64,000 nucleotides of DNA from Nitratireductor indicus C115. GTDB taxonomy: Bacteria; Pseudomonadota; Alphaproteobacteria; Rhizobiales; Rhizobiaceae. The stretch lies in contig NZ_AMSI01000003.1 in NCBI RefSeq assembly GCF_000300515.1, positions 124,001-188,000 of the forward strand, given 5' to 3'. Shown here piece after piece: positions 1 through 64,000 of this stretch (position 1 is the first letter of the stretch; every line of letters starts with the position of its first letter). The translations under genes were made by a program, and so were the position numbers. The notes under the pieces were generated by a model. That model ran no database searches. It worked only from the letters and a program-made list of their open reading frames with translations, and was not told the origin of the DNA.

Positions 1-735
1 GAGCCCGCTCTGCATGCCGAGCAGGTCTGCGACCTTGATCCCGGCACGCTCATCGCCGCTCCATTCGGGAAGAAGGTGATCGTCATCGATCGAAAGCCTC
101 CCCGCCCCGATCACCGTTCCAACGAGGGCCGATGTCACGGTCTTCGTCATGGACCAACCAATCAGCGGTTGATCCGCGCTTATCGTATCCGGTCCATAGC
201 GCTCGCCAATGATGCGGCCATGCTGCACGACAATCATCGCGCGCATGCCTGGCCCTGCGAGGCGCTCATCGTCAAGCAGCGCCGCGATTTGCGGATAGTC
301 TGCCGCATCCGTCTCCCTGCCCTCGGGCCAAAGGGAAGCACTGCGCGGCTCAGGCTCGGGCGGTGTGAAATCCAGTCCTTCAGCGGCGGCAATATCGCCG
401 TCGGGTACCGCGACACACCCCGTTCCTCCGCGATAAACGGCAAGTCCGCCCCCAAACAGTCCGAAGAGGCCCGTTCGCACGGTGGCCTCTTGCGGGTCGA
501 CGGAAACACGCATCAACTTGAGAAGCGGATGGCCTGGCGCCTGCACATCGTTGCGCAACACGGTTTCGGCATCACGCCCAGCCATGAACACGTTTGAACA
601 TATGATCTTCGCGGCATAGTTCGAGCCAAGCTGGATCAGGGCTGGAGGGGCAAGGTAAAGCCACAAGGTCGCAGCGACCGCGGCAAACAGCAAGCCGGAA
701 AGCACCCATCTTGTGACCCCGAAGACCCTGCGCAT
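1..735 (-). CDS. Serine hydrolase, beta-lactamase/esterase-like, truncated by window edge
   Basis: The reading frame opens with ATG at 735 and stays open for 245 codons to the window edge, so the C-terminus is missing. Residues 7-30 form one hydrophobic segment (signal anchor or uncleaved signal). The motif W-S-M-T-K at residues 194-198 is the S-x-x-K nucleophile motif (Ser195, Lys198) of class C beta-lactamases and related esterases/DD-peptidases, followed by the usual T-S-A-L-V-G helix. The start has a strong ribosome site (GGGAGGAG on the minus strand, about 6 bases upstream). Family members with this layout (anchor, about 150-residue spacer, then SxxK) are usually annotated 'serine hydrolase'; substrate is unknown. 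The later Tyr-x-Asn and KTG-like motifs lie outside the window. A palindromic repeat (760-808) sits in its leader. Confidence 0.8.
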   Translation of the reverse strand, partial: MRRVFGVTRWVLSGLLFAAVAATLWLYLAPPALIQLGSNYAAKIICSNVFMAGRDAETVLRNDVQAPGHPLLKLMRVSVDPQEATVRTGLFGLFGGGLAVYRGGTGCVAVPDGDIAAAEGLDFTPPEPEPRSASLWPEGRETDAADYPQIAALLDDERLAGPGMRAMIVVQHGRIIGERYGPDTISADQPLIGWSMTKTVTSALVGTVIGAGRLSIDDDHLLPEWSGDERAGIKVADLLGMQSGL

Positions 736-759
736 TCCCTTGCTCCTCCCAGCTTTGAA

Positions 760-808
760 GCATCTTGCAGTCAGGCGGCCCCGCCTGACATCCGCACGAA
801 TGCGGAAA
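760..808 (-). repeat. Intergenic palindromic repeat, copy A
   Basis: A block of about 49 bases with an inner perfect inverted repeat GTCAGGCGG / CCGCCTGAC and outer arms GCATCTTGC / GCACGAATGC. It matches copy B at 4453-4503 over its full length with about 80% identity and copy C at 56964-57008 more weakly. It lies 25 bases upstream of the start codon of the minus-strand serine hydrolase, so it would be part of that gene's leader or promoter. Confidence 0.7.
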
Positions 809-944
809 GACAAAAAATAGAAAACCCTTCATGCACCCGAAAGAACGCACGGCCCTCCAGCCATCGCGAGGTGACGGCCAGCCAATCTTGGCCTATTTCT
901 TGTAATGATTTCGTTTCCGTCGATTCGCTGTTGAGAGGCTGCCG

Positions 945-1745
945 TTGATTCTGCGCCGTTTCCTGCTTGCCGGTCTAACCGCCCTTCTTGTCGGTTGTTC
1001 GACCACCGATTACGATTTTTCCGATGTCGCCAAGCCTGTTCGTCCGGCAGCCACGGGCAAGATGCGCTTTGCCGATACGGATCCCCACGAATGGGAAGGC
1101 GGCGCGCCCTGGCATTATTCCGTCCATGGCACCGATGTCGCCAAATATCAGGCGGAGGTGGATTGGCATAAGGTGGCGCGCAACGGCATCTCCTTCGCCT
1201 TCATCAAGGCGACGGAGGGCGGCGACCGGGTCGACGATTATTTCTCCCGCAACTGGCATCAGGCCAAGACCGCCGGCATTCCGCGCGGCGCCTATCACTT
1301 CTATTATTTCTGCCGCCCGGCCATCGAGCAGGCGCAATGGTTCATCCGCAACGTGCCGCGCGACAAATCATCCCTGCCGCCGGTTCTGGACATGGAATGG
1401 AATGCGCATTCGCCCACATGCAGGCTGCGCCCCCCCGCCGAAACGGTGCGCGCCGAAATGCGCGTCTTCCTGCAAGCGATCGAACGGCACTATGGCAAAC
1501 GGCCGATCATCTATACCTCCATCGATTTCTTCGACGACAACGGCCTCAGCCAGTTCCGCGGCTACCCCTTCTGGTTACGTTCCGTTGCCGGTCATCCTGA
1601 TGACAAATATTCGAAACATCCTTGGGTGTTCTGGCAATATACCGGCACCGGGGTCATTCCCGGCATAGAGGGCAACGCAGATATAAACGTCTTCAACGGC
1701 AGTAGCTCCGCCTGGCGCAACTGGCTGAAAGCCCACGCAAGCTGA
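945..1745 (+). CDS. Glycoside hydrolase family 25 lysozyme-like lipoprotein
   Basis: A 266-residue protein with a lipoprotein signal (hydrophobic residues 6-17, lipobox L-V-G-C with Cys18). From about residue 58 it has the GH25 (Chalaropsis-type muramidase) barrel: H-G-T-D-V-A-K-Y-Q with Asp64, F-I-K-A-T-E-G (residues 86-92), the catalytic D-M-E pair at 149-151, and W-Q-Y-T-G-T-G near the C-terminus followed by a D-x-N-x-F motif. GH25 enzymes cut the beta-1,4 bond between N-acetylmuramic acid and N-acetylglucosamine. It is probably anchored to the inner leaflet of the outer membrane. The start is TTG at 945, chosen because GAGAGG lies 6 bases upstream and it gives a complete signal. It runs 26 bases ahead of a lytic transglycosylase gene, suggesting a joint role in wall turnover. 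Confidence 0.88.
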   Translation: MILRRFLLAGLTALLVGCSTTDYDFSDVAKPVRPAATGKMRFADTDPHEWEGGAPWHYSVHGTDVAKYQAEVDWHKVARNGISFAFIKATEGGDRVDDYFSRNWHQAKTAGIPRGAYHFYYFCRPAIEQAQWFIRNVPRDKSSLPPVLDMEWNAHSPTCRLRPPAETVRAEMRVFLQAIERHYGKRPIIYTSIDFFDDNGLSQFRGYPFWLRSVAGHPDDKYSKHPWVFWQYTGTGVIPGIEGNADINVFNGSSSAWRNWLKAHAS

Positions 1746-1771
1746 GCGGTCGAATTTTCAGGAGCTTCCCA

Positions 1772-2950
1772 ATGCACGCAAGTTTCTCCGCGCTCGGCCT
1801 CGCCCTTGTGCTTGGTTTTTCAACCTCCGCCATGGCGCAACAATGCGGCGGCGATTTCGGCACCTGGCGCGATGGCGTGCGTGCGCAGGCCGCAGCCGAC
1901 GGCATAGGCGAACGCGGTCTTTCTGCGCTCAACCAGGCCCAGGTCGACCAGAAGGTGCTGCAGCGAGACCGCGCGCAGGGCGTGTTCAACCAGACCTTCG
2001 CCGAATTCTCCGGCCGGATGATCAATGATTACCGCCTGAAGAACGGCGCGGCGAACCTGAGGAAATATGCCGACACCTTTGCCCGCGCGCAGAACGAGTT
2101 CGGCGTTCCCGGCCCGGTTATCGCCTCCTTCTGGGCGCTGGAGACCGATTTCGGCGCTGTGCAGGGCGACTTCTCGACCCTGAACGCCCTGGCCACCCTT
2201 GCCCATGACTGCCGGCGCCCGGAGATTTTCCGACCGCAGCTCATTTCGCTTCTCCATCTGATCGATCAGGGCTGGGTGCCTGCCGGCGTGACGGGAGCAT
2301 GGGCCGGCGAGATCGGCCAGATGCAGATGCTGCCATCCGACTATTACACAAAGGGTGTGGATGGCGATGGAGACGGCAAGGTCGATCTCAAGGGCAGTGC
2401 ACCGGACGCGATTTTGACCGCGGCGAAGAACCTCCAGTCGCTGGGTTGGAAACCCGGCCAGCCCTGGCTTGAGGAAGTGCGCATCCCCGACCACATGGCG
2501 TGGGAAAAGACCGGCCGCGTGAACAAGTTGCCGCGTTCCGAATGGGCCGCGATGGGCGTCACCCGTCGGGACGGCAGCCCGCTGGAGACGGATGCGGTTC
2601 AGGCCGGCCTGGTGCTTCCCATGGGCTATAAGGGCCCTGCCTTCCTCGCTTTCGACAATTACGATATCTATCTGGAATGGAACCAGTCGCTGGTCTACAC
2701 GCTGACGGCCGCGCATCTGGCCGCACGCCTTGCCGGCGAACCGCGCTTCAACGTGCGCAATCCCGACCAGGGGCTCGCACCCGAAGTGATGAAACAGCTC
2801 CAGCAGAAGCTTGCCGACCGTGGCCATGATGTGGGCGGCGTCGACGGCATATTGGGTGCGGGAACCCGCGAAGCGGTTCGGCAGGAGCAATTGCGACTGG
2901 GCCTGCCGGCCGATGGATGGCCAACGCCGACCCTTTTCTCAAATCTCTGA
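1772..2950 (+). CDS. Lytic murein transglycosylase, MltB family, with peptidoglycan-binding domain
   Basis: A 392-residue secreted enzyme. Signal peptide residues 1-22 (cleavage after A-M-A). The SLT_2/MltB catalytic domain spans about 30-320: the catalytic Glu is in A-L-E-T-D-F-G (Glu124), followed by G-E-I-G-Q-M-Q-M-L-P and Y-D-I-Y-L-E-W-N, all typical of the family. Residues about 330-390 form a PG_binding_1 domain (L-Q-Q-K-L-A-D-R-G ... V-D-G-I-L-G-A-G-T-R-E-A-V). MltB-type enzymes cleave glycan strands with formation of 1,6-anhydromuramic acid. No lipobox, so soluble periplasmic rather than lipoprotein. It follows the GH25 gene closely and both are probably co-transcribed, ending at the terminator at 2970-2996. 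Confidence 0.93.
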   Translation: MHASFSALGLALVLGFSTSAMAQQCGGDFGTWRDGVRAQAAADGIGERGLSALNQAQVDQKVLQRDRAQGVFNQTFAEFSGRMINDYRLKNGAANLRKYADTFARAQNEFGVPGPVIASFWALETDFGAVQGDFSTLNALATLAHDCRRPEIFRPQLISLLHLIDQGWVPAGVTGAWAGEIGQMQMLPSDYYTKGVDGDGDGKVDLKGSAPDAILTAAKNLQSLGWKPGQPWLEEVRIPDHMAWEKTGRVNKLPRSEWAAMGVTRRDGSPLETDAVQAGLVLPMGYKGPAFLAFDNYDIYLEWNQSLVYTLTAAHLAARLAGEPRFNVRNPDQGLAPEVMKQLQQKLADRGHDVGGVDGILGAGTREAVRQEQLRLGLPADGWPTPTLFSNL

Positions 2951-2969
2951 TCTTTCGGAAAGTTCAAGG

Positions 2970-2996
2970 GGCCGGACGGAAACGCCCGGCCTTTTT
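2970..2996 (+). terminator. Rho-independent terminator after transglycosylase gene
   Basis: Stem GGCCGG (2970-2975) pairs with CCGGCC (2986-2991), extended by an inner CG/CG pair, and is followed by five T residues. It lies 20 bases after the transglycosylase stop codon. Confidence 0.85.
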
Positions 2997-3004
2997 ACTG
3001 TCCT

Positions 3005-4432
3005 CTATGCCTCCGGCGACCCGCCCTCGGACGCCGGTGGTTCTTTCTGCGCGGCTTTCTCTTCCTTTTCCCGCGAAGCGCTCTGCGCCTCCTTTTTCCG
3101 CAGAGCGCGCTGCGCCCTTTCCACCGCGCGTCTGGCGCGCCAGCGGGTCAGGGTCAATTGAGCCGCGCGCTGGCGCGCGCGTAGCCACGAAATGCCCATG
3201 CCGACATTCTCAAGCTCGTCCGCATACGCTTCCGAGAGCGCCTGGCGATAGGAAGAAAACCCCTTTGCCGCCACTTCCTCGATACGCCGCATGACCGACA
3301 TCCAGGCGGGAGAGAAGAGGAGCGAAATAGCGGTCACCGCGATTGCAAGACGGTAGCTGTCGGGCGCAAGGGCGCCGGCGGACAGGCCGGCTGCGGCAAG
3401 CACGAAGGAAAATTCGCCAATCTGGGCCATGGAAAGGCCGCCGATCAGCGCCGTTTCCCGGTCATGCCCCGTCAGGCGCAGGAGGAACACGTTGAGAAGT
3501 GTTTTCGCCGCGATCACCAGCAGCGCGACACCCAGCACCATCCAGAGATTGTTCCAGATATAGGAGAGATCAAACAGAAGACCGATGGACAGGAAGAAAA
3601 CAACCACCAGCACGCTCTGGATTGGCTCGATCACGGGGATAACCCGTGACCGCAGGGTGGAGTTGCCCACGACAATCCCCGCCACGAACGCACCATAGGC
3701 GGGCGAAAGCCCCAGAAAACCCGAAAACGCCGCCGCGCCGAAACACACGCCCATAGCGCCGAGGGCGAGAATTTCCACATTGTTGCCGATGCCGGCAGCA
3801 AAGGGTGCACGCAGCTTGCCGCGCCGGCCGAGCCACCACAGGAGCCAGCCGAGAAAGCCCACCGCCAGCGCTACCTTGGCGGCTACCGACACGATTCCGG
3901 CTCCTTGCCCGCCGAGCGACGAAACGATGATGAGCATAGGCACCACTGCGATGTCCTGGGCGATCAGCACAGCGATAGCGATCCTGCCCGCATCGCCGCG
4001 CAGCTCGTCCATTTCGTCGAGCATCTTCATGGCCACCACCGTGCTCGACAAGCCGATGATAAAGCCGAAGATCAGCCCCTCCGACAGGCGCGCTCCACCC
4101 GCATAGGCTATGGCAAAACCAATGGCGAGCGCCACGGCAAGCTGTCCGGCGGCAACGAGCACGGCGGGTTTGAGGCTCAGGATGAAAGCCCTCAGAGACA
4201 GTTCCATCCCGATGAAGAACAGCAGCATGAGGACGCCCATTTCCGCCAGCGCAGAAACCGTTTCCGAGTTGCTGATGAGCCCGAAACCGGTGGGGCCCAG
4301 AACAACACCGGCAAGAATGAAACCGACCAGTGGCGGTTGCTTGAGCCGCATCAGCCCAAGACCGAGCGCAATAGCGACGAGGATGACGAACGCCATCTCG
4401 GTCAGAGGAACGGCGTGGGCTTCTGCTTCCAA
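3005..4432 (-). CDS. CPA2-family cation:proton antiporter (Kef/YbaL-like)
   Basis: A polytopic membrane protein with the Na_H_Exchanger fold: L-G-L-G-L-M-R-L then Q-P-P-L-V-G-F-I-L-A-G-V-V-L-G-P in the first 50 residues, G-L-S-S-T-V-V-A-M-K-M-L-D, and A-Q-D-I-A-V-V-P carrying the conserved Asp of CPA2 carriers. Roughly 12-13 hydrophobic segments, then a basic, coiled-coil-prone cytoplasmic tail of about 80 residues rich in R/K/E. There is no TrkA-N (RCK) domain, unlike KefB/KefC. Such carriers exchange K+ or Na+ for H+; substrate cannot be told from sequence. The start is uncertain: TTG at 4432 has AAAGGA 8 bases upstream; ATG at 4396 also fits; ATG at 4456 lies inside repeat copy B and lacks a good ribosome site. 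Confidence 0.85.
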   Translation of the reverse strand: MEAEAHAVPLTEMAFVILVAIALGLGLMRLKQPPLVGFILAGVVLGPTGFGLISNSETVSALAEMGVLMLLFFIGMELSLRAFILSLKPAVLVAAGQLAVALAIGFAIAYAGGARLSEGLIFGFIIGLSSTVVAMKMLDEMDELRGDAGRIAIAVLIAQDIAVVPMLIIVSSLGGQGAGIVSVAAKVALAVGFLGWLLWWLGRRGKLRAPFAAGIGNNVEILALGAMGVCFGAAAFSGFLGLSPAYGAFVAGIVVGNSTLRSRVIPVIEPIQSVLVVVFFLSIGLLFDLSYIWNNLWMVLGVALLVIAAKTLLNVFLLRLTGHDRETALIGGLSMAQIGEFSFVLAAAGLSAGALAPDSYRLAIAVTAISLLFSPAWMSVMRRIEEVAAKGFSSYRQALSEAYADELENVGMGISWLRARQRAAQLTLTRWRARRAVERAQRALRKKEAQSASREKEEKAAQKEPPASEGGSPEA

Positions 4433-4452
4433 ACTTGGGTTTCCTTTCTGGA

Positions 4453-4503
4453 GCATTTTGCAATCAGGTGGGATCGCCTGACGTCCGCAGAAATGCCGGA
4501 AAA
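4453..4503 (-). repeat. Intergenic palindromic repeat, copy B
   Basis: About 50 bases with arms GCATTTTGC / GCAGAAATGC around an inner inverted repeat (TCAGGTGG / TCGCCTGA). Nearly the same as copy A (760-808), in the same orientation and in the same place relative to the downstream minus-strand gene: 21 bases before the proposed start of the antiporter gene. Confidence 0.7.
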
Positions 4504-4556
4504 TGATAGAGCAGCATTCATCGCGCACCCAAAAAGTTGCGCGGCGCTCCGGATAT

Positions 4557-5777
4557 TCAGTCCGCCATCGTCTCCAGACTGGCAAAGCCGTCCGGGGCCT
4601 CACCGGCATCGAATGGAGTTTTCACCTCCACGAAAAGGTCCGGATAAAACCCGTTGAAACGTGTTCTGAGCGCCATTGAATAGGCGCCAATATGGCCGAT
4701 TTCGATCCAGTCGCCCGTATCCACCGTTTCCGGCAGCCAGAAGGGCCGCGACAGGATATCGACGGAATCGCAGGTCGCTCCGCAGACGCGAAACGGCACC
4801 AGCTTGTCCGGATCGCCATTGCGGCTGCGGATTGCCGGATCCGGGATGAAACGGGCAGGCAGTGTGATCTTGCCGGTCCATGAATCCGACAGGGACGCCC
4901 AGATGCCGTCATTGATATAGAGCCTGCGCCCCTTGCGCAGAAGCACCCGCACCACGAGCGAGAAGGCGCGGGCGACGATCACCCTGCCAGGCTCGGCCAC
5001 CAGAGGCGTCTCCTCAAAGCCCCATTCCGAAATGTCCTGCCGAAGCCGTGCCATGATCTCATCGAGGCTTGGCATTTCCGGCTTCTTTCGGTTGGGATCG
5101 TGGCCGTATTCAGCCGGGAAGCCGCCGCCCACATCGAGCCCGGCAAGCGGCAGTCCGGCTCGGTTGCGCACCCAGTCCGCAGATGCGAGCGCCCTTTCAT
5201 AGGTGTCGGGGTCCTGTATCTGCGAACCGACATGGAAGCAGATGCCGACGGGAAAGCCGTGCCGCGAAAGTCGCTGCAAAAGCTCCACCGCCTGCGCCGG
5301 TCCGGCCCCGAATTTCTTGGACAGTTCGTAGGTCGCGTGCCCCTTGGTCTGAATGCGCACGAAGACAGTCAACGCTCCGGGATCGATGTCGAGTGCGCGC
5401 ACGACCCGGATAAGCTTGGTGACCTCATCCTCATGATCGACCGCAATGACCCGGATGCCGTAGCCTTCCAGGGCCAGCCGGATATCCGACTGCGCCTTGA
5501 CCGGATGCATGTAGAGCATCTCCGCTTCGGGAGCGACCGCGCGCACTGCGGCAAACTCGGCCGGTGAGGCAACGTCGAAGGCCTGAACGCCTGCTTCCGC
5601 CAGGGTTTTCAGGACCAGTGGCTCGCCATTGGTCTTGACCGCGTAAGCTGTCTTTCCGGGGAATTGCTTCATGAAGGAACGCGTATCTGCCTTCAGCACA
5701 TCCGGCCGGAAGCAATAGACAGGTTCATCGGGGCGAAGGCTCAGGGCTGCGTCTTTGGCAGTGTCGAACACTTGCAT
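4557..5777 (-). CDS. Ornithine/lysine decarboxylase, fold-III PLP enzyme
   Basis: A 406-residue alanine-racemase-fold decarboxylase that makes putrescine (or cadaverine) from ornithine (lysine). PLP lysine is Lys48 in A-Y-A-V-K-T-N; the F-H-V-G-S-Q motif is at 181-186, G-G-G-F-P (phosphate binding) at 217-221, A-E-P-G-R at 261-265, and the catalytic cysteine is in C-G-A-T-C-D-S-V-D (Cys332/Cys336; the second aligns with the Cys-Asp-Ser of eukaryotic-type ODC). The start is ATG 5777, with GGAG six bases upstream; ATG 5783 is an alternative too close to it. The gene is followed at 56 bases by the repeat in front of the antiporter. Its long leader (5778-5935) is listed separately. Confidence 0.9.
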   Translation of the reverse strand: MQVFDTAKDAALSLRPDEPVYCFRPDVLKADTRSFMKQFPGKTAYAVKTNGEPLVLKTLAEAGVQAFDVASPAEFAAVRAVAPEAEMLYMHPVKAQSDIRLALEGYGIRVIAVDHEDEVTKLIRVVRALDIDPGALTVFVRIQTKGHATYELSKKFGAGPAQAVELLQRLSRHGFPVGICFHVGSQIQDPDTYERALASADWVRNRAGLPLAGLDVGGGFPAEYGHDPNRKKPEMPSLDEIMARLRQDISEWGFEETPLVAEPGRVIVARAFSLVVRVLLRKGRRLYINDGIWASLSDSWTGKITLPARFIPDPAIRSRNGDPDKLVPFRVCGATCDSVDILSRPFWLPETVDTGDWIEIGHIGAYSMALRTRFNGFYPDLFVEVKTPFDAGEAPDGFASLETMAD

Positions 5778-5935
5778 CAGCATCTCCGATTCGCGTGGGA
5801 AGCCCGGCATCCGGGCAAAAACTAGCCGATCCTCCCCTTCTGGAAAATGCCTGAGGCAAAATTCGGTTGCGCAACTGCGAAACTTCCTGCCGCAGCCATG
5901 CCCGATCTTCACAACCACGTAACACCCCTCAATGG
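5778..5935 (-). promoter_or_regulatory. Structured leader of ornithine decarboxylase, candidate speF-type RNA
   Basis: About 160 bases between the phased repeats and the decarboxylase start. On the minus strand I see a compact hairpin CCCGG-atg-CCGGG (about 5804-5816), a GCCTCAGGC element, and GCAGTTGCGCAAC. Alphaproteobacterial ornithine decarboxylase genes commonly carry the speF RNA element in this position (established knowledge). I identify it from position and the presence of several stems only, not from a covariance match. Confidence 0.4.
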
Positions 5936-5937
5936 CG

Positions 5938-5968
5938 TGAAACGGCTTGAAACATCTTGAAACGAAAC
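5938..5968. promoter_or_regulatory. Three TGAAAC boxes at exact 10-bp spacing
   Basis: TGAAAC occurs at 5938-5943, 5948-5953 and 5958-5963, with GAAAC again at 5964-5968. The 10-bp period puts the boxes on one face of the helix, as expected for cooperative binding of a regulator upstream of the decarboxylase gene. No regulator is recognised. Confidence 0.45.
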
Positions 5969-6160
5969 CGTTCCAAACCCACATCTGCCAAGCTTTGGCG
6001 AATGGCTCGAACCACTTTTGTTAACAAATGTGAATCGAACCGATTGCTGAGCAATTTCAAATGGCACGGCGGAAATGCGGACAGATTTTTCCCATTCTTG
6101 CCGCAGCGCAGCAAAAAATCCGCTTTGCGGCGGCCCCGCCCTGCCATAGAATCCACAGTG
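5969..6160. other. Intergenic stretch, promoters only inferred
   Basis: Non-coding between the decarboxylase leader and the microprotein gene. It is relatively AT-rich around 6010-6060 (ACTTTTGTTAACAAATGTG contains the palindrome TTGTTAACAA at 6018-6027), consistent with divergent promoters. I see no ORF, RNA gene or repeat that I can support. Confidence 0.4.
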
Positions 6161-6182
6161 TTAAAGCAGAGGAGGCTTTGCC

Positions 6183-6269
6183 ATGGGACTGACACGGCCT
6201 GTCAATGCAGTGATGATTTGCGCAGCATTTGTTTTCATCGGCGCCCTCATCATGGGCGTCCTGCCATAG
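6183..6269 (+). CDS. 28-residue membrane microprotein
   Basis: An ORF of 28 codons starting ATG 6183 and ending TAG 6267-6269. It has an excellent ribosome site, AGAGGAGG at 6168-6175, 7 bases upstream. The product begins MGLTRPVNAVM and then has one uncharged segment (I-C-A-A-F-V-F-I-G-A-L-I-M-G-V-L-P) long enough to span the membrane. A strong terminator follows at 6350-6380. No function can be assigned; single-span microproteins of this size often act as small subunits or modulators of membrane complexes. Because it is short, annotation pipelines would miss it. Support rests on the ribosome site, hydrophobic pattern and the absence of any competing gene. Confidence 0.6.
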   Translation: MGLTRPVNAVMICAAFVFIGALIMGVLP

Positions 6270-6349
6270 GCCACAGCAGCCGTGCCACCGAGCAAGGCAG
6301 CCAAGCGCCATTTGTTACATCGTAAAACAGTTCGGGCCATATCCGAACG

Positions 6350-6380
6350 AAAAAGGGCCGGAGAAAATCCGGCCCTTTTT
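6350..6380. terminator. Bidirectional terminator between microprotein gene and metF
   Basis: GGGCCGGA (6355-6362), loop GAAAA, TCCGGCCC (6368-6375), flanked by an A-run on the left and five T residues on the right, so it can stop transcription from both sides. It lies 24 bases after the metF stop codon. Confidence 0.9.
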
Positions 6381-6403
6381 ACATTTAATCGTTGGGAACT
6401 CGT

Positions 6404-7330
6404 TCAAGCCGCCGCCGGCTGGTTTGCCACAGCGTCGCCCCCGCGCGGGCGCAGGCCGATCATGTGCGAGATCGCATAGGGCAGTTCGGCCCTGTTCATC
6501 GTATAGAAATGGAAATCGTCGACACCGCGCTCAATCAGGTCGAGAACCTGTTCCGCCGCGACAGCAGAGGCGACGAGCGCGTGGATTTCAGGCTCGTTCT
6601 CGAGCCCCTCGAAACGCTCGGCAAACCACGCCGGCACCCGCGCCCCGCAACGCCCCGCAAAATTGGCGACCTGCGTGAAATTATGCACGGGCAGGATGCC
6701 CGGCACGATCGGGATATAGATGCCCGCACGGCGCACGCGTTCCACATAGCGCTCATACACGTCGTTATCGAAGAAGAACTGAGTGATGGCGCGCGTTGCG
6801 CCATTATCGACCTTGCGCTTCAGCATATCGATATCGGTCGCGAAATCCGGGCTCTCCGGGTGCTTTTCCGGATAGGCCGAAACGGAGATATCGAAATCCC
6901 CCTGCCGGCGCATGGCGCCAACCAGCTCCGCGCCATTGGCATAACCGCCCGGATAAGGTTGATAGGCCTCGCCCAGCCCCGCGCTGGGGTCGCCGCGCAG
7001 CGCCACGAAGCGGGAAACGCCCATGTCCACAAATTCAGCGATCACCTGATCCACTTCCTCTCGCGTCGCATCGACACAGGTCATGTGCGCCACAGGTGTC
7101 AGCGCGGTTTCATCGAGAATGCGCTTCACCGTGCGCGCAGTGCGCTCGCGTGTGGAACCGCCTGCGCCATAGGTCACTGAAACGAAGGCCGGTGAGAGCG
7201 GCGCAAGCCGCGTCACGGTTTCCCAGAGCCTTGCCTCCATCGCATCAGTCTTCGGCGGGAAGAACTCGAACGAAACCCGGAGCTTGCCAGCCGTATCCGG
7301 TTGGCGGGAAAAACGCGATTGCGGCATCAA
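6404..7330 (-). CDS. metF: Methylenetetrahydrofolate reductase
   Basis: A 308-residue flavoprotein that reduces 5,10-methylene-THF to 5-methyl-THF for methionine synthesis. Visible family motifs: S-F-E-F-F-P-P-K at about residues 20-27 (catalytic Glu), S-V-T-Y-G-A-G-G-S-T, T-C-V-D-A-T-R, A-L-R-G-D-P, Y-P-E-K-H-P and T-Q-F-F-F-D-N, ending with H-F-Y-T-M-N-R-A. Length matches bacterial MetF. Its ATG (7330) overlaps the stop of the ArsR-methyltransferase gene by a few bases, so the two are translationally coupled and presumably controlled by that regulator in response to the methionine cycle. Confidence 0.96.
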   Translation of the reverse strand: MMPQSRFSRQPDTAGKLRVSFEFFPPKTDAMEARLWETVTRLAPLSPAFVSVTYGAGGSTRERTARTVKRILDETALTPVAHMTCVDATREEVDQVIAEFVDMGVSRFVALRGDPSAGLGEAYQPYPGGYANGAELVGAMRRQGDFDISVSAYPEKHPESPDFATDIDMLKRKVDNGATRAITQFFFDNDVYERYVERVRRAGIYIPIVPGILPVHNFTQVANFAGRCGARVPAWFAERFEGLENEPEIHALVASAVAAEQVLDLIERGVDDFHFYTMNRAELPYAISHMIGLRPRGGDAVANQPAAA

Positions 7331-8358
7331 GCCGTCTCCTTCTGGGTATTTGGCTGGGTGTCTGCCGCAAGATCGGCCCCGGCCAGCAATATGCGCCGAT
7401 CACGAGCGAGCCAGAGCTTGACCGTAAGGCCCTTCCCGGCATCGCCCTGAGGCGCGAATTCAAGGGTATTTTCAAGATCGAGTTCCGCCTCCTCCAGCCA
7501 TTCCCCAATCTGGCTGTCGGCAATGCCAAGGCGCATATGGGCATGCTCCTCACGCAGGAATTCCAGTTCATGCGGCGCGAAATCGACAACCGCCAGCCGC
7601 CCACCCGGCCGCAACAGCCGCGCAGCCTCACGGATCGCGACGCCCGGCCGGTCAAGATAATGCAGCACCTGATGAATGGTCACCAGATCATGCGCGTCGC
7701 GCTCCACGGGCGGAGCGGTGATGTCACCGAGGCGCACCTGCGCATGGGTAACCCCTGAACGGTCGAGATTGGCCCGCGCCACCGCGAGCATTTCCCGCGA
7801 AAGATCGATACCTATGGCGCGCTGGTAGAGCGGTGCGAAAATCTCCAGAAGCCGCCCCGTGCCCGTGCCCAGGTCCACCATGGACTGAAACGGTCTGTCG
7901 CCGACAAGCTTGCGAAGCCCTTCCTCCACGGCCTTGTCCGGCACATGCAGTGAGCGGATTTCATCCCAGCTTGCTGCGTTGAGGGAGAAATATTCCGCGG
8001 CCCGTTCCTCGCGGCGGTGCTTGATGGCCGCCAGCCGCTCGAAATCCCGGTCGATCACCGGATCGGCCCGGTCGAGCCGCGCCACGACACCATCCACGAA
8101 TTCCCGCGCCGCATCAGCATCCGAAAGCCGGAAATAGGCCCACGACCCTTCCTGATAGCGCGCGATCAGATCGGCTTCGAGAAGAAGCTTGAGATGGCGC
8201 GAAACACGCGGCTGCGACTGGCTCAGAATCTCGGTCAGGTCCGTCACCGTCAGGTCGCCCTGCGCAAGCAGCACGAGAATGCGCAGCCGGCTCGTCTCGG
8301 CCACCGCCTTCAAAGTATCGACCATATGGTCGAGATGAATTGCCGGGCGCGTCAGCAT
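7327..8358 (-). CDS. ArsR-family regulator fused to SAM-dependent methyltransferase
   Basis: Residues about 10-85 form an ArsR winged helix (recognition helix near 45-62, S-Q-S-Q-P-R-V-S-R-H-L-K-L-L). Residues about 130-280 form a class I methyltransferase with motif I V-D-L-G-T-G-T-G at 161-168 and I-D-L-S as motif II. No As-binding cysteine pair is present. In alphaproteobacteria this fusion sits upstream of metF, as here, and ArsR regulators of the SAM/SAH cycle (SahR type) are known in Proteobacteria; that it senses SAH or SAM is inference. Start ATG 8358 was preferred over 8367 because AGGAG lies about 9 bases before 8358 but touches 8367. The palindrome at 8377-8398 is its likely operator. 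Confidence 0.85.
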   Translation of the reverse strand: MLTRPAIHLDHMVDTLKAVAETSRLRILVLLAQGDLTVTDLTEILSQSQPRVSRHLKLLLEADLIARYQEGSWAYFRLSDADAAREFVDGVVARLDRADPVIDRDFERLAAIKHRREERAAEYFSLNAASWDEIRSLHVPDKAVEEGLRKLVGDRPFQSMVDLGTGTGRLLEIFAPLYQRAIGIDLSREMLAVARANLDRSGVTHAQVRLGDITAPPVERDAHDLVTIHQVLHYLDRPGVAIREAARLLRPGGRLAVVDFAPHELEFLREEHAHMRLGIADSQIGEWLEEAELDLENTLEFAPQGDAGKGLTVKLWLARDRRILLAGADLAADTQPNTQKETA

Positions 8359-8376
8359 GCGCAGCATCTCCTAGCA

Positions 8377-8398
8377 GATATAAAGATATGTTTATATC
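8377..8398. promoter_or_regulatory. Perfect palindrome, candidate ArsR-type operator
   Basis: GATATAAA (8377-8384) and TTTATATC (8391-8398) are perfect inverted arms around six bases. It lies 19 bases upstream of the ArsR-methyltransferase start and 76 bases upstream of the DUF2293 gene. Length and AT-rich symmetric arms fit an ArsR-family site and suggest autoregulation of the metF operon. Confidence 0.7.
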
Positions 8399-8473
8399 GT
8401 TCAGACTTGCTTGGCAAGGCTCCACACGCCACTGTGCAAGACAGTCTCCCAAGGGATCGAAAGGCCACAAGAA

Positions 8474-8812
8474 TTGACGAGACGTGCATCCACGGCCAGA
8501 CACCGCGCTGTCGACAAGGCGCTGACGCTTCTGGCGCCGCTGACGCCCTATTCCGACGCCGAAGCGATCCGCGCGCTTGCCGACGACCGGAAGCTGCGCA
8601 CCCTTCCCGCGACCATCGCGGTATGGATTGCGACGGTTTCCCATGTCCGCCATGAGCACACCGAATATGACGAACTGCTGGATGAGGGCTATGATCGCGA
8701 CGCGGCCCGGCATTTTGTGGTGGACCGGATCAACGAGGTGCTGACCCGCTGGCGCGCCACGCGCCTTCTAGACCCCGAGGAAGAATCGCTCGAAAACAAT
8801 CTGGATTCCTGA
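8474..8812 (+). CDS. DUF2293 domain protein
   Basis: A 112-residue protein from TTG 8474 (AAGG 9 bases upstream); an in-frame TTG at 8411 would add 21 residues with no ribosome site. The body matches the DUF2293 pattern as I know it: L-P-A-T-I-A-V-W-I-A-T-V-S-H-V-R-H-E-H-T-x-Y-D-x-L-L then G-Y-D-R-D-A-A-R-H-F-V, ending acidic. Members are small, often in rhizobia, with no established function. It is divergent from the ArsR-methyltransferase gene and could share its operator region. The start is uncertain, the frame is not. Confidence 0.75.
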   Translation: MTRRASTARHRAVDKALTLLAPLTPYSDAEAIRALADDRKLRTLPATIAVWIATVSHVRHEHTEYDELLDEGYDRDAARHFVVDRINEVLTRWRATRLLDPEEESLENNLDS

Positions 8813-8829
8813 CCGCCGGACCGTGCGCC

Positions 8830-9951
8830 CTACATCATGCGCATCAGCGCGCCGCCGATGGAATAGCCCGCCCCGAAAGCGCACAACAGCCCATGCTCGC
8901 CGGGCTTCATGTCCTCATGATTTTCCTTGAGCGCGATGATCGCACCCGCTGCGGCTGTGTTGCCGAGCCTGTCGAGCACCATGGGAGCGCGGTCGTGTCC
9001 TACTTCGGCTCCGAAAGCGAGCTTCAGGATCATCGCGTTCATGCGGGCATTGGCCTGATGCAGCCAGAAGCGGCGCATGGTCTCGGGCGTATGCCCGTGC
9101 TCGGCCAGGAAATCGACGATAAACTGATGCCCGGCAATGGTCACGTCCTTGAAGACCTTGTTGCCGTTTTGCTTGATGAGGTTGCCCTCGATCTCCATGT
9201 AGGACGGGTCTTCCTGCGCAACCCGGCTCAAGAACCCGAAATTGGTGCGGATATTGTTGGAAAACTGTGTCCAGGAACCGGTATCGACAATCTCGAAACG
9301 TCCCGGGCGCTCCTCGGATGCCCCGAGCGCTTCAATGAGCACGGCAACCGAAGCATCGCCGAAGATGAAATGCGTCTGCCGGTCCCGGAAATTGAGATGC
9401 GCCGTGATGAGTTCCGGTGTCACCACCAGCACACGCCGGTGCGCGCCGGCGCGCACCAGATTGGCGGCGACATGCAATCCCGCAAGCGCCGAGGAACAGC
9501 CAAGCCCCATATCGAACCCGGCGCCAACAGCACCAATGGCTTTCTGGATTTCGATTGCGATGGCCGGATAAGGCCTCTGATGATGCGCCGAAGCACAAAT
9601 GACGAGGTCGACGTCACGGGCCGAAACGCCGGCGTGATCGAGCGCTTTCTTTGCCGCCGCAACGCCGAACTCCGCCATGACGGAAAGGTCGTCATCGGCT
9701 CTTGCAGGAATTCTCGGAGCCATGCGTGAAGGATCGAGAATCCCCTCGCGCTCATAAACATGCCGCCGTTTGATGCCGGAGGCATGTTCGATAAAGCCCG
9801 CATCGGACTTTGCAAGAGCCGGCAGACCCTTTTCCGCCCGCTTCGGATTCTCCGCATCCACCCAGCTGTTGAAGCTCTCGACAAGCTCTTCATTGGAGAT
9901 GGAGGCTTCGGGAATTTCCACACCGATCCCGCTCACGCAGACCCGTGTCAT
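8830..9951 (-). CDS. Beta-ketoacyl-ACP synthase III family protein
   Basis: A 373-residue thiolase-fold enzyme with a complete Cys-His-Asn triad: Cys152 in G-L-G-C-S-S-A, His298 in W-L-H-Q-A-N, Asn331 in L-G-N-T-A-A-A-G. KAS III enzymes start or extend acyl chains from an acyl-CoA and malonyl-ACP. The insertions between residues 30 and 95 and the degree of divergence from FabH suggest a specialised paralogue (chain starter for a lipid or secondary product) rather than housekeeping FabH, whose plsX/himA neighbours are missing. ATG 9951 was chosen (AGGGG about 10 bases upstream); a longer frame to 10026 lacks a ribosome site. It stands alone as a transcription unit. Confidence 0.85.
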   Translation of the reverse strand: MTRVCVSGIGVEIPEASISNEELVESFNSWVDAENPKRAEKGLPALAKSDAGFIEHASGIKRRHVYEREGILDPSRMAPRIPARADDDLSVMAEFGVAAAKKALDHAGVSARDVDLVICASAHHQRPYPAIAIEIQKAIGAVGAGFDMGLGCSSALAGLHVAANLVRAGAHRRVLVVTPELITAHLNFRDRQTHFIFGDASVAVLIEALGASEERPGRFEIVDTGSWTQFSNNIRTNFGFLSRVAQEDPSYMEIEGNLIKQNGNKVFKDVTIAGHQFIVDFLAEHGHTPETMRRFWLHQANARMNAMILKLAFGAEVGHDRAPMVLDRLGNTAAAGAIIALKENHEDMKPGEHGLLCAFGAGYSIGGALMRMM

Positions 9952-10171
9952 CGCATTGGAACCCCTGAGATTGAAATTCCGGTTCGCGATTTCGGAAGCA
10001 CCCTGCTCGCTGGTACGCCGTAGCATGATCCCTGCCCGTGTTTGCCCTCAATGCGGATTTACGCCAGGGGGAGACAGAGTCAAGGTGACACAGGCTCCCC
10101 GCTCATCACGGCCTGAGACTAGCCGTAACACCCTAAGAGAATGCCAATGGGGCGGAATGGAGGCGCAAAGG

Positions 10172-10222
10172 AAAAGGCCGATCTTCCCCAACGCCTTGCA
10201 ACGCGGGGAAAAACGGCCCTTT
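10172..10222 (-). terminator. Long hairpin terminator after ettA
   Basis: AAAGGCCG (10174-10181) pairs with CGGCCcTTT (10214-10222) and an inner CCCC/GGGG pair closes the stem. On the minus strand it follows the ettA stop codon by 15 bases and ends in a short T-run. Confidence 0.6.
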
Positions 10223-10236
10223 CGGAAGTGTCCTGG

Positions 10237-11886
<1,650 letters not shown>

Positions 11887-12054
11887 TTGGCTCGTCGCGC
11901 TCCGTATCAGGTCGAATCGGGATCAGGTCTGAGTGGCGTCGTGGCGAATTGGGGACCCGACGCGCCCGCGTATGTAGGCCAAAGAGAGCAGCGGGGCAAT
12001 GCATGCCAGTAGAGGATGCCAATGGGCATAGCAGGAGGGGATGGTGGAGGCTCG

Positions 12055-13011
12055 ATGACGTTCGACGGTGAAATGCGGCTGACCAGTCCGAGCGGCGCCG
12101 ATCTGAGGCTCCTCAGGAAAACGGCTCAGGGCCCCGCGCGGGCGATCGTGCAGGTCAACCACGGGCTTTCCGAACATGCCGGGCGTTACGCCCGGCTTTC
12201 GACTTTTCTCTCCGCACACGGTTTCCACGTTCTCGCCCACGATCACCGCGGCCATGGCGGTACGAAGGCTCAGGGCGCTCCCCTCGGCCATTTCGGCCCG
12301 GGTGCAAATGCAGACACTATCCTTGCCGATGTCGGAGCTGTGCATGATCACATCGCAAGCATTTGGCCCGGCCTTCCCGTTTTCGTGTTCGGTCACTCCA
12401 TGGGCGGCATGATCGCCCTCACCTATGCATTGCGCCATTCACGCCGCATTGCCGGAGTGGCCTCCTGGAATGCGCCCTTCGCCACACGCCTGGAAGCCCT
12501 CGCCGGCAAGGCTGTTCTCGCGGTCGAGCGTTTCCGGCTTGGCTCTGACGTTCCCTCCCGCCTTGTTCCCAGGCTTACTTTCGGAAGCTGGGCACGCGCA
12601 TTTCCGCAGCGCCGTACGGAATTCGACTGGCTGTCGCGCGTCCCCGAGGAAGTGGACCGCTATGTCCGGGATCCGCTTTGCGGGTTCGATGTGTCCATCG
12701 GCGTCTGGACTGTGCTCTTCGAGCTCAGCCTGATCGCCGCCAGCCGCAACGAATACAATGCAGCCCGCAAGGATCTGCCCCTGCATCTGGTTGGCGGCGG
12801 GGCCGACCCGTCGACCGGCGGCGGCAGAATCGTGCAGCGCACTGCCGATATTCTGAAGCGAAACGGCTTTGGCGATGTCACGATCAGGCTTTATCCGCTG
12901 GCCCGCCATGAAACCCTGAACGAACCCGAAGCCGATGAGGCCATGCGCGACCTTCTGAGCTGGATCGAAGGAAACTTGGATCGAAAAAATCATCAATTGA
13001 TGCGGAAATAA
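12055..13011 (+). CDS. Alpha/beta hydrolase, monoacylglycerol-lipase-like (Hydrolase_4)
   Basis: A 318-residue cytoplasmic hydrolase. It has the oxyanion motif N-H-G-L-S-E-H (35-41), A-H-D-H-R-G-H-G (61-68), nucleophile elbow G-H-S-M-G-G with Ser115, and a late A-R-H-E-T-L-N-E with the catalytic His; an Asp in G-G-G-A-D-P would complete the triad. The pattern is that of lysophospholipase/monoacylglycerol lipase PldB-type enzymes. ATG 12055 has GGTGGAGG just upstream (spacing 4); an in-frame ATG at 12016 is possible but would add a glycine-rich segment of no known use. It lies 79 bases before the CoA-transferase gene. Confidence 0.85.
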   Translation: MTFDGEMRLTSPSGADLRLLRKTAQGPARAIVQVNHGLSEHAGRYARLSTFLSAHGFHVLAHDHRGHGGTKAQGAPLGHFGPGANADTILADVGAVHDHIASIWPGLPVFVFGHSMGGMIALTYALRHSRRIAGVASWNAPFATRLEALAGKAVLAVERFRLGSDVPSRLVPRLTFGSWARAFPQRRTEFDWLSRVPEEVDRYVRDPLCGFDVSIGVWTVLFELSLIAASRNEYNAARKDLPLHLVGGGADPSTGGGRIVQRTADILKRNGFGDVTIRLYPLARHETLNEPEADEAMRDLLSWIEGNLDRKNHQLMRK

Positions 13012-13090
13012 TGCAGTCTCCTCGTCTGGTCGCCCCAAGGGAGCTTTGCTACTCAGGAAGCGCATTTCTTCAGAAGGGCCGTGGAGGATC

Positions 13091-14266
13091 ATGGCAAACC
13101 CACCCTTGAAAGGCGTTCGCGTCATCGAACTCGCGCGCATTCTCGCAGGCCCCTGGGCGGGCCAGCTTCTTACCGACCTCGGCGCCGATGTCATCAAGGT
13201 GGAAAATCCCAATGGCGGCGATGATACCCGCAAATGGGGTCCCCCCTTTGTGATGGGCGAGGATGGCGAAAACCTTTCCGCCGCCTATTATCACGCCTGC
13301 AACCGGGGAAAGCGCTCCGTAGCGCTGGATTTCTCCAACCCTGAGGATACCGCAAAGCTCAGGAAGCTGATTGCCACGGCCGACGTGGTCATCGAGAATT
13401 TCAAGCTGGACGGGTTGAAAAAATACGGCCTCGATTACGAGAGCCTGAAGGCAATCAATCCGCGTCTCGTCTATTGTTCCATCACAGGCTTCGGCCAGAC
13501 CGGCCCCTATGCGCCGCGCGCCGGCTATGATTTCATCATCCAGGGCATGTCGGGCCTGATGTCGATTACCGGTGCACCGGGTGGCGAGCCACAGAAGGTC
13601 GGCGTCGCGGTCAGCGACATCTTCACCGGGCTCTATTCGGTGATCTCCATTCAGGCCGCGCTGCGCCATGCCGAGGCCACCGGCGAAGGCCAGCATATCG
13701 ACATGGCGCTGTTCGACGCGCAGATCTCGGTGCTCGCCAACCAGAACCTCAACTATCTCGTTTCGGGCAATTCGCCGGTGCAGATGGGCAATGCCCACAT
13801 GAACATCGCACCCTATGAGGTGCTGCCGGTGCGCGATGGCCACATCATCCTCGCGGTCGGCAATGATGGCCAGTTCCAGCGCTTTTGCACCATTGTCGGG
13901 CTGGACGAGTTGCCCGGCGATGCGCGCTTCGCTACCAATCCGGCACGTGTTGAAAACCGCGTCGCGCTGCGGGAAGCGGTCGTGGCGAGGCTTGCCGAAT
14001 GGGACAAGGCCCCGCTTCTGGAAAAGCTCGATGCGAACGCCGTCCCCGCGAGCCCGATAAACACCATCGGAGAAATGTTCGACGATCCGCAGACCATCGC
14101 ACGCGGCATGCGCATGGAACTGGACGATGGGCACGGCAACATGCTGCCCTCGGTCCGTGCTCCCATGCTGATGTCGGCGACACCACCGGTCTACGGAAGA
14201 CCGAGCCCGAGGCTCGGCGAACATACGGCGGAAATCCTGAGCGAAATCGGAGAAGGCGAAGAATGA
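13091..14266 (+). CDS. CaiB/BaiF family (class III) CoA-transferase
   Basis: A 391-residue enzyme that moves CoA between carboxylic acids. Family features: G-V-R-V-I-E-L-A-R-I-L-A-G-P at 8-21, G-A-D-V-I-K-V-E at 31-38, N-F-K...L-G-L-Y-like segment at 103-114, S-I-T-G-F-G-Q-T-G-P-Y at 130-140, Y-D-F-I-I-Q-G at 146-152, and the probable acyl-anhydride-forming Asp176 in V-S-D-I-F-T-G. GGAGG precedes ATG 13091. Its last codon overlaps the next start (ATGA at 14263-14266), so the CoA-transferase and the ThDP enzyme are made together. That pairing recalls formyl-CoA transferase with oxalyl-CoA decarboxylase, but neither sequence is close enough to name oxalate as substrate. Confidence 0.9.
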   Translation: MANPPLKGVRVIELARILAGPWAGQLLTDLGADVIKVENPNGGDDTRKWGPPFVMGEDGENLSAAYYHACNRGKRSVALDFSNPEDTAKLRKLIATADVVIENFKLDGLKKYGLDYESLKAINPRLVYCSITGFGQTGPYAPRAGYDFIIQGMSGLMSITGAPGGEPQKVGVAVSDIFTGLYSVISIQAALRHAEATGEGQHIDMALFDAQISVLANQNLNYLVSGNSPVQMGNAHMNIAPYEVLPVRDGHIILAVGNDGQFQRFCTIVGLDELPGDARFATNPARVENRVALREAVVARLAEWDKAPLLEKLDANAVPASPINTIGEMFDDPQTIARGMRMELDDGHGNMLPSVRAPMLMSATPPVYGRPSPRLGEHTAEILSEIGEGEE

Positions 14267-15912
14267 AAACCGGCGGCCAGCTCATTGTCGATTGCCTTGA
14301 GGCCAATGGCGTCGACCGCGTCTTCAGCGTTCCCGGCGAAAGCTATCTCGCCGTCCTTGATGCGCTTCACGATTCCAACATCCGCAACATCGTATGCCGC
14401 CAGGAAGGCGGCGCGGCCATGATGGCCGATTGTCACGGACGGCTCACCGGCAAACCCGGCATCTGTTTCGTAACGCGCGGCCCCGGTGCCACCAATGCCT
14501 CGCCCGGCATCCACATTGCCATGCAGGATTCGATCCCGATGATCCTTTTCATCGGACAGATCGCAAGTCATGCGCGCGAACGCGAGGCCTTTCAGGAAGT
14601 CGATTACCGCGCCTTCTTCGGCCCAATCGCCAAATGGGCGACCGAGATCGAGGATGCGAGCCGCATACCCGAAATCCTCACCCGCGCCTTTTCCGTTGCC
14701 ACGTCGGGGCGCCCCGGCCCCGTTGTCATCGCGCTTCCCGAGGACATGCTGACGAGTGTGGTGGAAGCCCCGGAAGCGCAAGCCTGGACCCCGGTCGAGA
14801 CGGAACCGGGCGCTGCCCAGATGGACGAGCTTGCCGCTCTCCTGAAAAGCGCCGAGCGCCCCTTTGTCATCCTGGGCGGAACGCGCTGGGATGAAGCCTC
14901 GGTCACCGCCATCCAGAAGGCGGCGGAAGCCTGGGCGCTGCCCGTCGGCTGCTCCTTCCGGCGACAGATGCTCTTCGATCACCTGCACCCATCCTATGCC
15001 GGCGATGTGGGCATCGGCCCCAACCCGAAGCTCGCGGCCGCGATCAAGGGTGCCGATCTGGTTCTACTCGTCGGCGGCCGTTTCGGCGAAATGCCGTCCT
15101 CCGACTACACGCTTCTGAAAAGCCCCTATCCGGACCAGAAGCTCGTTCATGTCCATTCTGATGCCGGCGAACTTGGTCGCGTATACCGCCCCACCCTTGC
15201 CATCAACGCCTCCAGCGCAGCCTTCGCCAAGGCCTTCGCATCGCTGCCGGCGGCCAGCAACAAGCCTTGGGCGGATGAGACCAGGCAACTCCACCAGTCT
15301 TATCTCGACTGGTCGACACCGCCCGAAAAGGGACCCGGCGCCGTGCAGATGGGGCCGATCATGGCCTATCTGGAAAAGATGTTGCCCGAAGACGCGATCC
15401 TGACGAATGGCGCAGGCAATTACGCCACATGGGTTCACCGCTTCCATCGCTTCCGCCGCTTCGCAACGCAGGGCGCGCCGACGTCCGGTTCCATGGGCTA
15501 TGGCACGCCAGCCGCAGTTGCGGCCAAGGCGCTGTTTCCCGAGCGGGAGGTGATCGCCTTTGCGGGCGACGGCTGCTTCATGATGAACGGTCAGGAGTTC
15601 GCCACCGCCGTTCAGGAGAACCTGCCGATCATCGTGATCGTGGTCAACAACGGCATTTTCGGCACGATCCGCATGCATCAGGAGCGCGAATATCCCGGCC
15701 GGGTTTCAGGCACAGATATCCGCAATCCCGACTTCGCCGCCCTCGCCCTTGCCTATGGCGGCCATGGCGAACGTGTGGAAGCGACCGCCGAATTCGCCCC
15801 GGCCTTCGAGCGAGCCCGCGCCAGCGGCAAGCCCGCCCTGATCGAGATCCGGCTCGACCCCGAAGCGATCACGCCCACCCGTACCCTGACCGACATTCGC
15901 GAAAAACGGTAG
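14263..15912 (+). CDS. ThDP-dependent enzyme, acetolactate synthase-like
   Basis: A 549-residue three-domain thiamin-diphosphate enzyme. N-terminal PYR domain with the activating glutamate Glu48 in C-R-Q-E-G-G-A-A; central domain about 190-330; C-terminal PP domain with the G-D-G...N-N ThDP/Mg motif beginning A-G-D-G-C-F-M-M-N. It resembles the catalytic subunit of acetolactate synthase and the sulfoacetaldehyde/oxalyl-CoA group. No small regulatory subunit gene is nearby, so it is unlikely to be the biosynthetic IlvB. Translational coupling to a CoA-transferase (4-base overlap) suggests it acts on a 2-oxo or 2-hydroxyacyl-CoA compound, or on an acid the transferase activates; this is inference. 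Confidence 0.88.
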   Translation: MKTGGQLIVDCLEANGVDRVFSVPGESYLAVLDALHDSNIRNIVCRQEGGAAMMADCHGRLTGKPGICFVTRGPGATNASPGIHIAMQDSIPMILFIGQIASHAREREAFQEVDYRAFFGPIAKWATEIEDASRIPEILTRAFSVATSGRPGPVVIALPEDMLTSVVEAPEAQAWTPVETEPGAAQMDELAALLKSAERPFVILGGTRWDEASVTAIQKAAEAWALPVGCSFRRQMLFDHLHPSYAGDVGIGPNPKLAAAIKGADLVLLVGGRFGEMPSSDYTLLKSPYPDQKLVHVHSDAGELGRVYRPTLAINASSAAFAKAFASLPAASNKPWADETRQLHQSYLDWSTPPEKGPGAVQMGPIMAYLEKMLPEDAILTNGAGNYATWVHRFHRFRRFATQGAPTSGSMGYGTPAAVAAKALFPEREVIAFAGDGCFMMNGQEFATAVQENLPIIVIVVNNGIFGTIRMHQEREYPGRVSGTDIRNPDFAALALAYGGHGERVEATAEFAPAFERARASGKPALIEIRLDPEAITPTRTLTDIREKR

Positions 15913-16041
15913 GAATTCCGCCGCATCCGCCTCCCCTCCATCCTCGCTGCCGGGTCTTGATCCGTATCAAGGCCCGCAGGTAGCGATCGGCGCATTCTTC
16001 CTCTCCTTCAGGCGATCCAGCCATCATGAAAGGAGACTGCC

Positions 16042-16404
16042 ATGATTTCGTGTTTGCAGCTTGTTTCGCGTGCGCTTGCACTACTGGCGTTGCTGTTGTC
16101 TGGCGTTACGACTGCCCTCGCCCAATCGGGTCCGGCTGACCGATATTACCACGGTCCCGGCATGATGTGGGACGGCGGTTATGGCAGCGGGTTCGGGATG
16201 ATTTTCGGCCTGCTCTTCATGCTCATCCTGCTTGCCGCCCTTGTGGTGGCCGTCGTTCTTGTCCTGCGGGCCCTCGGCCTTTTCGGAGCACCGGCCTCAA
16301 CAGACAATAACGACAAGGCTCTCGACATTCTCAAGGAGCGGTTTGCCCGCGGCGAGATCGACGCCGAGGAATTCGACCAGCGCAAGCGCCTTCTGTCGAA
16401 CTGA
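16042..16404 (+). CDS. SHOCT-domain membrane protein
   Basis: A 120-residue protein with a signal-like segment (residues 8-28, ending A-L-A-Q), a Gly/Met/Tyr-rich stretch (about 30-52), one strong transmembrane helix (about 53-76) and a C-terminal SHOCT motif (L-D-I-L-K-E-R-F-A-R-G-E-I-D-A-E-E-F-D-Q-R-K at about 93-114). SHOCT (short C-terminal) domains are found at the ends of many unrelated membrane or phage proteins and probably mediate oligomerisation. AAAGGAG lies 8-9 bases before the ATG. It is flanked by unrelated genes and no function can be given. Confidence 0.85.
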   Translation: MISCLQLVSRALALLALLLSGVTTALAQSGPADRYYHGPGMMWDGGYGSGFGMIFGLLFMLILLAALVVAVVLVLRALGLFGAPASTDNNDKALDILKERFARGEIDAEEFDQRKRLLSN

Positions 16405-16607
16405 CAATTCCAGCCGGGCGCGGACGATCCGGCACATCGGGCTGCGAGAGGCGGGCTCAACCGCCCGCCGCCTGCGCCCGCAATAACGTCGTCGCGCCGC
16501 ATCGGCTTTCGATCCCCATATGAAGCCGTAGAGCCAGCGCCGTCCCCGTTTCCGTTCTGTCAGCTCCGGGCGCCCCTTGCACAAGCGCGCGCAATGCATT
16601 ATCGCTT

Positions 16608-16623
16608 TTGAAATTCATTTGCA
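16608..16623. promoter_or_regulatory. Imperfect palindrome upstream of mntH, Mur/Fur-like
   Basis: TTGAAAT-tc-ATTTGCA is an imperfect inverted repeat 14 bases upstream of the mntH start. Rhizobial mntH genes are repressed by the Fur-like manganese regulator Mur, whose sites are AT-rich with TGCAAAT-type arms; one arm matches well and the other partly. Confidence 0.35.
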
Positions 16624-16636
16624 TTAAAGAGCAACC

Positions 16637-18020
16637 GTGCTCGATCACGTTTCATCAAAGATTTCCTCGGACAAGTCTCCGGAAGGCGGCTGGCGCAACA
16701 GTCGCGGCGATGCTGCGCTTTCGGATGTCCACCGTTCCATCCAGATTCGCCCATCGGCCAGCCGCATTCGCCGCTTCGCCGCCTTTGTCGGCCCCGGCTA
16801 CATGGTGGCGGTGGGCTATATGGACCCCGGCAACTGGGCGACATCCATCGCCGGTGGCTCGAAGTTCGGATATGCGCTGCTTGTCGTGGCGCTCGTGTCC
16901 AACCTGATGGCGGTGATCCTGCAAGCACTCTGCGCGCCGGCTTGCGATCGCCAGCGGCCGCGACCTCGCGCAGGCTTGCCGCGACGCCTATCCCCGCTGG
17001 ACGGCCTATCCGCTATGGCTTCTTGCCGAAACCGCGATCATTGCGACCGATATCGCCGAGGTGGTCGGCACGGCCATCGGCCTCAATCTGATCTTCGGCC
17101 TGCCGCTTGAGATCGGTGTCGTCGTGACTGCGCTCGACGTGTTCCTGATCCTCTACCTGCAGCGCATTGGCTTCCGCTATCTGGAAGCCATGGTTATGGC
17201 GTTGCTGGCTGTCATCACCTTGTGCTTTGCCGTCCAGATCGGCCTTGCCGATCCGCAATGGGGTGCCGTGATCCGCGGCTTCGCGCCGACGACCGACATC
17301 GTCACCGATCCGGACATGCTGTATCTCGCGCTTGGCATTCTCGGCGCGACCGTCATGCCGCACAATCTCTATCTGCACTCGGCCATCGTCCAGACCCGGG
17401 CCTGGGGTTCGAGCGACGCAGAGAAACGCGAAGCATTGCGCTTCGCGACACTGGATTCGACGCTGGCGCTCATGTTCGCCCTGCTTATCAATGCGTCGAT
17501 CCTCATTCTTGCGGCCGCCGTATTTCATTCCACTGGTCGCACCGACGTGACCGACATCGCCGAAGCCCATACACTTCTCGAGCCGCTTCTCGGTTCCGCC
17601 CTCGCCCCCATCCTGTTTGGCATTGCGCTTTTGTGCAGTGGCCTGAATTCGACCGTTACCGCGACACTGGCAGGCCAGGCGGTGATGGAGGGCTTCATCA
17701 ACATGCGCATCAAGCCCTGGCTGCGTCGGCTGGTGACGCGAGCCATCGCCATCGTTCCGGCAGCGATCGCCACCATTTATTATGGCGCAAGCGGCACCGG
17801 GCGCCTTTTGATCCTGACCCAGGTGGTGCTCAGCCTTCAACTCTCCTTCGCGGTGATTCCGCTGGTGCAGTTCACCGCCGACCGGCGCAAGATGGGAAGC
17901 TTGCGTGCCCCCTTATGGCTCATCACAACGGCCGCGCTGATCGCGGCCATCATCGTCGCGCTGAACGTGAAGCTCGTCATCGATTTCGTCTCGTCCGGCT
18001 TCGATATCGGCGTGCTTTAA
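16637..18020 (+). pseudogene. mntH: Nramp-family Mn2+/H+ transporter MntH, split by a one-base frameshift
   Basis: The first part (GTG 16637 to about 16935) reads as Nramp: N-terminal soluble tail, then [18 protein letters not shown] with the metal-binding D-P-G-N motif of helix 1. After Q-A-L-C-A the frame is lost and meets a stop at 17110. Removing one C from GCGCGCCGG (16934-16942) restores a continuous frame ([18 protein letters not shown]) that joins the second part, which carries the helix-6 motif M-P-H-N-L-Y-L-H-S and ends at 18020. The total would be about 460 residues, normal for MntH. Every other position is intact, so this is a recent mutation or a sequencing error in a GC run. An internal ATG at 17061 cannot give a working transporter because helix 1 would be lost. 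Confidence 0.88.
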
Positions 18021-18031
18021 ACGATCGGCCT

Positions 18032-19111
18032 TCAGGCCGCGTCGAAATCGAGCACCAGCTTCTGCGATGTAGGCCGGGTTTGGCAAGCAAGGGTGAAACC
18101 CGCCTCCACTTCCCAGGGTTCCAGTGAGAAATTAACGGCCATCTCCGAACCGCCCTCCACGACCCGGCAACGGCAGGTGCAGCACATACCGCCAGCGCAT
18201 GAGTAAGGCAGGTCGATACCCGCTTTGTGGGCGGCGTCCAGAACCGTGTTGTCCGCATCCTGCATGGAGAAGCTGCGGCGCACTCCATCGACCACCACTT
18301 CCACGGCAACACCTTCCTCAACGGCTTCGCGCGCCGCCTGCGAGGCTTTGCGCGGGGCCGGCGCCTCGCCCGAAGGCGTGAAGCGTTCAAAACGAATGCG
18401 GTCACGCTCGACGCCCATCTCCTGAAGAACGCCGGAAACGGCCTCGATCATCTCACCTGGACCGCACAGGAACACGCCATCCATCTCCGCCGGTTCGATG
18501 AGCCCGCCACCGGCGAGTTCGCGAACCCGCCCGGCATCGATACGCCCGTTGAAAAGCGCAACATCCTGCGCCTCGCGCGACAAGAGATGAATGAGCGTGA
18601 AACGCCCCATATAGCGGTCCTTGAGGTCATTCAGTTCTTCAAGGAACATGATCGTCTCGGTCGAACGATTGCCATAGACCAGCGTAATTGTGCTGTCCGG
18701 TTCATGCGCCAGAACCGTCCGCGCAATGGAAAGCATCGGCGTAATGCCCGAGCCCGCCGCAAAAAGCAGATAGTCGTGCCGCTCGCCCTTCAGCGCCGTG
18801 AAGCGGCCCTGCGGCGGCATCACGCGGATCGTATCCCCGACACTCAGAACATCGTTCACGAAGGAGGAAAAGCGTCCGTCGGCGACCTTCTTCACACCGA
18901 CGCGGAGAAACGGATCGCCGGGTGCGGAACAGATGGAATAGGAACGACGCGCCTCCTGCCCGTCGATCTCGGCCGACAGCGTCAGATACTGCCCGGGCGT
19001 AAAAGCGAAGGCCTCCGCGAAATCCGCGGGCACTTCGAAGGCAATCGCCACGGCTTCCGGCGTCTGCCGTTCGATAGAAGCCACTTTCAGGTCGTGAAAA
19101 CGCGGTGCCAT
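18032..19111 (-). CDS. paaE: Phenylacetyl-CoA epoxidase reductase subunit PaaE
   Basis: A 359-residue electron-transfer subunit that passes electrons from NADPH to the diiron centre of PaaA. Residues about 1-105 are the FAD-binding barrel (R-R-S-Y-S-I-C-S for flavin), 110-230 the NAD(P) domain (G-S-G-I-T-P), and the C-terminal 90 residues a plant-type 2Fe-2S ferredoxin with C-A-G-G-M-C-C-T-C and a later cysteine (L-A-C-Q). ATG 19111 is preceded by GAGGTGAGG. It is last in the paaABCDE operon, 7 bases after paaD. It lies convergent to mntH with only 11 bases between stops. Confidence 0.95.
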   Translation of the reverse strand: MAPRFHDLKVASIERQTPEAVAIAFEVPADFAEAFAFTPGQYLTLSAEIDGQEARRSYSICSAPGDPFLRVGVKKVADGRFSSFVNDVLSVGDTIRVMPPQGRFTALKGERHDYLLFAAGSGITPMLSIARTVLAHEPDSTITLVYGNRSTETIMFLEELNDLKDRYMGRFTLIHLLSREAQDVALFNGRIDAGRVRELAGGGLIEPAEMDGVFLCGPGEMIEAVSGVLQEMGVERDRIRFERFTPSGEAPAPRKASQAAREAVEEGVAVEVVVDGVRRSFSMQDADNTVLDAAHKAGIDLPYSCAGGMCCTCRCRVVEGGSEMAVNFSLEPWEVEAGFTLACQTRPTSQKLVLDFDAA

Positions 19112-19118
19112 CCTCACC

Positions 19119-19655
19119 TCAGATACATTTGAAATAATCAAAGGGCTCGTGACAGGCCGTGCAGCGATACAGCGCCTTGCAGGCCGTGGAGCCGAATTCG
19201 GAAATGCGTGCGGTCGCGTGCGAGCCGCAGCGTGGACAAGCCACCTCCGTTTCGCCAAACAGGGCGCGAACGGAATTCGAGGCCTTCGCCGGTGGCGCGA
19301 TGCCATAGGCACGCAGCTTTTCCCGGCCCTCCTGGGTGATCCAGTCCGTGCTCCAGGCGGGAGTGATGACCCGCTCGACGCGCGGCTTGAAACCCGCATC
19401 GCGCAACGCCGCTTCCACCGCAAGTTCGATGGCAAGCACAGCCGGGCATCCCGTATAGGTGAGCGTGACACGCGCGACTGCGGTATCGCCTTCCATGGTC
19501 ACCGAACGCAGGATGCCCAGATCCGCGATGGTGACGACCGGAATTTCCGGATCGACCACGCAGGCCGCCGCGCGATAGGCACGCTCTTCAGCGAAGAGTG
19601 CTTCCCCACCCCCCTGTGGTCTGCAGGCTGCTTCTTTTGCCGACAGTCCGCTCAC
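19119..19655 (-). CDS. paaD: Phenylacetyl-CoA epoxidase maturation subunit PaaD
   Basis: A 178-residue protein, MIP18/SufT-like, needed for assembly or iron-sulfur maturation of the phenylacetyl-CoA epoxidase system. Residues about 28-110 carry the DUF59 motif D-P-E-I-P-V-V-T-I-A-D-L-G-I-L-R and T-Y-T-G-C-P; the C-terminus holds a zinc-ribbon-like C-P-R-C...C...C-x-x-C set. The start is GTG 19655, overlapping the paaC stop by four bases (GTGA), which indicates coupled translation; longer frames run through paaC. Confidence 0.92.
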   Translation of the reverse strand: MSGLSAKEAACRPQGGGEALFAEERAYRAAACVVDPEIPVVTIADLGILRSVTMEGDTAVARVTLTYTGCPAVLAIELAVEAALRDAGFKPRVERVITPAWSTDWITQEGREKLRAYGIAPPAKASNSVRALFGETEVACPRCGSHATARISEFGSTACKALYRCTACHEPFDYFKCI

Positions 19656-20419
19656 CACACCATTCCCGGATAGGTGCGCTGCATGTGCTGCAGATCGGCA
19701 AGAAGATACCCCAGCGCCTCGCCATGGCGTCCCTGGCGACCGCCTGTCTGGCCATAGGACGCTTCGACCCATTCAAGCCCGGCTTCCGCGAAGATCGGCC
19801 CAACAATCGCCTCGAAGGACGGACGCAGCGTTGCCGGGTCGGGTGCAATCCCGGCCTTCACAATCGCAGCCGTCACATCGTCGCTTTCGAAAAGTTCGTC
19901 CACATAGGGCGCCAAAGCATCCACCGCAGCCCGCATGCGCCGCGTGCTCTCCGGCGTCCCGTCGCCAAGCCGCACAACCCATTCGCCAGCATGGCGGACA
20001 TGATAGGCGACCTCTTTTTCCGCCTTGGCGGCAATACCCGCCAGATGCGCGTCGCTGGACGAAAGCATGCCCTGCCACAAGGGCTGCATGAAAGCCGCGA
20101 AATAGAGCTGTCGCAGCATGGTATGGGCAAAATCGCCATTCTCGCGTTCCGCAAGCAGGCAATTCACATAGTCGCGCTCGCGGCGCAGATAGGCGATCTG
20201 ATCCTCGTCACGCCCTTTGCCTTCCACCTCGCCAGCATATTGATAAAGCGCCCGCGCCTGACCGATGAGATCGAGCGCCATATTCGGCATGGCGAGGTCT
20301 TCCTCAAGCATTGGCGCATGGCCGCACCATTCCGAAAGCCGGTGGCCGATGACCAGGTGATCGTCGGCAAGCCTGAGCAGGAAAGCCGTCAGCACCTCGC
20401 GGGAAACCGTCGCCGCCAT
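19652..20419 (-). CDS. paaC: Phenylacetyl-CoA epoxidase structural subunit PaaC
   Basis: A 255-residue ferritin-like helical protein that pairs with PaaA to form the (AC)2 core of the ring epoxidase. It is homologous to PaaA but lacks its diiron ligands. Typical segments: L-A-D-D-H-L-V-I-G-H-R-L-S-E-W-C-G, N-M-A-L-D-L-I-G-Q-A-R, and A-Y-H-V-R-H-A. ATG 20419 shares one base with the paaB stop (TGATG). Its stop overlaps paaD. Length agrees with E. coli PaaC. Confidence 0.95.
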   Translation of the reverse strand: MAATVSREVLTAFLLRLADDHLVIGHRLSEWCGHAPMLEEDLAMPNMALDLIGQARALYQYAGEVEGKGRDEDQIAYLRRERDYVNCLLAERENGDFAHTMLRQLYFAAFMQPLWQGMLSSSDAHLAGIAAKAEKEVAYHVRHAGEWVVRLGDGTPESTRRMRAAVDALAPYVDELFESDDVTAAIVKAGIAPDPATLRPSFEAIVGPIFAEAGLEWVEASYGQTGGRQGRHGEALGYLLADLQHMQRTYPGMVW

Positions 20420-20706
20420 CACATATGCCCCACTTCTTCGGGGATTTCGTAGAAGGTCGGGTGGCGATAGACCTTGGAGAGGGCCGGCTCGAAATTCTCC
20501 GCCTTGTTCTCGGGGTCCGAAGCGGTGATCGCCGCGGACGGCACCACCCAGATGGAGGTGCCCTCGCCGCGCCGCGTGTAGACATCGCGGGCCGCTTGCA
20601 GCGCCATGACCTCGTCGGCGGCATGCACAGAGCCACAATGCTTGTGGGCAAGCCCGTTGCGTGGGCGGATGAAGACTTCCCAAAGGGGAATCTGGTTCCT
20701 GGTCAT
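20419..20706 (-). CDS. paaB: Phenylacetyl-CoA epoxidase subunit PaaB
   Basis: A 95-residue subunit that bridges PaaAC dimers. Typical sequence: L-W-E-V-F-I-R-P-R-N-G-L-A-H-K-H-C-G-S-V-H-A near the start, D-V-Y-T-R-R-G-E-G and W-V-V-P. ATG 20706 has GGAG 8 bases upstream; a GTG at 20715 is an alternative inside the paaA stop region. It is tightly packed between paaA and paaC. Confidence 0.95.
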   Translation of the reverse strand: MTRNQIPLWEVFIRPRNGLAHKHCGSVHAADEVMALQAARDVYTRRGEGTSIWVVPSAAITASDPENKAENFEPALSKVYRHPTFYEIPEEVGHM

Positions 20707-20711
20707 ATCTC

Positions 20712-21707
20712 TCACTCCGCAGCCATTTTTGCCGCCTCACGGCGCGCCTTGCGTTTTTCGGCATGCGCCAGCGCCGCTTCGCGCACCCAGGCGCCGTCGT
20801 CCCAGGCCTTCTGCCGGGCCGCCAGTCGCTCGCGGTTCATCGGCCCGTGGCCCTTCACCACACGCCAGAATTCATCCCAGTCGATGGCGCCGAAATCATA
20901 AGCGCCCTTCTCCTCGTTCCATTTGAGCTCAGGATCGGGGAACGTCAGGCCAATGAACTCGCCCTGCGGAACCGTGGCGTCGACAAATTTCTGCCTGAGT
21001 TCGTCATTGGTGAACCGCTTGATCTTCCACTTCATCGATTGATCGCCATGCTGGCTGTCGGCATCGTGCGGGCCGAACATCATGAGAGAGGGCCACCACC
21101 AGCGGTTCAGCGCGTCCTGCGCCATCTCCTTCTGCTCAGGCGCGCCGCGCGCCAGCGTCATCATGATCTCGTAGCCCTGGCGCTGGTGAAAGCTCTCTTC
21201 CTTGCACACCCGGATCATGGCCCGCGCATAGGGACCGTACGAGCAGCGGCAAAGCGGAATCTGATTCATGATCGCCGCGCCGTCGACCAACCAGCCGATG
21301 GCGCCAATATCGGCCCAGGTCAGCGTCGGATAGTTGAAGATGGACGAGTATTTCGCCTTGCCTGAAAGAAGCTCCTCCGTCATCTCCTCCCGTGACACGC
21401 CAAGCGTCTCGGCGGCGGAATAAAGATAGAGCCCGTGTCCGCCCTCGTCCTGCACCTTGGCCAGAAGCGCTGCCTTGCGGCGCAGCGACGGCGCACGCGT
21501 GATCCAGTTGCCCTCCGGCAGCATGCCCACGATCTCGGAATGGGCGTGCTGACCGATCTGGCGGATCAGCGTGCGACGATAGCCTTCCGGCATCGGATCG
21601 TTGGGCTCGATCTTCTCCTCGGCATCGATCCGCGCCTGAAAGGCCACGAGAAAGGCCTCGTCCTCCGTCGTATCGGTCTTCGCGCCGATAAGCCCTTGGC
21701 TGTACAT
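20712..21707 (-). CDS. paaA: Phenylacetyl-CoA epoxidase catalytic subunit PaaA
   Basis: A 331-residue diiron oxygenase subunit that epoxidises the aromatic ring of phenylacetyl-CoA. The two ferritin-like iron-binding pairs are visible: D-E-G-G-H-G-L-Y and [10 protein letters not shown], with further Glu in H-S-E-I-V-G. Also typical are [10 protein letters not shown] and [18 protein letters not shown] precedes ATG 21707. It is the first gene of paaABCDE; the promoter region (21708-21827) is shared with a divergent thioesterase gene. Confidence 0.97.
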
Positions 21708-21762
21708 CGCTTCTCCTCCATGCTCGCGCGCGGCTCAGGGGCGGGTTGCATACCCGTACGCC

Positions 21763-21804
21763 AAAATGTAACGAAAAATATAAAACTAGGCAATATTTTG
21801 TAAC
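21763..21804. promoter_or_regulatory. Divergent paaA/thioesterase promoter with CGTTACA repeats
   Basis: AAAATGTAACG (21763-21773) and ATTTTGTAACG (21794-21804) are near-identical direct repeats 31 bp apart, three helical turns, in an AT-rich island between divergent genes. They could bind the regulator of the paa operon. They do not match the palindrome in front of the P450/paaI genes (38016-38029). Confidence 0.4.
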
Positions 21805-21827
21805 GCTTTTATCCAAGGGAGAGGAAG

Positions 21828-22262
21828 ATGAGCGAGGATATCGCGTCCGAAACAGCGCTCGAAGTGGCCGCAAACACTTTGCAGAGCGTATTTGCACCAT
21901 GGATTGCCGCGCTTGGCATAGAAGCGCTCTCCGCCGATGACGGAGGCGGAGATTTTCTGCTGCCCGAGAACCGCGACCTCGCGCATGCGGGCGGCGTCAT
22001 CTGCGGTCAGGCAACCGCATCGGCAGCCGACACCTGCGCCGTTGCCGCCATTGCCGCTGCCAATGGTCGTTTCCGCCCCTGCACCACGGTGGACATGACG
22101 ACGCATTTCATCCGGCCGCTTAAGCCTGGGCCTGTCTCGATCCGCGTCGATCTCCTGTCGAACGGTCGCCGTATGGCCTATCTTCGGGTTGAGATGCGCG
22201 CAAAGGGCGATCCGCGCCTCGCCTTCACGGCGACAGGCGCCTATGCCTATCTCGATGGCTGA
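21828..22262 (+). CDS. PaaI-family hotdog thioesterase
   Basis: A 144-residue hotdog-fold protein of the 4HBT/PaaI superfamily: A-H-A-G-G-V-I-C-G-Q-A-T-A-S-A-A-D-T (central helix with catalytic Asp) and T-T-V-D-M-T-T-H-F-I-R-P-L. It would hydrolyse an acyl-CoA or aryl-CoA thioester. It differs from the better PaaI candidate at 38100. Divergent from paaA, so a role in phenylacetate metabolism, such as salvaging CoA from dead-end intermediates, is plausible. The ribosome site is GGGAGAGGA directly before the ATG. Confidence 0.85.
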   Translation: MSEDIASETALEVAANTLQSVFAPWIAALGIEALSADDGGGDFLLPENRDLAHAGGVICGQATASAADTCAVAAIAAANGRFRPCTTVDMTTHFIRPLKPGPVSIRVDLLSNGRRMAYLRVEMRAKGDPRLAFTATGAYAYLDG

Positions 22263-22410
22263 GCCATCCGCCCTGAAAAACAATGAGATGCGGCGAACAG
22301 CCTATCCTTGATAAGAGAGGCAGCATGCCATTCCCTAGCGGGTAGAAATTCAACCATAGATGATATATAATTGATCTGATTTCCCTTATAAATTGTATGT
22401 GAGGCATATC

Positions 22411-22746
22411 ATGATCAGATCACTTGAAGATTTCGACGAGTTCTGCAGGAGTAATCAGAAATTCGTCTCATCGCATCTTTCGAGCCTGAGCAGCGAGGAG
22501 CTTTCCTTCTTCCGCCACTGCCTCGATTTCGATGATAACGGTTTCGTTTCCAAAATCTATTTCGGGGATTTGGCGAAAGCCGGCCTCAACGATTTCCAGA
22601 TTGCCGAGGTCGCTTCACTCTTCGGCATCGATGAAAAACGCTTCAAACGCACATACCATGCTTTCGGGGATGCTCAGGGCAACTGCGTACGCCGGTTATA
22701 CTGGTGGTGCCCTTACGGGCTGGAGCCGCTTGTCGATCGGCAATGA
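22411..22746 (+). CDS. Hypothetical protein, no family recognised
   Basis: A 111-residue protein from ATG 22411 (GTGAGG 6-7 bases upstream). It is acidic in its first half (S-L-E-D-F-D-E-F-C, S-S-E-E-L-S-F-F) and aromatic at the C-terminus (R-R-L-Y-W-W-C-P-Y-G). No signal or transmembrane segment. The preceding 100 bases are distinctly AT-rich compared with the rest of the window, which hints at recent acquisition. The codon pattern and clear ribosome site support a real gene, but I cannot suggest a function. Confidence 0.55.
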   Translation: MIRSLEDFDEFCRSNQKFVSSHLSSLSSEELSFFRHCLDFDDNGFVSKIYFGDLAKAGLNDFQIAEVASLFGIDEKRFKRTYHAFGDAQGNCVRRLYWWCPYGLEPLVDRQ

Positions 22747-22855
22747 AGCCGGGCCAGAACGTTTCTTGTGAGGCGGAATCAACGGATGTCAGGTGAGGTC
22801 ACTTGACAACGAAATACTACAGGGGCGACACTCGCCGCCCCTCCCTGGTTTCAGG

Positions 22856-23344
22856 CTACTTCTTGTTCTTCCAGGTCACGTCCTGCCCATAGAGAGGCAC
22901 GGTCGATATCGCCATCTTAGCTGAGCCGTCCTGCACCTGGCGCGAATGCGAGAGATAGATGAGCGTATTGTTCTTCTCATCATAGATGCGCTTGACGACC
23001 ACGGACTTCCAGATCAGCGACTGGCGCTGCTTGAAAACCTCTTCACCGCCTTCGCCAAGATCGATATCGCCGATCACGATAGGCCCGGTCTGCTGGCAGG
23101 CGATGGCCGAATTGGAGGGGTCTTCGAACCAGTTGCCTTTTTGCAGCCGGTCGATGACGCCGCGATCGAAATAGGTGACGTGGCAGGTCACGCCCTCCAC
23201 CTCGGGATCGTGTATCGCCTCGACGATAATGTCGTTACCCAGCCAGTCCACGCCGACCTCGCCGACCTTTTCGGCCGAAGCGGGCATGACGACAAATGCT
23301 GAAGCAAACAGCGAAGCGGTGAGAATTCGGGAAACAAATCGCAT
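22856..23344 (-). CDS. creA: CreA family periplasmic protein
   Basis: A 162-residue secreted protein: signal peptide 1-24 (ending P-A-S-A), then the CreA fold with V-G-V-D-W-L-G-N-D-I-I-V-E-A-I-H-D-P, E-G-V-T-C-H-V, and N-S-A-I-A-C-Q-Q-T-G-P-I. E. coli CreA lies beside creBCD but its function is unknown; no CreBC system is present here. Start ATG 23344 gives a clean signal; longer frames do not. A GC hairpin downstream (22820-22842) could end transcription but lacks a good T-run. Confidence 0.9.
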   Translation of the reverse strand: MRFVSRILTASLFASAFVVMPASAEKVGEVGVDWLGNDIIVEAIHDPEVEGVTCHVTYFDRGVIDRLQKGNWFEDPSNSAIACQQTGPIVIGDIDLGEGGEEVFKQRQSLIWKSVVVKRIYDEKNNTLIYLSHSRQVQDGSAKMAISTVPLYGQDVTWKNKK

Positions 23345-23447
23345 GGCAGGTCTCGAAAGATGAAATATCGGGTTCCGCTTATATGGGACCTTGCCGATGC
23401 AAATGGAATGCGCAAACGCCAGCGAAAGCAGACAAGGCCTGCGCGCT

Positions 23448-24347
23448 TTATTTACCCATCTTTTCGTGAAGGACATCGAGCGCTTCGCGGGCATCCGCGA
23501 TCCGTTCCTGGTCGCCGCTTGCCTCGGCGAGTTTCAGACGCCTCTTCATGAACGTCTCGGCCTGCTCTGTCTGCCCCTGTTCGAAGGCCACCACACCGAG
23601 TTGGAAGAGGCTTTCATCAATATGCCTCTCATTGCCATGCCTGCTCGCAATATCGAGCCGTCGTTGTAAGAACTTGTCGGCCACGTCGGGTTGCTCCAGT
23701 CCGTGCGCGTTCTGCGCCATGTTGGTGATGACAACGAGCAATTTCTCGCTGTCCGATCCGAAAAGTGTTTCGCCGCCGGCCAGAACCTGACGGTTGATTT
23801 CAAGAGCACCGGCGAAATCTCCGGCCTCATGCAGGCAATAGGCAAGACGTTCGCGCGTGCCCAGGCGCTGATCCTCTGAGACCTCGGGATCATCATCGAA
23901 CAGCGCAATCGCTTTCCGGTAGGAAGCGATGGCAATGTCCCACTCGGCCAGATCTTCTGCCTGGCTGGCCAGATGATAGAAAAAGCGCGACCGCTCGCGC
24001 GGGGCCAGGAACGGGCTTTGGGCGTCGATCCGCAACGCCTCCTGGCTCGGGGGCAGCGACTCCTCAGCCCGACCGGCCCGGAACAGCACGAAACCGCGCA
24101 GATAGTTGAGCTCCCCGCGCGCCTCGATATCGCTCTCGGCAAGCCCCGGTTCAATTTCATCGAGTTCGCCAAGCGTGGCGCGGATACTGAAGGTCTGTGC
24201 GGGATCCATCACCATTTGATGGATCGCCTTGAGGCGGTCGAGCGCGTCGGAAGCAGCGGCTTCGTCCACAGCGCCCCCCAGGCCCAAAACAGCGATTGCG
24301 GCGACCAGCAGACCGCCTGAAAGCGGCCTTTTTCCCCCACCCGTCAT
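23448..24347 (-). CDS. Tetratricopeptide-repeat protein, secreted or membrane-anchored
   Basis: A 299-residue protein with an N-terminal hydrophobic signal (residues about 12-33, ending A-A-A-S) and helical repeats of TPR type: for instance F-Y-H-L-A-S-Q-A-E-D-L-A-E-W-D-I-A, R-L-A-Y-C-L-H-E-A-G-D-F-A-G-A, and Q-L-G-V-V-A-F-E-Q-G-Q-T-E-Q-A. These form a periplasmic protein-binding scaffold. ATG 24347 has GAGG 7 bases upstream. It is 103 bases upstream of creA on the same strand; its partner is unknown. Confidence 0.8.
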   Translation of the reverse strand: MTGGGKRPLSGGLLVAAIAVLGLGGAVDEAAASDALDRLKAIHQMVMDPAQTFSIRATLGELDEIEPGLAESDIEARGELNYLRGFVLFRAGRAEESLPPSQEALRIDAQSPFLAPRERSRFFYHLASQAEDLAEWDIAIASYRKAIALFDDDPEVSEDQRLGTRERLAYCLHEAGDFAGALEINRQVLAGGETLFGSDSEKLLVVITNMAQNAHGLEQPDVADKFLQRRLDIASRHGNERHIDESLFQLGVVAFEQGQTEQAETFMKRRLKLAEASGDQERIADAREALDVLHEKMGK

Positions 24348-24441
24348 CAACACGCCTCGCTTACGTTAAAAGGAACAAGCCTCTCCTGCCGGGCGCGCAA
24401 CCTAGACGAAGCTGACCGAAACGAACAGCCCCAGGTTGCAT

Positions 24442-25056
24442 TTATCCAAGAAACAGCCCTTCCAGGAACCGTGCGGCATCCTCAAAGCGCCCTTCTCCGC
24501 CCCTTACCGGCCCCAGCACGGCGCGAACCTGAACGTCGAAATCGGCATAATGCTGGGTGGTGGCCCAGATTGCGAAAATGAAGTGATAGGGATCGCTCTT
24601 CTTGAGCTTTCCCTCCCGCATCCACTGCCCGATAACAGCTGCTTTTTCATCCACCAGCGCCTTCAGCTCGCCCTCGAGCATCGGCAGGATGCGCGGCGCG
24701 CCTTGTAGAATCTCATTGGCAAACAGGCGGCTTTCGCGCGGAAAATCGCGTGCCATCTCGATCTTGCGGCGAATGTAGGAACGAATCTCCGTCTGCGGCT
24801 CGCCTTCAGCATCCATCTCCTTGAGCGGCGCCAGCCATGTCTCCAGCAAGCGCTGAATCAAAGTCGCAAAAATCTCTTCCTTGTTCTTGAAATAATAAAG
24901 GAGATTGGGCTTCGACATGCCCGCCGCTTCCGCGATCTGGTCGATCGTGGAACCTCTGAACCCGTATTGGGAGAAAACCTCAAGCGCTGCCTCCCGGATC
25001 AGTTCGCGCTTCTCGCGCTGGATACGCGTACGCTTGGGGGTAACTTTCCCGTCCAT
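24442..25056 (-). CDS. rutR: TetR-family pyrimidine catabolism regulator RutR
   Basis: A 204-residue regulator. Residues about 15-65 form the TetR helix-turn-helix (F-S-Q-Y-G-F-R-G-S-T-I-D-Q-I-A-E-A-A-G-M-S-K-P-N-L-L-Y-Y-F). The C-terminal domain follows E. coli RutR closely: W-L-A-P-L-K, Y-I-R-R-K-I-E-M-A-R-D-F-P, S-R-L-F-A-N-E-I-L-Q-G-A-P, L-K-A-L-V-D-E-K, and I-F-A-I-W-A-T-T-Q-H-Y-A-D-F. RutR binds uracil and releases DNA. Its position next to the divergent pyrimidine operon fits exactly, and a RutR-like site is found at 25235-25250. ATG 25056 has GGGGAGA upstream. Confidence 0.93.
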   Translation of the reverse strand: MDGKVTPKRTRIQREKRELIREAALEVFSQYGFRGSTIDQIAEAAGMSKPNLLYYFKNKEEIFATLIQRLLETWLAPLKEMDAEGEPQTEIRSYIRRKIEMARDFPRESRLFANEILQGAPRILPMLEGELKALVDEKAAVIGQWMREGKLKKSDPYHFIFAIWATTQHYADFDVQVRAVLGPVRGGEGRFEDAARFLEGLFLG

Positions 25057-25234
25057 CACTGTCTCCCCACCCTGCGGCCTGCACATCCGACGGTAGAGCA
25101 AAGTGCCAGTGCATGACTGGAAGCTAAAAGAAATTTCCGCCTCTGGACCACTCGATTAGTCCACTGTGGAGTGCGCCCGCCCCAAAACATTTGCCCTACA
25201 ATCCTCTTGACCGCCCACATGGCGGTGTTAACGT

Positions 25235-25250
25235 TTGTCCAAACGGTCAA
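25235..25250. promoter_or_regulatory. RutR-like operator before the pyrimidine degradation operon
   Basis: TTGTCCAAACGGTCAA matches 12 of 14 defined positions of the E. coli RutR consensus TTGACCANNTGGTCAA. It lies 84 bases before the aminotransferase gene and 178 bases before rutR. A second half-site TTGACC is at 25206-25211. A related site precedes preT (46815-46830); both are followed by ATTTT. Confidence 0.7.
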
Positions 25251-25334
25251 ATTTTGCGTAGCATAACTCGATGCAAAGCACCAAGCATTGGCCGGGACAA
25301 GCCGAGCGCAACAACAATCAGGGGAAGCTTGGTC

Positions 25335-26663
25335 ATGCTCGACAGGCTTAACAAGAAGCCGAACGACCTATCGGCGTTCTGGATGCCGTTCACGGCGAAC
25401 CGTCAGTTCAAGCAGGCGCCGCGCATGCTGGTCGCCGCGCAGGATATGCATTACACCGCCGACGATGGCCGCAAGGTGATGGACGGCACGGCAGGTCTTT
25501 GGTGCGTCAACGCAGGCCACTGCCGTCCGAAGATCACCGAGGCGATCCAGAAGCAGGCGGCGGAGCTCGATTACGCGCCCGCCTTCCAGATGGGCCATCC
25601 CATCGTATTCGAATTCGCCAACCGTCTTGCGGCCATGTCGCCGGAAGGTATGGACCATGTGTTCTTCACCAATTCGGGCTCCGAATCGGTGGAAACCGCG
25701 CTCAAGATCGCGCTCGCCTATCACCGCGCCAGGGGCGATGGTTCGCGCTTCCGCCTGATCGGGCGTGAGCGCGGCTATCATGGCGTGAATTTCGGCGGCA
25801 TTTCGGTCGGCGGCATCGTCTCCAACCGCAAGATGTTCGGCACCCTTCTGACCGGTGTCGACCACTTGCCCCACACCCACCTGCCCGCCAAGAACGCCTT
25901 CACGCGTGGCGAGCCGGAGCATGGCGCAGATCTTGCCGACGAACTCGAACGCATCGTCACGCTGCATGACGCCTCCACGGTCGCCGCCGTCATCGTCGAG
26001 CCGGTTGCCGGTTCCACAGGCGTTCTTATTCCACCGAAGGGCTATCTGAAGCGCCTGCGCGAGATTTGCGACAAGCATGGCATTCTCCTGATCTTCGATG
26101 AGGTCATCACCGGTTTCGGCCGTCTCGGCGCACCTTTTGCAGCCGATTATTTTGGCGTTGTCCCCGACATCATGACCACGGCCAAGGGTGTCACCAACGG
26201 CGTCATCCCCATGGGTGCCGTCTTCGTTAAGAAGGAAATCCACGACGCCTTCATGAACGGCCCCGAGCACATGATCGAGTTCTTCCACGGATACACCTAT
26301 TCGGGCAATCCGATTGCCTGCGCGGCGGGTCTGGCCACGCTCGACACCTATCAGGAAGAAGGGCTTCTCACCCGCGCCTCGGAACTCTCCGACCACTGGG
26401 CGGATGCCCTCCACTCCCTGAAGGGCGAACCACATGTGATCGACATTCGCAATATCGGCCTTGTCGGCGCCATCGAGCTTGAAAGCATTCCGGGCGAGCC
26501 CACCAAGCGCGCCTTCTCCGCCTTCCTGAAAGCCTTCGAACGCGGTCTCTTGATCCGCACGACCGGCGACATCATCGCGCTTTCGCCGCCGCTCATCATC
26601 ACCAAGGGCCAGATCGACGAAATGATCGACAATCTGCGCGACGTTCTGCGGATGGTGGACTGA
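25335..26663 (+). CDS. Beta-alanine--pyruvate (omega-amino acid) aminotransferase
   Basis: A 442-residue class III PLP aminotransferase. PLP-binding Lys284 in T-T-A-K-G-V-T-N-G, Asp255 in I-F-D-E-V-I-T-G-F-G-R, phosphate cup S-G-S-E-S-V (114-119), and W-M-P-F-T-A-N-R-Q-F at the N-terminus, which is typical of beta-alanine:pyruvate aminotransferases. It converts beta-alanine (from uracil) or 3-aminoisobutyrate (from thymine) to the corresponding semialdehyde, the last step of the reductive pyrimidine route encoded downstream. It is the first gene of the operon; AGGGGAA precedes ATG 25335. Confidence 0.92.
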   Translation: MLDRLNKKPNDLSAFWMPFTANRQFKQAPRMLVAAQDMHYTADDGRKVMDGTAGLWCVNAGHCRPKITEAIQKQAAELDYAPAFQMGHPIVFEFANRLAAMSPEGMDHVFFTNSGSESVETALKIALAYHRARGDGSRFRLIGRERGYHGVNFGGISVGGIVSNRKMFGTLLTGVDHLPHTHLPAKNAFTRGEPEHGADLADELERIVTLHDASTVAAVIVEPVAGSTGVLIPPKGYLKRLREICDKHGILLIFDEVITGFGRLGAPFAADYFGVVPDIMTTAKGVTNGVIPMGAVFVKKEIHDAFMNGPEHMIEFFHGYTYSGNPIACAAGLATLDTYQEEGLLTRASELSDHWADALHSLKGEPHVIDIRNIGLVGAIELESIPGEPTKRAFSAFLKAFERGLLIRTTGDIIALSPPLIITKGQIDEMIDNLRDVLRMVD

Positions 26664-26664
26664 C

Positions 26665-26958
26665 ATGGCCAACGAAAAACCGCAGGCCACCCACGAGGTG
26701 TTGATCGACGACGCGCGGGTGCGTGTGACGCGCTGGGATTTCGAGCCCGGCGCGGAAACGGGCTGGCACCGCCATGGCATGGACTACGTCATCACCACGC
26801 TGACGCCCTGCGCCTTCCATCTGGAACTGCCGGGCGGCGAGACCGTCCGCAACAATCTGGAGGCCGGCGTCTGCTACCGGCGTAACGAGGGCGTCGAGCA
26901 TAATGTGATCAATGGCGGCGACCGGCCCATGTCGTTTGTCGAAGTGGAACTGAAATAG
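26665..26958 (+). CDS. Small single-domain cupin
   Basis: A 97-residue cupin: W-D-F-E-P-G-A-E-T-G-W-H-R-H-G-M-D-Y (motif 1, with the His-x-His metal ligands) and Y-R-R-N-E-G-V-E-H-N-V-I-N (motif 2, His ligand). It starts one base after the aminotransferase stop and is clearly part of the operon. Small cupins of this kind are often attached to pyrimidine or polyamine catabolic operons and may be isomerases, hydrolases or sensors; no specific reaction is known to me. Confidence 0.85.
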   Translation: MANEKPQATHEVLIDDARVRVTRWDFEPGAETGWHRHGMDYVITTLTPCAFHLELPGGETVRNNLEAGVCYRRNEGVEHNVINGGDRPMSFVEVELK

Positions 26959-26973
26959 GGGGAATACCGCAAC

Positions 26974-28224
26974 ATGGCTGCACCGGGCGAAAACCTCAGG
27001 ATCAACGCCGACCGTCTCTGGGACACCCTCATGGAGATGGCGAAGATCGGGCCCGGTGTCGCCGGCGGCAACAACCGCCAGACGCTGACCGACGCCGACG
27101 CGCAAGGACGCACCCTTTTCAAGAAATGGTGCGAGGATGCGGGCCTCGAAATGGGCGTCGATACGATGGGAACGATGTTCGCCAGACGTGAGGGCACCGA
27201 CCCCGACGCCCTGCCCGTCTATGTGGGGTCTCACCTGGACACCCAGCCGACCGGCGGTAAATATGACGGCGTGCTCGGCGTGCTTGGTGGCCTCGAAATC
27301 ATCCGCACGCTGAACGATCTCGGCATCCGGACAAAACACCCGATTGTCGTCACCAACTGGACCAATGAGGAAGGCGCGCGTTTCGCGCCGGCCATGCTGG
27401 CTTCCGGTGTCTTCGCCGGGGTTCACGACCTCGAATGGGCCTATGGGCGCACCGATGCGGAGGGAAAGCGCTTCGGCGACGAGCTTGAGCGCATCGGCTG
27501 GAAGGGCGACGAGCCCGTCGGCGCGCGCAAGATGCGGGCATTTTTCGAACTGCATATCGAACAGGGCCCGATCCTCGAGGACGAGGGCACGGATATCGGC
27601 GTCGTCACCCATGGCCAGGGCCTATGGTGGCTTCAGGTCACCATCGAGGGCAAGGATGCCCATACCGGCTCCACCCCCATGCCCAAACGTCGCAATGCCG
27701 GCCTTGCCATGGCCCGCGTGATGGAACTGGTGCACGAGGTCGCCATGGACTACCAGCCGAATGCCGTCGGTGCGGTAGGCCATGTGGAAGTCTATCCCAA
27801 TTCACGCAACGTCATTGCGGGAAAGACCGTCTTCACGGTCGACATCCGCTCGCCCGACGAGAAAACGCTGAACACGATGCGCGCGCGCGTCGAAGCCGGC
27901 ATCGCCACCATTTGCGATGCGATGGACCTCTCGTTTTCGGTGGAGCCGGTGGGCCATTTCGCCCCGGTTACCTTCGACAAGGATTGCGTGAAAGCGATCC
28001 GCGACGCGGCCGAACGGCTCGGCTACTCGCATCGCGACATCGTTTCGGGCGCCGGTCACGATGCCTGCTGGATCAACCAGGTGGCGCCGACCGCGATGGT
28101 GATGTGCCCCTGTGTCGACGGGCTCTCCCACAACGAGGCGGAAGAGATCACCAGGGATTGGGCGCGTGCGGGAGCAGACGTCCTGTTCCACGCCGTGGTC
28201 GAGACAGCGCAGATCGTGGAATAG
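26974..28224 (+). CDS. pydC: Beta-ureidopropionase, Zn-dependent M20 amidohydrolase (PydC)
   Basis: A 416-residue member of the hydantoinase/carbamoylase amidase family. Metal ligands: His87 in G-S-H-L-D-T-Q, Asp98 in G-K-Y-D-G-V-L-G, Glu132/133 in N-E-E-G-A-R-F, then E-L-H-I-E-Q-G-P and the late G-A-G-H-D-A. It hydrolyses N-carbamoyl-beta-alanine (or N-carbamoyl-3-aminoisobutyrate) to the beta-amino acid, CO2 and ammonia. The substrate is inferred from the neighbours: dihydropyrimidinase downstream and beta-alanine aminotransferase upstream. Confidence 0.9.
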   Translation: MAAPGENLRINADRLWDTLMEMAKIGPGVAGGNNRQTLTDADAQGRTLFKKWCEDAGLEMGVDTMGTMFARREGTDPDALPVYVGSHLDTQPTGGKYDGVLGVLGGLEIIRTLNDLGIRTKHPIVVTNWTNEEGARFAPAMLASGVFAGVHDLEWAYGRTDAEGKRFGDELERIGWKGDEPVGARKMRAFFELHIEQGPILEDEGTDIGVVTHGQGLWWLQVTIEGKDAHTGSTPMPKRRNAGLAMARVMELVHEVAMDYQPNAVGAVGHVEVYPNSRNVIAGKTVFTVDIRSPDEKTLNTMRARVEAGIATICDAMDLSFSVEPVGHFAPVTFDKDCVKAIRDAAERLGYSHRDIVSGAGHDACWINQVAPTAMVMCPCVDGLSHNEAEEITRDWARAGADVLFHAVVETAQIVE

Positions 28225-28280
28225 GGAATTCGAGCTCCGCCGCGGATGAGCGGCACAAAGGCCCCGGGGGTGAGGCGCCG

Positions 28281-29288
28281 ATGGATGTAGAAGGCCTGCT
28301 TCAAAGCGTAATCCGGTTCTCGAACTTCATGACGTCGAGGCTGGTCGTTTCCGGCGTGGTTTTCTACATCGTCTCGGGCTTCACCGACATCGGCAGCACC
28401 ACGGAAGGTTTCCTGCCCAATGCGGATCTTTTGAACGAGGTGGTGCAGAACTACCAGACCATCTTCGACGTGCTCGGTGTCTCCGATTTCGCCCTTCTTC
28501 TCATCTTCTTTCTTTTCTTGACGAGCATTCACCTCCTCTACGTGGTCTTTAACCGTATCGGAGCCTATCTGCCGCCCGCCATCGTCCCGCTCTCCGGCTG
28601 GAAGGCGATCGACGATGTGACGCTGACCGCCTTCGATATCCTGCGCGAAGCGCGCGGCGAAGAGCACACAGACGAAGAGAACCAGCGCCTCTACGAGTTC
28701 AAGAAAAAGCTGCGCGAGATCGAGAAGACCACGGAGGCCGGCTATCTCGACGAGATCGACGGTGTGTCCACCGCATTTCGGATATCCAAGACATTCATCG
28801 TGTTTTCGCTGGGCGCCTGGCTCTACGCCGTGCTCACCGGGCGCTACACCGGCGATATGAGCATACTGGCCGTTATCATCGGCCTGTCGCTGCTGACGGC
28901 GCTCTATACGGCCTTCGCGATTTTCCGCGCCAATTACGAGCGCATCGACGCTCTGCGCGAGGCGGTGATCGGCCAGTTCCTGGAATTTGCCCGCATATGG
29001 GCGCCGGCCGATTATCAGCAGCGGGTGGAAGCCGCCTGCATGCCTTCGCGCGAATTGAAGCCGGCCGAATTCGCCATCGTCGTTCCCGTCTACGGGACGC
29101 TCGACGAGCTCCTGACGGATGTGCGGCGGTGGCGCACCAAGAGAATGCAGCGCAGGGTCCGGAAGGAGACCGTCCTTGCGCCGGCAGCGGCAGTGCCGAT
29201 GCTTGCAACAATACCAAGCGACGAACAAAACGCAGCAGGGGAAATTGATGTCCAAGGTGATCAGAAACGGAACCATCGTCACGGCTGA
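28281..29288 (+). CDS. Four-helix membrane protein of unknown function in the pyrimidine operon
   Basis: A 335-residue protein with four hydrophobic segments at about 19-36, 68-90, 172-188 and 193-214, a long cytoplasmic loop between 2 and 3 (charged, E-E-H-T-D-E-E-N-Q-R), and a basic C-terminal tail. I do not recognise the family. Its frame overlaps the dihydropyrimidinase gene by 41 bases, an unusually long overlap for two genes in one operon. Being wedged between ureidopropionase and dihydropyrimidinase, it may take part in pyrimidine uptake, anchoring or product export; this is inference. Confidence 0.75.
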   Translation: MDVEGLLQSVIRFSNFMTSRLVVSGVVFYIVSGFTDIGSTTEGFLPNADLLNEVVQNYQTIFDVLGVSDFALLLIFFLFLTSIHLLYVVFNRIGAYLPPAIVPLSGWKAIDDVTLTAFDILREARGEEHTDEENQRLYEFKKKLREIEKTTEAGYLDEIDGVSTAFRISKTFIVFSLGAWLYAVLTGRYTGDMSILAVIIGLSLLTALYTAFAIFRANYERIDALREAVIGQFLEFARIWAPADYQQRVEAACMPSRELKPAEFAIVVPVYGTLDELLTDVRRWRTKRMQRRVRKETVLAPAAAVPMLATIPSDEQNAAGEIDVQGDQKRNHRHG

Positions 29289-30699
29289 CCGGACCTGGCA
29301 GGCGGATGTGCTTGTCCAGCACGGAAAGATCGTCGCCATCGGCAACGACCTCCACGGCGATCACGAGATCGACGCCACGGGCTGCTATGTGATGCCCGGA
29401 GGCATCGACCCTCACACCCATCTGGAAATGCCCTTCATGGGAACCTATTCCAGCGACGATTTCGAGAGTGGAACGCGCGCGGCCGTTGCCGGTGGCACCA
29501 CCATGGTGGTGGATTTCTGTCTCCCCGCACCCGGCCAGTCGCTTCTGGAAGCCATCACCATGTGGGACAACAAGTCGACGCGCGCGACATGCGATTACTC
29601 CTTCCACATGGCCATCACCTGGTGGGACAAGCAGGTCTTCGACGAAATGCCCCTCGTGGTCGAGAAAGGCATCACCTCCTTCAAGCATTTCATGGCCTAC
29701 AAGGGCGCCCTGATGGTGGATGACGACGAGATGTATTCGTCCTTCCAGCGCTGCGCCGAACTCGGCGCCCTGCCCCTCGTCCACGCAGAGAATGGCGATG
29801 TGGTCGCGCAGCTTCAGTCGAAACTCCTTGAGGAAGGCAATAACGGCCCCGAGGCCCATGCCTATTCCCGCCCGCCCGAAGTGGAGGGCGAAGCCACCAA
29901 CCGCGCCATCATGATTGCCGATATGGCGGGCACGCCGCTCTATGTGGTGCACACCTCCTGCGAACAGAGCCACGAGGCCATTCGCCGGGCACGCCAGAAA
30001 GGCATGCGCGTCTTCGGCGAGCCTTTGATCCAGCACCTGGTTCTGGACGAAAGCGAATATTCGAACCCCGACTGGGACCATGCCGCACGAAGGGTCATGA
30101 GCCCGCCCTTCCGCAACAAATTGCATCAGGATTCGCTGTGGGCAGGCCTGCAGGCAGGCTCGCTGCAATGCGTGGCGACCGACCATTGCGCCTTCACCAC
30201 CGAGCAGAAGCGCTATGGCGTGGGCGATTTCACCAAAATCCCCAACGGCACGGGTGGGCTTGAAGACCGCATGCCGGTCCTGTGGACCTATGGCGTCAAT
30301 ACCGGACGGTTGACCATGAACGAATTCGTGGCCGTCACCTCCACCAATATCGCCAAGATCCTGAACATGTATCCGCAAAAGGGAGCGATCGTGGAAGGGG
30401 CCGATGCCGATATCGTCATCTGGGACCCTGAGGCCACGAAAACGATCTCCGCCGGAAACCAGCAATCGGCCATCGATTACAACGTGTTCGAGGGGATCGA
30501 GGTAAAAGGGTTGCCGAAAACCGTTCTGTCGCGCGGCGAGATCGTGGTGGAGGACGGCGAAGTGAAGCCCAAACCCGGCCATGGCCAATTCGTGGGCCGC
30601 AAGCCGCACATGTCGGTCAACAAAGCCCTTTCGCAATGGAAGGAGATTACCGCGCCCCGCAAGGTCGAGCGCTCGGGCATCCCGGCAAGCGGCGTTTGA
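29248..30699 (+). CDS. pydB: Dihydropyrimidinase (PydB/hydantoinase)
   Basis: A 483-residue amidohydrolase that opens dihydrouracil or dihydrothymine to the N-carbamoyl-beta-amino acid. Metal site: H-T-H at 56-58 (D-P-H-T-H-L-E-M-P-F), the lysine that becomes carboxylated, Lys152 in F-M-A-Y-K-G-A, and the later T-D-H-C-A-F Asp. The C-terminus (K-P-G-H-G-Q-F-V-G-R) is typical of D-hydantoinases. A ribosome site AGGGGAAA precedes ATG 29248 although the upstream gene still runs for 41 bases. Confidence 0.95.
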   Translation: MSKVIRNGTIVTADRTWQADVLVQHGKIVAIGNDLHGDHEIDATGCYVMPGGIDPHTHLEMPFMGTYSSDDFESGTRAAVAGGTTMVVDFCLPAPGQSLLEAITMWDNKSTRATCDYSFHMAITWWDKQVFDEMPLVVEKGITSFKHFMAYKGALMVDDDEMYSSFQRCAELGALPLVHAENGDVVAQLQSKLLEEGNNGPEAHAYSRPPEVEGEATNRAIMIADMAGTPLYVVHTSCEQSHEAIRRARQKGMRVFGEPLIQHLVLDESEYSNPDWDHAARRVMSPPFRNKLHQDSLWAGLQAGSLQCVATDHCAFTTEQKRYGVGDFTKIPNGTGGLEDRMPVLWTYGVNTGRLTMNEFVAVTSTNIAKILNMYPQKGAIVEGADADIVIWDPEATKTISAGNQQSAIDYNVFEGIEVKGLPKTVLSRGEIVVEDGEVKPKPGHGQFVGRKPHMSVNKALSQWKEITAPRKVERSGIPASGV

Positions 30700-30705
30700 G
30701 GAGGC

Positions 30706-31551
30706 ATGGACCACGTGAACGCCAACCCAGCCATCCGCCAGGAAGCGTCCCAGGAAGCATCATCGAAAGCCTCGGGCGAAACCGTCGTCGAAGCCCGCGG
30801 CCTCGGCCTGACCTTCGAGACCAATGACGGGCCCGTTCAGGCGCTTTCCAACGTCGATCTTGTTATCGGAAAGGGCGAGTTCGTCTCCTTCATCGGCCCC
30901 TCCGGCTGCGGCAAGACCACCTTTTTGAGGGTGATCGCCGATCTGGAGCAGCCGACGGAGGGCGATATCCGGGTCAACGGCATGACGCCGGCCGAAGCCC
31001 GCCGCAAGCGGGCCTATGGCTACGTTTTCCAGGCGGCCGGCCTTTTCCCCTGGCGCACAATCGAACAGAATGTCGCCTTGCCGCTCGAAATCATGGGCTA
31101 TTCCAGGGCTGAACAGAAAGAGCGCGTCTTCCGCACGCTCGATCTCGTCAATCTCGCCGGTTTCGAGAAAAAATTCCCCTGGCAGCTTTCAGGCGGCATG
31201 CAGCAGCGTGCGTCCATCGCCCGCGCGCTCGCCTTCGACGCAGACCTGCTCCTGATGGATGAACCTTTCGGCGCGCTCGATGAGATCGTACGCGATCATC
31301 TGAACGAGCAGCTTCTGGACCTTTGGGCGCGCACTGGCAAAACCATTGGCTTCGTGACCCATTCCATTCCCGAGGCGGTCTATCTGTCGACCCGGATCAT
31401 CGTCATGTCACCGCGCCCGGGCCGAGTGACGGATGTGATCGAATCCCCACTTCCCAGGGAACGTCCGCTCGACATCCGCGAAACACCGGAGTTTCTCCAG
31501 ATCGCCCATCGCGTCCGTGAAGGACTGAGAGCAGGACACAGCGATGATTGA
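30706..31551 (+). CDS. ABC transporter ATP-binding protein (nitrate/taurine/HMP type)
   Basis: A 281-residue ATPase: Walker A G-P-S-G-C-G-K-T-T at 64-72, Q-loop F-Q-A-A-G-L-F-P-W-R, signature L-S-G-G-M-Q-Q-R, Walker B L-L-L-M-D-E-P-F-G-A-L-D, and H-loop V-T-H-S-I. The subfamily (SsuB/TauC/ThiZ-like) serves small polar substrates delivered by NMT1/Thi5-type binding proteins, as found downstream. It is separated by 6 bases from dihydropyrimidinase with GAGGAGG upstream, so it is in the operon; pyrimidine bases or dihydropyrimidines are the likely cargo. Confidence 0.93.
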   Translation: MDHVNANPAIRQEASQEASSKASGETVVEARGLGLTFETNDGPVQALSNVDLVIGKGEFVSFIGPSGCGKTTFLRVIADLEQPTEGDIRVNGMTPAEARRKRAYGYVFQAAGLFPWRTIEQNVALPLEIMGYSRAEQKERVFRTLDLVNLAGFEKKFPWQLSGGMQQRASIARALAFDADLLLMDEPFGALDEIVRDHLNEQLLDLWARTGKTIGFVTHSIPEAVYLSTRIIVMSPRPGRVTDVIESPLPRERPLDIRETPEFLQIAHRVREGLRAGHSDD

Positions 31552-31666
31552 TTTCGGGACACAGCGCAGAAACCCATCGGTTGCCGTTGATCGGCGTGGT
31601 TTGACGCCCCGCCACCCCCTGCCTTTCCAGGATTACAGCGAGCCCGGCTGCGAGGCGCGAAAATGA
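31544..31666 (+). CDS. Candidate 40-residue overlapping small ORF between ATPase and permease genes
   Basis: ATG 31544 opens 40 codons that end with TGA 31664-31666. It overlaps the ATPase gene end by 8 bases and the permease start by 3-4 bases (AAATGA), filling the only real gap in the transporter genes. GCAGGA lies about 8 bases upstream. The product (MIDFGTQRRNPSVAV...) is basic with no membrane segment. The geometry is that of translational coupling; the sequence itself resembles nothing I know, so it could be a coupling device rather than a functional protein. Confidence 0.35.
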   Translation: MIDFGTQRRNPSVAVDRRGLTPRHPLPFQDYSEPGCEARK

Positions 31667-32598
31667 GCGCGGTCAGCCTCGCAGTTTCCGGTTCGCAACC
31701 TGGTTTCCTGCGCCGCGCGGCCGTCGGCAGGACACTACCGATCCTGATCGTTTTGAGCGCAATCATCCTGATCTGGTACGCCTTCACGGTTTACCTGAAC
31801 GCCCCCTGGCAGATCGACGCCTATCAGCGTGCCGGCAGCGAATGGACTGCTGCCGATCTCGTCGGCGATACGATGGCTCAGGAGCGGCCAGTGCTGCCCG
31901 CTCCCCATCAGGTCATGGCGGAAATCTGGAAAACGACGATCGGAACCCGCATCACGTCGAAGCGCAGCCTCATCTACCATGCCTGGATAACGCTCTCGTC
32001 CACGCTGCTTGGCTTCGTCATAGGCACGGCGCTGGGCGTTCTGCTCGCCATCGGCATCGTTCACAACCGGGCGATGGACAAATCCGTCATGCCCTGGGTC
32101 ATTGCCAGCCAGACGATCCCGATCCTGGCAATTGCACCCATGATCATCGTGGTCCTGAACGCCATAGGTCTCTCGGGGCTTTTGCCCAAAGCACTGATTT
32201 CCACCTATCTCTCCTTCTTCCCCGTCGTGGTCGGCATGGTGAAGGGTTTCCGCAGCCCGGAAGTCATCCAGCTCGATCTGATGCGCACCTATAATGCGAG
32301 CGGCACGCAGACCTTCTGGAAACTGCGCTGGCCTGCGGCCCTCCCCTATCTGTTCACCTCCATGAAGGTGGCAGTCGCCATCGCGCTCGTCGGCGCCATC
32401 GTCGGCGAATTGCCCACCGGCGCCGTTTCCGGCCTCGGGGCGCGGCTTCTTGCCGGCTCCTATTACGGCCAGACGGTGCAGATCTGGTCGGCGCTCTTCA
32501 TGGCGGCTGCCCTCGCCGCGGTTCTTGTCGGTATCATCGGCATTGGCCAGCGCATCGTCATGGCCCGCATGGGAACCCGAGAGGGAGAAAGATCATGA
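31663..32598 (+). CDS. ABC transporter permease
   Basis: A 311-residue BPD_transp_1 permease with six to seven hydrophobic segments. The EAA-like loop is visible as F-R-S-P-E-V-I-Q...M-R-T-Y-N-A-S-G-T-Q-T-F-W-K-L-R-W-P-A, the site contacted by the ATPase. N-terminal residues 1-75 include one helix and a periplasmic stretch longer than usual. It overlaps the next permease gene by four bases. Confidence 0.92.
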   Translation: MSAVSLAVSGSQPGFLRRAAVGRTLPILIVLSAIILIWYAFTVYLNAPWQIDAYQRAGSEWTAADLVGDTMAQERPVLPAPHQVMAEIWKTTIGTRITSKRSLIYHAWITLSSTLLGFVIGTALGVLLAIGIVHNRAMDKSVMPWVIASQTIPILAIAPMIIVVLNAIGLSGLLPKALISTYLSFFPVVVGMVKGFRSPEVIQLDLMRTYNASGTQTFWKLRWPAALPYLFTSMKVAVAIALVGAIVGELPTGAVSGLGARLLAGSYYGQTVQIWSALFMAAALAAVLVGIIGIGQRIVMARMGTREGERS

Positions 32599-33458
32599 AC
32601 TGGTGGCCCCTGATCGCAGCCTTGCTCTTCTGGGCCGCCGCCTGGGCGCTGAACGAATGGCTTGTCCGGCTTTCGCCGCGCTCCTCTTCCGCCCGCCGTC
32701 TGCTCGGCATTCTCGTACCGGCGATTTTCGGCGTCACTCTTCTGATCCTCTGGGAGGGCATGGTACGCGGCTTCAACATTTCGCCCGTGCTCCTGACCCC
32801 GCCCAGCGTCATCTGGGAGAGGATCGCAAGCTCCGTTCCAACGCTCTGGGCGGATTTCCAGCAGACATTCCTGAAGGCGGTGCTGATCGGCTATGCGCTT
32901 GGATGCGGCGCGGGCTTCCTGACGGCGATTGCCATCGACCGCTCGCCCTTCCTCCAGCGCGGTCTCCTGCCGCTCGGCAATTTCGTTTCCGCCCTGCCGA
33001 TCATCGGCGTGGCGCCCATCATGGTCATGTGGTTCGGTTTCGACTGGCCCTCCAAGGCCGCCGTCGTCATCATCATGACCTTCTTTCCCATGCTGGTGAA
33101 CACGGTGCAGGGCCTTGCGGCCTCCAGCGCGATTGACCGCGACCTGATGCGCACCTACGCCTCGTCCTACTGGCAAACGCTGTTCAAGCTGCGCCTGCCG
33201 GCGGCAGCTCCCTTCATCTTCAATGCGCTCAAGATCAACTCCACACTGGCCTTGATCGGCGCAATCGTGGCCGAATTCTTCGGCACGCCCATCGTCGGCA
33301 TGGGCTTTCGCATCTCCACCGAAGTGGGGCGCATGAACATCGACATGGTGTGGGCCGAAATCGCCGTTGCGGCCCTTGCAGGTTCGCTGTTCTATGGATT
33401 GGTGGCGCTCATCGAGCGCGCCGTAACGTTCTGGCATCCGTCCATGCGGAGTGCATAA
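32595..33458 (+). CDS. ABC transporter permease, second subunit
   Basis: A 287-residue permease of the same family as its neighbour, with the coupling loop M-R-T-Y-A-S-S-Y-W-Q-T-L-F-K-L-R-L-P-A-A. ATG 32595 overlaps the previous stop (ATGA). Two different permeases imply a heterodimeric channel with one or two copies of the ATPase. Confidence 0.92.
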   Translation: MNWWPLIAALLFWAAAWALNEWLVRLSPRSSSARRLLGILVPAIFGVTLLILWEGMVRGFNISPVLLTPPSVIWERIASSVPTLWADFQQTFLKAVLIGYALGCGAGFLTAIAIDRSPFLQRGLLPLGNFVSALPIIGVAPIMVMWFGFDWPSKAAVVIIMTFFPMLVNTVQGLAASSAIDRDLMRTYASSYWQTLFKLRLPAAAPFIFNALKINSTLALIGAIVAEFFGTPIVGMGFRISTEVGRMNIDMVWAEIAVAALAGSLFYGLVALIERAVTFWHPSMRSA

Positions 33459-33501
33459 CCAAGGCCGGCGCAGAACGGCCTCAACCACAGAGGGAAGCAC
33501 G

Positions 33502-34485
33502 ATGAAAAAGGTAGTGAAAGGCATAGTCTCCGGCGCGTTCATGCTTGCCGTTTCGCAGGCGATGGCCGCTGACGACCTGACCCTGCAGTTGAAATGGGTG
33601 ACCCAGGCTCAGTTCGCCGGCTACTATGTCGCCAAGGACAAGGGCTTCTACGAGGAAGAAGGCCTGAACGTCGACATCAAGCCCGGCGGACCCGATGTCG
33701 CTCCCGTTCAGGTGCTTGCCGGCGGTGGGGCGGATGTGATGGTCGACTGGCTGCCTTCGGCTCTTGCCGCGCGTGAAAAAGGCGTGCCCGTGGTCAACAT
33801 CGCCCAGCCCTTCGCACGTTCGGGCCTGACCATGGTCTGCCGCAAGGAAACCGGCATCACGAAGCCCGAAGACTTCAAGGGCAAGACGCTGGGCACCTGG
33901 TTCTTCGGCAATGAATATCCGCTCTATAACTGGCTCTCGAAGCTCAACCTGCCACGCGATGGCTCGGCCGAGGGCGTGACCATCCAGAAAATCGGCTTCA
34001 ACGTCGATCCGCTGCTTCAGAAGCAGGCCGATTGCATCACCGCCATGACCTACAACGAATATTGGCAGGTGATCGATGCCGGGCTTTCCCAGGACGACAT
34101 TGTTGTCTTCAACTATACGGACGAAGGCGTGGCCACTCTGGAAGACGGGCTTTACGCGCTCGAGGACAAGCTCGAAGACCCCGCTTTCGTCGACAAGATG
34201 GCGCGCTTCGTGAAGGCCTCCATGAAGGGCTGGCAATGGGCCAAGGAAAATCCCGGCGATGCAGCTCTGATCGTGCTCGACAACGATGCGACGGGTGCCC
34301 AGACCGAAAAACACCAGAAGCGCATGATGGAGGAAATCGCCAAACTGCTCGGCGACGGCCCGGCGCTCGACGAGGCGTCCTACCAGCAGACTGTCGACAC
34401 ACTGCTTCAGGCAGGGTCCGATCCGGTCATCACCAAGAAACCCGAAGGCGCGTTCACGCATGCGGTGACAGACAAGTTGAAATGA
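33502..34485 (+). CDS. ABC transporter substrate-binding protein, NMT1/Thi5-like
   Basis: A 327-residue periplasmic binding protein with signal peptide 1-22 (A-M-A). The mature start (L-T-L-Q-L-K-W-V-T-Q-A-Q-F-A-G-Y-Y-V-A-K-D-K-G-F-Y) is that of the NMT1/Thi5 family, known for binding the pyrimidine precursor of thiamin (HMP-type ThiY) and related heterocycles. In a pyrimidine degradation operon its ligand is most likely uracil, thymine or a dihydro-derivative; the exact ligand is inferred. It is the last gene of the operon, before the terminator at 34513-34543. Confidence 0.9.
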   Translation: MKKVVKGIVSGAFMLAVSQAMAADDLTLQLKWVTQAQFAGYYVAKDKGFYEEEGLNVDIKPGGPDVAPVQVLAGGGADVMVDWLPSALAAREKGVPVVNIAQPFARSGLTMVCRKETGITKPEDFKGKTLGTWFFGNEYPLYNWLSKLNLPRDGSAEGVTIQKIGFNVDPLLQKQADCITAMTYNEYWQVIDAGLSQDDIVVFNYTDEGVATLEDGLYALEDKLEDPAFVDKMARFVKASMKGWQWAKENPGDAALIVLDNDATGAQTEKHQKRMMEEIAKLLGDGPALDEASYQQTVDTLLQAGSDPVITKKPEGAFTHAVTDKLK

Positions 34486-34512
34486 TCGCGCAGGATCGTT
34501 TCAGCCGATGAC

Positions 34513-34543
34513 AGAGGGCGGGAAACCGCCCTCTTCTATTTTT
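34513..34543 (+). terminator. Rho-independent terminator of the pyrimidine operon
   Basis: GAGGGCGG (34514-34521), loop GAAA, CCGCCCTC (34526-34533), then TTCTATTTTT. It lies 28 bases after the binding-protein stop. Confidence 0.88.
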
Positions 34544-34642
34544 GAGCCGAGCCTTCCCCTATTCCCCGCATTTCACTCCTAGCCAAACTCAGGAAGCGTG
34601 CGGTGGGGCGAGGAGGGATCGCGAAAAACGCCCGCGTGTGAA

Positions 34643-36673
34643 CTACATCGCATTCATGGTGAGCAGCTCGTAGGCAGCCACCTGTTCGCCCTCGCCATTG
34701 TAGACGCCGACATCCCAGCGCACCTCGCCGTACTCGTCGTTGCGGCGGGATTTCTGCTTCACCGTAAGGCGTACCTTCAGGCTGTCGCCGGGCGAAACCG
34801 GCTTCATGAAACGCAGATTGTCGAGCCCGTAATTGGCAAGCACCGGCCCCGGTGCCGGTTCCACGAAAAGGCCCGCGGCAAAGGACAAAATCAGATAGCC
34901 ATGCGCCACGCGGCCCGGAAAGAACGGGTTTGCCGCCGCCGCTTCCTCATCCATATGGGCATAGAATGTATCACCCGTGAACGTGGCGAAATGCTCGATA
35001 TCCTCGAGCGTCACCGTACGTTCGGCGGTCCATAGGGTGCGCCCGGGCGCAAGTTCGCCAAAGGCAAGCCGGAAAGGGTGCGGTTCCGCCTCGAAAGTGG
35101 AAGCGCCGGCAACATAGCGTTGCGTAATGCCTGCGATGATATCGGGACTGCCCTGGATGGCGGTACGCTGCATGTAATGCATGACGCCGCGCATGCCGCC
35201 CATTTCCTCGCCGCCGCCGGCCCGGCCCGGCCCTCCATGCACCATATGCGGCAATGGCGAGCCATGGCCCGTCGCCTCCTTGCCCGTGTCGCGATTGGCG
35301 AAATAGAGACGGCCATGGAAGGCGCCGGCATCGAGCACGGCCTGCCGTGCAACCGCCGGATCATGCGTGAAGACGGAAGCGACAAGCGAGCCCTCGCCGC
35401 GATTGGCAAGCGCCAGCGCATGCGGAAGATCGCGATAGGCCATCACGGTCGACACCGGCCCGAAGGCCTCGACCGCGTGAACGGCCTGCGCCGCATCCAG
35501 ATCTTCACACGAAAAGAGCATTGGCGGCACAAAGGCGCCCTCACCCGCATCAGCCCCCTCGACGCGGAAATTCTCAGGGTCGCCATAAATCCGCTTTGCC
35601 TCGGTTCCGAGAATGGAAGCCTTCTCCAGAACGTCTGAACGCTGGGCAAGGCTTGCCAGCGCCCCCATGCGCACGGTCTCGTCGCGCGGATTGCCGATCA
35701 CCGTCCTCTCAAGCCGTGCCACGAGTGCGTCGATCACCGCCGCACGGCTTTCCTGCGGGACGATGATGCGGCGGATGGCCGTGCATTTCTGCCCGGCCTT
35801 GGCCGTCATCTCGCGATGCACTTCCTTGATGAAAGCTTCAAACTCAGGCGTGCCGGGAGCGGCATCCGGTCCAAGAACCGAGGCGTTGAGCGAATCCTGT
35901 TCGGCGATGAAGCGCACGGATTTCTCGATGACCGCGCTCTTGCCCTTGAGCATCGCGGCCGTGGCCGCCGAACCCGTGAACGACACAACATCCTGACCGC
36001 TCAACCTGTCGAGCAGATCGCCCGTCGATCCCGCGATGAACTGCACAGCGCCTTCCGGCAAAAGCCCCGATTCCACGACCATGCGAAAACAGGCTTCCGC
36101 CACCCAGGCGGTGGCCGAAGCCGGCTTGACGATGGCCGGCACGCCGGCAATCAGCGTCGGCGCAAGCTTTTCAAGCATGCCCCAGACGGGGAAATTGAAG
36201 GCGTTGATATGTACCGCCACACCCTGCAGCGGCGTCGCCACATGCTGCCCGACGAACTGGCCGGAACGCGACAGCTGTTCAAGCGCCCCGTCCGTCAGGA
36301 TGCGATCGTCGGGGAGTTCCCGCCGCGCCTTGGAGGAATAGACGAAAAGCGTGCCGATGCCCCCATCGATATCGATCATGGAATCGGGCTTGGTTGCGCC
36401 GGTCTCGTAGGAAAGCTCGTAGAGCGCCTCGCGCCGCTCGTTCAGATATTGCGCAAGCGCCTTAAGGGCGAAGGCCCGATCGTGGAAGGTCATCTTGCGC
36501 AGGGCTGGACCGCCGACACGCCGGGCGTAGTCGGCCATCCCGGCGAAATCGAGCGCGGCAGAACCGATCTCGGCCACCACCTGCCCGCTTACGGCGCTTT
36601 TGAGCCCCTGCCGCTCACCTGAAGGGGGTATCCATCGGCCCAGCGAATAGCTGTTCAGCGAAATGACGGACAT
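34643..36673 (-). CDS. paaZ: Phenylacetate degradation bifunctional enzyme PaaZ
   Basis: A 676-residue fusion. Residues about 1-510 form an aldehyde dehydrogenase with Glu258 (A-E-Q-D-S-L-N) and the catalytic Cys297 (G-Q-K-C-T-A-I), close to the E. coli numbering. Residues about 530-676 form a MaoC-type (R)-hydratase ([11 protein letters not shown]...F-P-G-R-V-A-H-G-Y). The hydratase opens the oxepin-CoA ring and the dehydrogenase oxidises the resulting semialdehyde to 3-oxo-5,6-dehydrosuberyl-CoA. It is 33 bases downstream of the P450 gene on the same strand and probably co-transcribed with it. Confidence 0.96.
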
Positions 36674-36706
36674 GGGGGCTCCTTTTGAAAAGCGTGGCGT
36701 CGGGTG

Positions 36707-37954
36707 TCAGCGAACCCGCGCCGGGACATGCGAAAATCCGCGAAAACGGACACGGCCCGTGCGTTCGGCCGCACCGGTCAGTCGATAATCGGGAAAACGC
36801 TTCAGAAAGTGCGAAATGCCGATCCGTCCCTCCATTCGCGCCAGCGAGAAACCGGCGCAAAGATGCGGGCCGCCGGCAAAGGCCAGATGCTTGTTGGGCT
36901 TGCGCGACAGATCGAGCCGGTCGGGATCGGGAAATTGACGCGGATCGCGATTGGCCGCGCCAATGCACAGATGGATCGGCGTTCCCGGCTCCACCGTCTC
37001 CCCATGAAACTCGACAGGCTCCACCGCCATACGGTTGCCGAGCTGATTGGGACTTTGAAAGCGCAGGAATTCATCCACAGCCGTTCCGATAAGCTCGGGA
37101 TCGGTTTCGAGCCGGCCTTTCTCCTCCTGCCAGCCTTGCAGTTCGTAAAGCGCATTGCCTATCAGGTTGGTTGTGGTTTCATGGCCCGCATTGAGGATGA
37201 AGATGCAGTTCTGCAGAAGCTCCACTTCGGAGAGCTCCTCCCCTTCATTGCCGTTGATGAGCCGTGTCAGGACATCGGTTGCCGGATCGCCAGGATTGCG
37301 CCGCCTGTCGTCTGCAATGTCCTTGAGGAAAGCCTTGAAATCGCTCACGGAGGTATTGCCGCGCCGGTGCTGCTCCTCGCTCAGGACTGGTTCCAGCGCG
37401 CCAAGAATGGCAAGCGACCAGTCTCGCAAAGGCTCGCGCTCCTCATGGGGAATATCGAACAGATTGCCGATCACCTCGATGGGGATCGCCGCTGCGAAAT
37501 CCTCGATCAGGTCGACCTCGCCCTTTTCTTCCATCCGATCGAGAAGGCCATCGACAAGGTTCACAAGGCCCGGTTCCAGGGCGGCGAGCGCCCTTGGCGT
37601 CAACGCACCCATCATGATCTTGCGGACCCGCGTGTGCAGCGGCGGGTCGTTGAACACGAGGCTTGTCGTGTGGTGCTCGTAAAGCGGGGTCTGCCCGAAT
37701 TTCGGCAGGAACTCCGCCTTCTTGTCGGATGAAAAGGTTTTCGTGTCCCGGTAGACCCGGTCGAGATCCGCATAGCGCGAAAGCATCACCGACCCGTCCC
37801 TGAAGCGCTTCAGGGGGCGATGCTCCAAAAGCGCATGATAGGTGGGAAAGGGATCCTTCACGAAACCCGGCGGCAGCGCCGTCAGCTCGAAGGCATCCGC
37901 AAGCGCCGCCTCATCCAAAGCGGAATTGCCCGCAGGCAGGTTTGCCGCAATCAT
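36707..37954 (-). CDS. Cytochrome P450 in the phenylacetate cluster
   Basis: A 415-residue soluble P450. I-helix oxygen-activation motif A-G-H-E-T-T-T (O2/proton pocket), K-helix E-x-x-R pattern (E-F-L-R), and the heme loop F-A-G-G-P-H-L-C-A-G with the thiolate cysteine. No membrane anchor, so electrons must come from a separate ferredoxin and reductase, neither of which is adjacent. ATG 37954 is used because GGGAGG is 9 bases upstream; ATG 37963 directly abuts it. Co-transcription with paaZ and a TetR-type operator in its promoter tie it to aromatic catabolism, perhaps oxidising a precursor of phenylacetate; its substrate is unknown. Confidence 0.9.
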   Translation of the reverse strand: MIAANLPAGNSALDEAALADAFELTALPPGFVKDPFPTYHALLEHRPLKRFRDGSVMLSRYADLDRVYRDTKTFSSDKKAEFLPKFGQTPLYEHHTTSLVFNDPPLHTRVRKIMMGALTPRALAALEPGLVNLVDGLLDRMEEKGEVDLIEDFAAAIPIEVIGNLFDIPHEEREPLRDWSLAILGALEPVLSEEQHRRGNTSVSDFKAFLKDIADDRRRNPGDPATDVLTRLINGNEGEELSEVELLQNCIFILNAGHETTTNLIGNALYELQGWQEEKGRLETDPELIGTAVDEFLRFQSPNQLGNRMAVEPVEFHGETVEPGTPIHLCIGAANRDPRQFPDPDRLDLSRKPNKHLAFAGGPHLCAGFSLARMEGRIGISHFLKRFPDYRLTGAAERTGRVRFRGFSHVPARVR

Positions 37955-38008
37955 CGTTCTCATCCTCCCTGGAGCGATGCGGAATAGACCCGCCCCGTTC
38001 CTCATAGT

Positions 38009-38037
38009 ATTATTGACCGACCAGTCGGTTTATGCAA
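38009..38037. promoter_or_regulatory. Divergent promoter with perfect TetR-type palindrome (paa regulator site)
   Basis: ACCGAC-CA-GTCGGT (38016-38029) is a perfect inverted repeat. On the minus strand it fills the 17-bp spacer between a possible -35 TTGCAT (38037-38032) and -10 AATAAT (38014-38009), so a bound repressor would block the P450-paaZ promoter; it also lies 71 bases before paaI. The TetR regulator at 39920 (PaaR-like) is the natural candidate to bind it. Confidence 0.65.
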
Positions 38038-38099
38038 GTCTGCTTTCGTTCATCGGCCTCAGCCAGTGGAATTGGCCGGTGACGTTGGGAGGAGCCTAA

Positions 38100-38546
38100 A
38101 TGTCACAAATGCAACTGTCTCCACAGGAGACGGCCGAGCGCTGCGCGCAGGCCATGTGGGCACGCGACGATGCATCCCAATGGCTTGGCTGCAAGCTCGT
38201 CGCCATTGGGCCGGGCACGGCCACCATGTCGATGACGGTCGAGAAACATCACACGAACGGGCACGACATCTGCCATGGCGGATTCATCTTCACGCTCGCC
38301 GACTCTGCCTTCGCGTTTGCCTGCAATTCCTACAACCAGATTGTCGTGGCGCAGCAGAACTCCATCACATTCGTCGCCCCGGGCAAGTCAGGCGACCGCC
38401 TGACGGCCGAAGCGCGCGAAGTGGCCCGCTTCGGCCGTTCCGGCATTTACGATGTGCGCGTATGCGATCAGGACGGCAAGCTGATTGCCGAATTCCGGGG
38501 CAACTCCCGCGTCATCCAGGGCAAGCATTTCGAGGAAAACGCCTGA
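38100..38546 (+). CDS. paaI: Hydroxyphenylacetyl-CoA thioesterase PaaI
   Basis: A 148-residue hotdog thioesterase. Characteristic segment N-G-H-D-I-C-H-G-G-F-I-F-T-L-A-D-S-A-F-A-F-A-C-N with the catalytic Asp, and Q-Q-N-S-I-T-F-V-A-P. PaaI hydrolyses hydroxyphenylacetyl-CoA and ring-epoxide by-products that would otherwise trap CoA. A strong GGGAGGAG is upstream. It starts the paaI-paaK-tetR-paaX unit. Confidence 0.93.
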   Translation: MSQMQLSPQETAERCAQAMWARDDASQWLGCKLVAIGPGTATMSMTVEKHHTNGHDICHGGFIFTLADSAFAFACNSYNQIVVAQQNSITFVAPGKSGDRLTAEAREVARFGRSGIYDVRVCDQDGKLIAEFRGNSRVIQGKHFEENA

Positions 38547-38574
38547 GGGCGGACAGAGGTTTCGGGAGGAAAAC

Positions 38575-39885
38575 ATGAAGGATCTGACACCGAGGAAGGA
38601 AGAGCTGGACCCGATCGAAATCGCCTCGCGTGACGAGATCGCCGCACTCCAGCTTGTGCGTCTCAAATGGTCGCTGAAGCACGCTTATGAAAACGTGCCC
38701 CATTACAAGAAGAGCTTCGATGCCGCCGGTGTTCATCCCGACGATCTGAAGCAGCTCTCCGACCTCTCGAAGTTCCCCTTCACCGTAAAGACGGACCTGC
38801 GCGACAATTATCCCTTCGGCATGTTCGCCGTTCCCCGCGACAAAGTGGTGCGCATCCATGCCTCCTCCGGCACCACTGGCAAGCCGACCGTGGTCGGCTA
38901 CACGCAAAAGGACATCGACACCTGGGCGGATGTCATGGCCCGTTCCATACGCGCTTCCGGCACGCGGCCGGGTGATGTGGTGCATGTGGCCTATGGCTAT
39001 GGGCTCTTCACCGGCGGGCTCGGCGCCCATTATGGCGCAGAACGCCTTGGCGCAACGGTGGTGCCGGCCTCCGGCGGCATGACGGCGCGTCAGGTCACGC
39101 TGATCGAGGATTTCGGTGCCCAGACCATCATGGTCACGCCTTCCTATATGCTGTCGATACTCGACGAATACCGTGCCCAGGGCCTTGACCCGCGCAAGAG
39201 CCCGCTTCAGGTCGGCATCTTCGGCGCCGAACCCTGGACCAACGCAATGCGCGCCGAGATCGAGGATGCCTTCGACATGCATGCGGTGGACATTTACGGG
39301 CTTTCGGAAGTCATGGGCCCCGGCGTCGCCAATGAATGCGTTGAATCGAAGGATGGCCTGCATATCTGGGAAGACCATTTCTACCCCGAGATCATCGATC
39401 CTGAGACCGGCGAAGTCCTGCCCGAAGGTGAGAAGGGCGAGCTGGTTTTCACATCGCTCACCAAGGAAGCCCTCCCGATCATCCGCTATCGCACGCGCGA
39501 CCTGACGCGCCTGCTTCCAGGCACAGCGCGCACGATGCGGCGAATGGAAAAGATCACGGGCCGCTCCGACGATATGATGATCCTGCGTGGCGTCAATGTG
39601 TTTCCCACACAGATCGAGGAACAGATTCTGACCGTGGCGGGCCTGGCGCCGCATTTCCAGATCGAACTCACACGCGAAGGCCGCATGGATGCCATGACCG
39701 TGCATGTGGAGCTCGTCTCCGCCGACATCGATCAGGAATTGCGCATCAGCGCCTGCCGCAAGCTTGGCGAGCGGATCAAGGACATCGTCGGTGTCACCGT
39801 GCGCATCAACGCGACCGAGCCCGGCGGCGTCGCCCGCAGCCAGGGCAAGGCCGTGCGCATTCTCGATAACCGGCAGAAGGGTTGA
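38575..39885 (+). CDS. paaK: Phenylacetate--CoA ligase PaaK
   Basis: A 436-residue adenylate-forming ligase that makes phenylacetyl-CoA, the entry substrate of the pathway. P-loop-like H-A-S-S-G-T-T-G-K-P-T (about 95-105), Y-G-L-S-E-V-M-G-P-G-V, Y-R-T-R-D-L-T, and I-T-G-R-S-D-D-M-M-I-L-R-G-V-N-V-F-P in the mobile C-terminal domain. Length and motifs match class PaaK1 enzymes. It begins 28 bases after paaI with GGGAGG upstream. Confidence 0.96.
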   Translation: MKDLTPRKEELDPIEIASRDEIAALQLVRLKWSLKHAYENVPHYKKSFDAAGVHPDDLKQLSDLSKFPFTVKTDLRDNYPFGMFAVPRDKVVRIHASSGTTGKPTVVGYTQKDIDTWADVMARSIRASGTRPGDVVHVAYGYGLFTGGLGAHYGAERLGATVVPASGGMTARQVTLIEDFGAQTIMVTPSYMLSILDEYRAQGLDPRKSPLQVGIFGAEPWTNAMRAEIEDAFDMHAVDIYGLSEVMGPGVANECVESKDGLHIWEDHFYPEIIDPETGEVLPEGEKGELVFTSLTKEALPIIRYRTRDLTRLLPGTARTMRRMEKITGRSDDMMILRGVNVFPTQIEEQILTVAGLAPHFQIELTREGRMDAMTVHVELVSADIDQELRISACRKLGERIKDIVGVTVRINATEPGGVARSQGKAVRILDNRQKG

Positions 39886-39919
39886 TGTTTCAGATGGATA
39901 TGTCGGCGGGAGCGCTCTG

Positions 39920-40516
39920 ATGGCCCGCACACGCGCCAAGGACTATGATGACAAACGCGACGCCATCCTGCATGGCGCGGCGAGCATCTTTGCCCGCGAC
40001 GGCTACGACCGCGCATCCATGTCGCAACTGGCGGGGGAACTGGGTGTCTCCAAGGCGCTTCTCTATCATTATTATGCCTCCAAGGAGGCCCTGCTCTACG
40101 ACATCATTGCCGCCCATCTGCAAGATCTCGTGGAAACGGTGGAAGAGGCAGATGATCCGGCTGCTCCGCCCGAAACACGGCTCGAAAGGCTGGTCATCGC
40201 ATTGCTGGAAGCCTATCGCGATGCCGACAACGAACATCGGGTGCAGCTTTCGGGCCTGAAGCTCCTGCCCGAGGAACAACAGGACGAATTGAAGGCGCTT
40301 GAACGCCGGCTCGTCCTGGTCTTTGCCGAGGCCGTGCGGCAGATAAATCCCTCCGCCTTCGAAGGCAGGCCCCTGCTCAAACCCGTGACGATGAGCCTGT
40401 TCGGCATGCTCAACTGGTTCTACATGTGGTTTCGAGAAGGCGGCAGCCTGAGCAGGGGCGACTATGCGAAGCTCGCCACCGAGCTTCTGGTGAACGGTGT
40501 GCGTGCACTCGCCTGA
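39920..40516 (+). CDS. TetR-family regulator, PaaR-like
   Basis: A 198-residue TetR regulator: helix-turn-helix in residues about 10-55 (D-R-A-S-M-S-Q-L-A-G-E-L-G-V-S-K-A-L-L-Y-H-Y-Y) and a C-terminal ligand domain with R-L-E-R-L-V-I-A-L-L-E-A-Y. It follows paaK by 34 bases in the same operon. TetR-type PaaR regulators control phenylacetate genes in several proteobacteria, responding to phenylacetyl-CoA; here the palindrome at 38016-38029 is the likely site. I do not assign the symbol because sequence alone cannot separate PaaR from related acyl-CoA-responsive TetR proteins. Confidence 0.87.
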   Translation: MARTRAKDYDDKRDAILHGAASIFARDGYDRASMSQLAGELGVSKALLYHYYASKEALLYDIIAAHLQDLVETVEEADDPAAPPETRLERLVIALLEAYRDADNEHRVQLSGLKLLPEEQQDELKALERRLVLVFAEAVRQINPSAFEGRPLLKPVTMSLFGMLNWFYMWFREGGSLSRGDYAKLATELLVNGVRALA

Positions 40517-40555
40517 CATCTTGCCCCGCCCCCGCTCCCGTGGCATGTCGTTGCC

Positions 40556-41437
40556 ATGGATGCGCCCAATGACCCGGCAGACAACGCCCTTTCCGCCCTC
40601 ATAGAGCGGCTGCACCAGCGTGGACGCCTGCGCGTCTGGTCGCTGGTCATCACGCTGTTTGGCGATGCAGTCGTGCCGCGCGGCGGAGAAGCCCCTCTTT
40701 CTGGCCTGCAGGACGTGATGGCCCGCCTCGGCGTGGAAGCCGGCGCCTTGCGCACGGCGCTCTCGCGCCTTGCCGGCGATGGCTGGGTGGTGCGCGAGCG
40801 GCGCGGCCGCAACTCCTTCTTCTCGCTCGACAATCGCGGCAGGCACGCCTTCGACCTTGCCACGCGGCGCATCTATGCTGCAGCTCCGCCCGCCTGGGAC
40901 GGCTCCTGGACCGTTGCCGTCCTGCCGCCGGGCATGGACAATGGCGGCGCGGAAGCCCTTGCCGAACGCGGCTTCCTGAAAATTGCAAACAGCGTGCATC
41001 TTCTGCCGCGAACGCTGGAGTTGAATGATCGCGACGATGCTCTGCTTGCCGAAATCCTTCTCATTCATGGCACCAGCGCCGAGCATCCCGAGATGTTGCG
41101 CACGCTTTGGCCGTCAGAAGAAATCGCCAGCGCCTATGCGAGCCTGATCGAGGATTACCGTCCTTTCGCCGACGCCCTCTCCGAGACTGGCTTGAAACGG
41201 CCCGTCGATGCCATGGCGGCCAGAACGCTGCTGATCCATGACTGGCGGCGCATCGTCTTGCGCGATCCCGGTCTGCCCACAGCACTTCTTCCCCAGGATT
41301 GGCCCGGTGAAGAGGCGCGGGCCCTGGTCCGCAACATCTATCGCAAGCTCGCTGCCCGCAGCGAGGAATGGCTGGACATTACCGGCCTCCCTCCATTGGC
41401 CGATCCGAAGCTGTTCGGAAGCCGCTTCGGCGGATAG
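40556..41437 (+). CDS. paaX: Phenylacetate operon repressor PaaX
   Basis: A 293-residue PaaX-family (GntR-related winged helix) regulator. N-terminal segment R-V-W-S-L-V-I-T-L-F-G-D (typical F-G-D), winged helix A-L-R-T-A-L-S-R-L-A-G-D-G-W-V-V-R-E-R-R-G-R-N-S-F-F, then the PaaX C-terminal domain. PaaX represses paa operons until phenylacetyl-CoA binds. Having both a PaaX and a TetR regulator in one operon is notable. The ribosome site before ATG 40556 is weak. Confidence 0.92.
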   Translation: MDAPNDPADNALSALIERLHQRGRLRVWSLVITLFGDAVVPRGGEAPLSGLQDVMARLGVEAGALRTALSRLAGDGWVVRERRGRNSFFSLDNRGRHAFDLATRRIYAAAPPAWDGSWTVAVLPPGMDNGGAEALAERGFLKIANSVHLLPRTLELNDRDDALLAEILLIHGTSAEHPEMLRTLWPSEEIASAYASLIEDYRPFADALSETGLKRPVDAMAARTLLIHDWRRIVLRDPGLPTALLPQDWPGEEARALVRNIYRKLAARSEEWLDITGLPPLADPKLFGSRFGG

Positions 41438-41467
41438 GTTCCGCAGTTCTGTCAGCCCTCCGCTGCA

Positions 41468-42424
41468 TCAGCCATCCGGTGCAAGCACCAGAAGCACGAG
41501 CCCGAGGATCGTCACGCCTGCGCCGGCAATGACCGAAAAACTTGCCCAGCCATGTCCGAGCAGCCCTTCATAGATGATGATGAGGGTCGGCGTGAGGTAG
41601 TTGTAGGCAAGGACCTTTGAAGCCGGCAGCCGCAATGCCGCGAACTGCAGCAGAAAGAAGGTTCCGGCAGTCGTGAAGATCGCCAGATAGAGAATGCCCG
41701 CCCAGACCTTGAACGGGATCGATTGCCAGTGGGTCGCAGCGATCTCACCCACCCCGTAAACGGCGATGATGATGCCGGTCGCCAACAGCGTCCAGAAGGT
41801 GAAAACCAGCACCGGTTCACCCCGATTGTAAAAGCGCACGAGCGAAGCATAGGCTGCGTGCCCCACCACTCCGAAGAAGAAGATGGTCTCCCCTCGTCCC
41901 ACATCGAAACGCCGCATGGCGTCGAGGTCGCCACCGAAAATGACCCAGATCGCGCCGACCCCGGCCAGGATCAGGCTCGGCAGCACGAGCCCGCGGGGTA
42001 CCTGCCGCAGAAACAGATAGCCGAAAAAGGTGCTGAGAAATGGCATCAGAGTGAAAACGGCACCGGTCGACACCGGGTCCGTCATGCCAAGTGCCGTAAA
42101 CATGGTGATGAAGAAGAGCGCCATCGCGCCCCCCATCACCAAGAAGCGCCAGGGTGCGGCCGGAAAGGGAATGGGCCGCCGAAGCACCACTCTCACGACG
42201 ATCCCCATCAGTACGATGGCCACGAGAAAGCGGGCCGCATTGAGCGACGCAGGCCCGATATGGGGAGCCACGATGGCGCCAACGGAAAAAGAACCGGCCA
42301 CAAGGGCCGCAAATGCAACCATGGCAAGGTGGCCCAAAGTCTTTTGAGGTCCGGTCGCGTTCTGCCGATATCCCGCCTGCCGTGCCGCCTTCGTCGTAAC
42401 CGTCTCGTTCACCCTGAACCCCAT
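41468..42424 (-). CDS. DMT-superfamily transporter (EamA family)
   Basis: A 318-residue membrane protein with ten hydrophobic segments in two EamA repeats. The first repeat begins about residue 30 (G-H-L-A-M-V-A-F-A-A-L-V-A-G-S-F) and the second about 175 (G-E-T-I-F-F-F-G-V-V-G-H-A-A-Y). Such carriers export metabolites or amino acids; substrate is unknown. An extra N-terminal stretch of about 28 mostly polar residues precedes the first helix. It is convergent with paaX and probably unrelated to it. Confidence 0.88.
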   Translation of the reverse strand: MGFRVNETVTTKAARQAGYRQNATGPQKTLGHLAMVAFAALVAGSFSVGAIVAPHIGPASLNAARFLVAIVLMGIVVRVVLRRPIPFPAAPWRFLVMGGAMALFFITMFTALGMTDPVSTGAVFTLMPFLSTFFGYLFLRQVPRGLVLPSLILAGVGAIWVIFGGDLDAMRRFDVGRGETIFFFGVVGHAAYASLVRFYNRGEPVLVFTFWTLLATGIIIAVYGVGEIAATHWQSIPFKVWAGILYLAIFTTAGTFFLLQFAALRLPASKVLAYNYLTPTLIIIYEGLLGHGWASFSVIAGAGVTILGLVLLVLAPDG

Positions 42425-42500
42425 GCCATTTATGCGTCTGAACCAGTTCCGGCGATCTTCTCCTCCGGAACCGGTCGATCCTTACGCAATCCAGGCGGGT

Positions 42501-42875
42501 TCAGCTATGGGCCATGGCGAGAAGAAAGCTGCCCGCCAGTGCGATATTGGCAACGACACCGTTGATGCGGGCGCTGCGATCCATACCCCGGTGATCCCAG
42601 AAATTATGGAAGATCGCGGTGGCGGCGACCAGAAAGACGACAAGCGCCGCAGCAGCATAGGCCGTCAGGAAACCGGCTGCGAAGAGTGCGCCAGCAACAC
42701 ACTGAAGACCGATCCCGGCCATCAGGACAAGCTTCGCCGCAGGCACGCCGCGCTGAGCCAGGGCGTCCGAAAGAGCCGGAATATTGCCGAGATTGCGCAG
42801 ACCCGCGAACACAAATGCTCCCCCGAGACAAAGGCGCCCCAGAACAGGCAGAAAAGCAACAAATGCTTCAGGCAT
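42501..42875 (-). CDS. DoxX-family membrane protein
   Basis: A 124-residue four-helix protein. L-G-R-L-C-L-G-G-A-F-V-F-A-G-L-R-N-L is the DoxX helix-1 signature, and I-F-H-N-F-W-D-H-R-G lies at the end of helix 3, as in DoxX/YphA proteins. The family is linked to redox stress and quinone or thiol metabolism, but the reaction is not settled. ATG 42875 has GGAGA upstream. It is the last gene of the rrf2-ahpD-doxX unit. Confidence 0.85.
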   Translation of the reverse strand: MPEAFVAFLPVLGRLCLGGAFVFAGLRNLGNIPALSDALAQRGVPAAKLVLMAGIGLQCVAGALFAAGFLTAYAAAALVVFLVAATAIFHNFWDHRGMDRSARINGVVANIALAGSFLLAMAHS

Positions 42876-42910
42876 GATCGTCTCCAAAGCGTGCAAACAA
42901 CGAGGCGACC

Positions 42911-43378
42911 TCAGGCAGCCACGCTGTTTTCCTTATCGATGATCGGATGAACCGAACGGAAAGGCACCGCGATCCGGTTCCACGTATTGATGAGGCCGAC
43001 TAGAACCGTCAGGCTCACCAGGTCTTTTTCGGAAAAGTGCTCGAGCATCCGGGCATAAAGTGCATCGTCGACCGGCCCATCTGAAATTCGGGTCAAACGC
43101 TCCGTCCACTCGAACGCCGCCCTCTCGCGCTCGCTGAAAAGCGGAGATTCCCGCCAGGCCGAAACGAGGTGCACCCGCTGCTCGGTTTCTCCATCCCGGC
43201 GCGCCTCACGCGTATGCATGTCGACGCAATAACTGCAGCCATTGATCTGCGAGGCACGCAGATTGACGAGATGTATCAGGCTTGCTTCCAGCCCCGAGGC
43301 CGCGACCGCATCCTTGACCCCGCGCACGGCACCGACGAGCTCGGGTGCGGCCTTCCAGTAGTTCAGGCGTTCCTTCAT
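42911..43378 (-). CDS. Carboxymuconolactone decarboxylase/AhpD-like peroxidase
   Basis: A 155-residue AhpD-fold protein with the redox C-S-Y-C-V-D-M-H motif (Cys48, Cys51, His55), the active site of alkylhydroperoxidase AhpD. Segments R-A-S-Q-I-N-G-C and N-T-W-N-R-I-A-V-P-F are typical of the small CMD family members found in stress operons. ATG 43378 has AAAGGA 7 bases upstream. It is directly downstream of an Rrf2 regulator, so it is probably induced by peroxide or reactive electrophiles. Confidence 0.9.
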   Translation of the reverse strand: MKERLNYWKAAPELVGAVRGVKDAVAASGLEASLIHLVNLRASQINGCSYCVDMHTREARRDGETEQRVHLVSAWRESPLFSERERAAFEWTERLTRISDGPVDDALYARMLEHFSEKDLVSLTVLVGLINTWNRIAVPFRSVHPIIDKENSVAA

Positions 43379-43411
43379 CGTCATTTCCTTTCATGACATC
43401 GTATGGTTGGT

Positions 43412-43909
43412 TCAGCCTTGTGGCCTTTGATTGCGTTCGACAAAGGCGCAACCGAAGGCAATGGAGCGGGGATCGGCATCGTTGCGGTAATCGGCCAACA
43501 CGTCGCACAGCCGGGTTTCTCCAAGAACGGAACGATAGGCGCGCTCCGCGCGCAGCATCGCAGCGTTGATGCCGCATGGTTTCACATAAGCAGCCGGTTC
43601 CAGTGCGCCCGGCCCGCGCTGGCGTATCTCCGCGCAACGAAACGCGGGTTTCGGCCCCTCGATTGCCAGAACCACATCGAGAAGCGTGATCTGCTCAGGC
43701 AGTCGCGCCAGCCGATAGCCGCCATGTGGCCCCGGTACGGATTCCAGAATGCCCGCCCCCGCAAGAGCCTTGAGGTGCTTCAAAAGATAGCTTTGAGACA
43801 GGCCGTGATACTCGGCAAGAGCGCTCGCCGGCATGGTCTTGCCCTCCTCAAGCTGCGCCAGAAGCGCAGTGCAATGGATGGCCGCCTCGACGCCTTCGCT
43901 GAGCTTCAT
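43412..43909 (-). CDS. Rrf2-family transcriptional regulator with three cysteines
   Basis: A 165-residue Rrf2 regulator: winged helix in residues 1-70 (L-A-E-Y-H-G-L-S-Q-S-Y-L-L-K-H-L-K-A-L, then G-P-H-G-G-Y-R-L-A-R wing) and a dimer helix. Cys92, Cys112 and Cys135 lie in the region where IscR and NsrR hold an iron-sulfur cluster, though the spacing is wider than in those proteins, so a cluster or a thiol switch are both possible. GGAGGGAAGG precedes ATG 43909. It leads the ahpD-doxX operon and has a palindromic operator in its promoter. Confidence 0.9.
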   Translation of the reverse strand: MKLSEGVEAAIHCTALLAQLEEGKTMPASALAEYHGLSQSYLLKHLKALAGAGILESVPGPHGGYRLARLPEQITLLDVVLAIEGPKPAFRCAEIRQRGPGALEPAAYVKPCGINAAMLRAERAYRSVLGETRLCDVLADYRNDADPRSIAFGCAFVERNQRPQG

Positions 43910-43920
43910 CACCTTCCCTC

Positions 43921-43956
43921 CAATTCATGGATAAAATATATCCATGATATGAATTG
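43921..43956. promoter_or_regulatory. Nested palindrome, candidate Rrf2 operator
   Basis: ATGGATA-N5-TATCCAT (43927-43945) is a perfect inverted repeat, flanked by CAATTC (43921-43926) and GAATTG (43951-43956), which form an outer imperfect arm. It lies 18 bases upstream of the Rrf2 start codon, where it would overlap the promoter. Confidence 0.65.
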
Positions 43957-44014
43957 TCTTCAATAGGATGCGCCTTGTCTTCTGACGCCTCCTGACAAAC
44001 CTGGAGACCCGCAC

Positions 44015-44042
44015 ATAAAAAAGACGGTGCCCGAAGGCACCG
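44015..44042 (-). terminator. Rho-independent terminator of preT-preA
   Basis: On the minus strand CGGTGCC, a TTCG-type loop and GGCACCG are followed by TCTTTTTTA. It lies 42 bases beyond the preA stop codon. Confidence 0.88.
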
Positions 44043-44083
44043 CCAGCTTCCCTGGGGCAACCCCCGCCCGGAGGAGACGGGAA

Positions 44084-45397
44084 TTATTCAGCCGCGGCCA
44101 CCCGCGACGGATTGTTGGGATGCGTGGTCCAGTTCGCATAACTTGGCGGAACCGCCTCACCCGTACGTTGGTCGAGACTGCCTGCGGCAAGCGGCACCAT
44201 GTCGATACATCCCTCGACCGGGCACACGTTGACGCACAGATTGCAGCCCACGCATTCTTCTTCCTTCACCTCGAACCGGCGCGCACCATCCACGATTGCC
44301 GTGATCGCCTGATGGGATGTGTCCTCGCAGGCTATGTGGCAGCGGCCGCATTTGATGCACAAATCCTGGTCGATCCGAGCCTTGGTGATGTAGTTGAGGT
44401 TGAGATACTGCCAGTCGGTAACGTTCGGCGTCGCACGTCCGATAACGTCATCGAGCGTGGCATGACCCTTGGCGTCCATCCAGTTCTTGAGCCCTTCGGC
44501 CATCTCCTCGACGATCTTGAAGCCATAGGTCATTGCCGCCGTGCACACCTGCACGGTGCCGGACCCGAGCACCAGGAATTCAGCCGCATCGCGCCAGGTC
44601 GTAATGCCGCCAATGCCGGAGATCGGCAAACCGGCCATTGCCGGATCGCGCGCGATCTCGGCCACCATGTTGAGCGCGATCGGCTTGACGGCCGGCCCGC
44701 AATAACCACCATGCGTGCCCTTGCCGTCGATGGTCGGCTCCGGGGCGAAATCGTCCAGATCCACGGAAGTGATGGAGTTGATCGTATTGATCAACGACAC
44801 AGCATCCGTACCGCCCGCATGCGCGGCCCGCGCCGGCTTGCGCACATCGGTGATGTTCGGCGTCAGCTTGGTGATGACGGGCATGCGGGTGTTCTGCTTG
44901 CACCAGCGCACGACCATCTCGACATATTCAGGCACCTGTCCGACCGCAGCTCCCATGCCGCGCTCGCTCATGCCGTGCGGGCAGCCGAAATTGAGTTCGA
45001 TGCCATCGGCTTCGGTCTCTTCCACCAGCGGGAGAATGGCTTTCCAGGCGTTTTCCTCGCACGGGACCATGAGCGAAACCACAAGCGCGCGATCCGGCCA
45101 GTTTCGCTTCACACGCTTGATCTCGGTCAGGTTGAGATAGAGATCGCGGTCGGTGATGAGCTCGATATTGTTGAGGCCCAGAAGGCGGCGGTCTGCCCCC
45201 CAGATGGCGCCATAGCGCGGTCCGTTGACGTTGACGACCGGCGGCCCGGCCTCGCCCAGCGTCTTCCAGACCACTCCGCCCCAGCCGGCGCGAAAGGCCC
45301 TCTCCACGTTGTAAGCCTTGTCGGTCGGCGGCGCGGAAGCCAGCCAGAACGGATTAGGCGATTTGATGCCGACGAAATTGCTGCGAATGTCTGCCAT
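44084..45397 (-). CDS. preA: NAD-dependent dihydropyrimidine dehydrogenase subunit PreA (PydA)
   Basis: A 437-residue catalytic subunit. Residues about 1-320 form the FMN dihydroorotate-dehydrogenase-like barrel: N-P-F-W-L-A-S-A-P-P, G-I-E-L-N-F-G-C-P-H and P-V-I-T-K-L-T-P-N. The C-terminus has two 4Fe-4S motifs, C-I-K-C-G-R-C-H-I-A-C and C-V-G-C-N-L-C-V-N-V-C-P. It reduces uracil or thymine to the 5,6-dihydro form, the first step of the pathway whose later steps lie at 25.3-30.7 kb. It is 14 bases downstream of preT. Confidence 0.96.
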   Translation of the reverse strand: MADIRSNFVGIKSPNPFWLASAPPTDKAYNVERAFRAGWGGVVWKTLGEAGPPVVNVNGPRYGAIWGADRRLLGLNNIELITDRDLYLNLTEIKRVKRNWPDRALVVSLMVPCEENAWKAILPLVEETEADGIELNFGCPHGMSERGMGAAVGQVPEYVEMVVRWCKQNTRMPVITKLTPNITDVRKPARAAHAGGTDAVSLINTINSITSVDLDDFAPEPTIDGKGTHGGYCGPAVKPIALNMVAEIARDPAMAGLPISGIGGITTWRDAAEFLVLGSGTVQVCTAAMTYGFKIVEEMAEGLKNWMDAKGHATLDDVIGRATPNVTDWQYLNLNYITKARIDQDLCIKCGRCHIACEDTSHQAITAIVDGARRFEVKEEECVGCNLCVNVCPVEGCIDMVPLAAGSLDQRTGEAVPPSYANWTTHPNNPSRVAAAE

Positions 45398-45411
45398 GGG
45401 TCTCAGGCTCC

Positions 45412-46764
45412 TCAGCCAGCCAATACGCGATTGATGCTTTCGGCCGCATCGCGCCCCTGCGCGACCGCCGAAACCGTGAGATCGTCTCCGCCTGCGATAC
45501 AGTCGCCGCCCGCCCAGACCTTCGGCATGGAGGTGCGCCCCTCCCCGTCGACCTTGATGCGGTTGCCCTCAAGCGCGATGGAGGCACTGCTCCCATTCAG
45601 AACGGCAGCGTCGAATACCTGTCCTATCGCCTTGAAAACCTGGTCGGCTTTCAGCGTCACCGTTTCGCCGGTACCCGCGAGCCTGCCATTGGAAAGCGCT
45701 GTGTATTCGAGCTCGATGCCTGTCACCCGCCCGCCATCGGCCAGAACCTTTTTCGGCTGGAGCCAATGGCGAATGGTGACGCCCTTCGAGGCGGCAAGGT
45801 CCTGTTCAAACACGGAAGCGTTCATTTGTTCGCGACCGCGCCGATAACACACGGTCACCTCTTCAGCGCCCAGAAGCCTTGCCTGCACCGCAGCGTCGAT
45901 GGCCGTCATGCCACCGCCGATAACGACCACGCGCCGTCCTACCGGGAGGCTGGACAGATCGTTCGCCTGACGCAGATGCGCGATGTAATCGACGGCATTC
46001 TCGACCCCTCCCGCCTCTTCGCCTTCAGCCCGCAGAGCGTTGACGCCTGAAAGTCCCATCCCAAGGAACACGGCATCGTAATCGCGCAGGAGATCGCCGA
46101 GTGCGAAATCGCGGCCGAGCATCTTGCCGTTTTCAATGTCTATGCCGCCGATGGCAGTGACGTAGTCCACTTCCGCCTGCGCAAACCCGTCGGGCGCTTT
46201 GTAAGCGGCAATACCATATTCATTAAGGCCGCCCGTTTTCTCGCGCGCCTCAAGCACCGTCACCGCATGGCCGTGCATGGCAAGCCGGTGCGCGCAGGCG
46301 AGCCCTGCAGGCCCTGCTCCCACGACCGCCACCTTGCGCCCGCTCGACGCTGCACGTTCGTAAAACTGCCTGTCTGCGGCCATCGCGACATCTGTCGCAT
46401 AGCGCTGCAGGCGCCCGATCTGCACCGGTTTGCCCTCAGCCTCCTCGCGCACGCAGGCTTCCTCGCACAGCGTTTCGGTCGGGCAGACGCGGGCGCACAT
46501 TCCGCCCAGAATGTTCTGATCGAAAATCGTTCGGGCAGATCCGAGAGGATTGCCTGTCGCGATCTGCCGGATGAACATCGGTATGTCGATGGAGGTGGGA
46601 CACGCCGTAGCGCAAGGCGCATCATAGCAGAAATAGCAGCGATCCGCCTCCACCAGCGCTTCATGCGCATCGAGCGGTGGATGAAGATCGGCAAAATTGC
46701 GCTTGTAGTCCTCGCCGGACAGCCGGCCGGCAGCTATGCCGTCCGCATAGTGACCATCAGCCAT
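45412..46764 (-). CDS. preT: Dihydropyrimidine dehydrogenase electron-transfer subunit PreT (PydX)
   Basis: A 450-residue NAD(P)-binding flavoprotein, like the N-terminal part of mammalian dihydropyrimidine dehydrogenase. Cysteine motifs C-Y-F-C-Y-D-A-P-C-x-x-x-C-P and C-x-x-V-C-P...C...C (4Fe-4S sites) in the first 110 residues, FAD site V-V-G-A-G-P-A-G-L-A-C at about 147-157, and NADH site V-V-I-G-G-G-M-T-A-I-D. It feeds electrons from NAD(P)H to PreA. A RutR-like site lies 51-66 bases upstream of its ATG. Confidence 0.96.
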   Translation of the reverse strand: MADGHYADGIAAGRLSGEDYKRNFADLHPPLDAHEALVEADRCYFCYDAPCATACPTSIDIPMFIRQIATGNPLGSARTIFDQNILGGMCARVCPTETLCEEACVREEAEGKPVQIGRLQRYATDVAMAADRQFYERAASSGRKVAVVGAGPAGLACAHRLAMHGHAVTVLEAREKTGGLNEYGIAAYKAPDGFAQAEVDYVTAIGGIDIENGKMLGRDFALGDLLRDYDAVFLGMGLSGVNALRAEGEEAGGVENAVDYIAHLRQANDLSSLPVGRRVVVIGGGMTAIDAAVQARLLGAEEVTVCYRRGREQMNASVFEQDLAASKGVTIRHWLQPKKVLADGGRVTGIELEYTALSNGRLAGTGETVTLKADQVFKAIGQVFDAAVLNGSSASIALEGNRIKVDGEGRTSMPKVWAGGDCIAGGDDLTVSAVAQGRDAAESINRVLAG

Positions 46765-46814
46765 TCCATATTCCCCTTTTATTATTGGGAGGAAGGCTAG
46801 CGCAGTTTTATTTT

Positions 46815-46830
46815 TTTATCAATCGGTCAA
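46815..46830. promoter_or_regulatory. RutR-like operator before preT-preA
   Basis: TTTATCAATCGGTCAA matches 11 of 14 defined positions of TTGACCANNTGGTCAA; the right half GGTCAA is perfect. It shares CGGTCAAATTTT with the site at 25235-25250. It is 51 bases upstream of the preT start in a promoter-like AT-rich stretch. Confidence 0.55.
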
Positions 46831-46907
46831 ATTTTTGATGAAACCGGCGCCTGCAAAGTAAAATATGATCCTTATACTCATATAAATGCAAGCCATTCAC
46901 ATACAAA

Positions 46908-46937
46908 GAAAAACGCCGGACCTGAGGCCCGGCGTTT
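46908..46937 (-). terminator. Terminator after the crystallin-domain gene
   Basis: AAACGCCGG (46911-46919) pairs with CCGGCGTTT (46929-46937); on the minus strand the hairpin is followed by a T-run (the A-run at 46908-46913). It lies 28 bases past the stop codon at 46965. Confidence 0.85.
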
Positions 46938-46964
46938 CTGGCGAATTCTGGAAGAGATCAGGCT

Positions 46965-47993
46965 TCAGAAGACCTCGAGAGAGCTGATTTCGTCATTATG
47001 GCGGTCGGAGAAGCGAGCGGCATCGCCACGAACGATCTCGCACCATCCGCCGAAATTCTCATGCTGACAGACACGGGTCCGCGCACCGCCTTCAAGCTTG
47101 ATCGAGGAAATGCGGTCGTTCCAGTTGGGTGGCAAACGAGCCGTCCCTTCGCCCGCATCGAAGCAAATGCGAGCGCCCTGAAAATTGGCATGTTCGAAGA
47201 AGCAGGCCCTCTTCGAGCGTCCACCGCCCCAATTGCCACCGCCACCCCAGTTACCTCCGCCGCCGCCCCAATTGCCTCCACCGCCGCCAGCACGGCGCAC
47301 GTCGTAGGAAGAGATGGCGTCGTTGCGGCTGCCGGGGAAAAGGCGGATATCGTCGGTAACCATCTGGCACCAGCCACCGAAATTCTCGTGTTCGCACACG
47401 CGAACGGCTGCACGGCGCCCGACCAGAACCGATGAAATCCGGTCATTCCAGAATTCGCTCAGACGTCGATCGCTGTCGCCAACGCCTGCGCAGAAGCTGC
47501 GACCGCGAAAATTGGCATCTTCGAAGAAGCAGACTTCGTTCGGCCCCGGATCGCGGGGACCGTAACCGCCCGAACCGCCCCCCGGACGTCCGTAACCGCC
47601 TGAATTGGAAGGCCCACGGTCGCGATCGGCGAGCTCGTTGAGAACGAAATTGAAGAGCTGCAATCCGATGACCGCCCCGATATCGGAGATCGGCCGATCA
47701 TCGTAGCGCGGGCGGGTATCGCGCAGATAGCGCGCAGCCACCCAGCCGGCACGGCCCGCATAGCCAACTTCGCACCAGGCATAGCGGTCGGTGCAACGCA
47801 TGACAGGAACCCGTGCCCCGCGTGGAATGAGGAGGACCGGCCGATAACGCGTGCCCGGCCCTTCACGCATATTGAGATCGTTGACGGCAACGGCAAGAAC
47901 GCCCTCGGCCCTGGCCGAGATTGCCGCCAACGGAAGGATGAAACCAAGCCCCAGAAGCACTGAAATAAGGAACCTGAAAGAACTCAATCGCAT
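46965..47993 (-). CDS. Secreted SH3 and double beta-gamma-crystallin protein
   Basis: A 342-residue exported protein: signal peptide 1-29 (A-R-A-E), bacterial SH3 domain about 30-92 (V-N-D-L-N-M-R-E-G-P-G-T-R-Y, G-Y-A-G-R-A-G-W-V), a Gly/Tyr-rich linker (128-150), beta-gamma-crystallin domain 1 (154-233), a Gly-Trp linker with three G-G-N-W-G units (236-258), and crystallin domain 2 (263-342). Each crystallin domain has two N-D-x-I-S-S motifs (residues 183-188, 224-229, 292-297, 333-338), which fit the (N/D)(N/D)XX(S/T)S calcium-binding consensus. Expected to bind calcium and perhaps peptidoglycan or glycans at the envelope. CAGGAGA is upstream of ATG 47993. Confidence 0.88.
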   Translation of the reverse strand: MRLSSFRFLISVLLGLGFILPLAAISARAEGVLAVAVNDLNMREGPGTRYRPVLLIPRGARVPVMRCTDRYAWCEVGYAGRAGWVAARYLRDTRPRYDDRPISDIGAVIGLQLFNFVLNELADRDRGPSNSGGYGRPGGGSGGYGPRDPGPNEVCFFEDANFRGRSFCAGVGDSDRRLSEFWNDRISSVLVGRRAAVRVCEHENFGGWCQMVTDDIRLFPGSRNDAISSYDVRRAGGGGGNWGGGGGNWGGGGNWGGGRSKRACFFEHANFQGARICFDAGEGTARLPPNWNDRISSIKLEGGARTRVCQHENFGGWCEIVRGDAARFSDRHNDEISSLEVF

Positions 47994-48267
47994 GAAAATC
48001 TCCTGTTTCACGCACACTCGCAAAAACAACATGACGCAAAAAGTCATGACACTCCATTAAAAGGCCTTCGTTTACGCGGAGATTGCGCACAAAATTGGGT
48101 GCTGCCTCCGCAGAAATGTGGCCTTTCGGCCACGCTAGCAACCACGCACACTCTTTCCAGTCCCTCGATTTCCGATAAGTCTTTGAATCTTCACAGGCGC
48201 TTTGCGCATAGGCGGTTCTGGCCAATTGCGCCTCACAAAGCTTCTTGGTAATCAGCCGGAATTGCCT

Positions 48268-48440
48268 GAGGTGCTCCGGTCGTGAAAACGCTCGGAGAAA
48301 AGGGAACACGGGGAACCTGATCGAGGTTCGAGCCGTGGCTGCGCCCGCAACTGTAAGCGCCAAGGCTCCCCGAATGCCACTGGACCATGTCTGGGAAGGC
48401 GGGGAAGCCGATGAAGCGTGAGCCAGGAAACCTGCCTCAA
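48268..48440 (+). promoter_or_regulatory. Cobalamin riboswitch controlling the btu operon
   Basis: The conserved elements appear in order: GGTGCTCCGG and AAAAGGGAACACGG near 48269-48307, GCCGTGGCTGCGCCCGCAAC (48331-48350) followed by TGTAAGC, CCACTG at 48377-48382, GGAAGGCG, GATGAAGC, and the B12 box AGCCAGGAAACCTGCC (48421-48436). It is read on the plus strand and lies 145 bases upstream of btuB. Adenosylcobalamin binding normally reduces expression of the downstream genes by occluding the ribosome site or terminating transcription. Confidence 0.95.
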
Positions 48441-48584
48441 GCCGTCACCCTCCGGATGCGGGCCGCTTTCGGAACTGTGCTTCTCGCAGTGGTGACGATT
48501 CGTCATCGCTGGCGGAGGGAGGCACGGGGTTTGCCAACGCTCTCTCCAGCATTTTGTAGTTTGTTTTGAGGGGGCAGCACGCAT
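48441..48584 (+). promoter_or_regulatory. Expression platform between riboswitch and btuB
   Basis: 144 bases with no ORF. It contains a CGATTCGTCATCG hairpin (GATGACG-type stem, about 48494-48510) and GAGGGGGC just before the btuB start as ribosome site. These are the parts likely to switch with ligand binding; I cannot tell termination from translation control. Confidence 0.4.
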
Positions 48585-50432
48585 ATGCACCGCACAACCA
48601 GATCCATTCCGCTTTTCCTGAGCGTCTCCACGCTGGCGCTCGGCCTTTCGGCCTCCGCCATCAACGCTCAGGATTTCGAGCTCGGCACCATCGTCGTGAC
48701 GCCGAACCGTACCCCAACCGAACTTTCCAAGGTCGGCTCCACGGTGGAAGTCGTGGAAAAGAAGGAAATCGAGGAACAGTCCCTGCCGCTGGTCATCGAC
48801 TATCTGACCCTTTTGCCCGGCATCAACCTTTCTCCCCAGGGCGGCATGGGCAAGAACACGACGATGATCATGCGCGGCGCGCGTGGCCAATACGTCAAGA
48901 CGCTGTACAACGGCATCGACATTTCCGACGTTTCCGCGCCTACCCCGCAGGCCTCCTTCGCACATCTGATGGCCGGCGAGGTCGACCGTATCGAGGTGCT
49001 CAAGGGTTCCCAGGGCATGCTCTACGGCTCCGACGCCATTGCTGGCGTCGTCAACATCTCGACGCTTGGCGGCGTGCAAATGGGTGTCACCCACTCCGTC
49101 TTCGGCGAGGCGGGTTCGAACAAGACCTTCCGCGGCGGCTATGCACTTGATGCAGGTTTCGAGCGCGGCCAGTTCGGCTTCTCGCTGTCAGGCGTCAAGA
49201 CCGACGGTTTCTCTGCCGCAGCCGCAGGCACCGAGGATGACGGCTACCGGAACGTGACCGGCACCATCAACGGCCGGTTCGACGCTAGCGAGGACCTTTC
49301 CTTCTTCGCCAACGGCCTCTTCATCAACGGCCGCACCGAATATGACGATGCCTACCCGGCCCCTCTGTACCAGCTCGGCGACAGCGACGCATATTCCACC
49401 TACCATCACTACGCGGGTCGCGTCGGCGCGGATTTCAAGCTCTTCGATGGCCGCCTGAGCAACACGGTCTCTGCCCAGATTTCCGATATCTCGCGCAAGG
49501 AATACAGCAGCTACCCCGGCACCTATGACGGTCGCCGTGTGAAGCTCGACTATCTCGGATCGCTCGAGGTCAGCCCCATGCTGACCGTGAATTTCGGTGC
49601 GGACTGGGAACGCAATCACGCCGAAACATCTGCCGGCATCGACAAATCCGTTTCCATGGGCGGAGGCTGGGTTGAGGCGGTGGCAACACCGGTAGACCCG
49701 CTCACCGTAACGCTTGGCCTGCGTCACGACGAGCATTCCACCTATGGCGGCTACACCACCTGGCGCGCCACCGGCTCCTACCGGTTCGAAGCCACCGGCA
49801 CACGGCTGCACTCCTCCGTCGGAACCGGATTCCGCGCACCGAGCCTTTATGAGCTCTATGCGCCCTTCTACGGCAATGCCGATCTCGAGCCTGAGACGAG
49901 CGTCAGCTTTGATGTCGGCGTCGAGCAAAGCTTCCTTGACGGAAAGCTGACGGCTGACCTTACCTATTTTATGCTCAATATCGACGACTTCATCGGCTAC
50001 GATCCGGTGACCTACCAGAACATCCAGACGGAGGGCACGATCCGCACCCGTGGCGTCGAGGCATCGATGGCCTATGCGGTGACCGACTGGTTCGACCTCG
50101 CCGGCTCCTACACCTACACCAAGGCCACGCGCCCCGACGGCACCCGCGAAGTGCGCATTCCGCGCCATGACATCGCGCTTTCGGCAGTCGTGCGCCCGGC
50201 CGAAAAATGGGAAATCGCAGCCACCGGCAAGATCGCGCTCGACACGGTCGATGGCGGGGAACTCGATGACTACTTCCTGCTGAACGCCAAGGTGGCCTAC
50301 AAGCCGACCGAAAACACCGAGCTCTATCTGCGCGCCGAGAACATTCTCGACCAGGATTATCAGGTCGTGCGCGGCTACAACACACAGGGCTTCTCGGTCT
50401 TCGCCGGCTTCAAGGCGAAATTCGCCCCATGA
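48585..50432 (+). CDS. btuB: TonB-dependent vitamin B12 receptor BtuB
   Basis: A 615-residue outer-membrane receptor. Signal peptide 1-28 (A-I-N-A), TonB box G-T-I-V-V-T-P at 34-40, plug domain about 40-160 (M-R-G-A-R-G-Q-Y, E-V-L-K-G-S-Q-G-M-L-Y-G-S-D-A-I-A-G-V-V-N-I), then a 22-strand barrel ending near F-A-G-F-K-A-K-F. The riboswitch upstream and the BtuFCD-like importer downstream identify cobalamin as cargo. Four bases overlap the next gene (ATGA at 50429-50432). Confidence 0.93.
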   Translation: MHRTTRSIPLFLSVSTLALGLSASAINAQDFELGTIVVTPNRTPTELSKVGSTVEVVEKKEIEEQSLPLVIDYLTLLPGINLSPQGGMGKNTTMIMRGARGQYVKTLYNGIDISDVSAPTPQASFAHLMAGEVDRIEVLKGSQGMLYGSDAIAGVVNISTLGGVQMGVTHSVFGEAGSNKTFRGGYALDAGFERGQFGFSLSGVKTDGFSAAAAGTEDDGYRNVTGTINGRFDASEDLSFFANGLFINGRTEYDDAYPAPLYQLGDSDAYSTYHHYAGRVGADFKLFDGRLSNTVSAQISDISRKEYSSYPGTYDGRRVKLDYLGSLEVSPMLTVNFGADWERNHAETSAGIDKSVSMGGGWVEAVATPVDPLTVTLGLRHDEHSTYGGYTTWRATGSYRFEATGTRLHSSVGTGFRAPSLYELYAPFYGNADLEPETSVSFDVGVEQSFLDGKLTADLTYFMLNIDDFIGYDPVTYQNIQTEGTIRTRGVEASMAYAVTDWFDLAGSYTYTKATRPDGTREVRIPRHDIALSAVVRPAEKWEIAATGKIALDTVDGGELDDYFLLNAKVAYKPTENTELYLRAENILDQDYQVVRGYNTQGFSVFAGFKAKFAP

Positions 50433-51301
50433 GGAAGCCCCGCCGGAAAAGCGTATCCCACCTTTCCGGCCTGATGCTTCTGGCCGGCGCGCTTCTTGCC
50501 GCGCCGGCCAGTGCGACGCCCAAGCGCGTGATGTCGCTCAATCTGTGCACAGACCAGCTTGCCATGACACTCGCAGCCCCCGGTCAGCTCGTCTCCGTAT
50601 CCTTCCTCGCAAAACAGCCCAGCCTGTCCATGCTGCATGAAGAGGCGCTCAAATATCCCGCCAATCGCGGACGCGCCGAAGAAGTCTTTCTCAACGATCC
50701 CGATCTCGTCGTCACCGGCACCTATTCGTTGCACAACACGACTTCCCTTCTGAAGCGCCTCGGATTTGCCGTGGAGGAATTCTCCTTCGTCCAGACGCTG
50801 GATACGATCCCCGACGAAATCCGCCGCATGGGCAGTCTTCTCGGCCAGGAGGAAAAAGCCGAGAAGATCGCCCGCGATTTCACGAGCGAGATCGAAAGCA
50901 TAAAGAAGAAGCAGTGCGGGCGTCGCCCGACCGTCATCGCCTACGATCAGAACGGCATTGCGCCGGGCAAGGGAACGCTTGCGGATTCGGTATTGCAGGC
51001 AGCTGGCTTCGACAATATCGCGGCCGATCTCGGCGTCGTCGGCATGGCGCCTTTCCCGATAGAAGAGGTCATCGCAACCCGTCCGGACGTCATCATCATC
51101 GGCAGGCCGGGAGAAACCCCGACACTCGGCGAGCGCGTACCGCGTCACCCTGCGATCGCCGCACTGCCCGATACGCGGATCGGCTCCTTCGTGCCGCAAG
51201 GCTCCTGGTCCTGCGCCAGCCCTTCGGTGATCGAGGCCGTGCGGGCGCTGGCAAAACTGCGCGCTGAAATCGCACCCTGCCCCGGCGAGGCAACCCAATG
51301 A
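50429..51301 (+). CDS. btuF: Cobalamin ABC transporter substrate-binding protein (BtuF-like)
   Basis: A 290-residue periplasmic binding protein with signal peptide about 1-29 (ending P-A-S-A). The Fe3+/cobalamin-type (PBP2 TroA-like) fold: R-V-M-S-L-N-L-C-T-D-Q-L-A at the start, D-P-D-L-V-V-T-G-T-Y, and R-P-D-V-I-I-I-G-R-P. It overlaps btuB at its start and btuC at its end by four bases each, so expression is coupled. Identification as BtuF rests on the riboswitch and operon; the sequence alone would allow a siderophore. Confidence 0.87.
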   Translation: MRKPRRKSVSHLSGLMLLAGALLAAPASATPKRVMSLNLCTDQLAMTLAAPGQLVSVSFLAKQPSLSMLHEEALKYPANRGRAEEVFLNDPDLVVTGTYSLHNTTSLLKRLGFAVEEFSFVQTLDTIPDEIRRMGSLLGQEEKAEKIARDFTSEIESIKKKQCGRRPTVIAYDQNGIAPGKGTLADSVLQAAGFDNIAADLGVVGMAPFPIEEVIATRPDVIIIGRPGETPTLGERVPRHPAIAALPDTRIGSFVPQGSWSCASPSVIEAVRALAKLRAEIAPCPGEATQ

Positions 51302-52287
51302 AGCGCGCCCTTCTCGTTCCCGTCCTGATGGTTCTGGCACTCGCGCTGTTCGTGCTTTCGCTGCTGGTGGGACCTGCCGATCTCTCCCTGCATGACAGCG
51401 TCATCGGTCTTTTTGCCGGTGGCAGCGAGGCCGCATCCATCATCATGCGCGAAATACGCCTGCCCCGCGCGCTCCTCGGCGTCGCCATCGGCTTCTCGCT
51501 GGGCATTTCTGGCGCAGTGCTTCAGGGCTTCCTGCGCAACCCTCTCGCGGAACCCGGCATTATCGGCGTTTCGTCCACCGCGGCCCTCGGCGCCGTGGCG
51601 ATCTTCTATTCGGGCCTGGCCGGCAGCTCCCTCTACGCGCTGCCCGCCGGCGCACTGATCGGCGCATTGATCGCGGTTCTCATCCTGCTTGCTCTGGCTG
51701 CGAGACAGGGCTCCACCCTGACACTCATTCTTGCAGGTGTCGCCCTTTCGAGCCTTTCGGGTGCACTCACCTCTCTGGTGCTCAACCTCTCGCCAAATCC
51801 TTTTGCCGCCTATGAGATCATCTTCTGGCTCCTGGGATCCCTCAAGGACCGGTCGATGGAGCATGTGGCGCTTGCCCTGCCCCTGATGGCGCTGGGCTGG
51901 ATCCTGATCGCGTTTTCGGCACGCGCCATCGATGCCCTGTCGCTCGGCGAGGAAGCCGCCGCCAGCATGGGCATCCATATGGGCCGCGCTCGCCTTCTGA
52001 TCGTGGTTGGCGTGGCGCTCTGCGTCGGCGCGGCGACAGCCGTCGTGGGCACGATCGGCTTCATTGGACTGGTGGTCCCGCATCTGATCCGTCCGCTGAC
52101 GGACCGGCTCCCTAGCAGCCTTCTGCTTCCGGCGGGGCTCGGCGGCGCTGCCCTTCTTCTGGCAGCCGACATCGCCGCCCGTCTCATCCTTGCCGCCGGC
52201 GAACTCAATGTCGGCGTCTTGACCGCCCTCATCGGCGCGCCCTTCTTCCTGTGGCTCGTCACACGCGCCAGACGGGAGATGCTGTGA
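51298..52287 (+). CDS. btuC: Cobalamin ABC transporter permease (BtuC-like, FecCD family)
   Basis: A 329-residue FecCD permease with about ten hydrophobic helices: R-L-P-R-A-L-L-G-V-A-I-G, G-A-V-L-Q-G-F-L-R-N-P-L-A-E-P-G-I-I-G-V-S, and V-G-T-I-G-F-I-G-L-V-V-P-H-L-I-R (coupling helix motif). It overlaps btuF by four bases, and its stop shares one base with the ATPase start. Confidence 0.92.
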   Translation: MKRALLVPVLMVLALALFVLSLLVGPADLSLHDSVIGLFAGGSEAASIIMREIRLPRALLGVAIGFSLGISGAVLQGFLRNPLAEPGIIGVSSTAALGAVAIFYSGLAGSSLYALPAGALIGALIAVLILLALAARQGSTLTLILAGVALSSLSGALTSLVLNLSPNPFAAYEIIFWLLGSLKDRSMEHVALALPLMALGWILIAFSARAIDALSLGEEAAASMGIHMGRARLLIVVGVALCVGAATAVVGTIGFIGLVVPHLIRPLTDRLPSSLLLPAGLGGAALLLAADIAARLILAAGELNVGVLTALIGAPFFLWLVTRARREML

Positions 52288-53072
52288 TGCGGCTCATTGT
52301 CGAAGCGCTCTCGGTCGAGCTTGGCCGCAGAAAGGTTCTGGACGGGATCGGCCTCGACCTTGCTCCCGGTCAGGTGATCGGACTTCTGGGGCCGAATGGC
52401 GCGGGCAAGTCCACACTCATGCGCGCTCTTGCCGGGCAGGTCGAGGCACATGGCTCGATGCATCTCGGCGCCAATGATCTTGCTGCCCTTGCCCCGGGCC
52501 TGCGCGCGCGCCTTCTGGCCTATCTGCCGCAGACGCGCACGATTGGCTGGCGTCTCACCGTTCGCGATCTGGTGACACTCGGCCGTCTGCCCTGGCGGGG
52601 TTTCGGCAGACGCCTGGCCGAAGAAGACCGCAACGCCATAGACCGCGCGATGGAGATGATGGATATCGTCCCCCTTGCAAACCGCATCGCCACCGAGCTC
52701 TCGGGCGGTGAACAAGTTCGCGTTCTGACGGCGCGCGCCGTGGCGCAGACGACGCCCCTCCTCATCGCCGACGAACCGGCCTCCGGCCTCGATCCCGCCC
52801 ATCAGATCACAATGATGCAGGCTCTGAGGCGCATCGCTGCCGAAGGCGCGACGGTGCTCGTTTCCTTGCATGACCTGACCCTTGCCGCCCGCTGGTGCGA
52901 TCAGGTGGTGATGCTGAAGGGCGGCAGCCTGTTCGCCGCCGGCAAACCCGCACATATCATGAGCGACGACCGCCTGGCCGAGGTCTACGGTGTGACCGCC
53001 CATCGCGCGAAGGATGGCAAAGGGCTGATCCTCACCCCGGTCGATCTGGTGGAGAACAGGCAAAAGCCATGA
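52287..53072 (+). CDS. btuD: Cobalamin ABC transporter ATPase (BtuD-like)
   Basis: A 261-residue ATPase: Walker A G-P-N-G-A-G-K-S-T, signature L-S-G-G-E-Q-V-R-V, Walker B L-L-I-A-D-E-P-A-S-G-L-D (Ala in the third position before the acidic pair, slightly unusual), and H-loop S-L-H-D-L-T. ATG 52287 shares one base with the permease stop. The last four bases overlap tonB. Confidence 0.92.
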   Translation: MRLIVEALSVELGRRKVLDGIGLDLAPGQVIGLLGPNGAGKSTLMRALAGQVEAHGSMHLGANDLAALAPGLRARLLAYLPQTRTIGWRLTVRDLVTLGRLPWRGFGRRLAEEDRNAIDRAMEMMDIVPLANRIATELSGGEQVRVLTARAVAQTTPLLIADEPASGLDPAHQITMMQALRRIAAEGATVLVSLHDLTLAARWCDQVVMLKGGSLFAAGKPAHIMSDDRLAEVYGVTAHRAKDGKGLILTPVDLVENRQKP

Positions 53073-54169
53073 TCGTCTGGCCGGACCTTGCCCGCTCCAT
53101 GCCGGCCGAGGCCGAACCTGTTCTCGCGCCGATTGAAGCGGGCGGTCGATTCCCTGTCCCTCCTATTCGCGACACTGCCGAAGACGGAGCTTCCGGCGCA
53201 GCGCCCGATATTCCGAGCCCCGCGAACGCGGCACGGTTGCCGCCACCCGCAGGAAAGCTCCTGACGGCTGGCCTTGTCGCGACCCTACTGGTTTCGGTTC
53301 TCGCCCACGGCGCGGTGCTCGCACTGCTGCGCGACATGCTTCCCGTCGAAGGCATGGAGGCGGCGAGCAATGCCGTTTCCGTGGAAATCATACTGGAAGC
53401 CCCCCCGGAACCGCCCGCACAGCCCATAGCAGGAAGCAAAGAACAGCCGGAAGAGCAGCTGGCGCAAACGCGCCCTCCCGAGACTGTGGAGCCCCAGGAC
53501 GAGAAATCCACCGAACCCGAACAGGAAAGCAAAAACAGCGACTTGCCGAAAGACCCGGAATCGCCTTCTGAGGACACAGGGGAAACGGCGGAAGCAGAGG
53601 AAAGCCGGCCAATCCCAATGGATCGCCCCGCCGAAGAACCCGTCGCCCTGCCGCTTTCCACAGAGGCTCCACTACCGACCCCGCGTCCCGCTCCACCCCC
53701 AGCGGAAAATCAGCCCCGCATAGCTCCGAAGGTCGCTGCGCCACGCAAGATCGCCAAACCTGCCCCGGCGCAGAAGGCATCGCCTCGCCCCGCACGGCCT
53801 AAGCCAGCGGCAAAGGCTGAAGCCAGACCCGCGCCCCGTTCCTCCAGCGGCAATACCGGGCGCAAGGGCGGAGCGACGAAGGGTGAGCAGGCAGCCTATG
53901 CTCGCCGTCTGCTTGGCCATGTGCAGCGCCATAAAAAATATCCGGCGGCCGCCCAAAACCAGAGACTTTCAGGCCGTGCCGGCTTGTCGATCACCATCGA
54001 CCGATCCGGCCGCCTTATCGACGCGAAACTGCGGAAGGCAACCGGGCACGCGATCCTCGACAAGGAAGCACTCGCCACCGCCCGCCGCGCCGCGCCCTAT
54101 CCGCGTCCACCCGAGGGCGTTGGCGGAAAAACCATCAGCATTTCCGTCAATCTTGATTACAAGCGCTGA
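53069..54169 (+). CDS. tonB: TonB energy transducer dedicated to the B12 operon
   Basis: A 366-residue protein. A single transmembrane helix at about 64-87 contains S-V-L-A-H (Ser76, His80), the S-x-x-x-H motif TonB uses to contact ExbB/ExbD. Then come a Pro/Glu/Lys-rich periplasmic spacer (about 95-275) and the C-terminal TonB domain (about 290-366: Y-A-R-R-L-L-G-H-V-Q-R-H-K-K-Y-P, L-S-I-T-I-D-R-S-G-R-L). The 63-residue cytoplasmic N-terminus before the helix is longer than in classical TonB. Its ATG overlaps btuD by four bases. No exbB/exbD follow, so it must use a pair encoded elsewhere. Confidence 0.9.
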   Translation: MIVWPDLARSMPAEAEPVLAPIEAGGRFPVPPIRDTAEDGASGAAPDIPSPANAARLPPPAGKLLTAGLVATLLVSVLAHGAVLALLRDMLPVEGMEAASNAVSVEIILEAPPEPPAQPIAGSKEQPEEQLAQTRPPETVEPQDEKSTEPEQESKNSDLPKDPESPSEDTGETAEAEESRPIPMDRPAEEPVALPLSTEAPLPTPRPAPPPAENQPRIAPKVAAPRKIAKPAPAQKASPRPARPKPAAKAEARPAPRSSSGNTGRKGGATKGEQAAYARRLLGHVQRHKKYPAAAQNQRLSGRAGLSITIDRSGRLIDAKLRKATGHAILDKEALATARRAAPYPRPPEGVGGKTISISVNLDYKR

Positions 54170-54246
54170 TCGGGCCAAGCCTGGTGTATGCGGTCAGGTA
54201 AAACGACCTGCCGTCGAACGGCCTTCCATGAAACCGCTGAACTGCC

Positions 54247-55647
54247 TTATCGCGCATCCATCGCTGCGCGGGCGTTGATCAACCCCGAGCCGAAATCATT
54301 GTCGCGGCCCGGCGCACCGAGGTCAACGGCGGTCGTAGCGAGAAGCTCCGACAGCGCCTGCGGTTCGATGCGCTTACCCGAATGCATGAGATTGGCAATC
54401 GCCCCGGACACCACGGCGGCGGCAAACGACGTACCCGTGACCGCATCCATTCCGCCCGGCACCGGCGCCATCACGTCGACACCGGGAGCAGACAGATCGA
54501 TATAACGCCCCCGATTGGCCTGTTCCATGAGCCGGTCCTCAGCATCCGTGGCTGTTACGGCAATCACGCCATCATAGGCCGCAGGATAACCGAAAGGCGC
54601 GCCTGGTCCATTGTTGCCGGCCGCCGCCACAAGCACGACGCCACGCGCCATGGCATTGGCGCAAGCAGCATCGAAAAGCTCATTTTCCGGGCCGACAAAA
54701 CTCATATTGACGATTTCCGCCCCCTGCTCCACCGCCCAGTCGAGAGCAGCAAGAAGCACATCCGCACTCGAAACACCCGCTTCGAAAGCCCGCGCGTGGA
54801 GCAGCCGCACGCCGGGCGCGACGCCGCGAAACGCTCCGCGTCCGGCAATCAGACCAGAAATCGAAGTGCCATGCCCGCGATCCTCCACCGGCATATCCGG
54901 CAAGGCATCGAAGTTCTCGGCAACCGCATCCTTCAGGGCCGGATGCTCCGGATCCAAGGCCGTATCGATGACGGCGACACTGACATTCTCACCGCTCGCA
55001 GCCCCCGCATCGAGTGCAATGCGCTCGAAAGCGTAGTTGACGAGGCTCGCTGCCTGCTGGAGTTCGAACACATGGTTGGGCGCGCGTGTGGCAAGGCGTC
55101 CCTCGTCGGCCAGCTGTGCGAGCACAATGCTCACCGGCCGCCCATCGGGAATGCCGAAGCGCGCAACCGTCTGCCCGAGCAGGCCCGAAACCCGCGCCGA
55201 ACGCAGTTCGAGGCCGAACTGCTGGGCGATTTCCGTCGCAACCCCGGCTCCGCCATCGAGCGTGACCAGAACCTCGTCGGGAACGAAACGCCCGGCGATT
55301 GCCCGCACCGGCTCGACCACAGGGCGCCTCGCCCCATTCTGGGAGAGCGGAGCGGAAGCAGCGCTTGCAGATTGCGCGCCATCGCTCCCGCTTGGGTTGG
55401 CCTGATCGCCTGCGGCGGAGGGCGCAGCCGGATTGGCGACAGCTCCCTGTCCCGGTCCGAAAAGCTCGGCCAGCACGGGCGGCAGAAAAATGACATTGCG
55501 TCCAGCCAAAGGCCTTTCCGTTGCAGGGTCGGCATCTGCGGCAGCAGGTTCCTGCGCTGACGCGAAGGAACCCGCAAACAGCAGAACGCCAAAGCAAAGT
55601 GCGGCAATGCCGCGCTTTGCCAATGTGCCGTACCGGCTACCGATCAA
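54247..55647 (-). CDS. Secreted S8 (subtilisin) serine peptidase beside ECF sigma/anti-sigma genes
   Basis: A 466-residue exported subtilase. Signal peptide about 8-31 (F-A-S-A), low-complexity A/P/S/G stretch 65-105, a prodomain-like region 120-200 (F-V-P-D-E-V-L-V-T-L), then the catalytic domain: Asp228 in V-I-D-T-A-L-D, His259 in D-R-G-H-G-T-S, Asn345 in A-A-G-N-N-G, Ser407 in V-T-G-T-S-F-A-A. All residues of the triad are present. Start TTG 55647 has GGAGAGG close upstream; longer frames run through the anti-sigma gene. It is 16 bases downstream of the anti-sigma gene and probably in one operon, which suggests that it is a target or a proteolytic partner of the sigma switch. Confidence 0.88.
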   Translation of the reverse strand: MIGSRYGTLAKRGIAALCFGVLLFAGSFASAQEPAAADADPATERPLAGRNVIFLPPVLAELFGPGQGAVANPAAPSAAGDQANPSGSDGAQSASAASAPLSQNGARRPVVEPVRAIAGRFVPDEVLVTLDGGAGVATEIAQQFGLELRSARVSGLLGQTVARFGIPDGRPVSIVLAQLADEGRLATRAPNHVFELQQAASLVNYAFERIALDAGAASGENVSVAVIDTALDPEHPALKDAVAENFDALPDMPVEDRGHGTSISGLIAGRGAFRGVAPGVRLLHARAFEAGVSSADVLLAALDWAVEQGAEIVNMSFVGPENELFDAACANAMARGVVLVAAAGNNGPGAPFGYPAAYDGVIAVTATDAEDRLMEQANRGRYIDLSAPGVDVMAPVPGGMDAVTGTSFAAAVVSGAIANLMHSGKRIEPQALSELLATTAVDLGAPGRDNDFGSGLINARAAMDAR

Positions 55648-55663
55648 GACCCTCTCCCATCGT

Positions 55664-56317
55664 TCACTCCGCCGGTCGCCGACCGGCAACAACGGTTGCG
55701 ACGACGCCTGTCTCCTGCAAACGCGCGACAATATCGTCATATTGCGCGCCGTTTTCGGCGGGCACAACCACACGATACAGTCCGCCAGGCAAGGGGCCCG
55801 CATCGATCTTGAGCTTCAGCGCGCCAAGGGCCGCCGAAACATCGGCGATAGCCGCATCCTCCTTGAAGGTGACGAAGGCGAAGGGCGCATCGGCGGTTTC
55901 TGTACCCGCCACAGAGAAATCGGTCCGCTCGGACAGGTTGAGCCAGACCGTTTGTCCGACGAGAATGGCAATGGCGAGCCCTGCCGCCACCCAGGCTGCC
56001 TGCACGGGCATGGAGGGCAGGAAGCGCGCCAGCCTCTCGCGCAGGGACAAGGCCGGCTGTCGCTGTGGCCCCGCCTCGCTTTCGAGCGCTTCGGAAAAGC
56101 GGGCAAGCGCATCGGCAGGCGGACGGATTGCCTCATTCGTCTCCATCGTGGCGGAATACTCCGCTTCCGCGTCGGCAAGCGAGGCCATCGCGTCGGGATC
56201 GGAGGCAAGCCATTCCTCCACTTCATGCAACTCCGCGCCTGAAAGCGTTCCATTGAGGAAGAAAGGCAGGAGAGCCTCGAGCCGGTCGCGGCGGTTGGAA
56301 AGAGCTTTGTCGTTCAT
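55664..56317 (-). CDS. Transmembrane anti-sigma factor
   Basis: A 217-residue protein: N-terminal cytoplasmic part (1-105) with the helical anti-sigma arrangement (L-P-F-F-L-N-G-T-L-S-G-A-E-L-H-E-V-E-E-W-L), one transmembrane helix about 107-127 (A-A-W-V-A-A-G-L-A-I-A-I-L-V-G), and an 85-residue periplasmic domain (about 135-217). It has no zinc H-x3-C-x2-C motif. The periplasmic domain looks like an alpha/beta sandwich (see findings). It overlaps the sigma gene by four bases (ATGA at 56314-56317), the usual layout for sigma/anti-sigma pairs. Confidence 0.85.
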   Translation of the reverse strand: MNDKALSNRRDRLEALLPFFLNGTLSGAELHEVEEWLASDPDAMASLADAEAEYSATMETNEAIRPPADALARFSEALESEAGPQRQPALSLRERLARFLPSMPVQAAWVAAGLAIAILVGQTVWLNLSERTDFSVAGTETADAPFAFVTFKEDAAIADVSAALGALKLKIDAGPLPGGLYRVVVPAENGAQYDDIVARLQETGVVATVVAGRRPAE

Positions 56318-56886
56318 GGCCAGCCTCGATCGTATCCAGCCGCCTTCAAAGCCTCGCCGAGCTTCTTGCGGGCGTAAAACATTCTCGTCTTCACGGTGGC
56401 GACCGGCACGGCGAGAATATCGCCGATCTCCGTCACGGACTTGCCATGGTAGTAGGCAAGGTCGACCACCTCGCGATGTTCATCGGACAGGCCGTCGACG
56501 AAACGGCGCAATGCGGACGCCTTGTCGTCCTTCATCGTCACCACTTCGGGCGTATCGGCGCCGTCAGCCACGGCTTCAGCCTGCCCCTCATCCAGTGCTT
56601 CCTCGCTGCGTTTGCGCAGCATCGAAAGCGCCTTGAAGCGGGCAATGCCGAGAAGCCAGGTCGAAACCTGTGCGCGTCCCTCGAAGCGAGCCGCCTGGCG
56701 CCACACTTCCAGAAACACTTCATTTGCAACATCGTCTGCCATGGTCTCCGATCCCGTCTGGCGCATCACGAAACGGTAGACCCGTGCGTGGTGGCGCATG
56801 AACAGGAGCCTGAGCGCCGCACGATCGCCGCGCGCCACCCTTGCCACGAGATCGGCATCGGACGTCTCGCCCGAACCACCGCTCAT
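56314..56886 (-). CDS. ECF (sigma-70 family) RNA polymerase sigma factor
   Basis: A 190-residue ECF sigma factor. Region 2 about 25-95 (L-F-M-R-H-H-A-R-V-Y-R-F-V, D-D-V-A-N-E-V-F-L-E-V-W-R, S-T-W-L-L-G-I-A-R-F-K-A-L) and region 4 about 125-185 (L-S-D-E-H-R-E-V-V-D-L-A-Y-Y-H-G-K-S-V-T-E-I-G, V-P-V-A-T-V-K-T-R-M-F-Y-A-R-K-K-L). It directs transcription of its own operon and probably other envelope genes when released by the anti-sigma factor. Repeat copy C lies 78 bases upstream. Confidence 0.93.
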   Translation of the reverse strand: MSGGSGETSDADLVARVARGDRAALRLLFMRHHARVYRFVMRQTGSETMADDVANEVFLEVWRQAARFEGRAQVSTWLLGIARFKALSMLRKRSEEALDEGQAEAVADGADTPEVVTMKDDKASALRRFVDGLSDEHREVVDLAYYHGKSVTEIGDILAVPVATVKTRMFYARKKLGEALKAAGYDRGWP

Positions 56887-56963
56887 GGCCGGCCCTTCGC
56901 CACTGTGTCGCGCGGCGGGACGATTAGGTTCATCGCATTTCCCCTTTTTCAGCGAACGCTAAA

Positions 56964-57008
56964 GCATTTTGCCACCAGAGGAAATCGTCTGATGTCCCCA
57001 TAATGGGG
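56964..57008 (-). repeat. Intergenic palindromic repeat, copy C (degenerate)
   Basis: GCATTTTGC, then CAGAGG...ATCGTCTGA and GTCC-CA-AATGG follow the pattern of copies A and B, with more mismatches and an altered outer arm. It lies upstream of the sigma gene, in the same orientation as the other two copies. Confidence 0.45.
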
Positions 57009-57119
57009 AGAAAACAACAGGATAGAACGTCCGCCCCGCATCCCACGCAAGCCCCGGCGTCTTCATGCTTGCGCCTGCTCCACACCTTTCCCGTGAACCT
57101 TTTCGTTCCCCAGTCACAC

Positions 57120-57379
57120 AGACCCGTCAGGGTTCGCATGGTGCGCGCCCGGAAAGGAGTGTTCCCATGACACGTAACGACCAACGCCGAAGTGTGACGG
57201 AACCACCGCCTGCCCCGGTGGGCATGGTTTTGTTGACGCTACGGAAACCGAGGCGTACCCTTGCCTGCGACGGGGTTTTGAGTGGCCCCGCTTCGGGGGA
57301 TTTTGCCGGAAACACAGGGACCGGGCGCATCAAGGACGCCCAGCCGGCAACCCTCCCGAACGGCGGCGGGAGGTATGTC
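57120..57379 (+). promoter_or_regulatory. Long structured leader with ribosome-site hairpin and S-box-like core
   Basis: About 260 bases with no convincing ORF before the secreted-protein gene. GGGCG (57323-57327) pairs with CGCCC (57337-57341), and CCTCCC (57352-57357) pairs with the ribosome site GGGAGG (57368-57373), which could hide it. GCCGGCAACCCTCCC (57343-57357) after GCATCAAGG resembles the core of SAM-I/SAM-IV (S-box superfamily) riboswitches as I remember it, but the closing P1 stem and later elements are not evident. A hairpin CCCC-gcttc-GGGG lies at 57286-57298. An upstream ATG at 57167 with GAAAGGAG could begin a longer reading frame. Confidence 0.4.
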
Positions 57380-59377
57380 ATGTTCAAGCTCACGGGTTTC
57401 CCGAAGCACTGCAACGGGAAAACGCGGCGCAATCCCGCATCTTTGACCCGGCGCATGCGAACGGGCATTGCAGCATTGGCATTTGCCTTTTCCGCGGGGA
57501 CTTTTCTCTCTGCGCCGGCGAGCGCACAGGAAAACGACGTCGTCCAGCCCGGTTTCATGGCCGTTACCGGCTTTCCCGGAACGATCATTCCCGGTTTCGA
57601 GGAAGGCCTTCTGCCCGGCATCGACCCGGTAGACGAGACCTTCATCGATATGGATCGCGCTTCTCTGCGCATCTTCGACATGACATTCCTCGGCGGGCCT
57701 CCAAAGGGCCAGCTGGTCTTCACGCCGCCTCCTTTCGAAGTCGCGGCCGGCGAGATCGGGCAGGTATTCGGGCTTGCCTATGATGATGGCATCCGCGAGG
57801 AGAGTCCCCGCATCGTACCCAACCTCTATGCGGCGGCCACCTCCTTCCACGGCATCCAGATCGTCACCGACGACGAGGATGAGGACGGCAGACCCGAACG
57901 CCAGAGGCGCGGCGCGCCCGGCGCACGCTTTATGGATGGCCAGTTCGGCGAGAGGAATGGCGGCGGTCCCGGCACGATCTGGAAGATCGATGGCGAGACC
58001 GGTGCGATTTCGCGTTTCGCCGACATCGACACCAACAGCGGCCCCGGCATCGGCAACCTCGCCTTCGACCGGCAGCACCGCCAGTTCTTCGCCTCCGATC
58101 TGGATTCCGGCCTCATCCACCGCATCGACATCGACGGAAACCTGATCGACACTTTCGATCACGGAACCGCAGGCCGCCCCGAACACGGGCTGGATCCGGT
58201 CGCCGATGATGGCGCTGTGATGGACATTCAAGGAGCCGCCTTCGAAGCGGCCGAGCCGCGCTCCTGGGGCTATACCCAGGATGAACGCCGCGTCTACGGC
58301 CTCGCTGTCCATGGCGGCAGGCTTTACTACGCGGTCGGCGAGGAAGCGGAAATCTGGTCGGTCGGTCTCGCGCGAGACGGCAGCTTTGCAGGCGATCCGC
58401 GCTGGGAGCTAACCGTCGAGGCGGAGGAAGACCTTCCCATCACCGATATCGCCTTCGACGGGCGTGGCTTCATGTATCTCGCCCAGCGCGGCAAGGTCGA
58501 AAACCGCTACAACTATTCGAGTTTCGCCGACAGCGGCGAGGCTTCGGTTCTGCGCTACTGGCGCGAGAGCCCGGACGATCCGGAAACCGAAAGCATCTGG
58601 GTTCCGGTCCCGCAGGACTATGCTGTGGGCTTTCCCAGCCCGAACCGCCAGGCGACCGGCGGCATTGACCTGCAATATGGATACGGGGCCGACGGTTTCA
58701 TAAACCGCAACGCCTGTTCCGACACGCTGGTAAAAACGGGAGACCGCCTGCGCGATGATCCTGCCCGCGAAAACGAGCTGATCGAGGGCGGGCCGCTTGC
58801 CGTTCAAGGGGTGCAGCTCACCGCCACCTTCCTGGTGCGGCCTCAGAACGTGCCGCCCTTCGGCTCGTGGTTTGCCGATTATGACGGCTTCTTCGAGGAT
58901 GCCGAAACCACCGGCCATGTCGGCGATGTGGAAGTCTGGCGTCCCTGCGAGGGCCGCGCGGGATGGTACGAACCGATCCCCTATCCGGGCGACTATCCCC
59001 TGCCCGGCTGGCCTCCAGGCTTCCCGCCGCCTCCCGGTGGCGACATTCCGCCCTGCATCGAGATCGAGGCGGCAGAATATTTCTGCACCCCCTCCGGCCT
59101 TGAGGCAGATCTCTACATCCGTGACCGCTCCGGCATCGGTGGCGATGCGCTTGCCGCAAAATCACTGACGCCGGGCGTAAGCGTCTTCCCGCCCAAACAG
59201 ACGGTTCCAAGCCTTGCGACGCCCTTCACTCTTGGCGTGAATGGCAACATTCCCGGCGAAACCGTCGAACTTGGCCTGTGCTTCCATCGCGAGGCCGATG
59301 CCGAGGCGGGCGGTGCGTTCCCCTGTTGCAAGGTGACGCTGCCGCTCAAGACGCCACTTGCAAGCTGCGAACCGTGA
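57380..59377 (+). CDS. Large secreted protein with propeller-like body and shared C-terminal domain
   Basis: A 665-residue exported protein: long-N-region signal peptide (hydrophobic A-A-L-A-F-A-F-S-A-G-T-F-L about 34-46, cleavage near A-S-A-Q about 53). The body (about 90-480) has repeated segments such as G-N-L-A-F-D-R-Q-H-R-Q-F-F-A-S-D and I-T-D-I-A-F-D-G-R-G-F-M-Y-L-A that resemble NHL/propeller blades. A Pro/Gly linker (about 540-555) leads to a Cys-containing C-terminal domain (about 557-665) also found in the next gene. I know no named family. ATG 57380 was chosen (GGGAGG six bases upstream), although an in-frame ATG at 57167 has a better-looking ribosome site. Next gene starts 11 bases after it, so they form one unit. 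Confidence 0.75.
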   Translation: MFKLTGFPKHCNGKTRRNPASLTRRMRTGIAALAFAFSAGTFLSAPASAQENDVVQPGFMAVTGFPGTIIPGFEEGLLPGIDPVDETFIDMDRASLRIFDMTFLGGPPKGQLVFTPPPFEVAAGEIGQVFGLAYDDGIREESPRIVPNLYAAATSFHGIQIVTDDEDEDGRPERQRRGAPGARFMDGQFGERNGGGPGTIWKIDGETGAISRFADIDTNSGPGIGNLAFDRQHRQFFASDLDSGLIHRIDIDGNLIDTFDHGTAGRPEHGLDPVADDGAVMDIQGAAFEAAEPRSWGYTQDERRVYGLAVHGGRLYYAVGEEAEIWSVGLARDGSFAGDPRWELTVEAEEDLPITDIAFDGRGFMYLAQRGKVENRYNYSSFADSGEASVLRYWRESPDDPETESIWVPVPQDYAVGFPSPNRQATGGIDLQYGYGADGFINRNACSDTLVKTGDRLRDDPARENELIEGGPLAVQGVQLTATFLVRPQNVPPFGSWFADYDGFFEDAETTGHVGDVEVWRPCEGRAGWYEPIPYPGDYPLPGWPPGFPPPPGGDIPPCIEIEAAEYFCTPSGLEADLYIRDRSGIGGDALAAKSLTPGVSVFPPKQTVPSLATPFTLGVNGNIPGETVELGLCFHREADAEAGGAFPCCKVTLPLKTPLASCEP

Positions 59378-59388
59378 GGGAGGGAGAG

Positions 59389-62300
59389 ATGACCATGTTC
59401 ACCCGCCTTTCACCGCGCAAATCCATCAGTGATGTCACGGAGACGATCATGAAACCTCTTGCTGGAACCTGGCGCGCTCCGCGCTGGCTCCTGGCGGCGG
59501 GCATGGCGCTCTCCACTGCGCTTATCCCGCTCGCCGTGGCCGGACCGGCCGCCGCTCAAACTCCTGAACTTCGCGAAATCGCCCCGGAAGGACCGGACGG
59601 TCCGCGCCTCGACATCGAGCCGCTCGAGCCCGCCCCCAGTTCCGACAAGCTGGTCCCGTTCTTTTATAAGCGCGGCATCCAGCTCGATTGCGATACCGTG
59701 CAATACCGCCTGCGCTTCGGCGTTCGCGGCGATGCGGAGATCATTTCCGGCCCCGCTGCGGCCCTTGTGCTGGACGCGGTCACCTTCGACCTGAAGGATC
59801 AGATCCCCGCCAATCTCAAGATCACCGATGTGCAGATCTCCGGGGACCTGACCGGCCCCGGCGGCGGGCCGCTTCCGGCCCATATCCTGTCGACATCGGC
59901 CACACCAGACGACACGATGGCGCTCAACGGCTTCCGCCTGTCGCCCAATGATCTGGACGGTGACGGAAGTCCCACGCAACGCTACGGCCACGTCATCATA
60001 ACGGCGAAGATCGACCAGTCGGCCTTCCCGGCGGTGACGAATGTATCCAACCAGGCAGAGATCACCATTCGCCGGACCGACGGCGCCGTGCTCGGCGTCA
60101 TACCCTCGCACAATCCGGAACTGCCCGACGATGGGGACTGGAAGACTGGCGACGCCACGCGCATCGTCATAGACGTTACGGAATGCACGCCGCCCCCACC
60201 GCCGCCGCCGCCCGGCGACCGCCCGGAAGAAGCCTGTTTCAAGGTCGAAACCGGTGAGGTCGACTGTGTCGAGGGTGGTGGTGCCTATATCTATCGTATG
60301 GATGTCGGTCCCGAGATGGCCGGCCGCGTGGTGGCCGTCATGTCGACCACGCCCGGCGTGACCATCGACCCGCCGAACCAGCTCGTTCCGGCAGGCGGCG
60401 GAGAACTGGAATGGGAAATCACCGGTGCCGCTCCCGGCGACACGGTGCATCTCGTCGTCACCGGCATCGAGACCTATGCGGGTCCCGCCGAAGGCGTCGG
60501 CCTGTGCTGCTCGCAGACTGTCGACATCGAGATTCCCGAGGATCTCGAATGCCCGCCCGAAGATGACGGCGAACCCGACATCAAGGTCGAGAAGCGCGCC
60601 GATGAGAGCCTCTGCGAGATCGACGGGCCCTGCGACTTCACCATCCGCGTTTCCAATGCGGGCGACGCGCCCTACACGGGCAAGATCGTATTGGACGAGG
60701 TCACGGGACCGGGCAGCGCCACCGTTATCAGCGGCCCCAATGCGCCCTGGAGCTGCGCCCCGATGACAAGCCCCATGTCGTGCGAACACCCTGAAACCAC
60801 ACTCAATCCGGGCGAGTTCGTCGAGTTGAAGCTCGGCTTCCAGCCCGGTGCGGAATGGAGTTGGGGAGCGATCCGCAATTGCGCCGCCTTCGATTACACG
60901 GCAAGCGGTCACGATGCCCCGTTCGGCATCCTGACCAACGATCGGGCCTGCGCCGTGATCGCCATCTGCCTGCCGGGCGGTTCCGACTGCACGCCGCCCG
61001 AGGACAAGACGCCGGATATCGGCGTTCGCAAGCGCGCCGATCCGGCCCAGTGCACACCGGACGGGTTCTGCACCTATGTCATCACCGTCTACAATGCAGG
61101 ACTGGACACGATCGACGGGCCGGTCAGCTTCGTCGATACCTTCCCGGCCGGCGATGTCGCCTCGGCAACCTTCAGCCCGATGCCGCCCTGGAATTGCTCA
61201 GCCCTTTCGGGCAACAGCTTCCAGTGCGATCATCCGGGACTGACGCTCATTCCGGGCGGCGCCACGGACATTCTGGTGCAGGTAGTCGCGAGCGACTATC
61301 CAACCGACGTGGTGGAGAACTGCGCCAAGGTCACGCCGCTTCCCGGCGAAACCAACCTCGAAAACAACGAGGCCTGCGCAAAAGCCACCATCCCCGGAAT
61401 TCAGGATGGCGAGCCGGCGCTGCGCATTCACAAGACCTGCGAGAATGCGGTCTCGAATGGCGCGGTCGCCTGCCGGATCACGATCACCAATGGCGGTAGT
61501 TCCGCCCCGATGGGTCCGGTCCGCGTCAATGACGCCGCCGAAATCATCGGCAGCGGATCGCCGGTGGATATCGCCTCGGTTACCCCCGATGGACCCGAGT
61601 GGACATGCGACCCGGCTCCGACAGCCTCTCTGGGCTGCCAGATCCCCGGTGCCGTCATGACGCCCGGCACCTCACGTCACTTCGATGTGACGGTGAATGT
61701 CTCGACGGGTGAGCGGTTCGAGAACTGCGCACGCGGCTCCTTCGGCCCCGCGCCGGGCGACGACATCGTCTATCCGTTCGGCGAATCCTGCGCTGAGGGC
61801 GGAACCCGCATCACCGTCGAGAAGACGGGTGACGCCCAGTGCCTCCTGGGTGAGCCCTGCGCCTTCGAGGTGACCATTCGCAATGAAGGTCCTTCGGACA
61901 TCTCCGGCCCCGTGCGGATCGGCGATGCCTTGACGGTGGAAGGGTTCGGCAACGTCCCGGCAGAAATCGTCTCGGTCGAGCCGCCTTTCGGCTGCACGCC
62001 CGAGCCGGCCGCCCTGCCCTTCGTCTGTGAGGCCGACCTGACACTGGCAGCCGGTGAAAGCCGTACCCATGTGGTGACGGTCGAGCTGCCCGCCGAGGGC
62101 GGTCTTGCCAACGAGGTCGGCAATGGAGCCGAGGGCCGCAACTGTGCCGCGGTCGTGCCACCCCAGGCGGATGTGCGCGCCATGTCGATGGTGCCTGGTG
62201 CCGCAGCCAATGGCGACGAACGTCCCTTCGACTGCCACGAATTCCGTGTGCTGGCAGAGGATGAAGGTCCGGATGTGCAGTGTTCGCCGGGTCTGGTGTT

Positions 62301-63105
62301 CAACGGCGACGGGCGGTGCGTGTGCCCCGAGGGCACAAGCTTCCGCAACGGCCAGTGCGTCGGCACCTCCACCGTGCCGTTGCCCACGCCGCGTCCGCCG
62401 GTCGATCCGCGCCCCGAGCGTCCTGACCGCCCGCAACCGGAGGCTCAGTGCCGCCTGCTGCCAGGTCAGATCCGGACACGGGATGGACAGTGTGTCTGCC
62501 CGCGTGGAACGCGCCTCGTGGCGGGTGCCTGTCGCAAACCGGAAGTGCAGCGTGAATGCCCACAGGGCACCACGGGCCGCTATCCGGATTGCCGACCGAT
62601 CGTGCGCCCGGTTTGCCCGCCCGGAACCACCGGCAGGCCGCCGAACTGCCGGCCGGTCGTGCAGCAATGCCGCCTGCTTCCGGGCCAGATCCGCACAAGG
62701 GATGGACAATGTGTCTGCCCGCGCGGAACGCGTCTGGTGGCCGGAGCCTGCCGCAAGCCGGAAGTGCAGCGTGAATGCCCACGCGGCACCACGGGCAGGT
62801 ATCCAAACTGCCGCCCGATCGTGCAGCAGTGCCGCCTGCTTCCGGGCCAGATTCGCACCAAGGACGGGCGTTGCGTCTGCCCGCGTGGAACGCGTCTGGT
62901 GGCCGGTGCCTGCCGCAAGCCGGAAGTGCAGCGCGAATGCCCGCGCGGTACGGTTGGCAAGTTCCCCAACTGCCGCCCGATCGTTCGCCCGACCTGCCCG
63001 CCCGGAACGGTTGGCCGGCCACCGAACTGCCGCAAGGTGAACGTGGCGCCCCAACGGGTGACCCCGCAACTCCTGCGGCCACGCGACACGAACCGGATTC
63101 AGTAA
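59389..63105 (+). CDS. Giant secreted DUF11-repeat protein with cysteine-rich tail
   Basis: A 1238-residue exported protein. Signal segment about 34-57 (L-L-A-A-G-M-A-L-S-T-A-L). An N-terminal domain (about 60-265), a run of eight prolines (about 267-274), the C-rich domain shared with the preceding gene (about 280-385), then four DUF11-like Ig-fold repeats (about 395-960; typical starts I-K-V-E-K-R-A-D, I-G-V-R-K-R-A-D, L-R-I-H-K-T-C, I-T-V-E-K-T-G-D). The tail (1020-1217) holds tandem cysteine-rich units. GAGGGAGG before ATG 59389 supports this start; ATG 59449 (GGAG upstream) gives a shorter, more ordinary signal. DUF11 repeats occur in large surface proteins; adhesion or a surface layer is the likely role. 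The terminator at 63126-63160 ends the unit. Confidence 0.8.
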   Translation: MTMFTRLSPRKSISDVTETIMKPLAGTWRAPRWLLAAGMALSTALIPLAVAGPAAAQTPELREIAPEGPDGPRLDIEPLEPAPSSDKLVPFFYKRGIQLDCDTVQYRLRFGVRGDAEIISGPAAALVLDAVTFDLKDQIPANLKITDVQISGDLTGPGGGPLPAHILSTSATPDDTMALNGFRLSPNDLDGDGSPTQRYGHVIITAKIDQSAFPAVTNVSNQAEITIRRTDGAVLGVIPSHNPELPDDGDWKTGDATRIVIDVTECTPPPPPPPPGDRPEEACFKVETGEVDCVEGGGAYIYRMDVGPEMAGRVVAVMSTTPGVTIDPPNQLVPAGGGELEWEITGAAPGDTVHLVVTGIETYAGPAEGVGLCCSQTVDIEIPEDLECPPEDDGEPDIKVEKRADESLCEIDGPCDFTIRVSNAGDAPYTGKIVLDEVTGPGSATVISGPNAPWSCAPMTSPMSCEHPETTLNPGEFVELKLGFQPGAEWSWGAIRNCAAFDYTASGHDAPFGILTNDRACAVIAICLPGGSDCTPPEDKTPDIGVRKRADPAQCTPDGFCTYVITVYNAGLDTIDGPVSFVDTFPAGDVASATFSPMPPWNCSALSGNSFQCDHPGLTLIPGGATDILVQVVASDYPTDVVENCAKVTPLPGETNLENNEACAKATIPGIQDGEPALRIHKTCENAVSNGAVACRITITNGGSSAPMGPVRVNDAAEIIGSGSPVDIASVTPDGPEWTCDPAPTASLGCQIPGAVMTPGTSRHFDVTVNVSTGERFENCARGSFGPAPGDDIVYPFGESCAEGGTRITVEKTGDAQCLLGEPCAFEVTIRNEGPSDISGPVRIGDALTVEGFGNVPAEIVSVEPPFGCTPEPAALPFVCEADLTLAAGESRTHVVTVELPAEGGLANEVGNGAEGRNCAAVVPPQADVRAMSMVPGAAANGDERPFDCHEFRVLAEDEGPDVQCSPGLVFNGDGRCVCPEGTSFRNGQCVGTSTVPLPTPRPPVDPRPERPDRPQPEAQCRLLPGQIRTRDGQCVCPRGTRLVAGACRKPEVQRECPQGTTGRYPDCRPIVRPVCPPGTTGRPPNCRPVVQQCRLLPGQIRTRDGQCVCPRGTRLVAGACRKPEVQRECPRGTTGRYPNCRPIVQQCRLLPGQIRTKDGRCVCPRGTRLVAGACRKPEVQRECPRGTVGKFPNCRPIVRPTCPPGTVGRPPNCRKVNVAPQRVTPQLLRPRDTNRIQ
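62446..63040 (+). repeat. Tandem cysteine-rich coding repeats
   Basis: Three copies of a unit of about 54 codons begin at 62446, 62665 and 62827. Each starts Q-C-R-L-L-P-G-Q-I-R-T and contains C-V-C-P-R-G-T-R-L-V-A-G-A-C-R-K. Copies 1 and 3 carry an extra unit of about 19 codons (R-P-x-C-P-P-G-T-x-G-R-P-P-N-C-R), absent after copy 2. High nucleotide identity suggests recent duplication. Confidence 0.9.
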
Positions 63106-63125
63106 CGAACCGGTTCTCACAACAA

Positions 63126-63160
63126 GGCCCCGCCAGTCCGCTGGCGGGGCCATTCTTCTC
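63126..63160 (+). terminator. Rho-independent terminator after the giant secreted protein gene
   Basis: GGCCCCGCCA (63126-63135) pairs with TGGCGGGGCC (63142-63151), loop GTCCGC, followed by ATTCTTCTC. It lies 20 bases after the stop codon. Confidence 0.85.
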
Positions 63161-63224
63161 AATGATGAATTTCAGACAGGTTCGTTCGAACGATACCTCG
63201 CCCGTTTGAAAACGGAATTGAGCC

Positions 63225-63968
63225 TTACCACGGCTGCCTTGCAGGCCCGATCGTGAATTCATTGACCGTTGTGTCTTCAGGCATATCAAGCGCAAAGGCC
63301 ACGACATCCGCTATACGATCAGGTGAAATCCCGAAATTGGCATAGAGCCCCTTCATTGCATCTGCAGTCTGTTGATCGCTGATGGTTCCAAGAAGCTCGG
63401 TGTTGATGGCGGCCGGATAGATCGTTGCCGTCCGGATATTCGTACCCTCCATCGCCGACTCCATGCGCAGAACTTCCATGAAATCGCGCACGAACCATTT
63501 CGTCCCACCGTAAACCGCGCCGCCAGGATAAGCCTTGAGACCAGCAACTGAAGAGGTGGCGAGAATATGACCCGATTTCTGCTTCAGAAATGTCGGCATC
63601 ACCGCCGCCACTCCGTTAAGAACGCCCTTGATGTTCACATCGACCATTCTGTCCCATTCATCCGTCTTGAGCGCGGAGACCGGACTGCTCGGCATCAGGC
63701 CGGCATTGAGGAAAATCGCATCGACACGCCCGAAAGCGTCCATTGCCAAGCGAACGATATCTTCGTTGCTGGACCGGCTGGTCACGTCCAGGGCGCGATG
63801 GATTGCATGACCGCCACCATTGACGATTTCATCTGCGATGGACTTCAGCCTGTCTTCACGTCGCGCGCCGAGAACAACCTTCGCCCCCTCCCCGGCAAGC
63901 CGCTTGGCAGCAGCTTCTCCTATGCCAGAAGAAGCTCCGGTAATGATAACAACTTTGTCTTTGATCAT
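63225..63968 (-). CDS. Short-chain dehydrogenase/reductase (SDR)
   Basis: A 247-residue classical SDR. Cofactor motif T-G-A-S-S-G-I-G at 10-17, structural N-A-G at 88-90, and catalytic Ser139/140, Tyr153 and Lys157 (Y-G-G-T-K). The residues R-R-E-D-R after the second strand (36-40) suggest NADP(H). It resembles YdfG/serine dehydrogenase-type SDRs in length and motif spacing, but the substrate is not predictable. The start is ATG 63968 near the window edge, and the gene is complete. It is convergent with the secreted-protein unit. Confidence 0.9.
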   Translation of the reverse strand: MIKDKVVIITGASSGIGEAAAKRLAGEGAKVVLGARREDRLKSIADEIVNGGGHAIHRALDVTSRSSNEDIVRLAMDAFGRVDAIFLNAGLMPSSPVSALKTDEWDRMVDVNIKGVLNGVAAVMPTFLKQKSGHILATSSVAGLKAYPGGAVYGGTKWFVRDFMEVLRMESAMEGTNIRTATIYPAAINTELLGTISDQQTADAMKGLYANFGISPDRIADVVAFALDMPEDTTVNEFTIGPARQPW

Positions 63969-64000
63969 GGAATTTGAGCCTTACTGGTTTTCAGTTCGTT

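Follow-up and report, generated by a model that had tools for sequence, protein, structure and literature searches.

An ECF sigma operon and a divergent secreted pair

We analyzed a 64,000-nucleotide stretch of DNA from Nitratireductor indicus C115 (the window), in which positions 54247-63105 hold a SIG-ANTI-SUB operon, encoding an ECF sigma factor, a single-pass anti-sigma factor and a secreted S8 protease, and a divergent pair of genes, SEC1 and SEC2. The operon (the trio) has the following features.

56907..56932, minus strand: TGAACC-N16-CGAC, the trio's predicted ECF promoter, with 20 bases between its 3' end and the SIG start codon
56314..56886, minus strand: SIG, ECF sigma factor of the PRK12515 subfamily (NCBIfam PRK12515, 285.7 bits against a cut-off of 236; Pfam Sigma70_r2 and r4 both matched)
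55664..56317, minus strand: ANTI, with a cytoplasmic helical domain, one transmembrane helix and a periplasmic domain (AF2 model)
55934-56005, minus strand: ANTI transmembrane helix, residues ~105-128, read from the model and the sequence
55682..55885, minus strand: ANTI periplasmic domain, beta-alpha-beta-beta-alpha-beta and subtilase-prodomain-like (AF2, profile, Pfam)
54247..55647, minus strand: SUB, secreted S8 (subtilisin-like) protease (Pfam Peptidase_S8, E = 1.9e-44), with a probable TTG start at 55647
55054..55290, minus strand: SUB prodomain, placed by alignment with homologues whose prodomain matches PF22148

As the original prediction had it, SIG and ANTI overlap by four bases and the S8 gene follows directly, starting 16 bases past the ANTI stop. 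A signal peptide was identified in SUB by reading, and its catalytic residues were assigned by motif as Asp228, His259, Ser407 and Asn346. The divergent pair of secreted proteins is likewise present, with 11 bases separating SEC2 from the SEC1 stop.

57094..57119, plus strand: predicted ECF promoter of SEC1-SEC2, TGAACC-N16-ACAC, inside the leader
57167..57379, plus strand: open frame in the leader, in phase with SEC1; a long N-terminal extension or a leader ORF
57380..59377, plus strand: SEC1, ATG at 57380, within a longer in-frame ORF from 57167; signal peptide by reading
57515-58999, plus strand: SEC1 main region, propeller-like by reading only
59000-59374, plus strand: shared Cys-containing domain of SEC1
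59389..63105, plus strand: SEC2, signal peptide by reading; DUF7929, the shared domain, four DUF11-type domains and a Cys-rich tail
60178-60552, plus strand: shared domain of SEC2
62266-63102, plus strand: Cys-rich tail of SEC2

The domain common to both proteins is real (SEC1 59015-59356 against SEC2 60190-60537, E-values of 9e-10 and 2e-9) and recurs in both SEC1 and SEC2 of relatives. SEC1 had no match in Pfam or NCBIfam and only two among PDB sequences (E of 0.4-0.5), and its AF2 model, built from 10 close sequences, had a mean pLDDT of 43, which is too poor to use. For SEC2, the Pfam matches (PF25551, E = 1.2e-79; PF01345, E = 1e-20; PF24346, 27.9 bits against a cut-off of 27) bear out the proposed DUF11-like repeats and also confirm DUF7929, while the cysteine-rich tail contains 26 Cys in 279 residues. 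The DUF7929 domain (the match at E = 1.2e-79) carries the triad K94-D137-N221 with spacings of 43 and 84, as in A0A090G7K7; in an alignment whose rows include duplicates, K and D are conserved in 28/28 rows and N in 27/28.

SEC2 shares its families with the CLIPPER (DUF11), CLIPPER_2 (DUF7507) and DUF7929 fibrillar adhesins, and its DUF7929 K/D/N triad has the published spacing, according to the available part of PMC12617251. With its stalk-type domains and their K/D/N triads, SEC2 looks like a fibrillar adhesin with five predicted isopeptide cross-links, and its role may be adhesive. It differs from the CLIPPER adhesins in its Cys-rich tail and in the domain that it shares with its partner SEC1, and none of its Pfam matches is a sorting domain.

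The leader upstream of SEC1 had been described as structured, and this description was not supported. Its folding energy was 1.4 SD better than that of shuffled sequences (z = -1.42), the consensus contained three pairs of which none covaried, and the Rfam search yielded no match at the gathering score and one chance-level match. A structured RNA leader is therefore rejected for now. The leader frame keeps register with SEC1 in all but one of 33 sequences (32 of 33) and is also broken in G005, a genome outside that set; its third-position bias is weak.

Conserved units and a shared promoter

Gene neighborhoods show that the trio is conserved as one unit and the pair as another, across families and beyond chance, and this ECF group was also found in several families beyond the window's order. 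The five genes do not form a single physical module, as had been proposed: the pair lies beside the trio in only 10 of 80 named loci. In 61 others, the ~9 kb upstream of the sigma gene contain no pair, and contig ends truncate the remaining 9. The two units are apart in the Mesorhizobium and Aminobacter loci long enough to tell, and two genomes (G079 and G094) have the trio with SEC1 matches absent. Separation of the trio and pair in most relatives had been named in advance as an outcome that would count against the proposed module. With 61 of the 80 loci it does so for linkage, but not for function.

Both units have in common a single ECF-type promoter, TGAACC-N16-CGAC. The strict motif is found upstream of SIG in 77 of the 80 named loci. 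On the SEC1 side, the -10 element is degenerate in this strain (ACAC), where relatives have AGAC or CGAC, and the promoter is found in 39 of 45 assessable genomes that have the trio versus 1 of 8 that do not. Even in Mesorhizobium and Aminobacter, where the units are apart, the motif is kept 421-453 bp before the SEC1 domain in 23 of 24 genomes. The short TGAACC-N16-CGAC alone is unspecific (23 sites in the strain's own genome versus 7 in a backwards control, many of them intragenic), unlike the longer form, TGAACCTTT, which is specific. A BA14K-like protein in the same genome (Pfam PF07886, 46.0 bits against a cut-off of 26) and further small proteins appear, as candidates, to belong to the SIG regulon.

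Sharing of the promoter between trio and pair is well supported by these sequence comparisons. Because the promoter persists in genomes where the units are apart, SIG very probably controls both of them, and the suggestion that the sigma factor acts on both sides gains strong comparative evidence. Conservation thus applies to the trio and to the pair, each as a unit, and it is the promoter, not position, that joins them.

The original prediction knew of no named system combining these genes. That statement needs qualifying, since the association of sigma factor, anti-sigma factor and S8 protease is partly described already, in RpoE6-EcfR6 of Sinorhizobium meliloti (available part of PMC6180224), where an ECF sigma factor, a membrane anti-sigma factor and an S8 gene also lie side by side. 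According to that text, overexpression of RpoE6, of the ECF26 group, raises its own operon and a serine protease gene; the S8 identity and the map of the locus were taken by us from pSymA of strain R28. The systems differ in several respects. The S8 gene SMa0142 is divergent rather than third in the operon, the two sigma factors are ~26% identical over 151 residues, and PRK12515 is not among the best 25 models listed for RpoE6. The ECF26 promoter, given as GGAATA/GT in the same part of PMC6180224, is not what the SIG units carry, which is TGAACC-N16-CGAC, and that part of the paper makes no link to SEC1/SEC2 or BA14K.

A prodomain-like domain in the anti-sigma factor

The N-terminal domain of ANTI was compared with that of class I (ZAS-like) anti-sigma factors. 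Of 17 members, 15 match zf-HC2 weakly; the window's own protein scores 13.6 bits against a cut-off of 22.2, which is exceeded in L294, L297 and L302. The periplasmic domain was modeled by AF2 with a pLDDT of 82-92 (blocks of 10) in a beta-alpha-beta-beta-alpha-beta topology. Subtilisin propeptides are among its fold matches (Foldseek probability of 0.99), the fold being a common one. In sequence, the gathering cut-off of the prodomain family PF22148 (21 bits) is exceeded in 3 of 27 ANTI homologues, with 27.1, 22.4 and 21.8 bits, all three from one genus, and the window's own ANTI does not reach it. For the SUB prodomain itself, among nine proteins two were above the cut-off, three below and four without a match, the window's SUB being one of the last four. 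Compared directly, the ANTI domain profile (111 anti-sigma rows) and the SUB prodomain profile match with P = 2.5e-4, while the ANTI profile found no propeptide among PDB sequences. The prodomain-like domain is associated with a neighboring S8 gene (11/11 versus 0/11).

We consider it probable that the ANTI periplasmic domain is derived from, or resembles, a subtilase prodomain; at the level of sequence, the resemblance is apparent in part of the ANTI family only. A search for plasmid-borne relatives with a single ANTI protein found none at E 1e-3. On a Methylocapsa plasmid, a gene judged ANTI-like by reading adjoins a PRK12515 sigma gene, and its protein has no Pfam prodomain match.

A proposed protease-sensing switch

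The first reading of the locus is confirmed as observation, save for the leader, and supported in part as interpretation. Its suggestion that the subtilase triggers the sigma switch receives indirect support because the ANTI periplasmic domain is prodomain-like; the trigger step itself is what we infer. In the switch that we propose, ANTI would hold SIG at the membrane, and SIG would drive SIG-ANTI-SUB, SEC1-SEC2 and a small number of genes that encode small secreted proteins. While the switch is off, ANTI would engage mature SUB in the fashion of a propeptide, or would compete with the prodomain that SUB itself carries. SUB might then be freed or built up by an external substrate, a change in pH or folding, or accumulation, and would cleave ANTI on the outer side of the membrane. 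The breakdown of ANTI would be completed by RseP, which is present, and by cytoplasmic proteases. The SIG so released would yield more SUB and ANTI and place SEC1, SEC2 (as a cross-linked, adhesin-like fiber) and the BA14K-like protein on the cell surface.

Taken whole, as a self-contained cell-surface regulon whose prodomain-like ANTI sensor is tied to SUB, this model is one that we favor by a modest degree, and a direct ANTI-SUB interaction appears somewhat likely. The assignment of SUB as the site-1 protease is tentative. It is conceivable that the anti-sigma factor captured the prodomain of a neighboring subtilase, with engagement of the propeptide mimic as the signal and a cross-linked surface coat switched on through one promoter type; the cell would in that case monitor how far its exported protease is occupied or matured. 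The arrangement would be akin to the regulated intramembrane proteolysis of E. coli RpoE-RseA-DegS-RseP in having a single-pass anti-sigma factor, a proposed periplasmic site-1 protease and RseP, except that DegS (available part of PMC8103513) would be replaced by a co-encoded subtilase whose prodomain the sensor resembles. Bacillus subtilis RsiV/SigV offers a functional parallel, in which a periplasmic anti-sigma domain acts as receptor for an enzyme by binding lysozyme directly (available part of PMC4183432); the enzyme is an outside signal in that case and would be the cell's own protease in ours.

Other readings of the same genes have to be weighed. It is very improbable that the trio and pair are unrelated units, divergent by chance in this genus; their separation in Mesorhizobium and Aminobacter would fit, but the promoter still shared where they are apart already contradicts it. 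SUB might instead be a mere output of SIG. The ferredoxin-like domain of ANTI would then respond to something else, such as a lipid, another ligand or the redox state, and ANTI would be cut by a generic site-1 protease. AsnC/Lrp and NapD folds match the ANTI domain no worse than propeptides do (their Z is slightly higher), and RpoE6 activates SMa0142 in the available part of PMC6180224, a parallel weakened by the R28 counterpart of EcfR6, which has no prodomain match. Against an output-only SUB stand the three ANTI proteins above the Pfam prodomain cut-off, the likeness of the ANTI profile to SUB's own prodomain and the association with neighboring S8 genes, and we regard this reading as rather unlikely.

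Subtilase propeptides are potent inhibitors. The ANTI domain could be a safety device on SUB that is active too early at the inner membrane, with SUB working mainly, after export, to trim or shed SEC1, SEC2 and the small surface proteins and with sigma release triggered otherwise; that SUB and the surface proteins stand under the same promoter type agrees with this. However, the SEC2 stalk domains carry predicted isopeptide bonds, and such a bond confers resistance to proteolysis in a related DUF11 domain (available part of PMC12617251), which disfavors trimming of SEC2 by SUB. The genomes with the trio and no SEC1 matches also speak against trimming, and a safety device is in our judgment improbable.

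For the proposed ANTI-SUB switch, what is new is the resemblance of the ANTI periplasmic domain to the SUB prodomain, and this points to a possible new means of sensing extracellular events; among the matches listed for open-licence PMC papers (title and start of abstract), none concerned an anti-sigma factor with a subtilase prodomain or this operon. Little is known of how bacteria monitor the state of the proteases that they export, and many ECF groups have no known input. For the S. meliloti ECF26 group, the activation mechanism is termed hypothetical in the available part of PMC6180224. For the group described here, a sensor that resembles a propeptide and is encoded beside its protease would supply a concrete and testable answer. 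The promoter, in turn, provides a ready regulon definition for two uncharacterized families of secreted proteins, one with predicted internal cross-links, and this definition reaches Mesorhizobium, a genus of nitrogen-fixing symbionts, as well as Nitratireductor.

The locus and the SEC1 leader

The window covers 64 kb of the 4.99 Mb draft genome of its source. Its trio (ECF sigma factor SIG, anti-sigma ANTI and protease SUB) and its divergent pair of secreted proteins (SEC1 and SEC2) are laid out as follows.

Features of the locus
54247-55647, minus strand: SUB, secreted S8 (subtilisin-like) protease; probable TTG start 16 bases 3' of the ANTI stop
55664-56317, minus strand: ANTI, single-pass membrane anti-sigma; ATGA common to ANTI and SIG
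56314-56886, minus strand: SIG, ECF sigma factor
57380 (ATG; alternatively 57167, in frame with it) to 59377, plus strand: SEC1
59389-63105, plus strand: SEC2

SIG passes the PRK12515 cut-off (NCBIfam), and SUB has an S8 domain with a complete triad (by motif). SEC1 had no match in Pfam or NCBIfam, SEC2 contains DUF7929, DUF11 and DUF7507 domains (Pfam), and the domain common to the two is significant (E-values of 9e-10 and 2e-9) and was found again in the relatives' versions of both. Signal peptides were assigned by reading the sequence. Just past SUB, at 48585-54169, lie genes for a TonB-type receptor, a periplasmic binding protein, a permease, an ATPase and a TonB-like protein, likely an operon for heme or siderophore uptake (gene names read from the sequence, except TonB_C, a Pfam match).

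In 32 of 33 sequences the leader at 57167-57379 can be read through in the SEC1 frame, although a good ribosome-binding site precedes SEC1's own ATG at 57380; an N-terminal extension of SEC1, unusual and about 70 residues long, is possible. Within the leader, a second promoter-like element at 57233-57261 consists of TTGAC and, 17 bases after the hexamer, TAnnnT, with TTGAC and CGTA invariant in 18 aligned leaders; it may be a housekeeping promoter for SEC1-SEC2. Two Nitratireductor genomes (L062 5737-8044 and L080 1805-3891) have SEC1 divided between two overlapping frames, reflecting either sequencing errors or broken genes.

Promoter linkage of trio and pair

The original prediction had joined trio and pair by their physical linkage; a genome-neighbourhood survey upheld the integrity of each unit, but not their adjacency. 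Searches of 101 relatives detected ANTI in 22 and SEC1 in 32. SIG adjoins ANTI in all 80 named loci and SUB is present in 77, the other three being cut by a contig end just after ANTI; in the stretches examined, each ANTI has SIG as its neighbour and, except where the contig ends, an S8 gene downstream. The trio recurs outside the order, with an ANTI match in 22 of the 289 genomes of the class surveyed, and in all 11 loci (own genome excluded) with a match extending into the periplasmic domain, both SIG and an S8 gene lie within the 1.5 kb flanks. SEC1 and SEC2 stay together in the full-length subfamily, and 7 of the 289 genomes have a SEC1 match. Trio and pair are divergent neighbours in the 11 same-genus genomes, G041 and G092 (another family). 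The pair is beside the trio in only 10 of 80 named loci and absent from about 9 kb upstream in 61 (9 are cut); therefore, position is not the conserved link.

Two loci depart from this layout. In L303 ANTI, placed between SIG and the S8 gene, appears to be encoded on the other strand, an unusual inversion. On a Methylocapsa plasmid (L291) a sigma gene of the PRK12515 type and a gene read as ANTI-like have an S8 gene nearby, upstream rather than downstream.

The data supports the further proposal that the sigma factor controls both units: one predicted promoter type precedes both and is kept where they are unlinked. TGAACC occurs on both strands in 13 aligned intergenic regions, followed by 16 bases and CGAC or a variant, and is kept in another family. 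Both units have the motif when about 175 kb apart (G048) or on different contigs (G071). We searched the 28 genomes behind the named loci for SEC1 and the upstream motif; 27 have SEC1 at at least 67% identity, and the motif stands 421-453 bases before the SEC1 domain start in 26 of 28 best loci, including 23 of 24 Mesorhizobium and Aminobacter genomes, in all of which the units are apart. The exceptions are Nitratireductor luteus, with two promoters where ACAC and GCAC replace NGAC, and Aminobacter HY435, with a distant SEC1 only.

Using the strict form of the motif, we compared the 53 of 56 records that had enough upstream sequence; G080 and G096 (SEC1, no ANTI), for which no locus was retrieved, are outside this set. 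Of the 45 trio-bearing genomes, 39 have the motif, against 1 of the 8 lacking the trio (Fisher P=8e-5, the genomes being phylogenetically non-independent). Other spacers (10-22) match 0 or 1 records, except 20, whose 14 records reflect a repeated GAC. The window's own SEC1 promoter, TGAACC-N16-ACAC, is one of the six misses among trio genomes; the motif is also missing in G062, G074 and G097, which have distant SEC1 relatives, and present in G076, though no ANTI was found there, profile search included. Comparison across genomes shows that the link between trio and pair is this predicted promoter.

The same promoter type extends further. TGAACCTTT-N13-NGAC has 36 sites in 11 Nitratireductor genomes versus 3 for the reversed pattern, and TGAACCTTT-N13-CGAC has 53 in 11 Mesorhizobium and Aminobacter genomes versus 1 reversed, both counts including the SIG and SEC1 promoters; some of the sites fall inside genes, probably by chance. 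Further sites precede small, apparently exported proteins (judged by reading), among them a BA14K-like protein (46.0 bits in the own genome, Pfam cut-off 26; also L132 and L260), small families without Pfam matches and, in Mesorhizobium (L262), a DoxX protein. One site (G000:C13:62849-62874) is found 88 bases upstream of a patatin-like gene (name by reading), which may be an additional target or chance.

Proposed switch and its rival

In the off state, SIG would be held by ANTI, whose periplasmic domain would bind SUB or compete with SUB's own prodomain. Free or excess active SUB would then cut ANTI, and RseP, which is present in the genome, together with cytoplasmic proteases would free SIG to amplify the trio and make the surface proteins. 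The gene sets and promoters are shown by comparing genomes; contact between ANTI and SUB, cleavage of ANTI and the nature of the signal are our inference. The main rival reading makes SUB a plain output gene of SIG, by analogy with S. meliloti, where RpoE6 activates the S8 gene SMa0142.

That system, RpoE6-EcfR6 with SMa0142, is also the nearest described case, and PMC6180224 describes its arrangement as widely conserved in group ECF26. An S8/sigma/anti-sigma set, annotated as such, lies on pSymA of strain R28, where the published SMa0142 promoter is present, and pSymA of Rm1021 has SUB and SIG matches. RpoE6-EcfR6 differs from the window's system in layout, promoter (GGAATA/GT) and sigma subfamily, and the anti-sigma C-terminus of the R28 set gave no prodomain match. 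Because of these differences, we do not file the window's system in ECF26.

SEC1 and SEC2 as probable surface proteins

A 2025 survey (PMC12617251) places DUF7929 among the CnaA-like families and predicts for it an intramolecular isopeptide bond (Lys86, Asp129 and Asn213 in A0A090G7K7), renames DUF11 and DUF7507 as CLIPPER and CLIPPER_2, and reports one DUF11 domain resistant to proteolysis. SEC2 has Lys94, Asp137 and Asn221 at the same spacings (43 and 84). Its DUF11-type domains contain another four Lys-Asp-Asn sets, picked by reading. Across 28 aligned rows, which include duplicates of some species, the DUF7929 triad is kept in 28 (Lys), 28 (Asp) and 27 (Asn), and each residue of the other sets in 23 to 28. 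A relative's S8 protein (L083 245-2200) carries CPRGYxGxxPxC-type repeats before its prodomain, like those of the SEC2 Cys-rich tail.

Taken together, the domains and Lys-Asp-Asn sets of SEC2 suggest a fibrillar adhesin stalk with predicted internal cross-links. In distant relatives (L089, L091, L094, L097 and L098), SEC1-like and DUF11 regions share a single reading frame, which favours a common role for SEC1 and SEC2.
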